Shown: one piece after another, positions 1-64,000 of the stretch
Numbering within the stretch: the stretch's first letter is position 1
How the letters are laid out: every line of letters begins with the position of its first letter
NCBI GenBank assembly: GCA_949751835.1
Contig: CATKHK010000028.1
Span: forward strand, 248,001-312,000
Length of the DNA: 64,000 nt
Direction of reading: 5' to 3'
Source of the DNA: Blepharisma japonicum
Lineage: Eukaryota > Ciliophora > Heterotrichea > Heterotrichida > Blepharismidae
Made by a program: the position numbers and the translations under genes
The notes under the pieces: model-generated
What the model saw: only the letters and a program-made list of their open reading frames with translations
Databases searched by the model: none
Told to the model about the DNA's origin: nothing

Positions 1-2
1 AA

Positions 3-3000
3 GTGGCACTTTATTTGAATGCATGGAAAGATAATATACAGAACATTATCCAAGGCTCTTTTCAAAATGTTGGCAAAGGGTGGTTTAACTTGCACGAAAC
101 CGCTAAAGAGACTTATGAGTTCGGAAAGCTGAAAAAATACCTGACAATGGTAAAAATAATGATGCAGGACTCTTTATTTACCTTGACCCATAAATCCCTT
201 CACAAGTTTGTTGATATTTTAGAAAAATTCATCCCCACTGAAGTATCTATTTACTCCCCAAAAGAAGTCCGCAATCTTTTTGAGCTGACAGAAGAGCAGC
301 TAGCTGTAGACCCTGAATATGCCAGAAATAACCCTCCAATTCCTCTAATTGCTATCGATATTCTCAAAGGAGGAAAAATGTTCTTATACTCTACAGAACC
401 CAGCCAAGTTATAGAAAAAACCAAACAAGTGTTTGAAGAAGGCCTCGCCAAAATAAAAGACATCCCAACAATGGAAGAAGTAGTCATGGAAAGCTTATTT
501 AAAAAACAAGGCGGAAAAACACCTTTAAAAGTCCCTGTAATACCTGTAGACCAGCCAACTCCTCCAAAAGACGAAGAAAAGAAAGTCGGCAAGCTGCCTG
601 ATGAAAACACCTGGGTATGGGATTTGCGAGAAAGAGTAATCAGCTTGATGACAAAGGCAATCCAGCCATTAAACGAGTATATCAAGGTTTACGATAGATT
701 TGAAAGTGTAATGCAGCTAAGCGCTGATAATTATATAAAAAGCTTAGAAGAAGGAGAAGAAGTCTCAGTTGAAGAGCTAAGAGATGAAATCCTTAAACAC
801 CAAGACCTTGAGAAAAAACTACTAGAAGAGATCCCTGAAACTGTCAGAGTGTCCTGCTTTGAGGTCCATTGTAAAGAAGTCAGGAATACTTTAGCAGGAA
901 AACATACTTTATTCGTCAAACAAATCACAGAATTAATAGCCCACCGAGCCAGAGAAAAAAACGCAGCCATGCTCGAAAACTTCAGAAAAATGCACAGAGA
1001 TATTAACAAGCCTCCAAAAGATATAGAAGAGCTTACAGAAATAAAAGACCTAATTGCCAGAGTCCCTATGGAAATAGAAAAGATGAAAATTGATATAGAA
1101 GGTAACATGACCACTTATTCAATACTTGAAAAGTTCCAATATAGATTTACAGTTGATGATATGAATAAGAAATGGGATTTATATGGATACCCTAAGAAAA
1201 CATATGATCTAATAGCTCAAAAAAGTGAAGAGCTTGATAAACAAAAAGAAGTCTTTAAAGAGCATATGGTCACTGAACAGCAAGAATTCAATGAAGCTAT
1301 TGAAGATTTAGAAAATATTGTCAAAACTTTTGTCCAATATACTGATATTAACCAATATAAAGAAACTGCAGAAATGGTGGAAAGAGTCAATAAAAGACTT
1401 GAAGAGTGCATCAATATGGCTAAAACTTATAATCATAGAGAATATTTGTTCGGCTCTGAGACAACTGATTATTCTCAAGTCCATTCGTGTGCTAAAGAAT
1501 TCAAGCCATTTTCAGACCTTTGGCTGACAATTAATAATTGGAATGAAAAGCATGAGCATTGGCTTCATGGAGAATGGGAAACTGTCAGTGGAAGAGAAAT
1601 AGAAGACACAGTAGAAACAGCGACCAAGACAATTTCGCAGGTCCTAAGACATTTTAAAAACAGAGATATCCAAAGCATCTTACCTGTAGTAGAAAAAATC
1701 AAAGGAGACGTTGACTACTTCCGACAATACGTAAAAATGGCTGTTGCACTAAGAAAACCTGGCATGAAAGATAGACATTGGGACCAAATTTCTGCCAAAG
1801 TTGGATTTGAGGTCAGACCATGCCCTGGATTCACCCTTACTAAAGTAATTGAAATGGGCCTCAAGAAGTGGGAAGATTTCTTAGAAGAAGTTGGAGAAAG
1901 AGCTTATAAAGAGTTCCAAATAGAAACCAAGCTAAATGAAATGGAAGCAGCATGGGAAAAAGTTGACTTTGAAGTATTTGATGCCAAAAATACCGATACT
2001 TTTATTCTTGGAGGCATTGACAAAATCCAGAATTTATTAGATGAGCATATTGTAGCTTCACAAGCAATGCAGTTTTCAGCATTTAAAAAGCCATTTGAAG
2101 AAAGAATTGAAGACTGGGTACAGACACTTATGAGAGTCCAAGATATATTAGATGAATGGACTAAATGTCAGGTAAACTGGATGTATCTGCAACCTATTTT
2201 TGACTCAAAAGATATCATGAAGCAGCTGCCAAACGAAACCAAGAAATTCAGAAGTGTAGATGGCACATGGAGGCATACTATGAGCCAAGTCAAAGCTAAC
2301 CCTAATGTCATCAAAACTTGTAAAAATGAAGGAAGGCTTGAAGCTTTAAGAGAAGCCAACAGAAACTTAGAAGCAGTCCAAAAAGAGCTCAACAACTATT
2401 TGGAAACCAAAAGAGCTGCTTTTTCACGTTTCTATTTCTTATCTAACGACGACCTTTTGTCAATCATCTCAGAAACCAAAGATCCAACCCGTGTGCAGCC
2501 TCATTTGAGAAAAGTCTTTGAAAATATGGACAAGCTTGAGTTTCATGAGGATAAATCCATCCATTCAATGTTTTCTTGTGAAGGAGAACAGGTAGCTTTT
2601 GTTAGGCCAATTGACCCGAAAGACAAAAATGTAGAATTCTGGATGGGCGAGCTTGAAGATATGATGAAAGAAAGTGTCAGATATGTCCTTAAAAATAGCA
2701 TTGATGAGTATTTAAAGAAGCCAAGAAATGAATGGGTGCTAAGACATCCTGGACAATGTGTGCTGAATGGCTCTCAAGTCCACTGGACTAGTGATGTAGA
2801 AGCTGCAATTCTGAAAGGACTAGAAGGTGTACAGGACTACTATAAGTTTTTAGGAGATCAACTTATGGACACTGTTAAACTTGTAAGAGGAAATTTGACA
2901 AACCAAGAGTCTACAACGTTGGGAGCACTTATTGTTATTGATGTCCATGCTAGAGATGTCGTGTTTAGACTGATTGAAAATAAAGTGACGTCTATTGAAG

Positions 3001-6000
3001 ATTTTGACTGGATCGCACAACTTAGGTACTATTGGGAAGATGACGATTGTTTTGTTAAATGTATCCAAACAAGGTTCCCATATGGCTATGAATATTTAGG
3101 TAACACTCCAAGGCTGGTTATTACTCCTTTGACTGATAAATGCTATATGACACTTATGGGAGCACTTAACCTGAACTTAGGAGGTGCCCCAGCAGGTCCT
3201 GCAGGAACAGGAAAAACAGAGTCTGTAAAAGATCTTTCCAAAGGTCTCGCTAAGCAAGTTGTCGTCTTTAACTGCTCAGAAGGTATGGACCATATTATGG
3301 TTGCCAAATTCTTCAAAGGCCTTGCATGCTCAGGTGCTTGGGCTTGTTTTGATGAGTTTAACAGAATTTATATTGAAGTGCTTTCTGTCATTGCCCAGCA
3401 GCTTCAAACTTTGCTTGACCACAAGCGAACTGGCGACCTTGAGTTTGAATTTGAAGCTTCCAGTATCAAAATGCTGCCTACTTTTTCAGTTTTTATTACT
3501 ATGAACCCTGGGTATGCTGGCCGTACAGAGCTTCCTGACAACTTAAAAGCCTTATTCAGGCCAGTGGCTATGATGGTTCCCGATTACGCTATGATCGGTG
3601 AAATTATGCTTTATTCCTTTGGTTTCTCCCAAGCTAGAGAACTTGCCAAAAAAATGGTTGACACCTTTAAGCTAAGCTCAGAACAGCTTAGTTCACAAGA
3701 CCATTATGATTATGGTATGAGAGCTGTCAGATCAGTCATTAATGCTGCTGGTCTTATTAAAAGAGCTGAGCCTGATATGGACGAAGAGCAGTTGTTGCTC
3801 CGTGCATTAAGAGATGTAAATGTCCCGAAATTCTTAAAAGATGATCTTCCGTTGTTCGATAACATCATTATTGATCTTTTCCCACATGTAGAACGCCCTA
3901 ATATTAATAGAAAACCTCTTGATCAGTCTATATTAGAAACTTGTGCCAAGCTAAACTTGCAGCCTGAAGACTCTTTTATTGATAAAATCTTCCAACTTTA
4001 TGATACCATCAAAGTTAGACATGGACTTATGATCGTCGGCCCTACAGGAGGTGGAAAAACAGTCAACTACAAAGTACTCTCCAATGCAATGAGCGCGCTA
4101 AAGCATCTTGACCAGTTTGACGAAGTTTTTGTGCACATTTTGAACCCAAAATCTATCACAATGGGTCAACTTTATGGTAAATTTGACGAGCTTACCCACG
4201 AGTGGACTGATGGAGTGCTTGCAGATATCATCAGAAAATGTGTCAGAGACCAGCATAATCCTCCTTATACAAATAAGCATTGGGTTATGTTTGATGGGCC
4301 TGTGGATGCGCTGTGGATTGAAAGTATGAACACTGTGTTGGATGATAATAAAAAGTTATGTTTGAACTCTGGTGAAATTATTAACCTTTCTCAACATATG
4401 ACTATGATGTTTGAGGTCGAAGATTTGGCTGTCGCTTCACCAGCTACTGTATCTAGATGTGGTATGGTTTATATGGAGCCTGTATCGCTTGGATTGCCAC
4501 CATTAGTTAGAAGCTGGCTTAATACACTGCCTCCCAAAGTAAAAGAGAATGATAATATTAGAAATAAACTGTCACAATTCTTTGAAATTTATACTTACCC
4601 ACTGATAAAATATGTGAGAAAGTCACTTGTAGAACCTGTTATGTCTATGGACAATAATCTTTGTCATAGTGTTTGTAGAATACTAAACTGCTATTTAGGA
4701 AAATACTATGATACTGAACTTAAGGTAGTTAGCCCTGAAGAAGTTGCTGAATTAGAAGAAGTAATTGAAGGAATCTTTTTGTATGCCACAATTTGGGCTT
4801 TAGGAGTAACCACAAATAATGATGGTAGAAAGAAATTTGATCATGCTCTTAGAGATATCATGAAGACGAGGCCACTTAACCCAGCATTCCCAGAAACTGG
4901 AACTGTATATGATTGGTTCTTTGACCCTACCACTAAAACTTATAAGATTTGGACTGATACTGTTCCTCCATATGAAGTAGACCCTCATGCGCATTTTAAC
5001 GAAATTGTGGTCCCTACTATGGATTCTATAAGAAGCAAGTATCTTACCAGACTGCTCCTTACCAACAAATACCATGTACTGTCTCCAGGCCCGACTGGTA
5101 CAGGCAAATCTGTCAACGCGAACAGTATGTTAGGAGGCGAAATGCCTGAAAATTACCAATACATCAGTTTAACATTTTCAGCACAAACATCAGCAAACCA
5201 AACTCAAGACCTTATTGATGGCAAAGTGCAGCGTAGAAAGAACAAAGAATATGGCCCACCTCCAGGCAAGTATTATGTAATCTTTGTAGATGATCTTAAT
5301 ATGCCTAAAAAAGAGAAATATGGAGCCCAGCCTCCTCTTGAGCTATTAAGACAGTGGATGGACCATCATGGCTGGTATGACCGCAAAGATAAGTTCAAAA
5401 AAGATATTGTAGATGTAGTATTCTTGTCAGCTATGGGTCCTCCAGGAGGAGGTAGATCACAGATCACTAATAGGCTTGTCCGTCATTTCAATATCTTAAC
5501 CTACACAATTCTTGAAGAATCTGATATCACTATGATTTTCTCCAAAATTCTGGGAGCTTTCTTAAGACCATACCAAGAGCCTATCAGAAACTCAGTACCA
5601 AACTTAGTCAGTGCCTCAATTGAGCTTTATAATATAGTCGAAAAAACACTTCTGCCAACTCCTGACAGATCTCACTATACTTTTAACTTAAGAGATATGG
5701 CCCATGTCTTCGAAGGAATCTGCTCTTCAGACCCTAAAGTAACTTATGAATATATAACAATCGTCAGACTCTGGTGCCATGAAAATTTGCGTGTCTTTGG
5801 AGACCGTTTAATTAATAATGACGATCTCAAAATTCTAAATTCAGCTCTCAAGACCAAAGTTGAAGAAATTTTCAAGATAAAAGCTGATGAAGTGTTTGCA
5901 AGAGAAAGGCTTATTTTCTGCCATTTCTTGAACCAAAATCTCCCTGAAGAGCAAAGGGTTTATGAAGAAGTCGCAAATACTGAAGAACTCATGAGAACTG

Positions 6001-9000
6001 TTAATGACTATTTGGATGGATATAATGATAGGTATACTAAACGACAAATGAAGCTTGTTATGTTCTTAGATGCCTGTTGCCATATTACCAGGATTTGTAG
6101 AATCCTAAGACAACCTCAAGGAAATGCATTGTTACTTGGTGTGGGTGGTTCTGGAAGACAAAGCTTAAGCAAACTTTCTGCTTTTATAATGGAAACAGAG
6201 CTAAAACAAATAGAAATCACAAAGAGTTACAATATGGCCCAATGGAGAGAAGACTTAAAGTTCGCACTTAAGTTTGCAGGTGTTAAAAACGAAAGAGTCA
6301 TTTTCTTGCTTGTAGATACCCAGATTATCGATGAACAAATGTTAGAAGACGTCAATAATGTGCTGAACTCTGGTGATGTCCCTAATATTTATAAAGCAGA
6401 CGACTGGGAAGACATTGCAGGCGTTGGCAAGCCTGAGTGTCAACGTAAAGGGATCCAGCTCTCTGAGATGAATATCATGTCTCAGTATTTAGGAAGAGTC
6501 AAAAAGAACATCCACATCATTTTAGCTATGAGCCCTATAGGAGAAGCTTTCAGAAGTAGACTTCGTATGTTTCCATCACTCATTAACTGTTGTACCATCG
6601 ATTGGTTTACAGACTGGCCTGAAGAAGCTCTTGTGTCAGTCGCCAGAGGCCAACTATTAGAAGATGACCTTAATATAGACAACAGCATAGAGCCTTTAGT
6701 CCAATTTTTCAAGGTCGTCCACAAGTCAGTTGATGGAATGTCACAAAGGTATCTTAACGAGCTTAGAAGGCATAACTATGTGACTCCAACGTCCTATTTA
6801 GAACTTGTCAGATGTTTTAAGACTCTTTTATTAGATAAACGTGCACAACTAACGACTATGAAAAATAGATTCTCTGGAGGAGTCGAAAGGCTTATTAAAG
6901 CAGCCCACGAAGTCGAAATCATGAAAGCCAAACTGCAAAAAATGAAGCCAGAGCTTGCTGATGCACAAAAAGAGAGTGAGCGTATGATGGAAAAAATCGT
7001 GGTTGATAAAGCATCTGCAGAAGAAACCCAAAAAAGTGTAGCCAAAGAAGAAGCAAGTGCCCAAGAAAAGGCTGATGAAGTAGAAAAACTCCAGTCTCAA
7101 GCCCAAAGCGAGCTAGATGAAGCTTTGCCACTACTAGATAAAGCTCTTGAAAGTGTAAAGCAGCTTAAAAAAGAGCAGCTTGTCGAAATCAAATCATTCA
7201 CTACTCCAGCACTAGGTATCGTCAAAACCATGGAAACTGTATGTTACTTTTTCAAAATCAGGCCAGTCAAGAAAAACGACCCCAACAAGCTTGGAGCTAA
7301 AATTGACGATTACTGGGAAGCCTCGAAAAATGAGCTGCTAAAGAATCCAAAAGCTCTATTAGAAGATCTATTGCATTATGATAAAGAATCAATCACAGAA
7401 GAACTGATAGAAAGAGTCAGACCAAAAGTAGAGGACAAAGACTTCGCCCCTGAAGCTATTAAAGTGGTTTCAGTGCCTTGTGGTGCTATGTGTGCTTGGG
7501 TGCATGCAATGTATAAGTTTTATCATGTTAATAAACAGGTCGATCCTCTCAGAAGGCAAGTCGCACAGCTGAATTCAGAATTGGAGGTAAGTAGGTCATT
7601 ACTTAAAGAAGCAAAAGCGAGGCTTAAAGAAGTCACAGATCAAATTGAAGAACTGGAAAGGAGCTATGAAGCTTGTATGCAGAGACAAGAAATGCTCAAA
7701 GAAAGCATCAATGATTGCGAGATAAAACTAGAAAGAGCTGAAAAACTTATTGGTGGTCTAGGTGGTGAGCAAGCTAGGTGGACTCGTGAGTCAGAAGTCC
7801 TAGCCGGAATGATCATCAAACTCCCAGGAGACTGCGCCCTTTCAGCTGGTATGGTTGCTTATACAGGCGCTTTTACAGGCACATATAGAGGAGCTTTAGA
7901 AACAATGTGGAGAAACTCTCTCAAAGAATTCGGCATCGACCATACAGATGGAGTAAACATGAGGTCAACCCTTGGAGATCCAGTTGTCCTACAAACCTGG
8001 AAAGCTGCTGGGCTTCCTTCAGATGCAGTCTCAATTGAAAACGGTATCATTATATCAAAAGCCAGAAGATGGCCACTTATGATTGACCCTCAAAACCAAG
8101 CTAACAACTTCATTAAAAAGCTTGGAAAAGACCACGACGAAGGCATTGAGTTCTGCAAAGCTTCAGACTCCAACATTATTAGAAATCTCGGGACTGCCAT
8201 TATGAACGGCAAATACTTTTTAATAGAAAACGTAGGCGAAGAGCTTGACCCAGCACTAGAATCAGTCCTCCTGCAACAAGTAGTCAAAGAAGGTGCAGGA
8301 TTTTCAATCAGAATCGGTGATAAAAATGTGGAGTACAACAAGAACTTCAAATTTTACATGACAACAACCTTGCCAAACCCTCATTATTCCCCTGAAACTT
8401 GTGTAAAAGTCACTTTGCTTAACTTCGCCATTACTCCTGAAGGTCTTGAAGAACAAATGCTTGGAACTGTTGTAGCAAAAGAAAACCCTCAGTTAGAAGA
8501 AACTAAAAGCTTGCTGATCCAGCAGAATGCTAGAGCCCAAAGAGATCTTAAGCAGATTGAAGATCTGATTCTTGAACAGATTTCGAGCTCAGAAGAAAAC
8601 ATTTTGGAAAATAAAGAACTTATTGATACCTTGGCTGCTAGTAAATTAACGTCTACAAATATCATGATGAAAGTGGAAGAAGCTAAAAAGACTGAGCTGG
8701 AAATTGACTCTAAAAGAGAAAGCTATAGACCTGTAGCGTTTAGGGCTTCTTTATTGTTTTTCTCAATTATCAATTTGTCGAATATTGATCCTATGTATCA
8801 ATATTCGTTGCAGTGGTTTACAAGGCTGTTTGAGCTTGGAATTGATAATGCGCCAAATCCAGGAGGGATTGATGAAAGGCTTACATCACTAAATGAATAT
8901 TTCACGTATTCGCTTTATCAAAACGTCTGCAGAAGTCTTTTCGAGAACCACAAGCTGCTTTTCAGCTTTATTTTAGTTGTAAAAATCCTTGATGGGTATG

Positions 9001-11198
9001 GACAGATTGACCCTGAAGAGTGGAGATATATGCTCACAGGGCCTCAAGGGGCAGTGTCAATCCCTCCAAACCCAACTACTTGGCTTAACGATAACACCTG
9101 GAAAACGATGTATGAAGAAATCCATGGACTTGAAGATTTAAAGGTCTTCAAAGGCTTTGAAAGGTACTTTATCACCAATATTGACCAATTCAGAAAGATA
9201 TTTGACGCAGTAAACGCACACGAAGAGCCACTTCCTATAGAATGGCAGAGCAAGCTAAACGAATTCCAAAGAATGCTGGTCCTCAAAGCAATTAGATCTG
9301 ACAAAATGATTTCTGCTATACAGAACTGGGTCACCCTTAAACAAGGTAGGAAATTTATCATCCCCCCTACATTTGACTTAGGACTAATTTATCAAGACTC
9401 AGGTGTAACCACTCCTCTTATTTGTGTCCTAAGTCCTGGTTCTGATCCAATTTCTGCAATTATGAGATTCGCTGAAGAAAAAGGAATGACCAAAAAAATG
9501 ACGTCAATTTCTTTAGGTCAAGGACAAGGTGAAAAAGCTAAGAAAAGTGTTGACGACGCGAAAAGCAGAGGAGAATGGGTTTTGCTACAAAACTGTCACT
9601 TGGCAGCTAGTTGGATGCCTCAGCTAGAAAAAACAGTTGAAGAATTTGATGATTCTATACATAGAGATTTCAGGCTCTGGCTGACTTCTATGCCATCTAA
9701 AGATTTCCCAGTTTCTGTCTTGCAGAATGGTATTAAAATGACTATTGAGCCTCCACAAGGGCTAAGGTCAAATCTGCTACTTTCTTATTCTTCAGTAGAT
9801 GACAAACAATTAGAAGACTGCAATAAGGTAGAAGCTTTCAAGACCTTATACTTTGGGTTCTGCTTCTTCCACGCCATTGTCCAAGATCGTAGAAAATTCG
9901 GTCCAATTGGCTGGAATATCCAATACGAGTTCACAAATGAAGATTTAGGGGTCACTCTAAAGCAGCTGAGGCTGTTTTTAAATCAAAATTCTGAAATTAT
10001 CCCATATAAAGTCCTCAATATTTTAGGAGCAGACGTAAACTATGGTGGCCGTGTAACTGATGATAAAGACTGCAGACTTATCGTGACCATCCTTAGAAAC
10101 TACATTTGTCCTGAAGTGTTCGATCCGAACTATAAATTCTCCACATCAGGGAAATACTTCGCTCCACCTCTAGGCAAAAAAGAAGACTATGTAAAATACA
10201 TTGAAAGCCTTGACTTAAATCCTGAGCCAGAAGTCTTCGGTCTTCATGATAACGCTGAAATTATTACAGCTCAAAATGAGACTCGTAAAGTTTTCGAAAT
10301 CATTTTAAGTATGCAGCCAAGATCTGGAGCTGGAAGCGGTAAAAGTAGAGAAGAAATAATCAGAGAAATTGCCCAGAATATTGAAACCCAGATGCCGAAG
10401 AAATTCTCACTTGAAGATGTAGGAACTCAATACCCTACCCAATATAATGAATCAATGAACACTGTGCTGTTCCAAGAAGTCGTGAAATATCAAAGGCTGC
10501 TGCTGGTAATGGAAAGCACCTTGACAAATGTACAAAAAGCATTGGTCGGGAAGATTGTTATGAGTGACGAGCTTGAGCTCATTGCAAAAGCTTTGTTTGT
10601 TAATCAAGTGCCTGAGCTGTGGGCTAATGTAGGATTTCTGTCTTTGAAGCCGCTGTCGTCATGGTTCCAAGACTTGCAGGACAGAATGAAATTCTTGAAT
10701 GAGTGGATTTCTAATGGTACACCTAAGATCTTTTGGATTTCTGGGTTTTTCTTCCCTCAAGCTTTTATTACAGGAACTCTTCAGAACTATGCAAGAAAAC
10801 ATGTGATTCCAATTGACCATTTAAGCTTTAGGTTCGAAGTTTTGGATAATTTGAGGGTTGAAGATATCAGAGAAAAACCAGATGATGGATGTTATGTGTA
10901 TGGACTGTGGCTAGAAGGCGCAAGATGGGATAGAAACCGCCATTGCTTGTCTTGGAGTTTCCCTAAGGATTTATATACAGAAATGCCAATTATCCACTTC
11001 CTACCTTCTGTTGACCGTAAACCACCTGAGACAGGAATTTATCAATGCCCTGTTTACAAAGTTTTATCTAGAAGAGGTACTTTGTCAACAACTGGCCATT
11101 CAACTAACTTTGTGCTATTTTTAGAATTAACATCAAAAGAGTCACAAGATATATGGATTAGAGCAGGAGTCGCTTTATTCTTAGGTTTAAGAAGTTAA
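3..11198 (+). CDS. Axonemal dynein heavy chain, inner-arm single-headed type (5' partial)
   Basis: This is the motor subunit of an axonemal dynein, which slides outer doublet microtubules by ATP hydrolysis. The frame is open from the left edge for 3,731 residues, so the N-terminal tail (several hundred residues of a usual 4,000-4,500) and the true start lie outside the window. The linker precedes AAA1 with GPAGTGKT near residue 1065, AAA2 with GPTGGGKT near 1346, AAA3 with GPTGTGKS near 1697 and AAA4 with the altered P-loop GVGGSGRQ near 2046. The coiled-coil stalk and microtubule-binding tip span about 2280-2610, then AAA5/6 and the C-terminal domain. The C-terminal CPVYK and RGTLSTTGHSTN motifs are typical of the DNAH1/3/6/7/12 group; the LYTEM segment leans to DNAH1, which is a weak inference. 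There is no TGA codon in the whole frame: all Trp are TGG. The stop is TAA. Confidence 0.96.
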   Translation: MALYLNAWKDNIQNIIQGSFQNVGKGWFNLHETAKETYEFGKLKKYLTMVKIMMQDSLFTLTHKSLHKFVDILEKFIPTEVSIYSPKEVRNLFELTEEQLAVDPEYARNNPPIPLIAIDILKGGKMFLYSTEPSQVIEKTKQVFEEGLAKIKDIPTMEEVVMESLFKKQGGKTPLKVPVIPVDQPTPPKDEEKKVGKLPDENTWVWDLRERVISLMTKAIQPLNEYIKVYDRFESVMQLSADNYIKSLEEGEEVSVEELRDEILKHQDLEKKLLEEIPETVRVSCFEVHCKEVRNTLAGKHTLFVKQITELIAHRAREKNAAMLENFRKMHRDINKPPKDIEELTEIKDLIARVPMEIEKMKIDIEGNMTTYSILEKFQYRFTVDDMNKKWDLYGYPKKTYDLIAQKSEELDKQKEVFKEHMVTEQQEFNEAIEDLENIVKTFVQYTDINQYKETAEMVERVNKRLEECINMAKTYNHREYLFGSETTDYSQVHSCAKEFKPFSDLWLTINNWNEKHEHWLHGEWETVSGREIEDTVETATKTISQVLRHFKNRDIQSILPVVEKIKGDVDYFRQYVKMAVALRKPGMKDRHWDQISAKVGFEVRPCPGFTLTKVIEMGLKKWEDFLEEVGERAYKEFQIETKLNEMEAAWEKVDFEVFDAKNTDTFILGGIDKIQNLLDEHIVASQAMQFSAFKKPFEERIEDWVQTLMRVQDILDEWTKCQVNWMYLQPIFDSKDIMKQLPNETKKFRSVDGTWRHTMSQVKANPNVIKTCKNEGRLEALREANRNLEAVQKELNNYLETKRAAFSRFYFLSNDDLLSIISETKDPTRVQPHLRKVFENMDKLEFHEDKSIHSMFSCEGEQVAFVRPIDPKDKNVEFWMGELEDMMKESVRYVLKNSIDEYLKKPRNEWVLRHPGQCVLNGSQVHWTSDVEAAILKGLEGVQDYYKFLGDQLMDTVKLVRGNLTNQESTTLGALIVIDVHARDVVFRLIENKVTSIEDFDWIAQLRYYWEDDDCFVKCIQTRFPYGYEYLGNTPRLVITPLTDKCYMTLMGALNLNLGGAPAGPAGTGKTESVKDLSKGLAKQVVVFNCSEGMDHIMVAKFFKGLACSGAWACFDEFNRIYIEVLSVIAQQLQTLLDHKRTGDLEFEFEASSIKMLPTFSVFITMNPGYAGRTELPDNLKALFRPVAMMVPDYAMIGEIMLYSFGFSQARELAKKMVDTFKLSSEQLSSQDHYDYGMRAVRSVINAAGLIKRAEPDMDEEQLLLRALRDVNVPKFLKDDLPLFDNIIIDLFPHVERPNINRKPLDQSILETCAKLNLQPEDSFIDKIFQLYDTIKVRHGLMIVGPTGGGKTVNYKVLSNAMSALKHLDQFDEVFVHILNPKSITMGQLYGKFDELTHEWTDGVLADIIRKCVRDQHNPPYTNKHWVMFDGPVDALWIESMNTVLDDNKKLCLNSGEIINLSQHMTMMFEVEDLAVASPATVSRCGMVYMEPVSLGLPPLVRSWLNTLPPKVKENDNIRNKLSQFFEIYTYPLIKYVRKSLVEPVMSMDNNLCHSVCRILNCYLGKYYDTELKVVSPEEVAELEEVIEGIFLYATIWALGVTTNNDGRKKFDHALRDIMKTRPLNPAFPETGTVYDWFFDPTTKTYKIWTDTVPPYEVDPHAHFNEIVVPTMDSIRSKYLTRLLLTNKYHVLSPGPTGTGKSVNANSMLGGEMPENYQYISLTFSAQTSANQTQDLIDGKVQRRKNKEYGPPPGKYYVIFVDDLNMPKKEKYGAQPPLELLRQWMDHHGWYDRKDKFKKDIVDVVFLSAMGPPGGGRSQITNRLVRHFNILTYTILEESDITMIFSKILGAFLRPYQEPIRNSVPNLVSASIELYNIVEKTLLPTPDRSHYTFNLRDMAHVFEGICSSDPKVTYEYITIVRLWCHENLRVFGDRLINNDDLKILNSALKTKVEEIFKIKADEVFARERLIFCHFLNQNLPEEQRVYEEVANTEELMRTVNDYLDGYNDRYTKRQMKLVMFLDACCHITRICRILRQPQGNALLLGVGGSGRQSLSKLSAFIMETELKQIEITKSYNMAQWREDLKFALKFAGVKNERVIFLLVDTQIIDEQMLEDVNNVLNSGDVPNIYKADDWEDIAGVGKPECQRKGIQLSEMNIMSQYLGRVKKNIHIILAMSPIGEAFRSRLRMFPSLINCCTIDWFTDWPEEALVSVARGQLLEDDLNIDNSIEPLVQFFKVVHKSVDGMSQRYLNELRRHNYVTPTSYLELVRCFKTLLLDKRAQLTTMKNRFSGGVERLIKAAHEVEIMKAKLQKMKPELADAQKESERMMEKIVVDKASAEETQKSVAKEEASAQEKADEVEKLQSQAQSELDEALPLLDKALESVKQLKKEQLVEIKSFTTPALGIVKTMETVCYFFKIRPVKKNDPNKLGAKIDDYWEASKNELLKNPKALLEDLLHYDKESITEELIERVRPKVEDKDFAPEAIKVVSVPCGAMCAWVHAMYKFYHVNKQVDPLRRQVAQLNSELEVSRSLLKEAKARLKEVTDQIEELERSYEACMQRQEMLKESINDCEIKLERAEKLIGGLGGEQARWTRESEVLAGMIIKLPGDCALSAGMVAYTGAFTGTYRGALETMWRNSLKEFGIDHTDGVNMRSTLGDPVVLQTWKAAGLPSDAVSIENGIIISKARRWPLMIDPQNQANNFIKKLGKDHDEGIEFCKASDSNIIRNLGTAIMNGKYFLIENVGEELDPALESVLLQQVVKEGAGFSIRIGDKNVEYNKNFKFYMTTTLPNPHYSPETCVKVTLLNFAITPEGLEEQMLGTVVAKENPQLEETKSLLIQQNARAQRDLKQIEDLILEQISSSEENILENKELIDTLAASKLTSTNIMMKVEEAKKTELEIDSKRESYRPVAFRASLLFFSIINLSNIDPMYQYSLQWFTRLFELGIDNAPNPGGIDERLTSLNEYFTYSLYQNVCRSLFENHKLLFSFILVVKILDGYGQIDPEEWRYMLTGPQGAVSIPPNPTTWLNDNTWKTMYEEIHGLEDLKVFKGFERYFITNIDQFRKIFDAVNAHEEPLPIEWQSKLNEFQRMLVLKAIRSDKMISAIQNWVTLKQGRKFIIPPTFDLGLIYQDSGVTTPLICVLSPGSDPISAIMRFAEEKGMTKKMTSISLGQGQGEKAKKSVDDAKSRGEWVLLQNCHLAASWMPQLEKTVEEFDDSIHRDFRLWLTSMPSKDFPVSVLQNGIKMTIEPPQGLRSNLLLSYSSVDDKQLEDCNKVEAFKTLYFGFCFFHAIVQDRRKFGPIGWNIQYEFTNEDLGVTLKQLRLFLNQNSEIIPYKVLNILGADVNYGGRVTDDKDCRLIVTILRNYICPEVFDPNYKFSTSGKYFAPPLGKKEDYVKYIESLDLNPEPEVFGLHDNAEIITAQNETRKVFEIILSMQPRSGAGSGKSREEIIREIAQNIETQMPKKFSLEDVGTQYPTQYNESMNTVLFQEVVKYQRLLLVMESTLTNVQKALVGKIVMSDELELIAKALFVNQVPELWANVGFLSLKPLSSWFQDLQDRMKFLNEWISNGTPKIFWISGFFFPQAFITGTLQNYARKHVIPIDHLSFRFEVLDNLRVEDIREKPDDGCYVYGLWLEGARWDRNRHCLSWSFPKDLYTEMPIIHFLPSVDRKPPETGIYQCPVYKVLSRRGTLSTTGHSTNFVLFLELTSKESQDIWIRAGVALFLGLRS

Positions 11199-11254
11199 AT
11201 AATATTTATGAAAATATTAAAGACTATGGTAAATAAAATTGTAATGTCACATAA

Positions 11255-12748
11255 TTACTCTGGGCTTTTTCTAGCACTCAAAAGTTTGGTTAATGATCTT
11301 GTAGACGAAAGAGCTCCTGCAGTGTTTGGTCTTGTAGACTTATTAGCCAGAGTTGTTGACATTGAAGCGTTTTGGCTTGAACCAAGCCTCCCTGCGATAT
11401 GGAATTTCTGATAGTTTCTGTTTTTTTGCAGCACAACTGAATATGCCTCAGATGCACTTTTCGCAAGCTCTTTCATGTTTTCATAATTAGCTTGATAAAC
11501 CCCTTCTTTTCTGTTCGCAAACTCGCTGTTTTCATCTTCATTTCAAGTCCCGCTTTGGACTTTTTTCTTGACCATGCTTTCTAAGCTCATATTTACATGG
11601 CAAAGTTCTCCTATTTTATTCATATACATTTTCCTTTCATTATCAAAGCCATCTTCTTTGATTTTTCCTTTGATTTCCATCTTATACATTTTCCTGATCC
11701 TTTTATTGGCTTCTTTAAGCTCAGTTTCTTTTTCTTCCAGCTTCTTCTTATAATGTTTTACAAGGGCAAGATTTGTGTCATAAGGCTCTTCCTTGGCGAA
11801 TTCCTGAGGTTTTTTCATTTTTTTCAAGTCTTCTATTTCTTTCAGCTGAATTGTGACCTGCTTTGTGAGCTTTTGGACTTCTAATTGTTTGTTGTCGAGC
11901 TTTACTTTCATCCTATTGCATTCTATTTCAAGCTTTTGTACAGATTTGGAGCGGTTAGAAATAAGCTCTTGTAACTGCTCCATTCTGCCTCCATTATCTA
12001 ATGTTTTATGGAACTGGCGTCTATAGCTTTCAAGCTCCATAGACAGCTGCTTGATTTTTTCTTCATATTGTGCATTTAAAGCTATTATTTTGTGATACTG
12101 CTTTAGCTCTTTGGAACTTTGTGACATTTCATTGGAATGCTTGACTGTCATTTTTGTCATATCAATTTGATATTTCTTTTCGAGCTCTTTTATATTTTGT
12201 TCTAGCTTAGGGACTGAAGCAATTTTATCTTCTTGGCCAAGGATCACTTGTCGGTGGCTTTCAATTTGCCCTTTGAGGTCGTCGATATACATTTCTTTCA
12301 TTTTGAGGAGGTCGATTAAGCTTTGGTTGTCTTTTTTTATTTCTTCTATTAGCTCCTTGCTGGATTTTGCGAGTTCTTCTTTTGATTGTTCAGCTTGCTC
12401 AAGCTTTGTTTCTGCGCTTTCAAGCTTTATTCGTAGCTGTTGTTCTTCTTTTGCTTTATTTCGGAGGTCTTTTTCGAGGTTTTGGACTATATCTTGGTAG
12501 TCTTGGAATTGGGAAAAAACCTGGTCTTTATCTTGCTGCTGGGCTTGAGATTTGAACTGAAGTAAACTGTGAATTTTGTCTCTGATTTTTTCGATTAGCT
12601 GAATAGGATTTAATGAATTTATATTTGCGATTTCATATGTATTTATCTCTAAGCCATCCAAATTGCTTATTTGTTTAAAGAGAAATGAGCACAAATCCCT
12701 TAGCTCTCTTTCAATTCTTTGGTATCTCTTTTCAGTTGTTTCTCCCAT
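11255..12748 (-). CDS. Long coiled-coil protein, unknown function
   Basis: The protein has 497 residues when TGA is read as Trp; one in-frame TGA at 11543-11545 joins the main part to the C-terminal part. Almost the whole protein from about residue 70 to 400 is heptad-like and rich in Glu, Lys, Gln and Leu, as in a long parallel coiled coil. The C-terminal 80 residues are Ser/Thr/Arg-rich and low in structure, with a TRPNTAG segment of the kind common in ciliate cytoskeletal proteins. No enzymatic motif is visible. The gene faces the dynein gene tail to tail with 56 bp between them. A role in the cortex, basal bodies or axoneme is plausible from composition only; I do not recognise the family. 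Confidence 0.85.
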
Positions 12749-13010
12749 TTATATCATATATTATGCCAGCAAATAACTCTTTAAACCAAAAACAATTCTT
12801 ATAACATACTTTTTTAAATTCAAATTAAAAATATTTCTATTAGCAGAAAAAGACTCAAATATCAATTAACCGTAATTTAATATGTCTTATTATTTTCCAA
12901 AATATAAATTATCCCAAAAATAACTTCGCCAAGTTCGTTTAACAATTAATTCATACGAATTAAACTTAATCTCTTATGGTAACTATAACGTTCTCTTCAA
13001 AAACAATAAT
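12749..13010. promoter_or_regulatory. Divergent intergenic spacer
   Basis: This 262-bp, very AT-rich spacer separates the starts of two divergent genes and must carry both promoters. No clear motif other than A/T runs can be seen. Confidence 0.4.
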
Positions 13011-14754
13011 ATGGAAGAAGGCAGTAAAACTCTAGTCTCAGAAGGTAATTTCCACTTAGACGATGTCCCTAAATTGCTTTTAGAGTATATTACCTTGTCT
13101 TTACAGTTTATTGAAAAAGAAGAATTTGAAAATGCTCTTGAAGCTCTCTCACAAAGTGAGGAATTACTTGAAGCAATCACAACACAGTCAGGCTACGTAG
13201 ATCCTGACCTTGTATTAGTTACCATTCACAATATTGCGCTATGCCATCAAAAGTATAAAATAATATAGACTGAATCGATTAGAAGAATGTGCTTCATATA
13301 TCGATGGATGCTTGTTTAACATACGTACAAAACGAAACCTACAAAAAGATAAACAGGAATCAAAAGTGCAAAATTCTGCATCTGAGAAGCTAAAATTTTT
13401 AAAATACGAGTGTAAAGCTCACATACAGCTATGCGCAATCCATTCGCAGTTAAATAAGCATGAGTCAGCATTTTCTCATGCAAAGATTGCAGTAAAAAGA
13501 GCACAGTCCATTATACAGTATTGCTATAAGGTCTGTAATAATCATATACAACGGCAAAAAAAGTCTGGGTCTTCAGCAAAATTCCGTTCAAAAAATTTTG
13601 AGCAGTGCAAATATATGGAAACTCCTCAATACCAGCACTTTAACGAACTGATAGTAAAATCTTTTCCTCTGCTAGAGTACCTTACTGCTAAATTTGAAGG
13701 AAAAAGAATGATAAGAAGGCAAAGCATGAAAGTCCCGAAATTAGATATGAGGAGTGTTTTAGGTGTCCAACATCATAATGACTGGGTTTATGCGTATAAT
13801 ATTGGAGATATGATGGCAATCCAGCTGCTTTCTATTTTAGAGCTTAAAACCACTTTTGGTGTTCAAGCAGAATTCACTAGAGACCTCATGCTTGATAAAA
13901 TTTTCCTTCTAGTTGTCTCCCATTTTTGCATGGCAACTGAACTGCGGTTTTTAGCTTGCTCTGAAAACTCTACAATAAAAGCAAAAGAAGCCCGAATTTG
14001 GCACAAAAAAGCAATGGATTATGCTAAAAGCTATTTGCCAGTAGAGTGTCCTCTTTATGATCATGTGAAATCAAGTTATCACAGGAATTATAAAGAAGAT
14101 CTTTCAAACACAATAAACAAAAAAAAAGAAAAAAACACAAAATCCCAGCGAAAATTGGAGAATTCGTTCAGATCAAAACGAGCCAAAACCCCACATGCTG
14201 ACCAAACCAAGTCACAGTCAAAACTAAGGTCAAGTTCAGCGAAAAATAATTTGGTGTTAAAAGAGGAAAACAGAAACCGTTTAAGCCAGCGCCACAAGAC
14301 CCCACAACTTAAACAAAGTGTGGGGAAAAATCCACCGAAGCCTGAAGAGTTTTCTATAGAGCAGCAAGAAACGAACTTTACAGAACCAAGTCCGAAAAAT
14401 GAAAAACAGTATAAAATAGACGTTAAACCGGAAAATTATATACATAAGCAAAGTGATATGTCGCATCCTGTCCCTTACGATGAACTGGACGCAAAATTGA
14501 AACAAATACAGGAGCATTATAACAAACAAAACAAAAAAACTTGCAGTGAAGAGTCCGAAGAAATAGACAGAGAAGAAATTATAATAACTTCATATGATCT
14601 ATATGGAATTCATTCAGATGAAGAGGAAGAAGGAGATTACGAAAATTTCGAAGAATCAGACAGCACTGGAGGGAGAAATGAGAATGAAGGATTTTATTTG
14701 AAAGAAAATAATATGATAGGGAAAATTATAAGTGGGACCGGCGGAGGCCATTAG
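13011..14754 (+). CDS. TPR-like ciliate protein with basic and acidic tails (one 16-nt intron)
   Basis: The frame from ATG 13011 meets TAA inside a perfect small intron at 13253-13268. Removing those 16 nt joins it in frame to a long second exon ending at TAG 14754, giving about 575 residues. The first 110 residues form paired amphipathic helices (EEFENALEALSQSEELLEA, then LEECASYIDG) that look like TPR repeats. A conserved-looking block (HHNDWVYAYNIGDMMAIQLL) follows in the middle. From about residue 370 the chain is Lys/Arg/Ser-rich with a KTPHADQTKSQ-type stretch, and it ends in an acidic DEEEEGDYENFEESD segment. No catalytic motif is seen. Cytoskeletal scaffolding is a guess. Confidence 0.85.
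13253..13268 (+). other. 16-nt spliceosomal intron
   Basis: The intron runs from GTATA to ATAG and is 16 nt long. It contains an in-frame TAA. Its removal restores one frame reading HQK-LNRLEECASYIDG across the junction. The length fits the 15-16 nt introns known for Blepharisma. Confidence 0.85.
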
Positions 14755-14881
14755 TAGCAAATTGTCAATTTTGAAATTATAAGTTTTAACTTTTAACTTA
14801 TATAATAATATCATTTTAAATCCATATATTTTAGGCAAAAAATATAATTAACAATGAGTTTATACTAAAAATATATTAACT

Positions 14882-17437
14882 CTACCGCATTAGATCTTCT
14901 CCAAGTTCATTCTTAATGGTTTGAGCTTCTTCACGAGTAGGTCGATCAATCCCATTTTCTATTATTTTCAGTCTATACTTTCTTATCCCTGTCATTTTCG
15001 ACACCTGCTTAATCGTCAAATTTCTCTTCATCCTAATTGCTCTTAAATATTGCCCTGTAATTTCTGCAAGTGGATCTACAACTGTAATAGTCTGAATCAC
15101 TGTCTTTTTCCTCTGATCAGGAGAGAAATATTGAGTTCCAGACCTTTTCACCCCTCCAATTTCAAATTCATTGATTTTCGTCATTGTAGAACTTCTCAAT
15201 AAATTCATTGAGTCCCATTTATCATCAGCCAGAAAATTCCTTGGAGTTTCTGCATTAGCAAATAAAGTTACTGGATCGTCCATACCAGTAGTCTGATCAG
15301 GGGCCACTGTTGCTTTTTTCGCTGTATATCTTCTTTTCTTTTGTCGAACCACTGGTTGCAAATTTTTATCAATTTTCATTTTCTTCTTACAGCAGGCTTC
15401 TTGAAGCACAAAAAGGAAGCTTCCTGAACATCTTGTGACTATAATAAATATCCCCACAATTGCAATGTAATAAAACAGTGAAAACTCAAAGTCAAGTTTC
15501 AGCTTATCAAATAAATTAAAAAAATAGGCAAGTGAAGCATTACAAGTAACCCAGATAATTGACCATTTAGCCCGGAACTCTTCATATTCGTCAAGTCTGG
15601 CACGCTCTGAGACTTTTAATGGCTCTGTGTCTTTTTCCCATGAAATATCATGCATATTGCAAATTGCGTAGGTAAGGAAAATATTTACATGGGTTGGGAT
15701 CAAAAATATATAGTGAAAAATACCTTTACATACAGTACTTAAAGAGTTGTGGATAAAAAGGTCAAAAAAGAACAAAAAGACTATGCCAGCACAGGCAAGG
15801 CCAAGTCAATAAATTCCAACAGCAAGGGTAATGAAATCATACAGTATTATACCAATTGTGAAAAAAATGTAGCCTCCAAACGCAGCTGATAAGATTTTAT
15901 AACCGTCTTCTAATCTTCTAGGTTTAACTGAGAGAGCTAAGATCCAAACTATAATTACAAGGCCAACATATATAAGTATTACCCAATTTCCAAACCCTGA
16001 TTGGTCATAGTCATTTGTGTAGCTTGGGAATACTTTTCTCACAGTCAAAGCCATTGCTAAAAAATAAGACCCAACCAAAAACCATGAAAAAAGAACTGTG
16101 ACCATATAATACCCCATCTGCAAAGTAAAGCACAGCTTGCGAAAACAATTATGATTTGTTTTAAAAATTTTAGTTGTATGTCTCAGCATATCAATCAGCG
16201 AAAATCATGACCCATTTATCCATCTTCTTCTCTGCGCCATTAGTGCTGCAAGTGATTTTGGAATTTCTACCCCTGCAGCTGCTTTCCAAACATACCTCAG
16301 CTTATAGCTGCTATTCTTTTTTGTTACTAAAGCATGGCAAAGTACTCTGTCTTCAGCTAAATAAATATTTGCATGAAAAGCGTCCATCATTTCTGGGTGG
16401 CAAATTGATTTAAAATATTCCTTTCATAGAGGATCTCCTTGCAGTGCTTCTCATCTATATGCACAAAATGCGCTTGGTAGCTTCGTTACAAACCCAGAAA
16501 GGCTTTCCAATGTTTTTCCAAAAATATGTTCAAATTTATACTCGACTGCTTGATATCCTCCTACCAAATTCCAGTTATTTTCTTCTACAGGTTTTATTTC
16601 TCCACAACACCCAGCTAAGTCATTATCCACCTTCATCGCCTCATACAGATAAAACAGTGATTTCGCTGCAGGCTTAGTCCCTGCATCCATCAGAAATACA
16701 AAGTTCGGGTTAAACATTTCACAAAACCCTCCAAAAAGCCACAAATGTGAGTTTAACTTTCTCCTTGTTTTCTGTTTTACACAGAAAATCATTTGGAGCC
16801 CTAAATCACAATTATCAAAAAAGGCGTTTTGTATAAAACAATGAGCGAACTCATCTTCTTCATTTTCACTAGGAATTTTGCATTCGTGGACATCAGAAAC
16901 ATTGAAAAAGGCTTTGATTCTTTCTTCATCAAAAAACTGGGCGAAAAAAAATTTTTGCTTTAAATATGTTTCGATGAATGGTTTCATGCCATCTATAATA
17001 ACAACGCAGCAGACCTGATCAGGGGAGATTCCAGCCTTTCTGAACTCTTCTAGATGTCCTGAGATACCAAGAACAGTGTTTTTAAAGCTTCTTGCGTCCT
17101 CGTCTTGCATGGAAACTCCTATGAGGATTTCGACCTTTGGGGGCATGTTTTCGACGTAATCGTATAAAAGTTCAGTAAAAATACTCTGCCGAAAATCGCG
17201 GTCAGGAGGAATTCAGGTTAGACCTTCAACTTTGCTAAGGCCTCGAATTTGTTGGGTTCCGTAATAATGATTTGTCATGTGTTTCATTAATTTCATAGGC
17301 TGGTAAACCATTTCTTCACTGACTCCTAAAGCTTTGTCGCCTCATTCGTCGCCATTCTCTTCAGTGACTAGCCCATAAGGGTCTCTAGGAAGTCGGACAA
17401 CCTTTAATGATTTGATTGTTTTTCGTCTTTGCTGCAT
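14882..17437 (-). CDS. Chitin synthase with C-terminal XRE-like helix-turn-helix
   Basis: This is a family 2 glycosyltransferase that polymerises UDP-GlcNAc to chitin across a membrane; in a ciliate it would serve a cyst wall or lorica. Reading TGA as Trp gives 851 residues from ATG 17437 to TAG 14882. The family hallmarks are in order: DAGTKP near 249, the acceptor-site region LPSAFCAYRW near 320, EDR near 361, QRRRW near 400, and NMHDISW near 599. Several membrane spans lie between about 430 and 680. The cytosolic tail ends with residues about 797-851, which follow the cro/C1 helix-turn-helix pattern (LRAIRMKRNLTIKQVSKMTG followed by IENG). That domain is not a usual part of chitin synthases. 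A start further upstream is unlikely because stops precede 17437. Confidence 0.93.
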
Positions 17438-17747
17438 TACTTAGTTAATATTTATTATAGCTGCTTATAACATCGTTAACTTTCAAATTAAGTTTGTTTA
17501 TTTATTGCAATTTTAAAGGATTTTGTTTTTCTTAGTAATAATAAGGAGGATAAACTTCAAAATTTCGAAAAATAAATTTGGAAAATTTTTGGAGATTTGA
17601 TGGAACGCATAAATTATAGGAAAATAGGGATATGAAAAAATCTTGAGCTGTTTGAAATATAAAATAAACTATTGTCCATTTGAGATGATTAATGTATAGC
17701 AATAATGCCAGGCATAATATCAATTTTGAGCATTTATTTTTCAAATT
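17438..17747. other. Intergenic, with one doubtful small reading frame
   Basis: This 310-bp AT-rich spacer lies between the phosphorylase-like gene, which ends at its right edge, and the chitin synthase start at its left. A minus-strand frame of 70 codons (17744 to 17532) begins with a hydrophobic stretch (LILCLALLLYI), but it shows no other sign of being a gene. Confidence 0.3.
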
Positions 17748-18656
17748 TTAATTATTTATCGCTGCATCTCTTAGCAGTGCTAAAGGTCCTATTTTCTTTA
17801 AAAATTCCAGCTCCTCTTCATTTTTTACAAGCATAAATCCCATATACGCCATCGCATTTAAATCAAACCTATTAAAGCTTCTTTCCTTTTCCCTTGGCAC
17901 TAGGAACATTCATTTCTCTGTAAGAACTAGATTATACGAATGTGACGGATTCAACAAATTCATCAATTTCTTATAAATCCCATACAAGTGCTCAGGTGTT
18001 GGGTTTTTCGGAATTCCATGATAAAAATGCTTGAAATGAAAACAAGAAATTGCAAAAGGCCTCTCGCTCAAGTTTTCCTCTATTACTTTGCCTAATGGAA
18101 AGCTTGACAAGCTTGATCATGGGATAATCTGTATATGCTTGTGTTCTTGAGAATATCCTGAAGCTGAACCAGAATTATAGAACGCAAAAGCCCGAAGTTC
18201 TTTGCATACTTCTCAAGCGACTCTGAAGTCTTTTACTGTTAAAGGCTCTATTTGCTTTTCAAACTGATAGGTAACTATCAACACATGTTTGTCCACAATA
18301 GGAAATTTATTAAAGAGCAGCCTATAGCTTTGTCCGAGATTTCTTATGTGAATACCTTCTTCAAAAGGATAGAGAAAGGGATTTGTCTTTTGCGAATTCC
18401 GAGCTGGTTTTTTATGTTCTTCAAGTTTTACAGAGACTATAAAAGGGATATCTTGATCAATGACTTTTTCGTCCCTTACTTTTAATTTCAGAACTGAAGG
18501 TGGGTTTAATGAATAGATAACTTCTCTTAAATTTTTCCTTGATCTTCTTCTTATTATTTTTCTTAAAGCCAAATAGCTTGCTGCAATAGCACTAATAGAA
18601 GCCAAAGTTGCTAAAACATGATACTTTCACTTATGAAAATTAGCTAATAAGTCCAT
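17748..18656 (-). CDS. Ap4A phosphorylase / ATP adenylyltransferase-like HIT protein with membrane anchor
   Basis: The protein has 302 residues with several in-frame TGA read as Trp. The HIT-type active-site segment GYSQEHKHIQIIP lies near residue 168-180; its H-x-H-x-Q pattern is that of APA1/APA2-type Ap4A phosphorylases, which cleave diadenosine tetraphosphate to ADP and ATP. The C-terminal part (YNLVLTEKWMFLVPRE, then LVKNEEELEFLKKIGPL) matches the adenylyltransferase C-terminal domain well, with TGA on the family Trp. Unlike the soluble yeast enzymes, residues 10-30 form a hydrophobic segment followed by RKIIRRRSRKN, which suggests an N-terminal membrane anchor. The ATG at 18656 is needed to include this segment. 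The substrate is inferred from the family. Confidence 0.8.
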
Positions 18657-18685
18657 TTTATTTAGAATGGATACTATCCATTTAC

Positions 18686-19789
18686 TTAATCCCATAGAGA
18701 GTGAATATGAAGCTTGAAATCATCAATAAGCTCAGGGTGCCAGTATTTCTTGTCTAAGCAGAGCTTGAAGTTTTCCATCGTGCTCATATCGGTGAGGGTG
18801 ACCCAAGTTCTATCGTTTACGTTATCAAGTCCAGTTCCTGGGGTTGGTGGGAGAACTTGCAGATGGGTGACTTCATGAGCTACTTCTACTTCTCTTGACC
18901 AAAAGGCTCCTTCTCTTTTGGTAATAAATAAAATATCTTTAGATGCATTGAACTGCATCTTTGTCACTATATCATCAGTAGCTGCATGAAACAGATAAGT
19001 GTATCCAAGTGCCATAAGAGGAACAAGAGGGACCACAAATGCAGTCACAGCAATTGACCCAGTAGCTTGCCAAGGCGAATCGAAAAGTACAGTCTGATGC
19101 AAGAAGTTTTGATTCAAATTCAGATGATCGCTCCTAATATCCATAAACTCATTTCCTACTGGATAAATAAATCTACCACTCCAAATGCCTTGCCACATAT
19201 TAAAGCCTATATAAAAGAAGCTACTCCAGCCAATTTGTCTGGCAAGGACTGCGCCTTGTCCAGCGTCATTATTTTCATATAAAATATCCCCTTTTTCGAA
19301 ATCCACATCTACGTCTGGCTCTCTTGTAGGTTCTTGGGCGAAATGTGACTTAAAATTAGGGTTGTTTAGGTCAGTCTCGACTTGTAGCCATTTCAAAATT
19401 TGGTCGTTGCCTGTCTCGATATGTTTTCTGTAGTTTCCAAGTCTTTCAGCTAAATGTGGGTATTTATCTTCAGAAGGAACTGTTTGTCCATACCAGGGAT
19501 AGGCTGGAAAACGGCCAGCTCTGCCATACTTGTTAGGGAGGTTTCTGATTCTGATTTCTTCTGGTTTGCCAGCTTCTCTTAAAGCTTCTATTTTAGCGAC
19601 ATTTGAATCAAGCTCGGCTAATCTTTCATCGAGAGTTTTCTGCCTTTCTTCTTGAGGTGCTTTTAACTCAGATGGAGCTACCTTTTGGAGTACTTGCGCA
19701 ATTTTTTTTTCTAATTCATCAGTAGCAGCACCTTGGCTGGTCGCTGCTGAGCTTGTGAAAGCTCTCCATAGTGTTCTACGGGCCAACAT
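18686..19789 (-). CDS. Mitochondrial protein of unknown function, ciliate type
   Basis: The protein has 367 residues and uses only TGG for Trp. The N-terminus MLARRTLWRAFTSSAATSQG is Arg/Ser/Ala-rich and lacks acids, as in a mitochondrial presequence. A charged helical region (residues 25-75) follows, then a conserved-looking Trp/Tyr/Pro-rich region (RAGRFPAYPWYGQ), and a hydrophobic segment near 240-270 (IAVTAFVVPLVPLMALGYTY) that could span the inner membrane. The clean TGG-only codon use, like that of uL3 and fumarase here, hints at high expression. It could be a lineage-specific subunit of a respiratory complex or of ATP synthase, but no family signature proves it. Confidence 0.85.
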   Translation of the reverse strand: MLARRTLWRAFTSSAATSQGAATDELEKKIAQVLQKVAPSELKAPQEERQKTLDERLAELDSNVAKIEALREAGKPEEIRIRNLPNKYGRAGRFPAYPWYGQTVPSEDKYPHLAERLGNYRKHIETGNDQILKWLQVETDLNNPNFKSHFAQEPTREPDVDVDFEKGDILYENNDAGQGAVLARQIGWSSFFYIGFNMWQGIWSGRFIYPVGNEFMDIRSDHLNLNQNFLHQTVLFDSPWQATGSIAVTAFVVPLVPLMALGYTYLFHAATDDIVTKMQFNASKDILFITKREGAFWSREVEVAHEVTHLQVLPPTPGTGLDNVNDRTWVTLTDMSTMENFKLCLDKKYWHPELIDDFKLHIHSLWD

Positions 19790-19946
19790 TATTTATTTAA
19801 TTGGATATCAAAATGGGAAGCGGAGTCAGCTTATCCATCGAAAAAAGCTTAGTTTTTCTCCCTTTCCTGCACATCTATTTATTTACGCTAAAATAATAAT
19901 TCTCTGTTAACTCACTTACGGTTTATTTCCATAATTCAAAACAACA

Positions 19947-20705
19947 ATGAAATATTTTGGTAATATGGAAAACAGAGTTTCACATCGAGTGGAGAATATC
20001 GTAAATTTAGATGAAAGACCTGTACAAGATATGCTTGATGAAGAAAACAAGTTTTATTATGACCTCGAGCCGATGGACATAAGTGAGCCTTATACCAGCA
20101 GTATAACTGATTCAACAGACCATTATTCCTCAAATATCGAATATCACAGTCTAGAAAGCCATGACCTGCTTGAAGACATTTTCGTCGCAGACCAAAAAGA
20201 AAAAAGGAAAAGAGGACGAAGGCCAATTAGGCCTCAAGACCCGATTCGAAAGAAAACAGAAGAAAAAGACAAGTATTGGCTTAGAGCTTTTAGAAGCTAT
20301 ACTTTCCAGAATTATAATGAAATTGTGAAGGGGCTGGGGAAAGATGATGTAGAGTTCTGACAGTTTTATATGAGTCCTGATGGAAAACCTGGGAAAGGGC
20401 ACAAATTTTTGTCATATGGAAAAATTTATAAAACATTTTTATTTTCACATAACACATTTAGGAGTGCTTTTAGAGTCTGGTTTGAGCAAGTAGGAGACGA
20501 GCTGCTAAAAAAGAAATATGAGCCGGGAAGTGATAAGTGGTTCGTATTTTATGATTATGCAAGCAAGGATTTGTGCTATTATGATATGCCGCAGCCAACT
20601 CCTGAATCTCCGCCCTCTCCACTTGTATGTATGACACTGGATGATGTGGTGCCGCCAGAAGAGTTTTTACTTGAGTTTAGTGACCATACTGAGCCTGCAT
20701 TATAA
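19947..20705 (+). CDS. Ciliate protein with AT-hook-like motif, unknown
   Basis: The protein has 252 residues, joined through one TGA (Trp) at 20358-20360. The first 70 residues are acidic and disordered-looking. A basic patch KRKRGRRPIRPQDP near residue 90 resembles an AT-hook, which suggests a nuclear, DNA-associated protein. The second half is a compact aromatic-rich domain (DKYWLRAFRSYTFQNYNEI, KFLSYGKIYKTFLFSHNTF, DKWFVFYDYA). The tail is proline-rich. The family is not recognised. A second ATG seven codons in (MENRV) is an alternative start. Confidence 0.8.
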
Positions 20706-21266
20706 TGATTCTTATAAAGATATGATGTTAAAACTAGGAAGTGAATAATCAATTCATTTATTTTATAATTAAAGGCATCTTGCAAATATAAAAATAAATC
20801 AAAAACCATAATAAATAAGACTTAATTTTTCACTATTTATAGTTTTTTCTATCTAAAAATTAGCCTTTAGTCGAATATTATTTCTTTGCTATGCTTTAAA
20901 ATAAAAATGTTCATTTTTCTGACCAGATATACATAATGCCAATCTAAATTTCTTTCAAATTAAATTTGTAATTTAATGGCAGTTATTTTTTTTGAAAATC
21001 AAAAAACTCCTAAAAAACATCAATTTTTCGCTCTTCCCACAAAAATGCTCCGAAAATTATTTTATTATTTAAAACACAATTTCTCCGGCTCATTCCCATC
21101 TAAATAATTCACCAAATTCATTATTTATCACAATTTCTCTCAATCTATAAAGATCTTTAATCCTCATTTTAAATATAACCATAAGGAATTTCGCGGGTTA
21201 TATTTTATCATCTCCATTTTCAACGCATAAGTCAAAACAAAATTTAAATAATTTATAATAATTACA
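20706..21266 (+). other. Intergenic spacer
   Basis: These 561 bp of AT-rich DNA lie between two plus-strand genes. I see no open frame of note, no repeat and no RNA gene. Confidence 0.5.
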
Positions 21267-23837
21267 ATGAATTGTGAAGAATGTTCAAATGCAATTGCCA
21301 AACTGTTATGTACTGAATGTGATGAAGCTCTCTGCACAAGATGTGATGAGGCTATACATAGAGGAGGGAAGAGAAAAACACACACAAGACTCCCTCTATG
21401 CCAAAACTGCAGGTCGTCAGCCTCTGATCAATGCAACACATGCCAACTTTTGTTCTGCGGAGAATGCAAACAGTCACACATTCAGCACAATCTTGTCCCA
21501 ATAATGCCTACAATTAAAACAGCTGTTTTGTGGGATTTAAATTCTTGTAAGCCTTATAAATCTGAAGACATCCAAAGAGTTGCCGGAAATATCAGAGAAA
21601 CTGCTCAGAACATTGACTGTTTTAAAGCTTACGGAGAAGCTTTCCAAAAGTGAAAAGGTCTTTTTACCTCAAGTGGCATAGAGTTCATACTGTGTGAAGG
21701 TCTCAAAGAAACCGAAGCACTTATGATTGACCTTCCAATAATTGGAACCAAAGGAATCACTGATATATTAATCATTTCTGCTCAAGCTTCTCAACTGAAG
21801 CCTTATTTATCTCAAATCCAAACAAACTTCCCATCAATCCGCATCCTTATCGCTCCCTCTATTTCCCCTTTGAATTTTGTAACAATCAGCCAGCTTGCCA
21901 AAGATCTTCCAAGATTTTCAAAACCTGACACTTTTACCACAAATTCCAATAGAAACTCATGCTCGCAGCTCAATATAAAGCCTATTGAAAAATTTACAAG
22001 CAGTCCTCTCAGTGCTGCCGTTAATCAATTTTTCAAAAAATACGGGCATGAATCTGCATGTGAAATTGTGATAAATTCGCTAAAAGAACTGGCTGAAACA
22101 GGCTTAATTATGCATGACGCTGCTTGGTTTACTCGTGCTTTAGCTCAAAGACACCAATTTTCTGTCGATAGGGCAGCAGATTACATAAATCTTGCTCAAA
22201 GAGCTGGGATTATTCATGTAAATGAGCGTCAGTTCGGAAACGTCAAAAGTATAAAATTCTGCAGCTTTAAGCTTGAAAGTGTCAGCTTAGAAAGCTTATT
22301 ATGGGTTTTAAGATCTCTAAGAATAGATGAAATGATGCCTACTGAAAGAGCGATCCAGTCCAGAATGAAAGAAGCTTTTGATTTCAAGCCATCCCCTTCT
22401 CAGTGGGAAAACCTTATTGACTCATGTAAAATGTATTCACCAAACAAGCACCAACACACAAAAAGCGCCCCTTCTGACAAGCCAGAAGCCAGTTTTTCAT
22501 TATTTGCAAGAAATTTATTGAGCAGAGATGAAAAAATCCCTGAATTTTCGCTATCAGAAGTAATTGACCCAGTGACTGGAGTAGAAACTTATCTAATTTA
22601 CCCAGTGGGAGAAGAATGGGAGTCTGTAGATCAGCTTATAAAGAATGGAGACAAACTTAGAATCAAGGCAACTAAAGAATGGGAAGCTTTTGTACAGTAT
22701 TTAGAGTCGTATTTTCTAGGATCACAAATCGATGACAATTTAGCAATTCCAGGTGGTAGGTATGGATGTGCACAATTTTTAAAGTTATGTGCCTCACAAA
22801 CATTGAAGAATTGTTCATTAGGAAGATTAAGTTATATGGTCCAGCTAGCTATTGATGAAGATTTATTGAGATACCAAAAGACACTACTTGTTTGGACTGC
22901 TGCTGCATCTAATAAGTCAGAAGAAGAAAATATGATGAAGCTTAGATTAGTCACCAAAGGAATATTAGATTTATTAAAAGAAAATAGGACAGGGATTTCA
23001 CTAGCCCAACTTCCACAAAATTTGAAAAAGAAGCTAAATTTCAGCTACGATATCACTGAGCTTGGGTTTTCCAAACTAAAAGACTTGCTGCTGACCATGC
23101 CAGAAGTAGAAATCGAGCTGAGAGGCTCAAACCATCCTTTTGCGACGTTAAAAAACCCTAGGAAAAGAAGATCTGATGAAACTGAACTTCTTGTTAAAGA
23201 AATGGACGATATTCTTGGTGACTTTAAACAAGGACTTCCAGGCAACAGAGTCGACAAAATGCTTCATGCTAAGCTTGGCCATTCGATCAACTGGACTGAC
23301 TATAAGTGCAACAATATTTATGATTTTGTCCAAAAAAGAGCCTCAGGCTCGTTTGCTGTAAGTGGAAATGGAGACTCCAGAACCATTATAAGCAAAAAGT
23401 CAATATCCTCTGATGTAGATACCAGAGATAGTGCTTCCTCAATGGAGTATTTTTTATCAAACCCAAGTGATTTGTTCTATATCCCAGATTCCCAGCCAAA
23501 AGTAATTAATGTTTCAAATCTGCCTCCTGAGCTTCAAGATAATATGCAGCAGCAAGCTCTAGAAGGCCACGCTGAGCAGCAGAGAAAGTTTATAGAAGAG
23601 CTGCTATATGAGGATGAAAATATTTCTAATACTTTGCATGGAGTTGATCCACCACATTATAGGACTGATAGTGTAGAGTATCACTGGAGCCCAATGTTTT
23701 CAAGCCAGATGGGCGAAACACACAAAAACAAAACGTTGAGTCAAGATTTTAATGGGCAGCTGAATGAGTACACACGAAAGCATCATTCTTCTTATGAAGG
23801 ATTCGGATTTTGCCCACCTCCTGGATTCGGCCAATAA
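21267..23837 (+). CDS. B-box / NYN-like / OST-HTH (LOTUS) protein, MARF1-like
   Basis: The protein has 856 residues with one TGA (Trp) at 21651-21653. Two Cys/His B-box-type fingers occupy residues 2-80 (CEECSNAIAKLLCTECDEAL; CQNCRSSASDQCNTCQ). Residues about 86-215 look like a NYN (PIN-fold RNase) domain: TAVLWDLNSCKP corresponds to the FWDIENC strand of MARF1, and ITDILIISAQASQL to the later strand that normally carries acidic residues. Winged-helix segments follow at about 255-395, 562-640 and 645-705, the last ones with OST-HTH/LOTUS character (GILDLLKENRTGISLAQLPQ; GLPGNRVDKMLHAKLG). Such proteins bind RNA and act in germline or meiotic mRNA control in animals. The later NYN acids are missing, so nuclease activity is doubtful. 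The order of domains is seen; the function is inferred. Confidence 0.75.
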
Positions 23838-23853
23838 TGTAAATAATGCGATT

Positions 23854-24591
23854 TTATGAAATTTTAAATTTAATAGTAATTAATTTTTCATGAATATACT
23901 TACATTCATACTCATTTGTATCAACTTCTTCTATATATAAGCTCTCTGGTATTGAATTATTTCAATACCCTGACGCAATTAAATTTCCTTCATCATTTAC
24001 TGAGCTGGTTACAATAATACTTGCATAAATACTTAACCTTTTCAAAAGCCCTTCCAGCTCTTTGCACAGCTCATTAGCTTGTCCTCAGTCTTCTATAGAA
24101 AAAAGTAAAGGGGAAATCCCATCTAATACAACTAAGTCATACGGGTTTGCCCGGCTCAATCCAAAGCATATGCAAATAAGTGATTTTATATCAAAACATG
24201 GCAAAGTTACTAAATTTTCATGATAATTCAAAGATTCAGCAAATGAGTCACAATTGCACTTTGAGATGTTTACATATAGCACTTTATTTTGATTTAATAA
24301 TGCATTAGAAACAGCTCTTCTGCAGAGCATTGTTTTCCCTTGTTTCGTCCTTCCTTGGATTTCTATTAATCCTTCACACGACTCTAAAACTTGGTCAAGC
24401 TCAAAAATCCCGAACTGAAACCTATTTTTCTTATCAATCAATAAATCAGCTGCAGAAGCTGGTATTGGTGCAATCTGAGCAGCAATTCCTGCATAGATAT
24501 CATCAAGATCTTCTTCATTATACTCAGAGTGCTGATTTAGCATCACATTTGTTACTCCTTTCCTAGAAAATTTAAATATGAAGTCTTCCAT
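23854..24591 (-). CDS. Small RAD51/RecA-paralog-like ATPase
   Basis: The protein has 245 residues with two TGA read as Trp. A short N-terminal region leads to a RecA-type core: Walker A GRTKQGKT at residues 80-87, a Walker B strand YDLVVLDGISPL near 151-162, and a late strand ASIIVTSSVNDEGN like the L2/ITNH region of RAD51 paralogs, followed by ASGYWNNSIPESLYIEEV, which resembles the GxxW...P ending of that family. The preceding FGIFELDQVLES matches the LDxLL entry to the core. It lacks the longer N-terminal domain of RAD51 itself, so a paralog of RAD51C/D or XRCC3 type, acting in recombination, is most likely. It sits 16 bp from the end of the previous gene, tail to tail. Confidence 0.65.
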
Positions 24592-24604
24592 TTTATAGAG
24601 TTAC

Positions 24605-26524
24605 TTATGGATTCGTTTCTTCCCACTCTAGGTCTCCATCTTCATCAGGGAACACCTCAGGCGGGATTTCAATCGGCCTATTGCTTTCAATCTCGTCAAA
24701 CTCCTGCAGAAACTTGCTATCATCAAAAACAGACCTTTCTGCAAACTCGTCAAGTAGGTCTTGTTCTTTATTAAACTTATCCCTGGCTTCTTCTAAAGCT
24801 TGCTGCTTCTTATTAGCTAAGTCTTCAAAGGTTTTGATCGCAAGCTCCCTTTCTTCTTTTTTCATAAGATATTGTCTTCTTCTGCAGGTCACGTCAAGAA
24901 TTCTGACTCGTAAGCACAGTTCTAAAAACCTGAAAAGCAAGAAAAGTGATAAAGAGTATTTTCTTAAAAGCTCGGAGTTCACTGCTTTTACATCTTTATC
25001 CAGTTTTAAAGTTCTAGCGTAGGCAGGAGGCTTTTCATTTTTTGGACCAGAAGGGTTAATTGATTTGAGGCAGTTTTCGAAATGGTCGTTGAGGTATTTT
25101 TTAGAATTTTTCCAATTTAGCTGGTTTGTGCCAGGGGTGACAAGCTTTTCTCGGTCGATTCCGAAGTAGTAAAAGACAAGCTGGAAGACTCTGGCGAATT
25201 TGATGACTTTGAAATCTTTAAAGCTGTAGATTTCTCTGAGCATTGAAGGGTCAAGAGCACGCTTTCGGATGATTTCAAGCAGAGCTTTGGATTCTGCAAG
25301 GTGTTTTAAGTCGTCATGGGCATTTACATCGAGGGTTTTGACAGCTTCTTCAGCGGCAAGTCTTTCTTCTTCACTTCAGTCAAGCTGCTTTTCATTATAG
25401 ACTTCTTTGTTATGGTCATAAACAGAGAGATAAGCAGTTATATCTTTTTTTAAGGATTGGATTTCTGCTCTTTCCCATTCATTTGTAAAGAAGACGATTC
25501 AGTCGACACATTTTTTCCTTTCTTCTTCAGTAAACTCTCTGTCTTGGCCCATTGTGTCAAGTCCGACTACTAGTTTTATGTCATTGGTTTTATAAGGAGC
25601 TTCTACGATTTCTTCGAAAATTTTTTCTTCTTCGTCCTTATTACTTCTATTTTCATAGTTTAATTTTTCTTGTTCTTGGTCTGCTCGTTGTCTTCTGCAT
25701 TCTAAGGCATCTTCTACTGCAAAGTCAAAACTAGTTTCAGATAAGCAGCTCTTATAAGTCATAGGGACAACAAAATAAGAGCCAAGCTTTGGTACATCAA
25801 AGAACTTCAATTTAAGTTCACTAATAACATCAGGCACATATTTTGCATTAAGCTGGTACAGCTTTGGCGGTTTTTCTTCTTTATTTTCCTCATCTCCACT
25901 TCCTGCAGCATCTTCAACTTCTGACTCTTTCCAAATGCTATAAGTAATTTCTCCTTCTTCTTCCATAATTGTTTTTCCAACCATAAACTCGCTTCCTTCA
26001 GAAGCTTCAATATATCTAATATGCTGTTTTGCTTCTTCATCTATATGTGCCAGCTCCTCATCAGTCTCTTTAACAGGCCTTTTCACTTTTTCCAAAATTC
26101 CTGCATACACAGCAGTTGCATTAGTTGATTTTTTTAAGAAATTTATAAAATCCTTCAAAATATCGTCAACATCTAATGAAGCTTTTATTGATGTAGCGAA
26201 TTCTTCTTCTTTTGACTTTTTCAGGTCTTTTTCAATTCTTTCTTTTTCTTCTACGTCACGTTCATCTTGTAGAGCTTGTTCATGCTTTTGGATGAGAGAG
26301 TCTTTTTGTTCAAGCCTTGTGTATTCTTGATCTTTGTTTTTAAGAGTAGCGGCATAGTTTAGAAGCCAGTTTCCGAGAAAGTGGAGAGGGTTATTTGGCT
26401 TGGCAAGATAGAGCTCACTTAACGCTTCAGCGACGACGTCACCAATTGGGTCTTGTTTGAGGTATTTAATATCTTCATGCTCTTGGGCCTTTATAAACCT
26501 AGCGTGGTTAACCAAATTTGACAT
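24605..26524 (-). CDS. Dpy-30 motif protein with GAF-like region, radial spoke RSP2-like
   Basis: The protein has 639 residues with two TGA read as Trp (near 25502 and 25378). Residues 25-58 form a Dpy-30 motif (DPIGDVVAEALSELYLAKP followed by NNPLHFLGNWLLNYA), the dimerisation helix pair that docks on AKAP-type helices in radial spokes. A coiled-coil segment follows, then a mixed alpha/beta region (about 115-300; for example GKTIMEEEGEITYSIW and LGSYFVVPMTYKS) that could be a GAF fold, and an acidic helical C-terminus ending in EDGDLEWEETNP. Dpy-30 plus GAF is the architecture described for Chlamydomonas RSP2, so an axonemal role is likely, though the GAF call is by pattern only. It shares a 13-bp spacer with the RAD51-like gene downstream. 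Confidence 0.7.
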
Positions 26525-26696
26525 AACTGCTAAATATGGATTAGATTTTAATTTATTGAGAAACTTATTTTGATAAATAGATTATAGTTATTTGCACCTA
26601 AAATCTAATTTAAATGAGCATTAGTTTATTAAACCTGCTTGCTTTTCGAATTTACCAAAATCGCTCTTATTTTTCGATATTTATTTTGCTTTTTAA

Positions 26697-27045
26697 TTAG
26701 TAGTGTTGCCTTGAGTGACCATATCCTATAAGCAGCATAAGATTTTTCGAGTAAATTTGGTAAACCTTCTGGAAACATAAATCAGGAAATGGTTCACAAA
26801 TTCAATAACCAATTGTGGTCATCGTGCTTATGCTAGGCTCAGAGTTAATTAATTCAATTAATTCTTTTGCAAAATCCTCATCATCAGCTAATAAAGTCAT
26901 AGATTTTCCAAATTAGATATCAAAGCTTCTTCCAACACTAAAGGTATTGCAGTTCTTTATTATCTTCCAAACTAGATATTAATTCTCCTGCAGGTACTGA
27001 AGGTAACGGCAATTCGCCCAGTATTTTTCCTGACCTTAATCTCAT
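26697..27045 (-). pseudogene. Probable decayed protein gene
   Basis: On the minus strand a protein-like frame opens with an ATG at 27045 (MRLRSGKILGELPLP) and soon stops. Protein-like stretches then continue in other frames down to about 26697: for example MTLLADDEDFAKELIEL, then a stretch with Trp as TGA, then a frame reading NLLEKSYAAYRIWSLK. No 15-16 nt intron with GT...AG reconciles the frames. One 21-nt stretch (TTAATATCTAGTTTGGAAGAT-like) is nearly repeated, which suggests local duplication. The best reading is a host gene broken by several frame changes. The family is unknown and nothing marks it as viral. Confidence 0.35.
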
Positions 27046-27320
27046 TGCTTAATCTTTTAAGCTAATTTCAAATAATTAATTTAATTTATAGATATTGAAT
27101 AATTTTCATAGACTAAATGGAATTTTGTATATAGTTTGTATTACATTGCTTAATCTGGTTAATCAGCATGATCAATAAAAAACGTTAAAATTCAGTCACA
27201 AATTATATCACAAAATTAATAAAAGGCATGACGACTATAGAATCATCTCATATGAAGTCTGATAAATAAAAATTAATTATTCACTGGCTCAAAGATTTGT
27301 GTGTTTGAAAACGAATAAAA
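27046..27320. other. Intergenic spacer
   Basis: AT-rich DNA between the decayed minus-strand gene and the next plus-strand gene. Nothing further is recognised. Confidence 0.4.
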
Positions 27321-27551
27321 ATGGGATCCTGCATATCCTCTAAAACCAAGATTTTGGCTGACAAACAAACCTCAGACCTTAACATTAGTTACCAACAAAA
27401 AAGAGTTGCGATTCGCCAAATCTATCTAAAAAAGGCTAAGCAGGCTCCTATTTTAAAACTTGACACTAATCCTTTGTATATTCAAAGAACCTTTTCAGAG
27501 ATTGCAAGCAAAACTGGAGCGAGTAATTCCCTAAATCATCTCCTAGACTAA
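27321..27551 (+). CDS. Small N-myristoylated/palmitoylated protein
   Basis: The protein has 76 residues from ATG 27321 to TAA 27551. The start MGSCISSKTK is a textbook dual-acylation signal: Gly2 for myristate, Ser6 at the preferred position, and Cys4 for palmitate. The rest is basic and probably helical (QQKRVAIRQIYLKKAKQAP), ending in a short polar tail. Such proteins are held on the cytoplasmic face of the plasma or flagellar membrane. No domain is recognised. The strict acylation motif at the very start argues that this short frame is a real gene. Confidence 0.65.
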   Translation: MGSCISSKTKILADKQTSDLNISYQQKRVAIRQIYLKKAKQAPILKLDTNPLYIQRTFSEIASKTGASNSLNHLLD

Positions 27552-27765
27552 GGGTTCTAAAAGTTACACTCAAGACTTAAATAATTTTTGATTTAATTTA
27601 TTTCAGTCCCAAAAACATAGAAATTCTTCTTCTTTTAATATTGGATTTTGCTGATTAAAATTCCATTAAATTTTCTATTTTTTTATATCAAGAAAGCTAA
27701 GTCATTTTGGATTTCAATATATAGCATATAAGTATTGGGACATATAATGGAAAAATCTATTATAA

Positions 27766-30231
27766 ATGTCAAAGACAAGAGTCCCAATCTTGCCAATAGG
27801 CCATCGTGTTATATTTCCTGGCACAACTGTGCGAATTACGATCACAAGTATTTCTGAATGTAATTAACATTTAGTTTCCAGAGGAAAAAAGCTGACAATG
27901 TTTGGAATTCTCCCATACAAAGATCCAGATCGCAAGCAATTTTACAACTATGGTACCTTAGTCGGAATAGTCCACGAGCAGCCTGTAATTCGCAGTAATC
28001 TTAACACAGGAGAAAGCCTTGTCACGAACTTTTTTAACACCCCTCTGTCTTCTTTTTCTAGAAATGACTCAAATATAATCGCAATTGGCGTAGAAAGATT
28101 TAAACTCTTATCTATATCTGAAGAAGGCAAGAACTTATGGGGAAGCATACAAATCGAAAAGGACACAAATACTAAGGTTTCTGATACCCTGATTGAAGAT
28201 CTCAGAAAAAGTGGAATCCATTATGTCCAGCGTGCTAGAATGGCCGAAGCCATTTCTAGAGAGTAATCATTATGTAGGCGGCTTCAAAGGATTCATGATG
28301 AAAAAGATATAGCGAACCTAGGGTTTTATATTGCGAGCTTCCTTGAGATATCTACGCCTGAAAAGCAAGCTCTTTTAGAAAATTTTAATTTAGAAAGTAG
28401 GACTAATCAAATTATTGCACATGCACTTAATACTACTGAAGAAGACCAAGTTAGTGAAGAAATTAGTAAAAAGGTGCAGAAAACCTTGCAGGAGCAAAAT
28501 AAAAGGATAAAAAATGATGGGACTATAAGTGGGATACCTGGAATGTCTGGGATGTCTGGAGGAGGAGAATCTGATGATTTTATTACAAAAATTCAGCAGA
28601 AATTGGATTCTTTGCAAATGCCAGAAAACAGCAAAAAATATATCCAAGGCGAGCTGGATAGGCTGAGGACGCTTAGATCTGTTAACCCAGAATATAATAT
28701 GATAAGAAATTATCTAGAAACAGTCTGCGCTCTTCCTTGGAATACTTCAAGCCAAGACAAAAATGATATTGACCAAGCACAAGTCCAGCTTGATAATGAC
28801 CATTTTGGGTTAGAAAAAATTAAAAAAAGAATAATTGAATATTTAGCTGTCCGTGGTCTCAAAAATGATATGAAAGGCTCAATTTTGTGCTTCACAGGGC
28901 CTCCAGGTGTTGGGAAAACCTCATTAGGCAAATCAATAGCAGACGCAATGGGCAGAAAATTCCACAGAATTGCTTTAGGAGGCGTCCGTGACGAAGCTGA
29001 AATTAGAGGGCATCGTCGTACCTATATTGGCTCTATGCCAGGAGTATTTATCCATGCCCTCAAAAATTGTGGCACCAACAACCCAGTCATTCTGCTGGAC
29101 GAAATCGACAAAGTTGGTAAAGACATGATCAGAGGTGATCCAGCATCTGCATTACTTGAAGTATTAGACCCAGCCCAAAACCACACATTTACAGATCATT
29201 ATATGTCAGTTCCTTTTGACCTATCTAATGTCCTATTTTTGGCTACCTCTAATCGTATAGAAACAATCCCAGCCCCACTTCGTGACAGAATGGAAGTTAT
29301 TGAACTCACTGGGTACAGTACTTATGAGAAACTACAAATTGCTAAACGGTTTTTAGTGCCAAAACAAGTAAGCGAAAACGGAATAAAGCTAGAAATTATT
29401 GAATTTACTGATGAAAGCTTAAACAAAATCATTTTGGAATACACAAGAGAAGCAGGGGTAAGGCAGCTGGAAAGGAATATTGGGTCTGTATGCAGAGGAA
29501 CAGCAGTGGAGTATTCAAAAGCACTTAAAAATAGTAGTAGTTTTCCACAGAAAATCATAACAAATGCAGTTGTTGAAGAAATTTTGGGAATCCCGATATT
29601 TGAAAATGATATAGAAGAACGCTTAAGCACGCCTGGAGTCGCTTTGGGGCTTGCGTGGACTCCTTATGGAGGAAAAGTGCTGATAGTAGAAACTTCAAAG
29701 TCTCTCGGATCAGGAAAGCTTCGAATTACAGGGCAGCTTGGAGATGTCATGAAAGAATCAGTCTTAACAGCAATCAGCTGAATTAAATCGAATTTCCCCA
29801 GCATTGCAAAGGTAAACTCTTCTTCAAGGTCTGACGAAGGTTTTGATGGGATTGATATCCACATCCACTTCCCAGCTGCAGCAGTTCCAAAAGATGGTCC
29901 ATCTGCAGGAATTACTATTACAACAGCCTTAGTCAGTCTTTTATCAGGCGTCAAAGTCAGAAGTGATACTGGGATGACTGGAGAAATTTCCCTCAAAGGA
30001 AATGTGCTACCTATTGGTGGTCTAAAAGAAAAAGTCCTTGGAGCTCACAGAATGGGAGTCAAGAGAATTATTTTGCCTGAGAGGAACAAAAAAGACGTTA
30101 AAGACATCCCTGATTATGTGAAAAAAGATTTAGAATTTATATGTGTCAGAAAAATAGAAGAGGTGCTGAGAGAAGCTTTAGAAGACAAAACTATACTTGG
30201 GAAAATGGAAATAGATAACCCTAAGCTTTAG
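27766..30231 (+). CDS. LONP2: Lon protease, peroxisomal (LONP2) type, two 15-nt introns
   Basis: This is an ATP-dependent serine protease of 811 residues after removal of introns 27860-27874 and 28263-28277. The chain starts at once with the Lon N-terminal domain (MSKTRVPILPIGHRVIFPGT), leaving no room for a mitochondrial presequence. The AAA+ part has Walker A GPPGVGKT near 370 and Walker B VILLDEIDKVG. The protease part has the catalytic Ser in PKDGPSAG near 703 and the Lys in GGLKEK near 745. Segments such as VRGLKNDMKG and the YTREAGVRQLERN-like block resemble LONP2 more than mitochondrial LONP1. The C-terminus ends NPKL; PKL is a weak peroxisomal PTS1 variant. One TGA (29779-29781) encodes the Trp of AISWIKSN, which is Trp in other Lons. 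It would degrade damaged peroxisomal matrix proteins. Confidence 0.95.
27860..27874 (+). other. 15-nt spliceosomal intron (first in Lon gene)
   Basis: GTAATTAACATTTAG is 15 nt and carries an in-frame TAA. Removing it joins ISE to FSRGKKLTMFG, as expected in the Lon N-terminal domain. Confidence 0.9.
28263..28277 (+). other. 15-nt spliceosomal intron (second in Lon gene)
   Basis: GTAATCATTATGTAG is 15 nt and starts in phase so that an in-frame TAA arises. Removing it yields ISRERLQRIHDEKD and the following Lon segment FLEISTPEKQALLE. Confidence 0.92.
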
Positions 30232-30232
30232 A

Positions 30233-31057
30233 TTAAATTAATCTGATAGCTAATGATAAATGGTCACTTGGATAATGTGGAGATGGAAGACCATTAGGCC
30301 CAATTTCTTCTAATGATGGGATTGAAAGGACACTTTGGATTTCGAAACCACGGAGCCATATATAGTCTTCAGTTTTTTTTTCAAGTGATGCTCTGATTTT
30401 TACTGTTGTATATGGAACTTCACCTTCTGAGAAAATGCCTCTATAAGCACTCCTCAGGCCAAGCTGGTTGTTAAGCATTTCTAAATGGGCTGGGTTTTCA
30501 GGCAAGCTGTTGAAGTCTCCACAAACGATTAAGCTTTTTGTATTGTCAATTGGTTCTAAATGTCTTAAAAGGGATCTGATCTGATTCACCCTTACATCTT
30601 CATAGGCTTTGTTTGCTTTCAAATGCAAAGCATAAACATAAACTTCTTTATTTGTCCATGTGTCTAGCAGCTTAGTCCCTAATGCAAATTGATTACGCCC
30701 TTCAAACTGACAGACTTCGTTAGAAATTGCAGTAAACCTGTTTACTTTATAAAATATCGCAGAGCCATCTCGATGCCATGACGGCTTTTTTTCAAAAAAT
30801 CCTGAATATCCAAGCCTTCGAAGTTCTGGCTCTAAGAAATCAGCATAGTGGTCAACCTCTTCAGCACAGAGAATATCAGGACTGAAACGTTCAATTTCAA
30901 TTAAAATCCTTGGGCTTCTAAAATTTCAGCTTAAAGTTTCGTCATTTACAGCAGGAAAATCGTTCGCTAGCTGGTCTGCCAGCATATTCCATTGCATTAC
31001 AGTTAAGCTGCTTTCACCTTCAGCAACTTGTACAAAAGCTCTAGGGAGAAGCTCCAT
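30233..31057 (-). CDS. Endonuclease/exonuclease/phosphatase enzyme, CCR4/nocturnin-like
   Basis: The protein has 274 residues with one TGA (Trp) in LSWNFRSPR. The EEP fold motifs are all present: VMQWNMLADQ (Asn), CAEEVDHY (catalytic Glu), LHLKA, VCGDFNS (Asp/Asn) and YPSDHLSLA (Asp-His pair). The WNMLADQLA start is typical of the CCR4/nocturnin/angel branch, whose members remove poly(A) or act on NADP(H). There is no leucine-rich repeat, and the length is close to the bare catalytic domain. It ends 1 nt from the Lon stop codon on the other strand. The exact substrate cannot be told from sequence. Confidence 0.85.
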
Positions 31058-31083
31058 TTATACTAAAAAAATTATTAATAATC
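31058..31083. promoter_or_regulatory. 26-bp divergent promoter
   Basis: Only 26 bp of A/T-rich DNA (TTTATACTAAAAAAATTATT-like) separate the start codons of two divergent genes, so both transcription starts must lie here or within the coding regions. Confidence 0.5.
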
Positions 31084-32232
31084 ATGCTGCCTCTTACGAT
31101 TGATTTTAAGCTCAAGCCACCTCAACATACTGGCGCTACAAGCTCAGAGCCTCCTCCAATAGACAGAAATACTGTAAAATTTGGGAAAAAAATAAGACTT
31201 ATAAAAAAAATCCCTGAAAAAATCAAGACATATGAAGAAGATTTTTTATTAGAAGAAGGTGGAGATATTAGATCTTACCTTGATGAAGCTAGATCTCCTG
31301 GTGCCCCAGGTGTAAGATATAACGATAAAGGCAAAATTATTCCATATTCAATTATTGGACCTGCCTCTTTATTTGAAAATCAACCAATTGCTCCTAAATA
31401 TACTCCTCTCCCATCCTACAGCTTGCCTAGCAGCCCTCTAGGAATTTTTAAATTTGGCTTTCCTTTAGTTAGAAAGCAGCTGCTTAAAATAGATCATGAA
31501 AAAAAGTTCAAAGATCGGCTTGCACAAATAGAAGATGCTAAAAAAAGCAGCAAAGTCAAAGAAAAAGAAGCTTTAAAAGCTCTCAATTTAGAAGAAAAAA
31601 TAAAAATTACTAGAGAGCAAAGAGCTTTAAGGCAATTTCAAAGAATGCAAGAAAAATGAGACCATATTGATGAAGGACTTTGCAAAAGAATAAAAAAGCA
31701 GAAAGAAGAGCTGCTTCCTGCAAGGGCTTGTGAATATAGAGAAAAATTAGAAGAGCTTGATATTATTGATAAAGTTCGGAGCTTAGACAAATCAAATAAA
31801 TATCATTGATATATGTCATTAAGAGGGGACCCAAGAACAGATAAGCTTGATGCTATTGTAAATGTTGGAAATTATATGACAGGTCTTTATACAAGAATAA
31901 GGCAGAGGTCTTCTTCTTACCAGTCCATTATTAGGAAACCAGGAACACTCAAGGCAAATTCTAGGACTTTTCGCGATGATCCTTATTTTAAAGATACAGC
32001 GAAAAATGGAGAAATTTATAGCAGCTTAAGCCAGGCGAGAAATATTAAATGCGAAGAGCTTAATGTGATTGGACTAAGTAAATTGCCAATGGAAATTGAT
32101 GCTGTTAAATCTGCAGGCTACGAAAACTTGAAGCTTGAAGCTATAGAAAAGGGCGACGAAGAAGAAATTATCGTCGAAAATTACATTCCCAGAATCCATG
32201 CCTTTACTACGAAAACTACTATTAAATATTAA
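31084..32232 (+). CDS. Conserved-looking basic/coiled-coil protein, unknown
   Basis: The protein has 382 residues with TGA (Trp) at 31657 and 31807. The N-terminal third is Pro-rich (KLKPPQHTGATSSEPPPID; PLPSYSLPSSPLG). The middle (about 140-240) is a charged helix with KVKEKEALKALNLEEKIK. After the second TGA comes a stretch WYMSLRGDPRTDKLDAI that looks conserved, then a mixed tail. No enzyme motif is seen. Pro-rich, helical proteins of this kind in ciliates are often axonemal or cortical, but that is a guess. Confidence 0.8.
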
Positions 32233-32240
32233 TTTTTAAT

Positions 32241-32831
32241 TTAAATAGAAGCTTCAGAGCCATTTGACTCACTTTCATTCCCATCTTCCCAAAGTCCTTT
32301 CATTCCCATCTCATCATTTTCTATTTCTTCTTCTGCCTCCTCTTCTTCTTCCCCATCTTTTTCTTTTTCCTTATCTTCTTCTTCATTTTCTTTATCACTT
32401 TCCTCTTGTTCTTCAAAAATCGGGACATTTTTAAGCTCTTCTTCATCGTCAAGCTTAATTTTTTTACTATGCAGTTCTTTTGGAAAAGCATGCGGCCTCT
32501 GGTGTACAAGGCTTTTCATAAATTGTGTAGCATACGATCTCCTTGTTTCCAGCAGTATGTGTGGGTTTATTGATTTCCGAAAATATTGGTAATAAGGAGA
32601 ATTTAAAGCTTTTCCTAGAAAAGATCGGCTTATTGAGACTAGTTCAGCTTGTTCTGGTGATAATGAAGGGTATTTAAATGTTACTTTTCTAGGCGGATAA
32701 AGTGCTGGGATTTCAATATCTTGTGCATCAATTCCTCCTTTCTTTTGAGATGATAAGGTGCCAAGCTCTGCTCTTTGGTTTCTAACAAACACAGAAACAG
32801 CTGATCTCGCCTTTCTTTTTCGTGATGACAT
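32241..32831 (-). CDS. Acidic-tailed protein, possibly RNA polymerase III subunit RPC31/RPC7
   Basis: The protein has 196 residues and no TGA. The N-terminus is basic (SSRKRKARSAVS). A central segment (IPALYPPRKVTFKYPSLSP, then SPYYQYFRKSI and LETRRSYATQFMKSL) has the order of a proline-rich PPxFP-like motif followed by helices, as in RPC7/Rpc31. The last 75 residues are extremely acidic (EENEEEDKEKEKDGEEEEE), again as in that subunit. RPC31 helps RNA polymerase III initiate at tRNA and 5S genes. The match is by layout rather than by strong identity; any acidic nuclear protein could look similar. Confidence 0.5.
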   Translation of the reverse strand: MSSRKRKARSAVSVFVRNQRAELGTLSSQKKGGIDAQDIEIPALYPPRKVTFKYPSLSPEQAELVSISRSFLGKALNSPYYQYFRKSINPHILLETRRSYATQFMKSLVHQRPHAFPKELHSKKIKLDDEEELKNVPIFEEQEESDKENEEEDKEKEKDGEEEEEAEEEIENDEMGMKGLWEDGNESESNGSEASI

Positions 32832-32840
32832 TATATTAAA

Positions 32841-33998
32841 TTATCTTAATGGCATATACAAATAGGTTGATATTAATTTTTCTGCTGAGGTTTCGCTGTC
32901 GTTTATTTTTTCCCGTAAATCTTCTATTTCTTTTTGGGCGTTTTCTATAAAGCTTGGTAAGACGTTGTTGAGGAATGTAAAAGAGCTGAAAATCACGATA
33001 TTCCCTGAGTGTGCTACAATAGCCATGGTCGGAGTGGAGAGATTATCGACTGCGTAAGCTTGTGGGACTTCTTCATAGCGATAATAATTGCTTATATTTT
33101 CTGAGACAAAATAAACACAGCCATCGGAGGTCCCTATTGCAACAGTTTGGCTATTAAGATAGCCTATAAATACAGGTCTTTTTGTAATTGAAGTAGTTAG
33201 TGAGCTTTCACTTGGCTTGTCTATGACCCCAACAGAGTCAAAACACCCTATTTTGCCATTCCCATTGACAGCGGCTACGCAATTTTGATAGGTCGTGACC
33301 ATTACATAAGTTGAGTCTTTTCCACAAACCTCAGTAATATAATTTCTATTGCTAGCTCTCTCAGGGTTATCATTTGTAGGATGAACTATCAGCACCGATC
33401 CATCCCCTTCTCCTACAAATAGCTGTTTTTCGCTTTCCCTTACCCTTATACAAATAGAAGTAATCTCATTTCCAAGCGTTCAAAGCTTCCCTGCCTTTCA
33501 AGGGCTGCTGCTTACCTTAGAGTCCTTTCCTGACATTTTATAATGAGCGAAAACTCCATAAGAAGTCCCTATAAATAATTCTGTCCTTTTTGAGTCCTCA
33601 TTCTGATATAAAGCTATACATTGAGGATTTAATAATAACTGTTGGGTATACCTGGGAGTTCATGATTCTGTAAAACCAATCATACGGTCCATAATTATTT
33701 CAAAAATATATGATTTGCCTTCTAGTGTAGCGACTATAACTCCTATATCTTTTAATAGAGAAATATAATCAATCTTTATACAACAGATTGAACCAATCTC
33801 TGTAGCTACTAATAATGGTTCTTCATTATCAAGTAAAAATAAGCATAAAGTCCCATCTAGGTTTCCCACTACTAGTATATCATTCTGAATAAGCTATACA
33901 TTTTCTCTTTTCCCCAAACAAATAGCATTGCCTAGGACTCTTCCTGTGAAGTTCAGAATTTTAGAAGGAGTCAGTGGGATTGCAGTAAACTCAGACAT
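32841..33998 (-). CDS. ITFG2-like beta-propeller protein (KICSTOR component?)
   Basis: The protein has 380 residues after removing one 15-nt intron, with three TGA read as Trp. The start (ILNFTGRVLGNAICLGKREN, then NDILVVGNLDGTLCLF) resembles the start of animal ITFG2 (FSGSLFPHAICLGDVDND...LVVGDTSGKV). Repeated beta-strand units of the VVGNLDGTL, FIGTSYGVF, FVGEGDGSVLI and AIGTSDGCVYF type follow, as in a seven-bladed propeller. The C-terminus is a short helix (FIENAQKEIEDLREKI). ITFG2 is part of KICSTOR, which tethers GATOR1 to lysosomes in amino-acid control of TORC1. The family call rests on the N-terminal match and the propeller pattern. Confidence 0.6.
33885..33899 (-). other. 15-nt spliceosomal intron
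   Basis: On the minus strand it reads GTATAGCTTATTCAG, 15 nt, ending in CAG rather than TAG. It contains an in-frame TAG, and its removal joins GKREN to NDILVVGN without a shift. Confidence 0.85.
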
Positions 33999-34008
33999 TT
34001 TATATATA
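33999..34008. promoter_or_regulatory. 10-bp divergent start-to-start spacer
   Basis: TTTATATATA is all that separates the ATG at 33998 (minus) from the ATG at 34009 (plus). Its TATA-like composition may be the shared promoter core, or the 5' ends may overlap the opposite gene. Confidence 0.4.
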
Positions 34009-34989
34009 ATGTCAAGCAAAAGGGCTAAAGGTTATTTGGTAGAAGGCTCACCTGATGAAGGGAATATAGACACTCTGACTGAAAATATTGAACAAAGTGT
34101 AAGAAGAATTCAATGCTGCTCTGTTCTTTCTGATGATTGACTTGTGGTTGCTACTGAAATAGAGAGATTAAGTCATTTGTCAGCACTTGAAGAAAACACT
34201 AATAGCAATCAAGCTCAAAATGAAGAAGGCATGAAAATTCTTGGGAAAAGTGGGAATGAGACACTATGGGATACGAAAAACCATATAGAAACACTCAAAG
34301 CACTAGTTGAGCAGGCAAAATCCAATGTTTTGATAAGGCTTATTAAGGAATATAAAGAGTGGACTCGGATGCCTTCAGCCCCACAAGAAGTCCAAAATTG
34401 TGTTGCAAGACATCATAGAGAATATGATGAGATTATATCAAAATTAAACCAATTTGAATTCGACCTCGGGCTTCTTTTAAAACGACTTTTCGAGCACGCT
34501 GAAACTCTGCAGATCTCTGACATTCCTCTTCTTCTAGAGCATATAAACTTTATTTTAAGAGGAATTATAGATAGAGCAGCCTCCTTAGAACACTTAGACC
34601 TACGACAAGAAAGCTTAGTCTTTTTTTATTTATATTCAATATTCAAAGCAATCGAGCATCTAAACGAAGAACAAATAGTCCACTGAAGCAAAGAGCATGA
34701 TCTACCTAGACTTTTAGTCATAATTTTGGTTGATTTTCACAGCATCTACTCTGAAGGCTGCAAAACCAAGCTACTAGAAGCCTTAGGAGCTATGTCTGAC
34801 GTAGAATCATTTTTTACAAATGATTATGATTTCGCCGATGCTCATTATAAGCAAGAACTTATAAATCTGAAAAAAGGAATGATTAGAGACCTCATTGTGG
34901 AGCACCCAGAAAAGAGACCAGGAATCAGACCATTTTTAGACTTGATTGACAAATATGAAAGAGATATAAGGTTTCCAAAGAGAAAATAA
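34009..34989 (+). CDS. Helical protein, unknown function
   Basis: The protein has 326 residues with TGA (Trp) at 34138 and 34684. It is largely alpha-helical: an N-terminal segment with a DDWLVVATEIERL strand, then helices such as LIRLIKEYKEWTRMPSAP and FDLGLLLKRLFEHAETLQI and a long series to the C-terminal RPGIRPFLDLIDKYERD. No zinc ligand, P-loop or membrane span is seen. The frame stays open upstream to about 33850 on this strand, but the first ATG is at 34009 and the upstream part overlaps the opposite gene's first exon, so the start is the less certain part. Confidence 0.75.
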
Positions 34990-35020
34990 TTTAATTTAGC
35001 CATTAAAAAATATTATCTAA

Positions 35021-36190
35021 CTATCCTCCTCTGCTAATAAACACCACTAGAATATCACCAATCCTCATTTGGACAGGCTTATGCCTGTCAAACAAAAGTC
35101 CCATTCTTTTAACCTCATTTGTAGTAACTTCTTCTTTTAGCTTGACTTCAATTAATATTCCGAGCCTTGATATAGCATCCGATACAATCCCTTCTTTTAC
35201 TGCTTTAAATGTATACTTTGACACAATCACGTCAACCCCTGCAAATTCTGCCTTAACCAGTTTCAAAAAAGGCTCAAAATGGTTATAGTCAAAGGATACG
35301 TTGGATTTAGAGTAATATCTCGCATCATACCAATCATTTTGTATCAGCTCCATTTCACAATGTCTTGAAATGTTGTACATATAAAGCTTCTGCTTTATTC
35401 CCTGGTTTTCTGCTTTTTGTCTCGGAAAATCTGGCTCTAATTTGATAGATTTTAGGATAGTCTTTGTATCTTGGATTATCGGTGGCTGTCATTGAATAGA
35501 CTCCAACCTTGTGAGTCCTAGTAAGTTGTATCAGTTTATAGCGAACTCAAATTGGTCTCCTATACATATTTCAGGGATTTGTTTGGAGTAAGCTTTATTA
35601 GAATCGTTTGCGTTGATTCTGCATTCGTCTTTGTGGAGCCATAAACTCATCTTTTGATATCGTATTATGTCAAGCTTAAATTCAGCTTTAAAAATAAAGT
35701 CAGATTGGTAGGTCCTATAGGTATATCGAAATTTTATTGTTTTTCCTTCTAAAGTTCTTAGAGGCTCTGCCACAATTGCACGATCAACTCTATAGCCTTT
35801 ACGTTCACTAACACAGATGGCGCTGCTGCTTAGAAAGCTTTTGTTGAATGTAAAAAGATGAGAATGGACTAATGCAAAATGACTTTCAATTGGATTGAAC
35901 ATTTCATCAAAAGCATCAATGATATGGATATATCAAGAAGGTGATACAGCCATAAGGGCTCTTATATCACTTGCAAGAAATTTTATTATGAGGAGAATAA
36001 CTTCGTTTGGTAGGTTAAGGAAGTCCAGCTTCGGGGTAATTAATTTTGATTGTTTATTTAATATTCTTGACAGCATTTGATTATAGATTGAAAATTTTTT
36101 TTCTCTGGCCTGTTCGATTGTTGATGAATGATGTTCTCTAGCTGAAATAATATCAGGGTCTGTAGCTTTTGTAGTGAATTTTTGTCCCAT
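35021..36190 (-). CDS. F-box protein
   Basis: The protein has 389 residues with three TGA read as Trp. Residues about 57-95 (FLNLPNEVILLIIKFLASDI, then ALMAVSPSWYIHI) form an F-box, the Skp1-binding helix bundle of SCF ubiquitin ligases; the Trp from TGA falls on the usual Trp of the third helix. The C-terminal 290 residues are a beta-rich region (EGKTIKFRYTYRTY; FIFKAEFKLDIIRYQ; QMRIGDILVVFISRGG) that would be the substrate-recognition part; no WD40 or LRR repeats are visible. The first 50 residues are polar. It likely recruits substrates for ubiquitination; the target is unknown. Confidence 0.75.
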
Positions 36191-36406
36191 TTCTTAACTT
36201 ACAATAATAGGTAATTTCCATAATTGATTTTCTATCGGTAAAAGCTTTGGATATTATGATGTTATTATCTTATTATCTAATTCTTACATTCACAGATATA
36301 TATAATATAATAAAGATTTGCTGAGGAATATACAAATTATATGATATATTTAAAAGTTTTATTTAAAGATGAAAAATTTTAAAAATATATAATAACAATT
36401 TTTCTT
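36191..36406 (-). other. Intergenic spacer
   Basis: 216 bp, over 80 % A/T. No frame or structure was recognised. Confidence 0.4.
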
Positions 36407-37573
36407 TTAATTAGAAGCAGTATAACCCCTTAAGAAGTTTTTAATTAAGCCTAACAGTTCATTTGTGTGAAAACGATAAGCATCTTGGTTAAAAATAATT
36501 TTCTCTGCTTCTTTAGTGGCTCGCTTATGAGTACGTGTAAACCAAGGAACTAAAAAGATTTCACTAATTTTCCCTGCATAATTAGGATGGCCTTGAAAAC
36601 ACAATCACTTCCCTTGAACCCCAAAAATTTCATTTGGACAAGTGCTAGAGTATCCTCATCTCTCCCATCCACTTGGCAGGTTTACTACATTTTCTCCATG
36701 GTTTTGGGCAATTTTATATACTTCTCTTGTATTTTCAAATCTCATTCTAAATTCATTTGTTGTAAATACTGTTTCATATCCTAAAATATATTTATTTCTC
36801 ATTTTTCTTACAACTCCACCAAAAGTATTTGCAATAATTTGAGCACCTAAACAGATTCCAACGACTTTTATATCAGGGTAATCCTCATTAATTTCCCTTA
36901 AAACATTTTTTAAATTAATCAGTCAATTAAATTGATGATTTGCAGAAAATTTTCCACCTAGTAAAATGATGCCTTTTATAGTTTTAAGAGCTTCTTTACA
37001 AGGAAGCTGACCATTTACTACAAAATAATGTTGCCATCTTTCAAAAGGTTGGGAAAAAATGCTGGTTGACCATGTCTCCAGAAATCCACAAATATTAGAT
37101 TCCTCCTCAAAAAAATGGAATACTGCATAATCAGGGCTATTGTATATAACAGGCAAGGGATAATGGATTTCTTGATTATTCAAGGCTTTTTCTAGAAATT
37201 TATATTCTTGTGACAGATAATAATTAGAAATCAAGATTTCTTCATTTGCAACTAAGCTTGGGCTTGCTAAAATTCCATCAGATAAATTATCAATAGGAAT
37301 ATAAATTGTGTTGTCTGATGTATAATATGAAAAATAAGTAACATGGACCATCACTAATTTAGTTCTGTTATCCCATATTCCTTGAAGAGAGTCTCATTCA
37401 TTTTGCGAGTAATGTTTGAGTTCATATCATTCTATAATTGCTCTAGCTGCTGCCATTTGGACTCCTAGCTCGCATTCAGTTATAATATATACGATTGGTT
37501 CACAAGTGAAAATAATGTTATTTTCAACTAAATAAGGAATAACGTCTAAAAGCATTTTAATTTTATTTCCCAT
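36407..37573 (-). CDS. Class I glutamine amidotransferase-like protein, triad incomplete
   Basis: The protein has 388 residues with several TGA read as Trp. The C-terminal 220 residues have the class I GATase layout: IKGIILLGGKFSAN near 197, the nucleophile elbow VVGICLGAQIIANTFGG with Cys near 241, and FQGHPNY with His near 329. The residue two after this His is Asn where the family has Glu. The first 140 residues do not belong to the usual domain and start MGNKIK, a possible but weak myristoylation signal. Stand-alone GATases of this kind act on amines or as gamma-glutamyl hydrolases. With the triad acid missing, activity is uncertain. The ATG at 37573 is the first in the frame. Confidence 0.75.
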
Positions 37574-37711
37574 ATTTTAAAAATAATAGATAAGATCAGA
37601 AAGCCACTGAATTACCATATCGTGCACGTCTTTCTCTAAAATTTATTTTCGCTATTTAAATAAAAATTATATTTATTTGGATTCTTTTATAGCAAAATTA
37701 TTCATTAATTC

Positions 37712-38611
37712 TTAAAAAGTGCCCTTAATTGAAAGGCCATTCATATCTCTTTTTATTTGTCTCATTTCTACTTCCGTTAGTCTTCTCTTTTTCTGAGTGA
37801 ATCTTTTCCCTTTAGTAATCCCATCCAAAACTTGGTAATCTTTTCCAAGCTCTTCAATCGCATTAGCTGTATTGCTCTTAAACGTTTTATTGTCTATAAA
37901 TAATTCATCACACTTTTGTATAATTTCCTTTATTTTACTTAGTTTTGTACCAGCATTTTGATTACTAAATGACTTTCTCCTCAAAGTCAGTCTAGACGGC
38001 GACATCATAATATTAAGCCTGTTCTCATGGTTTTTTTGTTCAGTAAATATTGACTGCCTCATCGCATTTATGTCCATAATATAGGGTTTATTTGGCTTTG
38101 ATATGCTTTTATCGTTTTTTATGATATCAATATCATGTTTTTTCTTTATCCCTTGATATGCATCCCATAACCCATTAACTCTTAAAAATGCCTCTTCTTT
38201 TGATTCGCCTCAAAGATCTGTCATACAGGAATTGGGCATAGTAAATTTCTTTTCTGATGCTCCGAATCCTCTTATAAGTGAAGAATGCTTGTCGAAGTGG
38301 CTGCGAAAGCCCATCTTATCAAGCGCTTCCATTTGTTTTTTGAGGGATTCCTGCCGTTTATATTTTTGTTTTTTTGAAGGATTTATAATTTCTCTGAAAG
38401 CTAGTTGTGAATAAGGCCTGTCGGTAATTACTTGTGGAGGAATAGGGGAGTTTACACTTGACCTTGTTAGGTCTTTTATGTTCAGTGAAGGAAGAGAACT
38501 AGAGACTTCTAATAAATTTTTAAAGCTTGTTGATTTGAAATTGTGTTTAGCTAAGTCTATATTTTTTGGCGATTTTGCGCTTTTTTCGAGGTCTGGAATA
38601 GGAGATTTCAT
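37712..38611 (-). CDS. Basic disordered protein, unknown
   Basis: The protein has 299 residues with one TGA (Trp) at 38208-38210. It is rich in Ser, Lys and Pro with low predicted structure (SPIPDLEKSAKSPKNIDLAK; RYSYS-like and TRSSVNSPIPPQV stretches) and a helical C-terminal part (KLSKIKEIIQKCDELFI; LTEVEMRQIKRDMNGL). The start is taken at ATG 38611; the frame remains open for 11 more codons upstream to a TAA without another ATG. No family is recognised; composition suggests a cytoskeleton-associated protein. Confidence 0.7.
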
Positions 38612-39048
38612 TAGATTTTTTAATAAAACGTTTCAATCATCTTTTTCTTATTCATTAAGAAGAATTTAGGATTTCATTGCTTGCTGATATATTGAGAGAA
38701 AAATTAAAATATTTTTGAAAATAAAAAATTATAATGCCACTGATATTTATATATACGTCGAAAGTAAAGTATGTTTAATTTTTAAATAATCAAAATTTAT
38801 TTTTTATTTTTGCCACCTAAGTTCTTAATTATCAAAATCCATTTTTGACTTTTGAATTTGTAGTCAATAAATATGACATTCATTTTATCTTTAAAATGAT
38901 GCTCATATGATTTAATTTTTATTTTTAAGATTTCAATCTAATCTCTCTAATTCTTATTCTTTCGAGACTAAAACATCATATTTAAAAAAATAATTATAAT
39001 AAAATATTTCTCAGGGTAAAAGTATTCGGGGGGCATTTTATTATAATA
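38612..39048. other. Divergent intergenic spacer
   Basis: 437 bp of strongly AT-rich DNA between two divergent genes. A G-run (CGGGGGGC) at about 39028-39035 stands out, but no RNA gene or repeat is apparent. Confidence 0.4.
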
Positions 39049-40428
39049 ATGAACATAATTAGTTTAAATTGTAATGGGCTTCACAGCTATTCTTCCAAAT
39101 TTCCCTCTTTTGAAGATATGCTTGATTCATTCAACGCTGATATTATTTGTCTCCAAAAAATAAAGCTCGCACGAGAAAAGCTCCAACCAGAGCTCATCAA
39201 TCTTAACCGCTACTACGCATTTTACCAATTTTCTCAAAGTAAAACAGCAAATGGAGGAGTCGCCACATTTTGTAAAAAAGATACAGCATGTCCTGTCTTT
39301 GCAAAAGAAGGCTTTCTACAGCCTGAAAATAAAGATCATGACTTAGAAGGCCGTTGCCTTGTTACAGATCACCAAGAATTTATATTATTCAATGTCTATT
39401 TCCCAACTAATGGAAATGGTGAAAGAATTCCTTTCAAGTCTTGGTTTTTCTACATAATTCAATATGAAATGGAAAAGCTTATCAGTGAAGGAAAAAATAT
39501 AATTTTAGCGACTGATTTGAGCTTCTCACATCATGAAATTGACCATCATGACCCTGACTCAACTTTAGCAGAAATGGGGCTTGATTCATTTAATGAGCAT
39601 AGAGGACGGCAGTGACTTACAATTTTATTATCTTCTGATCGATTTTTTGATGCTTATAGACTATTATATACGAACCAAAAAGGATATACTTACTTTAAAA
39701 CCCCTGAAATGAAAGCTGAAAATAAAGGCTGCAGGTTAGACTATTTTATAGTCTCAAAAAAAATAGCCGATCAATATGTAGAAGACCTAAAAATTTTGCA
39801 GCATAAAATCCCAAACTTACCTTCTGACCAAGTTATAGGTCATTGCCCTATAAAATTAACCTTATCTAGCTATCATAGTGCAATCCCAAGTGAGCCACCT
39901 ACAAGTTGCGCTAAATTTTATAATGAATTTTCCTTTGAGAAGCATAGAAGTTTAAATATGTATTTTCATGGTGAAGAAGCTAAAGAAATTTGTAAAAAAG
40001 TCAAAAGATCAGGGGTAGAGCCAGAAACTCCCAAAAATAATGAGAAATTTAATAAGAAGTTTGAGATGGATGGGGTAGAACTTTGCACTCATGGGGAGCC
40101 TGCTATTGTACAAGAAGTTAAAAAAGAAGGCAAAAATAAAGGAAGGCCTTTTTTTACATGTTCAAGGCCTCCTGGACATCCTAGAGATCCTGAAGCTAGA
40201 TGTGGTTTTTTTAAATGGGCTGATGAAAGCAAAACTGCACCAGTTTGTGAGCATGATATGCCTGCAGTTGTAAGGAGAGTACAAAAAGAAGGACCAAACC
40301 ATGGAAAATGATATTATAGATGTAAAAAAAACATGAACCAAGGACAGTGTGGGTTTTTTAAGTGGGCTGATGCTTTGAATAATCAAATGAGAAATGATAA
40401 AAAACGTCAAGAATCAAAAGAAGAATAA
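39049..40428 (+). CDS. APE2-like protein with two GRF zinc fingers, catalytic residues altered
   Basis: The protein has 459 residues with TGA (Trp) at 39613 and 40309. The first 280 residues align by eye with AP endonuclease 2 (exonuclease III family): SLNCNGLHS, NADIICLQKIKL, NGGVATFCK, LFNVYFPTNG, ATDLSFSHHEIDHHD, RLDYFIV, GHCPIKLTL. Key sites differ: Lys37 replaces the metal-binding Glu of CLQETK, Ser158 replaces the Asn of GDLN, and Gly264 replaces the Asp of SDH. Two Zf-GRF modules follow (Cys346-about 391 and Cys400-about 441), each with C-x-H...C...C and GFFKWAD; human APE2 has one. GRF fingers bind single-stranded DNA. It is probably a DNA-binding pseudo-nuclease acting in base-excision repair or ATR signalling; that role is inferred. 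Confidence 0.85.
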
Positions 40429-40931
40429 CACATATTTTAATGTTAAAATAATCCTATTTAAAATTATTATTTAAAAGTATTCTAAATATGGCTAAGATTA
40501 ATTAAAACATTATTATGAATTAAAAATAGCCTCAAATATATATTATAGTAATTTTTGTAAATTTTATTTATAGTTTATCTCATTAATGTTTTTCTTATTG
40601 AATTGGAAGTTCTCTGAGATCTTGATAAGCATTCTTAATATCAAATCAATTAAAAATATTTTATCAATGCCATAATTTTCACTCACTTTGAGCATCATTA
40701 TTTTTGAAAATCTTTGGACTCTCCACTTTCTTTGTCTCATCTTTTTGTGTCTCAAAACTGCTTTTGCTATTTCTTCAACTATTCCAAATTCGCCAGTATG
40801 GATAACCTAAATCTGTTTTTCTGCTCTATTATCTCATTTTAATCTTCATACTTCTTTTTTTGCTTTCTATATGCATTAGTTTATTTGATATTTTTAAATT
40901 TATATAATTTTTAAGTTCAATACTGATTAAG
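40429..40931. other. Intergenic spacer with doubtful frame
   Basis: 503 bp between two convergent genes. On the minus strand a Lys/Arg-rich frame of about 63 codons (40755-40564, RQRKWRVQRFSKIMML) extends further upstream only across a TAG. No 15-16 nt intron removes that stop. It may be a remnant of a gene or chance. Confidence 0.3.
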
Positions 40932-42134
40932 TTATCCATAAAATAGCTGAAATGCAGCTTCAAGACTGCTCACTCTTGCACTTATTTTCATTGCAGTATC
41001 TATATCAGTTCCTGTAATTTCCACAAGCTGCCTAGCTATTTCGTATCTAGCTTGTGCTTGCTGTTGCTTTCTCTGTTCTAATTCTTCTTCTGTTAAGTCT
41101 ACAAATTGATGATTGGCATTTTCAGGTGGGATATTATTTTCATTATTCTGCGGCTCTTGCGCTTGCTCATTAAGTACAGCCTGAAAATCATTTTTGTTTT
41201 CTATATTTTTTTTAACATTTAATCCTTGAGGTACATTTGCATAGGGAATTAAATCAGGAGCAGGATCTTTTTCTATATTTTTTTGAGCATTAATTTGTTG
41301 ATATATCAGGACATTAGGGTAAACATCAGGAACTGGATCTGGAACTTTAGGTGCCATATCATATGGTTTTACATTTATAACAGGGCGAGGACCTGGAACT
41401 TGAGGTGCCATATCATGAGGATTTAAATTTAAATTGGGGAGAGGATCTGGAACTTGAGGTGCCATTCCATAAGGATTTAGATTAGGGATAGGGGCTGGGG
41501 CTAGATAAGGAGGAAGATCGTCAAGTTCATTTTGAGGTGGATTAGGAATAATTGATTTATGAATAGGGGCTATAACAGGATTTGGGATATCATTAATTTT
41601 ATTTTGAGAAGGATTAGGAATATTTGCTCTAGAAATTGAAGTTGGGTTTTCTTGAAAGTAAGGTGGATCATAATTTAGATTAGGTTGGACAGATTTTGGA
41701 GGCATCGGTGGCAATTTTTGATTAGGAATATCAGGGATGCCTTCAGATTTTGGAATAAATTGAGATCTTGATAGAATTGGAATGTCTTCGCCATCAATCT
41801 CAGGATTGAGATTAATTTGGGATTTTGTAAGATTTGAAGAAGGAACATTTTTATTATTTATCATTTGAGGAGGTATGATAAAAGCTGCTTTCCGAGGTGC
41901 ATGAGAAGGAGGCAGAAGAGTTGCTTCTGGTTGAACATTATATTTAACTTCTTCCTGTTGAGGAGGAATATGCTCGATAATTATCTCTTGCTTAGGGTGT
42001 TTAGGTAAAATCCTAAATTGGATCTCAGTATCTATTTTAATTAGTTTCTCTATAATTTCCATACTTGCATCAATATCTCCTGCTGATATTGCTTCTGCAA
42101 GTAATTTGCCTAGCTGCTCAGGGCTCTTATCCAT
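40932..42134 (-). CDS. Proline-rich UBA-like protein with tandem repeats
   Basis: The protein has 400 residues and no TGA. The N-terminal helix pair (LGKLLAEAISAGDIDASMEI) recalls the AGD motif at the start of HOIL-1/Sharpin-type ubiquitin-like regions. A long disordered Pro/Asn-rich middle follows, containing three imperfect units of about 20 residues around residue 220-275 (NPYGMAPQVPDPLP; NPHDMAPQVPGPRP; KPYDMAPKVPDPVP). The C-terminus (YEIARQLVEITGTDIDTAMK...AAFQLFYG) follows the UBA-like pattern of ubiquitin-binding helical bundles. It is likely an adaptor in ubiquitin-dependent transport or proteolysis; partners are unknown. Confidence 0.75.
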   Translation of the reverse strand: MDKSPEQLGKLLAEAISAGDIDASMEIIEKLIKIDTEIQFRILPKHPKQEIIIEHIPPQQEEVKYNVQPEATLLPPSHAPRKAAFIIPPQMINNKNVPSSNLTKSQINLNPEIDGEDIPILSRSQFIPKSEGIPDIPNQKLPPMPPKSVQPNLNYDPPYFQENPTSISRANIPNPSQNKINDIPNPVIAPIHKSIIPNPPQNELDDLPPYLAPAPIPNLNPYGMAPQVPDPLPNLNLNPHDMAPQVPGPRPVINVKPYDMAPKVPDPVPDVYPNVLIYQQINAQKNIEKDPAPDLIPYANVPQGLNVKKNIENKNDFQAVLNEQAQEPQNNENNIPPENANHQFVDLTEEELEQRKQQQAQARYEIARQLVEITGTDIDTAMKISARVSSLEAAFQLFYG

Positions 42135-42309
42135 ATTTCTATAAACTTATATAAAACTCTTAATTATTTTTATAATTTGCAATAAATGACTTTTCTTTGA
42201 AAAACACCAAAAAATTATTAATTTACAATTTATATATTTTTATTTATTTATGTGGAAATTAATTCTTATTAAATTTTGATGAGATGAATGAACGATTAAT
42301 AATTATTAA

Positions 42310-42579
42310 ATGGCAGAGAGGCGAGCAGTGATTAAGAATGCTGATATGTCTGAAGAAATGCAACAAGATGCTGTCGATTGTGCAAATCAGGCTATGGAAA
42401 GGTTTAACATCGAAAAAGATATTGCAGCTTACATCAAAAAAGAGTTCGACAAGAAATATAATCCAACTTGGCACTGTATCGTTGGTAGGAACTTTGGAAG
42501 TTATGTTACTCATGAGACAAGACACTTTATTTATTTTTACTTGGGACAGGTGGCTATCTTACTCTTTAAATCTGGTTAA
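42310..42579 (+). CDS. DYNLL1: Dynein light chain LC8 (DYNLL)
   Basis: The protein has 89 residues, the canonical length. [40 protein letters not shown], then [20 protein letters not shown] and [20 protein letters not shown] match LC8 almost residue by residue. LC8 is a dimeric hub that binds TQT-type motifs in dynein intermediate chains, radial spokes and many other proteins. Trp is TGG. The last residues FKSG follow the usual LFKSG end. Confidence 0.97.
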
Positions 42580-42911
42580 GCTAAATATTTAAATTGAATT
42601 TCAATATTTCTTAAATAAATAACTGATTTTATGGAAATCCCGATTTAATGAAAAAAATTAAGAAAGAATTTCCAATTGGGGACATGGTATAATGAAGGCA
42701 AATTGCTTAATTTCTCCATAATTGTGTAATATAATTTAAATTATTTATTGATATTTTTTTATATTTACCTTTCCAGTGATAGCTTATAATTATTTTAAGA
42801 AAGCATACAACAGTGGAAAATATACTAAGTAAATACCTGCACGAATCTCCTTATAGAGAATCTAAAACATAAATTTAAAAACTTAATTGTCCTATATCTT
42901 TGGCTATTAGT
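42580..42911 (+). other. Intergenic spacer
   Basis: 332 bp between the convergent LC8 and uL3 genes, AT-rich, nothing recognised. Confidence 0.4.
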
Positions 42912-44102
42912 TTAAGATGATGCTTTAGCTTCTTCTTTGTGCTGTTTTCTTGCAAGTGGTCCAAAGAATGCGTATTTTTCTTCTGAAGTCTGCCATCTAC
43001 CATGTCCAAACTTGCTGCTGGTATCAATGAATTTAAGTGTAATTTGTTCAGCAGCTGCTCTAGAAACGTTAGTAATCAGTGATTTCCTCAAAGTAATAAC
43101 TCTCTTTCTGGTACCAATAATGGCTCCTTTGACCATTAAGAAGTCATTCTTAACAACACCATAGTGGGCGAATCCTCCCATTGGGGTGATTTTCTTTTCA
43201 GTGATATCTTGGTCAGTGCTGCCGTTCTTTGGGTCTTCTGCCTTGCCAATTCTGTAGATCTTCTTGTTGATTTCAGTTCTGTGGTGGTATCCTCTCTGAC
43301 CAGCTCTTGGGACTGCAAAGTTGACTCTTGAAGGATGCCATGGCCCAATACAAGCGATCTTTCTCCTACCTCTGTGGGTCTTTCTCTGCAGAAGCTTGAC
43401 TCCCCATCTTCTTACGACGCCACTGAATCCTTTACCCTTGCAGACTCCAATAGTATCAATCATTTCGTTTGGCTGGAAAACTTCGTTGACAGCGACCTTT
43501 TGTTCGAATTTGGCATAAGCCCAGTCAACCTTTTCAGCAATGTTAGCACCACCATTGACCTGGATTTCCATGATGTGGGCTTTCTTTTGGGAAAAGCCTA
43601 CAAGCTGGGTTTGGGTGTGGGCAATGACTCTGACAACTGAGCAGTACTTCTTGATCCTGTCCAAAGCTCTTTTGATTTCAGTGCCTGACTCGTACTTGGC
43701 AGCGTACTTAGCGAAAGCTCTTTTCTTGGATTTGACCCAGTTTCTGTAAAATCTGCGCTTGCACTCTTCACTGAGATGTTGAGCCCAAACTGTGGTAAGA
43801 GCTTTAAGGCCTCGAGGTGTTTCGATGTACCCAACAAGTCCAACAATGACCATAGGAGGGGTCTCCACAATGGTGACTGCTTCAATGACTTCTTTTTGGT
43901 GGAGCTTCGAACCTGGCTTATTGACCTCACGAAGAATATGGGTCATTCCTGCCTTGTAGCCGATGAAAGCTGTAAGGTGTGGAGCCTTGCTAGGATCGTC
44001 TTTAGGGAAGCTACGCACTCTGCCTCTATGATGCTTTGCTCTCTTTCTTGGAAGGAAACCAAGAGACCCATGTCTCGGACGCTCGAATTTACGGTGAGAC
44101 AT
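42912..44102 (-). CDS. RPL3: Large-subunit ribosomal protein uL3
   Basis: The protein has 396 residues, close to the 390-405 usual in eukaryotes. [20 protein letters not shown] and the segment [20 protein letters not shown] are the classic start; GCKGKGF-like [33 protein letters not shown] and [15 protein letters not shown] are all present. uL3 sits near the peptidyl-transferase centre and the GTPase-associated region; the His in the WHPSRV segment is the usual site of methylation in yeast and mammals. There is no TGA codon and G/C-rich codons are favoured, as for a highly expressed gene. Confidence 0.98.
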
Positions 44103-44711
44103 TTATTTGTAGCCATAAGCACGTAAGTGTGAAAATATGAACATTTAGGGAAACTAAGTCTATGCAGAATTTGTGGATAAAGATTAGAGAATGATCATGT
44201 AAAGAAAATACTTATTCAAGGCATTCAAAATTTTAAGCCAAAAATAATAAAAGCAAGGCTAAATGTAAAATTCATCGCTTATCCAGCAGAGTCGAACCAA
44301 ATCTTTATGCACTTTTCACAATGGCTATAAAGAGCCTGAAAAAGTATTTTACTTTAAAGTTCAAGTTCTAACTGGATAAAAATAAAAAACTATCACAAGT
44401 TTGAAATTTTTAAGCACAAAAAGAAACAATTTTTTCATTTGTTTAATGCAAGAACTTTTGGAAAGAAAAGCAAAAATCATTCTGCCTAATTCTTGTGTTC
44501 ATTTAAAGACAATTGGGTGTAAGTTATTTTAAAAACTTTAATGTTCCAAATCTACTCAAGCTACAGGATAAGAAGAATTGACTTTTTTCTGATTGCTAAA
44601 TTTGGCATAAAACTCAGGTTATACTCTTCGAAATTAGAATAATTTAATTGATTTAGTTTTACTATTCACTAAGTCTTTGTATTAAATAAAAACTTGCAAA
44701 ATTTATTTTAA
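44103..44711. promoter_or_regulatory. Intergenic region upstream of uL3 and TRIM37-like genes
   Basis: 609 bp, the longest divergent spacer around a ribosomal gene here, presumably holding both promoters. A short AGTCGAACC stretch at about 44290 resembles a tRNA B box in reverse, but no tRNA fold can be built around it. Confidence 0.45.
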
Positions 44712-46439
44712 ATGGTAGAACGTATTCATGATTCTGTAAATTCAGGTTCTATCAGCCTTATTTCAAACAATAGAAACATAGAAGAAATACTAAAGTGCTT
44801 TATATGCCTTGAAAAAGTAATTGATGCCAAATTATGCCCATCTTGCTCAAAACTATGCTGCAATTCTTGCATCACAAAATGATTATCCAAAAAGCCAGAA
44901 TGCCCTCATTGCAGGTCTGCTTTAAGACCCCAGAATTTGGTTAATGGACGCATAGTTTCAGAAATATCGCAAGCCCTCGAATCTCTTCAAGTTTCAAAGC
45001 CAGAGCCAATAGAAAAGTGCGCTGCACATTCAGCTCCTCTTTCTTATTACTGTTTGACTTGCCTTAAAGCAGTTTGTTCTGATTGTGCAATGTTTGGCTT
45101 AGATCATAAAAATCATGAATTTCAGCGTCTATCTACAATCCATGAAAAACATGTAGAAATTATCAAGCATGAATCACAAATTCTTAGAAAAAGAATTTTG
45201 GAACTTTCTTCAATTTTGCAAGAAATTGATTTAAATATTGCAAAAGTAAAAAAAAGTAATGAAGAAAAGAGCAATGAATTGATTTCTTCTATTCAGCAAA
45301 TGCAAGAAAGATTAGAATCTGAGCTGGAAAATAGGCTGCAAGTTTTAAATAAACAAAAAGAAGCATTAAGTGAAGAAATTGATCATTTGGAAAATATGCA
45401 TATTAAAATTAACAAGCAATTGAGCAATTACGCAAAAAGCAAACTTATTTCAAAAACTCCAAGAATAATCAAAACTCTAAAGGAGTTAAATTTAACACCT
45501 TTACCTCCTTTAATACCTGTACAATCAGAATTCCCTTCTGAGATAATACCTGATTATGACGCCGAAGTTTTTGAAATTAACCACTACACTTTGCTAAGAT
45601 CTACAACTGAAGTTGTTTATTCTAAAATTCTCCAATCTGATGGGGTTTCCTGAAGGCTCAAAGTATACCCAAACGGAAATGGGGTAGCTCGAGACAGCTA
45701 TCTATCAGTATTTATAGAGATGATTAAAGGATTCCAATACTCCTCAAAATATGAATATCGTATAGAAATGGTCAACCATTTAAGCTCAAACTTATGTGTT
45801 GCCAGAGAAAACACTTCTGAATTCGAGCCTGGAGAATGCTGAGGGTATAACCGCTTCTTCAAAATCCAACTGCTAAAAGAAGAAGGCTATTTAAGTGAAG
45901 AAGACACAATTCTACTGAGATTTTTCGTAAGGGCTACCACTTATTCTCAAAAGTGCAGAGACCAGAAGCATTATATTAGCTATTTAGAAGCAAGCAAAAA
46001 CCAGCTACAAGATCAGCTCAAAAATTACCAAGAAAATTGCGAAAAAAATGCATCGGTTTTTGACTCAGATGAAAATCCATTAGAAAAAATAGAAGAGGGA
46101 AACATAGAAGAAGCAAATAACAGAGAAGAGCAAAAAAAAGAAGAATTAGAAGACAGCTCTAAGGTAGGAACATTACAAAAACAGATTGAAATTGAGTGGA
46201 AAGTAAAAAACGCAGGAGAAGAAAGCCCAAAAGTGTCTTCAGATGAATTAAATACAGTTTTGCAACGGTATAAGATATCTCCAGAAGAGGTCAGTTCTCT
46301 AAGCTCAGAATCTCCAGAAGACTTTCAGTGGCATAGATATTACAGCGATCCTGATATTCTTATCCATGATCTTTTAGATCCTTATGAGGAAAATAAAGAC
46401 ATCTCTAATACCCATACAAATTCTGAGCCCTTTAGGTAA
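44712..46439 (+). CDS. TRIM37: TRIM37-like E3 ubiquitin ligase (RING, B-box, coiled coil, MATH)
   Basis: The protein has 575 residues with TGA at 44880, 45651 and 45840 read as Trp. The RING ([20 protein letters not shown], ending PECPHCR, residues about 29-72) matches human TRIM37 almost throughout. Then come a B-box ([20 protein letters not shown], about 105-145), a long coiled coil (150-235) and a MATH/TRAF domain (about 285-420) with [34 protein letters not shown] and [15 protein letters not shown]. Both family Trp of the MATH domain are encoded by TGA. TRIM37 mono-ubiquitinates histone H2A, stabilises peroxins and limits centriole-like assemblies in animals. The tail is acidic. This is among the clearest orthologue calls in the window. 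Confidence 0.95.
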
Positions 46440-46505
46440 CTATCATTGCTACTTAAATCATGTTTTACATACTAAGCCATTTCGAGAATATCTTTAATAT
46501 TTAAT

Positions 46506-47999
46506 TTATTTTCCTTTATAAGGAGAAGGTCCAAGCATTTGCTCAGGTTTTACCCACTGATTAAACTGCTCTTCGGTCAGATATCCAAGCTTAAGTGCAG
46601 ACTCTTTAAGAGTAGTCCCTTCCTTATGCGCAGTTTTAGCTATTTTGGCTGCTTTATCATACCCAATATAAGGATTCAGAGCTGTCACAAGCATCAAACT
46701 TTCGTTCATAATCCTATTGATTTTTTCTCGATTTGCCTGAATTCCTGACACACAATGGTCAGTGAAGCTTCTTGAGGCATCTCCAATTAGTCTTAAAGAC
46801 TGCAGGACATTTCTAATGACAAGAGGCTTGAACACATTGAGTTCAAAATGCCCATTGCAGCCTCCAATTGTAACTGCAGTATGGTTTCCTATCACTTGGG
46901 CACATACCATAGTTAAAGCTTCACATTGGGTTGGGTTTACTTTTCCAGGCATAATAGAAGACCCAGGCTCATTCTCAGGAAGCAATAGTTCGCCTAGCCC
47001 ACATCGTGGTCCTGAGCCCAAAAATCGGATATCGTTAGCGATTTTCATAAGAGAAGTGGCAACTGTATTAAGTGCACCGCTAAAATGGACCAAAGCATCA
47101 TGTGTGGCTAAAGCTTCGAATTTATTAGGAGCTGTTTGGAAAGGAAGTCCTGTTTCTCTTGCTACATCTGCAGCGAATTTTTCAGGGAACCCTATATAAG
47201 TGTTAATCCCAGTGCCGACAGCTGTGCCTCCTTGTGCTAAGAAATAGACGTCTTCTAGGCTTCTTTCAACTCTTCTAATGCTATTTTCTACTTGTGCGGC
47301 ATATCCGCTGAATTCTTGTCCAAGTGTAATAGGTGTTGCATCTTGAGTATGAGTCCTGCCAATTTTTATAATATCAGCAAATTCCTTTGATTTATCCAAA
47401 AGTGCCTGATGGAGTTTTCTCAGTCCTGGTAACAAAACCTTATGCGTTTCTACAGCAGTTGCAATATGCATTGCAGTAGGAAATGAGTCATTTGAGCTTT
47501 GGCTTCTATTAACGTGATCATTAGGATGGACTGATTTATCACCTATTTTTCCACCTAAAATTTCAATAGCACGATTAGCTACGACTTCATTGCAGTTCAT
47601 ATTTGACTGGGTGCCTGAGCCAGTTTGCCAGACCACAAGTGGAAAATGAGCCATAAGTTTTCCTTCTATGATTTCGTCACAAGCTTTTTGGATTGCGGAA
47701 GCGTGCTCAGCAGAGAGCCCGAACTCGGTATTTACTCTTGCAGCACATTTTTTTAGGATGCCAAAAGCTTTGATAAGAGGGGCTGGCATTCTTTCAGTCT
47801 CTCCACCAATGTCAAAGTTTTCTAATGATCTTTGGGTTTGAGCACCCCAATATTTATCACCTGGGACTTTGATGTCACCAAAAGTGTCTTTTTCGATGCG
47901 AAAAGTAGCGAAAGTGGCTGAGGTCTGGGCAAATGCATACTTGCTGCTGGAAAAAAGGGCTTTTGAAAAGAGAAGCTTATTTGCTCTAGCCAAAAGCAT
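46506..47999 (-). CDS. FH: Fumarate hydratase class II, mitochondrial
   Basis: The protein has 497 residues. It catalyses fumarate to malate in the TCA cycle. A presequence ([20 protein letters not shown]) is followed by [20 protein letters not shown], the usual class II start. [58 protein letters not shown] and the signature [16 protein letters not shown] are all intact, including the catalytic His-Pro and mobile-loop Ser. No TGA. The end LGPSPYKGK is usual for a mitochondrial fumarase. Confidence 0.98.
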
Positions 48000-48143
48000 G
48001 ATTTATTATATCCATTATTTCTTGGAAAAGAGATTTTAATTAGATATTAAATTTGTAGTAATTTTTCAGATTTATTTTAAAATTCTATTTAATTTGTACT
48101 TACCTAAAACAGCTATTAATATTCCCAGCATATTAAATAAAAC

Positions 48144-49247
48144 ATGCGCATAATTTTGGCCGTCAGTGCTATAACTATATGTCTTTCCATTATTGAGTTA
48201 ATAAGCCATGAAAGACTAGAAAGCCATGGAGCATACATAATTGAAGAAATCCAAAAGAACAGAAGTGAGGCAACTGATGAGCTATTTTTGATGATTGGAT
48301 CAGTCACAAGCATTTGCTTCTTTCTTATCAGCGGCATTTGCTACTTAACTGGGCATAAAGAAATAGGACTATTAGGAATTTTTGGAAGCCAGCTGGGCGC
48401 TGCATTCTCTGGTGTTTTGAAAGCTGCTTTTGCACATCCACGGCCGTTTTGAAAATACTCAGAAATTGACGCTCTTCAATGCTCAAAAGACTTTGGAGCA
48501 CCGTCAGGCCATGCTATGTCAGCTGGTGGCAGTTTATTTGTACTAGGGTATATATGAATGAAAAATACTGACCGATGAATTATAAAGCTTTTTATTATAA
48601 TTATGATCACTATTATTACAGCCTACGACAGACTGTATTTAGGAGTTCACTTTTATTTTCAAATAATTCTTGGCTATGCTTTTGCTTTACTGCTTTCTGC
48701 AGTAATTGTCCATCCTTCAAGCATAAATTTAATTCAAAAATTAGCCAATGATCAGGGATTATTAATAAAGAGCCAAATAATGTGATTTTTATTGTTAGTT
48801 TTTTCTACGATTTTTTGCTTGTATAGAAATCCCGACTGAGATTCATTGTGGTCTATTAATTATGAAAAAGCATGTGGAAATAGTTTTGAGATTGAAGATG
48901 TGATTATTAAGAATATTGCGGATTCTTATGTATTTAGCTTGTTAGGAGGATTAACAATAGGCCATTATCTTCAAAAAGAGAAAGGTGTGCCTGAGCTCTC
49001 ATTTCTAGCAATAATTATATCTGGATTTTTGCATTTGGGATTTATCAATATATGCCTTAAAATAATAGAAGGATATATTACGCTAAGCTCAAGCCATTTT
49101 TTAGGTTGAATTTTATTATATATAACGAGATACAGTTCCGGAATAATTTATTCTTACTTTTTGCCCGAGATAATCTTTAAGTTATTTAGACAAAAGGAAA
49201 CTTCAGAGCCAAGATTTTCAGTGTTAAGTTTTAAAATAAAAGTATAG
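48144..49247 (+). CDS. PAP2-superfamily membrane phosphatase
   Basis: The protein has 367 residues with many TGA read as Trp. It has about eight hydrophobic spans. The three PAP2 motifs are present: KAAFAHPRPFW (48417-48452 region), PSGHAMSAGG near 48500, and YDRLYLGVHFYFQIILGY near 48630 with Arg and His kept; the usual Asp after the His is Gln here. The layout resembles glucose-6-phosphatase, sphingosine-phosphate or dolichyl-diphosphate phosphatases, all working on lumenal phosphate esters in the ER. The substrate cannot be assigned. The stop is TAG at 49245-49247. Confidence 0.85.
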
Positions 49248-49717
49248 TAAATTAGCTAAGACTATATAAGTAGCAATAATATTTTTGCTTAGCCAGTATG
49301 TGCAGGTATTAATTCTTTACAAAACAAAAAGAAAATTATCCATTTTATAATATTTCTAAAATTTTATTTAATAAAAATTCAAAATTAATATTCATTTCAA
49401 AAATTAAAATCAAAAAGATAAAAGTAATTGAAAGAGACACAATTTTGTTGAAATAAAAATAATCGATAATCGAAATCACCATAAAAATAAATCACTTCTT
49501 TCTATTTCTAACGCCTAGTCTTAAAAGACTACAAGCATTTTAAAATGGAAAAAAAACTAGTAGTTAAGAAATTTAAGATGGGTAAATCCAAGATAAATTC
49601 GTGAAACTATGCAATATTCATTCCAAAGCCAATTATTTTCCATTAAAACTTAATTATTTTTTTCGTTTTTATCAGTCTTATTTGGCTCATTATGCGTTTA
49701 TTATATTTGTAATTAAT
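49248..49717 (+). other. Intergenic spacer
   Basis: 470 bp of A/T-rich DNA with long A-runs. The reading frame of the next gene stays open to 49601, but the acylation start at 49718 is preferred. Nothing else is seen. Confidence 0.4.
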
Positions 49718-50680
49718 ATGGGCTGCAATTTTTCACACATAGAGAGAGACATAATTGGTTCTAACAAAGAAGAAGAAATTATCCGCAACTGAGAAAAGTT
49801 CTTGAATTTCTATACCCTAAAAGACGATGGATTTCTTCGCGCTGTAGATGCCAGGCAAGACGATGATGGGCTTATTCATATTAATTCACTATGAGATTTA
49901 TTTTATCTCTGTGATTTCCCTGCTCACTCTTTCCCAGTAAATACAGGCCCAGCTAGTATTTTTTACAAAACAATTAGAAGAGATGACAAAATTGACGCGC
50001 AGAAGTTGATGACTTTAATAATCTTGACCTCTTCATTTACAGACAAAACAAAAGCTCAACTTATATTTAAGGTTTATAGGGAAGACAAAACTTTTTTGAA
50101 AGAAAAAATCCTGGAGAAGCTTTTAATTGATTTAACAAACATATCAATTAACCTTATATGGATGGCTCTAGGAAAACAGCCAGGACAATTATCAAGAGAT
50201 ATCTTGATGAGGTATGAAGGAAAGCTTGAACAAGGCCAGCTGAGCTTTATTTATAAGCTGAAACACTTAATAATTGACTCTGAGAACTTGGCAACTGAAA
50301 AAGGATTTCTAAATAGAATTGGAAAATATCCAAAAATTTTATCACCTTCTGGTATTCGGAAATTTATATTGAAGGAGATCAAAGAGGATTCTTTATTAAG
50401 TCCAAAAAAGCCTTATATAAGACTAATGTCTATTAAAACAAGTGATACACTTGAAGATATAACTGAGAATGAAAGGGGTAGCAAGAGGCTAAATATAGAT
50501 TTTAACAGTAAGATTTCAAGGCATCAGAGCAAAAGTTCTAATTATATGTCTGATTCAGGCAAATTGTCAAGTAAAGTGGATGAAAGGTATTTGAAAAACT
50601 CATTGATGATGAAGAAAATAGTAGAAGCTTATCTTAGTAACTTGAAGACTGCTATAAAAATTTGGAAAAATATGAATTAA
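49718..50680 (+). CDS. Acylated protein with degenerate EF-hand-like helices, unknown
   Basis: The protein has 320 residues with TGA (Trp) at 49790 and 49892. The start MGCNFSHIERD carries Gly2, Cys3 and Ser6, a dual-acylation signal, and decides the start codon over the open frame upstream. DKIDAQKLMTLIILTSSF, TKAQLIFKVYREDKTFLKEK resemble the helix-loop-helix spacing of calcineurin B-like EF-hands whose calcium ligands have been lost. The second half is Ser/Lys-rich (SPKKPYIRLMSIKTSDTLED). Probably a peripheral membrane protein; the EF-hand link is tentative. Confidence 0.7.
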
Positions 50681-51002
50681 GGCAGAATATGCAAGCTTTT
50701 TCTATTAAATTAAATAGCATAAATTTATGCTATTTAAATTTATTTTAATCCTTAAATAACCTTATTTTTCATACCAATTTTTTTAAAAAACATAAAAGCA
50801 TATTAAAGAAAGCTATTATCGAGATAGAAAATACAATTCTAGATATGATGTCTAAAAAAGGTTTTTCTCTAGTAAATTATTACAGTAAAATCTTCAATAA
50901 AAACTCATTTTTACAAAAAAACTATTCAAATTTCCTTCATAATTCTTCAAGTTTATAGCTAAGTTTGCAATACCCGATTTTAAATTTTCATAATACTTTT
51001 AA
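50681..51002 (+). other. Intergenic spacer
   Basis: 322 bp, AT-rich, upstream of a large gene; nothing recognised. Confidence 0.4.
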
Positions 51003-54000
51003 ATGGTTGAAGACTCAAATGTATGGTCAGCTCTTGGAACCTGCATTTCTCGGTGCTTAGAAAGCAAGCGTGGAATTGTAATTCCTAATCTTGGTACTTT
51101 TACCTTTACATCTCAAGTTTCATTAGAAGGAGTTACGAGCCCTAATTTACGAGATCGCGATGATCGTTTACCTGTTTTTATTGCATCCCCCGACCTGGCT
51201 CCGAATGTCAGAGCTGGCATATCTCATCAATCAGGCATTAGACCATTTTCAGCTAAAGGGATCAGTGGAAAAGTCCCTACAACTAAGCTGAATTACGCTG
51301 AATTCGCCATCTTGACGAATTTAACCAAAGATGAAGGCAAAAATAAGATAGACGATGCTATAAGACATTTAGGAGAATCACTAAAATCAGGAAAAGACAT
51401 AAGAATCCCTATAGAAGGAGTAGGAAGTTTAGTAGGGAAAAATGGAATCGTGGCAGTTGTATTTCATAAAAAATATGAGCCAAATCCAGCTGCGATGACT
51501 GTTACAGAAGATGGTGCAAATTGGCTGAAATCTAATTTAGGCATTGATATTACAAGGCCGAATTCAAGTAGGACTGAAAGGGTGCCTAAATTTCAGAACC
51601 CAAAAGGAAGGCCTTTGACAGCTGGGGCAAGACAAATAAGAAGCACTTCACAGAGGCCGATATCGAGCAAATCAGAATTTTTGCAAGAAGATGAAACAAC
51701 GAGGCTTGATAGACTGCAAAGTATAGAGCCAAAAATGAGGCCTTATTCGGCTACAAATCTAAATACACTTAAAAAGTTTGAGTCTGCTGTAAGACCGCAA
51801 TCTGAGCAATTTCCAAGACCTCAGCAGTCTCAGTCAGCATGAATTTTAACACCTCAAGAGTCCCCACTAAATATAGTCCGGCCTCCTTTACATTCAAAAT
51901 CCTCTATTTCCCTCAACGAGTCAAACCAAGTGGTAAATTTTTTAACGGAAAATCAAGCCAAATATATTTTGACTTGCCAGTCTAAAGACCAGTCAAATAG
52001 AGGAATTTTGCCTTATGAAGAATTTGTCCAGGTGCTTAGGATGCTAGAAATCCCTAATCTTACAGAAGAAGCAATAAATAAACTTATTTTGATAACAGGC
52101 TCCAGAAGTGCCAATAAAATCAGGTATAATGATTTTATAGACGCATTGACAAAAAAATCATTATTTAAAAAAACCAATGGAAAAGCATCAGTCGCTTCAG
52201 ATTTTACTGCAAATTATAACAGAAACTCAATTATGCCCATTGTAAACTTAATTTGGGATAAAAAACTGGTTATAGCTGAGCTCTCAGGGAGCGGTGGGAT
52301 GAGACCTAGGGTTTCTTTAATCCCATCTGAGCTATTAGCGCTGCTGAAAAAAGCAGGGATTCAAATAAATATTCATCAATTAAAAGCAATTTTAAGGGAA
52401 GGGAATATGACTTCAGCATCAGCGCTAGATTTGTTGAAATTGATAAAAGATTTTATATCTCCTGCGTCAGATTCTTCAGTACTAAGCGATATAATGAGCG
52501 AAGCAAAGTTTTCAAGGCCGAACTCAGCTGTAGTTTATGATGACCAGCTTGAAAAAATCAGAAATTTTTTAAGAAATTATGATCTACAGGAAGTTTATAA
52601 TGAAATATGTGAAGGCGACACTCTTAATGCTGAGCAGTTTATTTCATTTATATGTGAAAAAAGCGAAGGAAGAATCAAAGGCCATGAAGCCCACAAAGCA
52701 TTTTTATTAGCAAGCCAGGGGGTCGACACAATAGCTGAGGTCGATTTTTGTAGAGCTTTTCAAATATACCAGCAGCCTAAACATATAGAAAATAGAGGTA
52801 TGATTAAGCTAAAACACTGGCTTAGAAACTCAAAAATCACAACTGAGCAAGGTTTTCAGCATCTTTTGCAAGCCGCCAGTTCTGCTGATACCTTAGATAG
52901 GGAGCAATGAAAAATTGCAATGAGAGAATTTGACTTTAATGCATATGAAGCTGAAATATTATTTGACGCTTTAGACGTAAAACATGATAACGTTATTGAT
53001 CTTGCAGAATGGATAAATAGAATTTATGAAGAAGCTGGGCCTTTACAAAGCTTAAGAGACACCTTTATAGGGCATAACTTAAGTGCTGAAGACTTATTAA
53101 TCAAACTTAATGCTCAAGGCAAACAAAGGCTTAGTATCGAAGAAATGGCCAATGCTTTACAAAGAATGGACCCAACTCTGACAACTGGAAATGCTGTCGA
53201 TATGGCCCGAGCAGCTTCAGGGAAAAAAGGGTATGTTGATATTCAAGATTTTCTGGTCCAAATTTCTCAAAAGCCATTTGAATTTGAAGGTGACTGGAAA
53301 AAACAAATTCTCAGAAAAATCCAACAAAAAATCAGTGGAGATGTCACTTCTTTAAAAAAAGTTTTTGAGGAGTGTGATGAAAGAAACACAGGGAAACTTC
53401 CTATGTCTACATTTCAAGATTGTATATATAAAGCTAATGCTGGTCTTAATGAAATTGAAATTGACAGGCTAGGACGAGTTCTTGACAATGGTCAACACTT
53501 AGTTGACTACACAGAATTTCTTGACCATCTTGAAGGGCCACTTCTGCCACCTCAAGATCCCTTAAAATCTACAATTATTCGTATACAAGTCTTCATGAAG
53601 CAAAATGGCCTAACCCACAGCAAACTATTAAAAAAAATGGGAAAACATGTAAGTGTCCAGACTTTTGCTGATTTTATAGCAAGAAAACTGCAGAAAAAGC
53701 TTGATAAATCTACTATTTATGAAGTCGCTAATAAGTTTGACGTAAATAAAGATGGATTTATTGATATCCACGATCTCAATGCAACACTTTCTGGGAAGTC
53801 TTTTAAAGACATAAATGGTGAAAAATCATTCCCAGCCCAAAGACTACCCCCAGATCGTGCAAAATCTGTAATAAAAGATATAAGACGTGCTTTAGTTGCT
53901 AAAAGAATGAGCTATTATGATACTTTTCGAGCTTTTGATACAGAAAACAATGGAGTATTATCGGCCCAGGAGTTTTATGATGGGCTGGACAAAATAATTG

Positions 54001-55862
54001 AGCTTTCTCAGCCTGTAAAAGATGGTCTTTTTGCTGTTATGGATAAACAAAGTATAGGAATCGTGACTCGTGAGAGCTTTATCTCAGTCTTAAAAGACAC
54101 AAATATAGAGCCTTCGGTGTTTGGCGACTCATGGGGATGGGAAAATGAGACTTTAACCAAAATAAGGCAATGGATTTATAAAGAAAATTTGACTGTGGAA
54201 GAAGCTTTTAGAGCTTTTGATAAGGATTTTGATGGGATTATTAATAAAAAAGATCTTGAAAAAGCATTGGTAGATGTCCTTAAATTGGAGGAAAGAGAGT
54301 GCTACTCAAGCAAAGTAGATAGACTTTATAAGCTTTTAGATACATATAAGAGAAATTCTATACAACTGTCTGACTTTAAACTGCTTTTTGAAGAAAACAG
54401 AAGCCCAGAATGGAAAGAAAGCGCAAAACAACAACTTGGGCTATTTTTGTCAAAAAATTATAGTGATATACATGAGTCATTTGAAGCTATAGGTGAAATG
54501 ACTGGGAAAATTACTCTAGACCAGTTCATCTCTTGGATTGAAAAAAAGCAAGTCCTAAACGGCTTCAACCTAACCCCAAACCTTCTCCGAGAACTTTTCA
54601 CCTATTTCGATCCTCACCGCAAAGGCTACTTAACAGAGCAAGATTGATTCCACGTAGGGGGCAACATAAGTCACATAAAGCAAAGCATTCAAGAAATTAA
54701 GGATGCGATCAGAAGCAATTTTGCTGACGTTAATTCTGCATATGAGTATTTCCTAAGCTACCACAAGTCAATTTCACAAAATATCCTCTACCAAGAATTT
54801 GAACAAGCCATTCAAGCTTTAATCCCTAACAGATTTAAAGCTTCTGACATCAAAAAAGCCTGGGACTCAATTACCAAAGAAGCCTCTATCTCAGAATCTG
54901 ACTTCAAGCGACTATTTGACGATGGACATTTTATGAGCACTTTTTCCTTATCAAAATCCTCCAATAATTTCACCAAAACAGCCAGTTCAAATTCAAAATT
55001 AACGACGTCTTTGTCGGTTTCTTCATATAATTCTGACACAGATCCACTTAAAAAGCTACAAAAATTGATAAAAGCGAGTCCTTTTACTGTGGAAGAAATT
55101 TTTAAACAGATGGATACTGATGCGTCTGGGAAACTTTCAGCAATTGAGTTTAGGAATGCAATGAGAAAGCTAGGGCTCGGGCTGACCGCGAGAGATATAG
55201 AACTGGTGGTGTCAAGGATTGATACAAATAATGATGGTCTAATAGACTGGCAAGAGTTTTCAAGGCATTTTAAAGACACAGAAGCAGAAAGCCATATAAA
55301 AGCAGCGTCTAGCTTAAGGCTAAACACGCTTAAAGACCATATGAGTCATTACATGCTGTCTCCAAAAGACGCTTTTGAACAATTTGACACACAAAGATCA
55401 GGCAAGCTCTCATTTACTGCTTTTTCTGCCTTAATAAAGCGACTCTGTGAGCTTGCCAATGAGGCATTTCCTCCTTTTAACGTGCTTAAAGACCTTTTCG
55501 ATATCATAGATATCCGAAAAGACGGGTTTTTAGACATGAGAGAGTGGCTCAATACTTTTAAATTAAGCAAAACAGACAGCTGGGAGGACTCAAAACTATT
55601 TGAAGATGTCAGCAAATTAATTGCAAGGAACAGAAAACTCTTGCAATTAACCTTTGAAATTGTAGCAAAAGATGGGAAAGTTGAGATTAACCAAGCTAGA
55701 GAAATATTAGGAAGTGTACTAAAAGAAGTCAGGCTGAGTGAAGAACAGTGGAAAAGTACATTGGGAGTTGCTATGAGGAGCGGAATGGTGGATTATAGAT
55801 TTTTACTTGAAGTATATAAGGAAAGGGCTGTCACAAAACAGTCACATCCAAAACCTTTATAA
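51003..55862 (+). CDS. Giant HU(CCDC81-type)-plus-multi-EF-hand protein
   Basis: The protein has 1,619 residues, joined through TGA (Trp) at 51840, 52908 and 54645. Residues about 5-60 (VWSALGTCISRCLESKRGIV, NLGTFTF) and 98-165 (FAILTNLTKDEGKNKIDDAI, EGVGSLVG) look like the paired eukaryotic HU-type domains of CCDC81, a centrosomal protein. After a disordered linker the rest is a string of EF-hand-like units, some canonical: FDVNKDGFIDIHDL near 912, FDTENNGVLSAQEF near 980, FDKDFDGIINKKDL near 1075, MDTDASGKLSAIEF near 1370, IDTNNDGLIDWQEF near 1407, IDIRKDGFLDMREW near 1505. Others have lost ligands. It probably links calcium to a basal-body or cortical structure; this is inferred from domain kinships. 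Confidence 0.8.
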
Positions 55863-55994
55863 GTGTTTTTTAAATCATATTATAATTAAGAGGGAGCTTG
55901 AGAAAAGACCTCAGGACTTGACAAATGTATAACCCTTAGAAATTTGACTAAAACAATTAAAATTAAAGCATATTAGAAATAATTTTAAATAAAA

Positions 55995-56381
55995 ATGATG
56001 ACCAGCCAAGAGGAAGAAGATGCAAGAGTTATCAATAAACTGAATGATGAATTCTTTAGAGGACTGTTCTTAGAAAGAGATAGAAAATGCATTGCGTGGA
56101 ATGGAGAAGATATGGATACTTATTTGTGTAGAGAAATATACCCAGCACTTGTGCCTGCTTTGGAAGAGCTTTCTAAGGAAATAGAGAGGTACATGAGTGA
56201 TGGCAGCAGCATTGATATAAGGATTAAATCAAGGTTTAACCCTTGCAGGTGGCTTGCACAGTTTTTGATGAGAAATAACCCAAAATTTGGCCAAAATCCA
56301 GGAATAACGGCTGATTATAACTCAAAAGCATATTTAAATGCTGCGACAAAAACTATAAAAGCAATTAATCAGGAAAGATAA
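55995..56381 (+). CDS. Small protein with Dpy-30/RII-like helical motif
   Basis: The protein has 128 residues. The end RFNPCRWLAQFLMRNNPKFG is close to the NPxxWLAQxLMRNNP segment found in several ciliary proteins related to the RIIa/Dpy-30 fold, and the preceding ALVPALEELSKEIERYM is an amphipathic helix. Trp is TGG. It is likely a small axonemal or basal-body subunit. It follows the HU/EF-hand gene on the same strand after 132 bp. Confidence 0.7.
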   Translation: MMTSQEEEDARVINKLNDEFFRGLFLERDRKCIAWNGEDMDTYLCREIYPALVPALEELSKEIERYMSDGSSIDIRIKSRFNPCRWLAQFLMRNNPKFGQNPGITADYNSKAYLNAATKTIKAINQER

Positions 56382-56900
56382 ATTAAAGAAGAGATTAGAT
56401 ATATTTGAAAGTTAATTTGACATAATTTGAATAATTACTATACATAAAGAATATAGTAGAAATTTATAATCTATAACTAGCAAAATATTTGATGTCTGAA
56501 TTCACTAATTCCCATATTGAATTATTTGGTATTTAAAGTCCTGCTGTAAGGAATGAAAGCTTTAGAAATCCACACTCCTATCAGGCCTGTTGAATAACTA
56601 TGAACTGTAATCTTTGAGAGAATATTGGCTTAATTCGGCACACATTTGAATAAGCATCCACCAATCCCCTGTAGATAACACTCCTTATAACTCTTTTCGT
56701 AAGTATGGATATCTTTATCAGCATTTTTATTTTATTATTCTAATTCTCATAAGAATATATTTTATATGCAAGGATTTCCTATATATATCTTCATAATGAT
56801 ATTTTACAAAATTCACATTTAAGATGAGCTATTATAAAGTCAAACTAATTAATCTCTTTTTTCGTCTTTGCATATATTTAATTTTAAATAAACAACAAAA
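56382..56900 (+). other. Intergenic with less AT-rich core
   Basis: 519 bp. The section about 56530-56710 has richer base composition than other spacers and could be a non-coding RNA or a decayed gene; the plus strand shows a protein-like frame (MKALEIHTPIRPVE) interrupted by several TAA. No RNA family could be matched. Confidence 0.3.
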
Positions 56901-57719
56901 ATGGCTTTTAATTATCAATCAAAATTCACAAAAATCCAAAATTTGGAAAATGCCAATCTTCATCCCTTTCCAGCAAAATCGGGCACTTACACCACTTCGT
57001 CTACTAACCAAAGCTCAAAACAGCAGCAAATTTCTCAAGATAATAACGAAAGGTTTATAAGAAGATATAATATCCTAATGAACAGGTTTGCGCAAAAATC
57101 CAATGAAAAAGTTAATGAAAATCATCTGGGTGTTCAAAACTGTGACCTTCCTAATGAAAAAACTAAAGATCAAAATTTTGAATTTACAAGTGATATTACA
57201 CATGGGCTTGAAAGCACCGTTTTACCTCATTTTGGAGATATAAGCTCAATACAGATTGAAGAATCCCAGATGGAGTCTACAAATCATGAGGTATTTTTTA
57301 ATGCTGGTGATGCGGAATCATGCTTGCAGCCTTGGCATTTAGTTGAGCAGGCAGCAAATGTTCCACAGAAACGAGACCTTGATGAATTTGTAAAAAGCTC
57401 AATGAAATATGGAGACAAAGTTACCAAAATATTGGCAAACTCTGGGGTGGTCTCTCCTGCTAAACTGAAATCTTCTCCTATAAGTTTTCCAATTAAAACT
57501 GAAAGAACATCAAAACTCAGACCCATATCAGAAGGGCAAATAGATTTTATGAAATATAGATCACAAACTGCAAGAACAGCAGCAAAACACAAGAGTGAAG
57601 TACCAATAAGTCCAGTAAAGCATATAACGGTTCGTCTATCGCCAGCAATATCTTCATTAGAACTGCTTCAGCAAATTAAAAGCAAATCATATAAAAATTT
57701 GCTTTCGAATAAAAAGTGA
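56901..57719 (+). CDS. Disordered hypothetical protein
   Basis: The protein has 272 residues and no TGA. It is rich in Asn, Gln, Ser and Lys with low complexity (NQSSKQQQISQDNNERF). A central segment (AGDAESCLQPWHLVEQAANV) and a C-terminal helix (ISSLELLQQIKSKSYKNLL) are the only parts that look folded. Another ATG upstream (56824) is in a different frame. No family is recognised. Confidence 0.7.
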   Translation: MAFNYQSKFTKIQNLENANLHPFPAKSGTYTTSSTNQSSKQQQISQDNNERFIRRYNILMNRFAQKSNEKVNENHLGVQNCDLPNEKTKDQNFEFTSDITHGLESTVLPHFGDISSIQIEESQMESTNHEVFFNAGDAESCLQPWHLVEQAANVPQKRDLDEFVKSSMKYGDKVTKILANSGVVSPAKLKSSPISFPIKTERTSKLRPISEGQIDFMKYRSQTARTAAKHKSEVPISPVKHITVRLSPAISSLELLQQIKSKSYKNLLSNKK

Positions 57720-57998
57720 TAGATATGCTACCTTAATTAATCGATAAAATTTAAAATAATTTTCTTCAAGTGTTTTAATTGATATTTATAGGAGGGGTTA
57801 ATAGGTTTTGAGGATAGCCAGTGTATATCAATTCACATAAATCATAAATATGGTTTTTAGTTTGAGAAATTTGATTAAAATTTAATAAAAAATTATCCTA
57901 TTTATTATCTACTATAAGGTATGATTCTTATCTATAATCAATTTATTTGATTAAAATTATTACCTTTAAATTCCCACAAAAATAAAAATTTACCAACT
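57720..57998. other. Convergent intergenic spacer
   Basis: 279 bp of AT-rich DNA between two convergent genes; nothing recognised. Confidence 0.4.
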
Positions 57999-59765
57999 TT
58001 ATTCAGTTATAAAGGTTTCTGTTTTTGCTTCTTCTTTATTTTCTTCTACTTCGGTCGACGGGATTATTTCTTTTGATAATGTAGCCGTATTTTCAATAAT
58101 CTCAATAGGAGCTTCTATTATTTTTTCATTAATTGGCTCTAAATTTTCTTCAACAACGCTCTCATAAATAGGATCTGAAAGTTTATATTTTAGCAAATAA
58201 TCTAAGTTTGCCAATTGAGCTTTGGCTTCTGGTGATTCTATTTCTGCATAATCATTGGTAAATACTTTTAATGGCCTTATAGGTGGAGGGGTTTTAGATT
58301 GCTTTATTTTTTGAAATGGCACAAATTGGCTACGTGATGAAATATTTCTTGCTGCTGCCAAGCTAAAAGGGCTCCTTGGCTCTATAGTAGGGTGATAATA
58401 ATTAGACTGGTATGACAAAGCCATTGATTTTTTGCTTTTATATTCATCTTCAATTCTCTTCTGCCTAAGCTCATTTTTCAGTCTTTCTAGCTCGTTTATT
58501 GCGTCAATTCTTTCGTTATTAGAATTACTTGCTTCTTGGCGTAGTTTTGTAATAATTTCTCTTAGCGTGTTATGCTGACCTACTAGCTCACTTCGTGACT
58601 GTCAAACTTCTAGTTCTCTTGGCTTTACATCATATATTGTTTGCCTTTGGGGTTTGGCTTCTTGATATTCTTTTGCCTGAAACTCCATTTTGGGCTTTTC
58701 AATTTCTCTTTCTTTCGGTGGGAGTGGTTCTTGAGAAAAAGGCTCACTAAATTCAGAATTTGTGTCTTCTCCTTTTTCAAATTTAATTTCTTTTTTATAC
58801 TTATGCTCAAGCTCCTTTAGTTCTCTCATAATTTTAGCTTCTTCAATTTTTTCTTCAAGTAGTTTTCGCTGTTTTTGCTCTTCTTTTTTTCTCTCCCTTT
58901 CAAGGACTTGCTCTTGCAGCTCTTTTCTTCATTCGTCTCTTTGTTTTTGCTTATTATTTTGATAATCTTCATTTCGCGAAGGTTGTGGGCTATTTCCATT
59001 GGATTTTTGATTTTTTTGATTTTGAGGCTCGGGTTGAAAATTCATGAAATTTCCTGGTCTTTTGGTTACAATATTACCGTTTTCGTCTCTATTTGGAGCA
59101 CCAGCACCAGGCTTTCCAAAAGGAAAATATTCTTCTGGGGAACGGTTGTTGGGGAAAACTGGATAATTTATTTTTGAAGGCGGCTCTTGGAAGGACACTT
59201 TCTGAGGGGAATTTTGGGGAAAATAAAAATTTGAAGAGTATTGGTCTTGGGCTGGGGGAGTTTTGTCAGGAGTTACCCAGGTAGGCTCAGGCTCTTTTGA
59301 AAAATTATTTGAAAACGACTGTTGCCGATATCCAAATCCACTCATAAAATTTTGAGCTGGGATATATCCTTCACTGCGAGTAAAAGATTGCTGGATAGGG
59401 TATGGTCTTGGTTCTTTATTTACTGTTTCAGGGACATAAGTTTCCTCATTTTCTGGAATCCGACCTTTCCGTGTTTTCTTTTGTGATTCTTGCATGCTTT
59501 TCTGGAATTCTTTCTTATATTCTTCCTGCATTAGTTTTCTTCGTTGTTCTCAATCACTGGTGGGGTTTGTAAAAAAATTGTTTCTCTCTTGAACTGTTTT
59601 CTGCGTTTTTTGCTGCACAGGTGATTCAGCTGTAAGTGTAGGTTTTTCTGGATTTGACTCTAAGCTTATATTTGACTGAACCCTTTGAAATCTTATAGGT
59701 GGGTCTACACTAGATTTTGAAGCATTTAAGTACCTTGCTATTGGCTCTAAAGAATATAAGCTCAT
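57999..59765 (-). CDS. CSPP1-like cytoskeletal protein
   Basis: The protein has 588 residues with three TGA read as Trp. The first 250 residues are Pro/Gln/Asn-rich, ending in PFGKPGAGAPNRDENGNIVT, which resembles the GKPGxGAPxRxxxG motif of the centrosome/spindle-pole and ciliary protein CSPP1. A strong Glu/Lys/Arg helix (DEWRKELQEQVLERERKKEE and onwards) follows at about 280-330, then a second coiled coil (ERIDAINELERLKNELRQKR) and an acidic disordered tail. CSPP1 binds microtubule ends and axonemes. The call rests on one motif plus the order of regions. Confidence 0.5.
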
Positions 59766-59880
59766 TTATCTTCTAAGATTAAATTTTATCTTTATTAAAG
59801 CAAGAAGATCTATATTAAGCAAAATTCTTTTAATCCTAAGCTTCACTGCGCACGAGACAAAGTTTAGTATGAATCTTTAC

Positions 59881-60480
59881 TTATTTCTTATACCTTTTAT
59901 ATAAAACGACTCCAGCCAATATAATCCCTGCTATTGTTAATCCTACCACCGCATACTTTGAAATATTATGCTTCTCTGTCCCTTCTTCTACAACAATCTT
60001 CTTTTCAGTAATTAGTTCAGGACTGAGAGCAAGCTTTACCTCTCTATTACACTCATCGCGAATTTTCTTTATCACTTCAATTTGTATATCAATTCCTTCA
60101 TATGACGGATCATCTCTCTTAATTTGTTTGAATAATAAAAGTGCATTGTTCAATTCTTGCTGGGCAATTAGGGCAATGCCCAAATAATACTTCAATTTTG
60201 TGTTGTTTGGATAGGATTCTAAAGCATCTTCACATTCATCTCTGGCTGCGTCGTAGTATTTGTTTGCAATTAAGCAGGAGACTAAGCTCGCCCTAATGCT
60301 TTCATCCAATTCACTGAATTCTTTAGTAAGCTCATCCTTTGGAATATCAGGGATGAAATCAATGCAGTCGTAGTATTTAGCAATAGCTGCTTCATAGTTA
60401 TTATTTGTGGATAATTTATCAGCTTCTTCTTTTAATTTTTTTGCTTCATTTAAATTTTGCTGATCTTTTGTAAGTTCCAT
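59881..60480 (-). CDS. Tail-anchored TPR protein
   Basis: The protein has 199 residues and no TGA. Three TPR units span residues about 8-130 (AKKLKEEADKLSTNNNYEAA; SLVSCLIANKYYDAARDECE; LKYYLGIALIAQQELNNALL). A short linker leads to a single hydrophobic helix (YAVVGLTIAGIILAGVVLY) followed by KRYKK at the very end, the signature of a tail anchor in the mitochondrial or peroxisomal outer membrane or the ER. The arrangement recalls FKBP8 without its isomerase domain; such proteins often bind Hsp90 or Hsp70. The function is inferred. Confidence 0.85.
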   Translation of the reverse strand: MELTKDQQNLNEAKKLKEEADKLSTNNNYEAAIAKYYDCIDFIPDIPKDELTKEFSELDESIRASLVSCLIANKYYDAARDECEDALESYPNNTKLKYYLGIALIAQQELNNALLLFKQIKRDDPSYEGIDIQIEVIKKIRDECNREVKLALSPELITEKKIVVEEGTEKHNISKYAVVGLTIAGIILAGVVLYKRYKK

Positions 60481-60600
60481 TTACCCACTTATAATATATT
60501 AAAATTATATTGTAAAACCTTACATTTATTACTTAAAAATTAAATTATTAGATTTTTTTATACTTTAAAATTTTTAATTTAAAATTATTATTGCTTTAGA

Positions 60601-61386
60601 ATGTTTCTGGCTAATTATACAGAAATAAATATGATAAGACCGAACAATTTTTTTTCACAGCCAATATTTAATCAAAAACACGAAACCAGTAAACTCAAAA
60701 GCAGCATAAACGGATGTAATTCTTCAAAATTAATCTCAATGGCAAATCCATCAATGACACTTACATCTTATAAATATAAGATAAGAAGTCTCAAAGGAGA
60801 AAAAAAACCACCCATTTGCGTCTCAAAAATTCCAATAAAACTTTCTAAATCAACTGCCAGTTCCTCAAGGTCTGTACGCCAAATGGAAGATTTTTCTGAG
60901 AAATCATCATATATATCAAAAATGAATGAAAATGGCTCAGAAAATAGTTTTGAGTCGACGAATTCTTGCATATATAAAACTCAAAGCAATCTTGTAAGAT
61001 ACCCAGATAAGAATTCTGAAACTTCTTCGTTATCAGATGATAAATTTGCAAGTTTTTCTATATCAAATCTGAATATAGAAAATAAAATTGCACCTACTTC
61101 TCAATCATTTATTTCACTAAAAGAAGAAATTTCTAGTGCAAAAGAGCTTTTCAAATCTGAAATCCAGTGTATTAAAGAAGATCTCAAGAAGATTAAGGCT
61201 GAATTTATAAATAAATCTTTTGAGAATGCAAGTGAAATTAAAAATTGCTATATTAAAAAAATCAAAAAAAACGAGAAAAAAATTGAAATGCTTGAATACG
61301 AAAATAAAATACTTAAAGAGAAGCTTAAGCAAAAAGATTTACTTTATATAAGAGAATTGAAGATGCAAGATATAAATGATTATTAA
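60601..61386 (+). CDS. Hypothetical protein with C-terminal coiled coil
   Basis: The protein has 261 residues and no TGA. The first 170 residues are Ser/Asn/Lys-rich and disordered (NGSENSFESTNSCIYKTQSN). Residues 175-255 form a strong coiled coil (LKEEISSAKELFKSEIQCI; NEKKIEMLEYENKILKEKLK). The second Met (MIRPNN, ten codons in) could also be the start. No family is recognised. Confidence 0.7.
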   Translation: MFLANYTEINMIRPNNFFSQPIFNQKHETSKLKSSINGCNSSKLISMANPSMTLTSYKYKIRSLKGEKKPPICVSKIPIKLSKSTASSSRSVRQMEDFSEKSSYISKMNENGSENSFESTNSCIYKTQSNLVRYPDKNSETSSLSDDKFASFSISNLNIENKIAPTSQSFISLKEEISSAKELFKSEIQCIKEDLKKIKAEFINKSFENASEIKNCYIKKIKKNEKKIEMLEYENKILKEKLKQKDLLYIRELKMQDINDY

Positions 61387-61539
61387 ATATGGAAACCATG
61401 AAAATTTAATCACGATAAATTGAATGTAACACTTAAAAGAATTTCCTGACTGCTTTCATTAATATAAATTTTTTAATTTTCATTTCACCTTAAAAACTGA
61501 TTTTTCTTATAACAATATTTAACAAAAACTTAAATTTTG

Positions 61540-62584
<1,045 letters not shown>

Positions 62585-63928
62585 TTATTCTCTATTTTTT
62601 ATCATAAAATAGCTGGATATTTGGTAATTTACTTGAGATTTAGCTTCTCTTCGAACCCAAAGCCTATAAACAATTAGAAAGAAAATTATTACTGATACCA
62701 CAATAACTATAACAGCGAAAGCCATCCATTCTTCTATCACGTATTTCTCTGATTTCTCTTTTTCAGGTAATAGACAGAGATCGGGCTTTGATTCTTTCTT
62801 GAAGCCTTCACATAATGCCTGCTCAATATCAGCAATATCCCAATCACCTCTGTATGTAATATTATTTACTATAAGCGCAGGAAAATATATTAAATCTAAT
62901 TTACTTCATTCAAATTTCTCTTTTCTCAATAAAAAATTATCATCAATCATTGGTCTATTTTTGGTAAAACTATCATCCATGCATTTAGTAATGCTTTTTC
63001 TGTTAAGATTCACAGCGGTTAAAAGCGCATCAGAGCATTTAACAGAGTAATCATTTGGGCACATTTCATAACGTTTTTTCATATATTTATACCATAATTT
63101 GTAGTCTTTATATAGCCTAAAAATACAAATCTGTCTTAAGTCTTCTGTAACTACATCTCGTCCTGTAAATGGACCAGAAAAATCAGGATCACGAGCACAG
63201 TATCTTCCCCCGCTTAAGCAGTCTGGATGCGGCTCTTGGAATCCTCTATATTTGCATTTATAGCACGAAAAATGAGCATAATGAGGCACAAAACTAGCTT
63301 GTTTTTCATTTAATTGAATTGCGCTATCATAAAATTCATGAATAAATCTTGAAAATTCCAAGTCTCCAGAAGACATTCAAATTGTGTAATTTATTTTTTT
63401 ATCCACATTTGGGTGAATTTTTTCAAAAGTTAAAGACAAAATGGCCTCATAGCTACTATTATTTGTGTATTTTTTAATTAAATCTCCATCCTCTCCTGAA
63501 ATAATGAAAATTGGAATCCCTTTGTTGATTTTTGACTCATTTTCAATAGAGACAGCATAATCTGACTTTTCAATGCTTTCATCTGATATAATTAAAGCAG
63601 CTGCTCCAGCACTTTGAGCATTTCGAGCTTGGACAGCAATTGAGCATTCACTGCTATCTACAAGCAAAAAATAGACATTCATAGTTTCTATATCATATTG
63701 TGATATGAGGGAATAATTAAAACTGCAATTTTCATTAATATAAGGGTAATAAATAACTCTTCCGTTGATTATAGAGCCAACAGGAAAATTTGCAAGTCCT
63801 GCTTGCTTGAATTTTACTCCATGGTGAGAATAACGGTTTTCAATTTCATTTTTCAATTCTTCAGGTGAATAAATTAGGATTTTTGTGTAAATAAGAGAAA
63901 ATAAAGCTGACAAGATAATTTTTGACAT
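62585..63928 (-). CDS. Vacuolar-sorting-receptor-like (VSR/BP-80) membrane protein
   Basis: The protein has 447 residues with TGA (Trp) near 63377, 62906 and 62849. A signal peptide (MSKIILSALFSLIYTKILIY) leads to a protease-associated (PA) domain (about 20-175; AQSAGAAALIISDES). The Cys-rich receptor core follows (about 185-385): GGRYCARDPDFSGPFTGRDV, EDLRQICIFR, SITKCMDDSF and ALIVNNITYRG, all as in plant VSRs. One transmembrane helix (about 401-424) and a short cytosolic tail containing YFMI at 440-443, a YxxPhi adaptor signal, complete it. The EGF-like repeats of plant VSRs are absent. It likely sorts soluble hydrolases to lysosomes or phagosomes, or cargo to dense granules. Confidence 0.88.
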
Positions 63929-64000
63929 TTTATTAATTAAGAATTTGATAATTTAGTTAATAATTTATTTATAAATAATTTGCTTAAAAATATTGATAAT
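63929..64000. other. Intergenic edge
   Basis: The last 72 bp are AT-rich upstream DNA of the receptor gene; nothing recognised. Confidence 0.4.

What the first reader, a model, noticed from the sequence alone, without database searches (positions are those of the whole stretch)
39049..40428. APE2-like pseudo-nuclease with doubled GRF fingers
Seen: three catalytic positions changed (Glu to Lys37, Asn to Ser158, Asp to Gly264) in an otherwise recognisable APE2 with two intact GRF zinc fingers. By contrast the nearby EEP enzyme (30233-31057) keeps all its residues. Inference: selection has kept DNA binding and lost cleavage; it may act as an ATR/ssDNA adaptor or in programmed DNA elimination.
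Basis: partly seen in the sequence, partly recalled or inferred. Interest (0 to 1): 0.75.

Follow-up and report, generated by a model that had tools for sequence, protein, structure and literature searches.

The report
Heterotrich APE2 repair enzyme turned pseudonuclease
The only APE2-type DNA-repair protein found in this ciliate genome keeps its fold and two DNA-binding zinc fingers but has lost the residues that hold magnesium and water for cutting DNA, and a distant relative, Stentor, shares the same three changes, so it probably now binds DNA rather than cutting it.

The parts
39049..40428 (+). Pseudo-APE2 gene, 459 codons plus stop, no intron needed
   Evidence: full-length ungapped match to B. 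stoltei P0002
39049..39864 (+). EEP (exo/endonuclease-phosphatase) domain, aa 1-272, catalytic site altered
39157..39159 (+). Lys37 (AAA) at the place of Mg2+-ligand Glu (APE1 E96)
39247..39255 (+). aa 67-69, Ala-Asn-Gly where other APE2/ExoIII rows have Gly-Tyr-Ser; this loop also varies in relatives with intact catalytic residues
39520..39522 (+). Ser158 (AGC) at the place of nucleophile-water ligand Asn (APE1 N212)
39838..39840 (+). Gly264 (GGT) at the place of Asp (APE1 D308), which binds two Mg2+ waters
   Evidence: role from PMC3852660 passages
39613..39615 (+). TGA codon read as Trp189
40309..40311 (+). TGA codon read as Trp421
39943..39966 (+). Degenerate PIP-box-like segment HRSLNMYF (aa 299-306): Leu and Tyr-Phe kept, Gln lost
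40084..40218 (+). GRF zinc finger 1 (C346 H348 C371 C385)
40246..40365 (+). GRF zinc finger 2 (C400 H402 C425 C434)

Best explanation
This is the Blepharisma orthologue of APE2, converted into a pseudonuclease in an ancestor shared by Blepharisma and Stentor. [quoted passage not shown] Inferred: it has no useful nuclease activity. It still engages DNA, the tandem GRF fingers gripping ssDNA and the EEP cleft resting on a nick or 3' end, and it may attach to PCNA through the degenerate PIP segment and/or a GRF finger. It would then protect or mark gapped DNA and recruit partners, while the five intact APE1-like enzymes do the cutting. Every step about DNA, PCNA and partners is inference from known APE2 and GRF proteins.
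For: K/S/G in 10 of the 11 rows of one clade and in 0 of 131 others. One E->K change on a tree of 46 rows made without the active-site columns; the clade of 11 Lys rows has support 98/95 and the 16-row clade around it 100/99. EEP/GRF1 branch-length ratio 1.06 in the 11 Lys rows against 1.15 in 20 other APE2; double ratio 0.92, bootstrap 0.64-1.39, n=100. Of 41 EEP sites conserved at 95% or more in the 131 others, 8 changed, all in the catalytic motifs, their neighbours or the GYS loop. Model mean pLDDT 88.7, best match Xenopus APE2. No second EEP+GRF gene found; five APE1-like genes intact. APE1 E96Q loses 2300-fold and D308A 5-fold, and N212+D210 hold the candidate attacking water (PMC3852660 passages). 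Catalytically dead human APE2 in use is E48Q/D197N (PMC9900424 passages). The GRF pair matches the NEIL3 tandem GRF (5.7e-19) and the Xenopus-type APE2 GRF entry 5u6z (6e-13).
Against: No activity, binding or expression was measured. D210, D283, H309 and Y171 are retained in 10 of 10 K/S/G rows, and N68 in 7 of 8 that can be read (Thr in P0006), which a fully non-catalytic protein need not keep, though 33 of 41 conserved EEP sites were also not changed by my criterion. The GYS loop also differs in relatives with the canonical set, so it is not tied to catalytic loss. The PIP Gln is lost in this clade, which weakens the PCNA step. In Xenopus the exonuclease activity is itself needed for ATR-Chk1 activation, and in BRCA1-deficient human cells PIP/GRF deletion mutants rescued viability while the catalytic-dead form did not, so a catalysis-free role has no direct precedent there. 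Only two rows of the clade are named. The genome search ignores introns and may miss a split gene. GRF2 is less conserved than GRF1 (47% against 69% identity to the Stentor-like rows). P0013, in the same clade, has decayed further.
Confidence: 0.68

Rival explanations
1. The EEP domain has become a protein-protein docking surface, as in Pseudomonas Crc, and only the GRF fingers touch nucleic acid, possibly RNA rather than DNA.
Against: Crc has Ser at D210 and a bulky Tyr at N212 that fills the phosphate place; here D210 is kept in 10 of 10 K/S/G rows and N212 is a small Ser.
Confidence: 0.19
2. It is still an enzyme, using an altered site in which Lys37 replaces the Mg2+ or acts as a nucleophile.
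For: All 11 rows of the clade that lost Glu have Lys and no other residue, and most of the rest of the site is retained in 10 of them.
Against: E96Q alone costs 2300-fold in APE1; the N212 and D308 equivalents are lost as well; none of the 131 comparison rows has Lys at this place.
Confidence: 0.08
3. The gene is decaying after loss of its catalytic role, and constraint is relaxed.
For: P0013, inside the same clade, has further lost the D210, D308 and H309 residues; linker and GRF2 diverge faster than GRF1. The rate test compares two domains and would miss relaxation of both together.
Against: Open frame, full zinc ligands and 57% EEP identity between Blepharisma and Stentor-like rows; no relaxation relative to GRF1.
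Confidence: 0.04
4. Sequencing, assembly or splicing artefact at the three codons.
For: None found.
Against: The separate B. stoltei and S. coeruleus proteins and seven unnamed rows carry the same residues.
Confidence: 0.01

Closest known systems
APE2 / APEX2 / Apn2 (Xenopus APE2 6wcd, human APE2, yeast Apn2)
   Different: E, N and D of the active site replaced by K, S and G; second GRF finger; PIP Gln lost; shorter protein
Unnamed environmental two-finger APE2 relatives (P0012, P0014; also P0123, P0011, P0122)
   Same: Same two-finger architecture, same 16-row clade (100/99)
   Different: P0012 and P0014 keep all eight canonical residues, and their second finger has CCCC ligands; P0123 has only N212->G; P0011 and P0122 have N212->G and Y171->H
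NEIL3 tandem GRF fingers (7omk, 7jl5)
   Same: Two adjacent GRF fingers aligning over 94 residues (5.7e-19)
   Different: NEIL3 is a DNA glycosylase (recalled, and its PDB name Endonuclease 8-like 3); no such domain here
Pseudomonas Crc
   Same: ExoIII/APE fold without DNA nuclease activity; D283 and H309 equivalents kept, N212 lost
   Different: Bacterial; D210 lost there and kept here; works in translation repression with Hfq (entry title of 8bvm); GRF fingers are not part of Crc (recalled)

Membership tests
APE2 (orthologous group) | Groups with APE2 rather than APE1/ExoIII | tested here: met
   16-row clade plus 22 APE2 rows split from APE1/ExoIII at 100/99; the 22 other APE2 form one side of a branch at 80/91 only; best structural match 6wcd
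APE2 (orthologous group) | C-terminal GRF zinc finger | tested here: met
   PF06839 twice, CHCC/CHCC
APE2 (orthologous group) | PIP box QxxLxx(F/Y)(F/Y) | tested here: inconclusive
   L302, Y305, F306 kept; Gln299 replaced by H/K/L in the ten K/S/G rows
APE2 (active nuclease) | Metal- and water-binding residues E, N, D (APE1 E96, N212, D308) | tested here: not met
   K, S, G
APE2 (active nuclease) | Measured 3'-5' exonuclease/phosphodiesterase activity | not testable with these tools
   needs purified protein
APE1 | EEP-only architecture with intact NEYDNDDH set | tested here: not met
   this protein has GRF fingers and NKYDSDGH; five other genes of the genome have the intact set
NEIL3 | Glycosylase domain upstream of tandem GRF | tested here: not met
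   one search shows EEP plus GRF only
Crc-like regulators | EEP fold without nuclease activity | tested here: inconclusive
   fold met, activity untested

The most novel reading that the evidence does not exclude
A metal-to-lysine swap: the fixed Lys37 puts its ammonium where the Mg2+ sat, against a phosphate pocket that is otherwise largely retained (N68, Y171, D210, D283, H309), turning APE2 into a metal-independent clamp that caps 3' ends or gaps (or traps an abasic site through the lysine) without cutting. It would be a built-in brake on end resection in cells that cut their genome at many sites during development.
Probability: 0.13. Interest if true: 0.8.

Novelty: new variant of a known kind. 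Interest (0 to 1): 0.55.

Why it matters
APE2 is studied as a nuclease; reviews tie its catalysis to ATR-Chk1 signalling and to survival of BRCA1-deficient cells (passages), and its non-catalytic contacts (GRF with ssDNA and PCNA, Chk1 binding) are hard to separate from cutting. A lineage that dropped the catalytic residues but kept the rest is a natural separation-of-function experiment, with intermediates (canonical; N212 lost; E, N and D lost) in relatives, in ciliates that cut and rebuild their somatic genome.

Tried and rejected
Second active APE2: searched the genome with P0001, an animal APE2 (P0095, Xenopus tropicalis), the intact two-finger P0012, and PF06839. Only this gene, five APE1-like genes, one weak EEP hit (C5, E 0.0019) and a short one-finger protein (C35:346757) appeared. 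The searches ignore introns and score only the best candidates. PF03372 gave 32 places; I looked at the five APE1-like ones and did not read the rest one by one.

dN/dS: no DNA of a close relative was reachable. Scans of viral contigs (21 stretches, none a relative) and genome contigs (594 stretches, 206 relatives, 80 kept, bacterial or archaeal by title) gave no heterotrich DNA. Replaced by the EEP-versus-GRF1 branch-length test, whose interval is wide (0.64-1.39; 0.63-1.68 without P0013). An earlier version mis-rooted its 'other APE2' row (36 terminals) and is superseded.

Intron or frame artefact at Gly264: the upstream Ser-Asp before QVIG-HCP looked at first like a split SDH motif; rejected because Stentor-like rows read GFGH/AFGH directly.

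Nocturnin-like neighbour as rate comparator: its eleven best-scoring relatives are 47-51% identical and unnamed, with no protein named B. stoltei among 30 hits, so it is not used.

Enrichment of catalytic sites among changed conserved sites: 3 of 8 catalytic against 5 of 33 others; too few to claim (my count). The GYS-loop change is not specific: P0012, P0014, P0123, P0011 and P0122 also differ there.

In print: one search returned no paper; others (113 papers, 12 listed; 80 papers, 10 listed) listed none on an APE2 of ciliates; one search found one paper with both words 'ciliate' and 'APE2' (listing only, a review on RNA in DNA breaks). The library lacks most subscription journals.

Not done: lysine geometry in the model (coordinates not available to me), developmental expression (supplements not available).

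Full report
What was checked. The window lies in a 45.2-Mb genome (G000, contig C28). It reads TGA as Trp, and the gene's nearest named relative is a Blepharisma stoltei protein at 95% identity (P0002), so I take it as a Blepharisma; the genome itself is unnamed. B. stoltei is reported to read UGA as Trp and to have 15-16 bp introns (PMC9942806, passages seen). The ORF at 39049-40428 is 459 codons with two in-frame TGA and aligns end to end with the 459-aa B. stoltei protein without any gap that an intron would leave.

Catalytic residues. Aligned to APE2, APE1-type and ExoIII proteins, the protein reads N-K-Y-D-S-D-G-H at APE1 N68, E96, Y171, D210, N212, D283, D308, H309. The APE1 numbers are assigned by me from the motifs. 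In APE1, Mg2+ is held by D70 and E96, D308 holds two of its waters, and D210 and N212 hold the candidate attacking water; E96Q costs 2300-fold and D308A 5-fold (PMC3852660 passages; N212/D210 and metal contacts also in PMC12557600 and PMC5785985 passages). The D70 position is Asn in the other APE2 rows and in this protein, and Ser or Ala in the Stentor-like rows that can be read. So all carboxylates of the metal site are gone, plus one of two water ligands. The catalytically dead human APE2 in use is E48Q/D197N (PMC9900424 passages). That E48 is the position of Lys37 is my recall of the human sequence; no call shows it.

The same change elsewhere. Two protein searches (best 120 of 127 and best 120 of 1699 listed) and a 149-row alignment give 18 rows of one group, the query included, and 131 others. 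Ten rows (P0001-P0010; named ones B. stoltei and S. coeruleus) share K/S/G. P0013 has K37 but has lost D210, N212, D308 and H309 as well. P0011 and P0122 have E and D but N212->G and Y171->H; P0123 has N212->G only, and the partial P0125 shows N212->G with its D308/H309 part missing. P0012 and P0014 are canonical, and the partial P0124 is canonical where it can be read. In the 131 others no departure was found at any of the eight positions; gaps were 6 at N68, 1 at E96 and 2 at Y171. The second GRF finger is present in P0012, P0014, P0123, P0011 and P0122, so doubling most likely came before catalytic loss; in P0012 and P0014 its ligands are CCCC. By a simple pattern, 112 of 131 others have one GRF, 16 none and 3 two. 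P0008 lacks finger 2, joined at a repeated motif, perhaps a collapse of the repeat.

Tree. A quick tree of 53 rows and a careful one of 46 rows without the active-site columns agree on the main points: the group is one clade (100/99 for 16 rows; SH-aLRT 82 for 18 rows), apart from the five APE1-like genes of the genome and ExoIII together with other APE2 (100/99); the 22 other APE2 rows form one side of a branch at 80/91. The 11 rows with Lys are one clade (98/95), needing a single E->K change. P0013 falls next to Blepharisma (95/79) and outside the ten; its place is unsure, and if it is inside, it is a further decayed copy.

Constraint. On a fixed topology of 36 rows (EEP 259 columns, GRF1 50 columns), the EEP/GRF1 length ratio is 1.06 for the 11 Lys rows and 1.15 for 20 other APE2; the double ratio is 0.92 (bootstrap 2.5-97.5%: 0.64-1.39; n=100), and 0.97 (0.63-1.68) without P0013. 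The interval is wide. The test compares domains; it is not dN/dS and it would miss relaxation of both domains together. Against that stand 57% EEP and 69% GRF1 identity between Blepharisma and the Stentor-like rows; the linker is 29% and GRF2 47%. Of 52 sites conserved at 95% or more in the 131 others, 10 changed in the ten K/S/G rows (usual residue in at most 20%): 37, 67-69, 155, 158, 263, 264, 299 and 344. Within the EEP domain that is 8 of 41, all at or beside the catalytic motifs or in the GYS loop, which in APE1 contacts DNA (recalled). The GYS loop, however, also differs in P0012, P0014, P0123, P0011 and P0122, so that change is older and not tied to catalytic loss.

Genome context. PF06839 matches only the two fingers of this gene and a short protein at C35:346757. 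PF03372 gives 32 places, among them five APE1-like genes, all NEYDNDDH in stop-to-stop translations. Searches with an animal APE2 and with intact P0012 find no other EEP+GRF gene. Introns are not modelled in these searches. In the protein database only one protein named S. coeruleus and one named B. stoltei appeared among the listed hits; many hits are unnamed.

Mechanism. I commit to a DNA-holding pseudonuclease. Shown: loss of metal- and water-binding residues, fixation in ten rows that include two named genera, kept fold and fingers, no measurable relaxation of EEP relative to GRF1. Inferred from named families: a GRF finger binds ssDNA and PCNA's C terminus (PMC9900424 and PMC6122073 passages); the PIP-like segment keeps L, Y and F but not Q. 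Inferred without direct evidence: recruitment of checkpoint partners. In Xenopus the exonuclease activity of APE2 is itself needed for ATR-Chk1 activation, and in BRCA1-deficient human cells the PIP/GRF deletion mutant rescued viability while the catalytic-dead form did not; both count against a simple copy of those roles here. A role in genome rearrangement is a guess; Paramecium offers a parallel in catalytically incomplete PiggyMac-likes whose knockdown still matters (PMC9942806 passages).

Verdict. Observation confirmed; interpretation partly supported; new variant of a known kind. The surprise is that the only APE2 found in this genome is, by sequence, catalytically dead, and that the same state is conserved in Blepharisma and Stentor, with graded intermediates in unnamed relatives.

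Noticed in passing
30233-31057 (-): Nocturnin-like EEP protein (best-scoring relative 51% identical, one partial 59%; mammalian nocturnins 40%); catalytic motifs look intact by eye; no protein named B. stoltei among its 30 hits.
   Followed up: partly
L002-L006 (G000 C29, C11, C18, C28:317962, C1): Five APE1-like genes, all with the full catalytic set: an expanded set that may have taken over APE2's nuclease work. One lies about 6 kb beyond the window's end.
   Followed up: partly
L009 (G000 C35:346757): Short stand-alone ORF (150 aa stop to stop) with a single GRF finger and no nuclease domain seen.
   Followed up: no
21267-23837 (+): B-box zinc finger plus OHA and OST-HTH/LOTUS domains in one 856-aa protein; the segment between may be NYN-like (by eye only).
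   Followed up: no
23854-24591 (-): 245-aa protein with a GRTKQGKT P-loop, RAD51-paralogue-like by eye, but no Pfam match.
   Followed up: no
P0008 (protein, no window place): Relative lacking GRF finger 2, joined exactly at the repeated FKWADE motif: a deletion between repeats or an assembly collapse.
   Followed up: no
36407-37573 (-): Class-I glutamine amidotransferase domain in the C-terminal half of a 388-aa protein.
   Followed up: no
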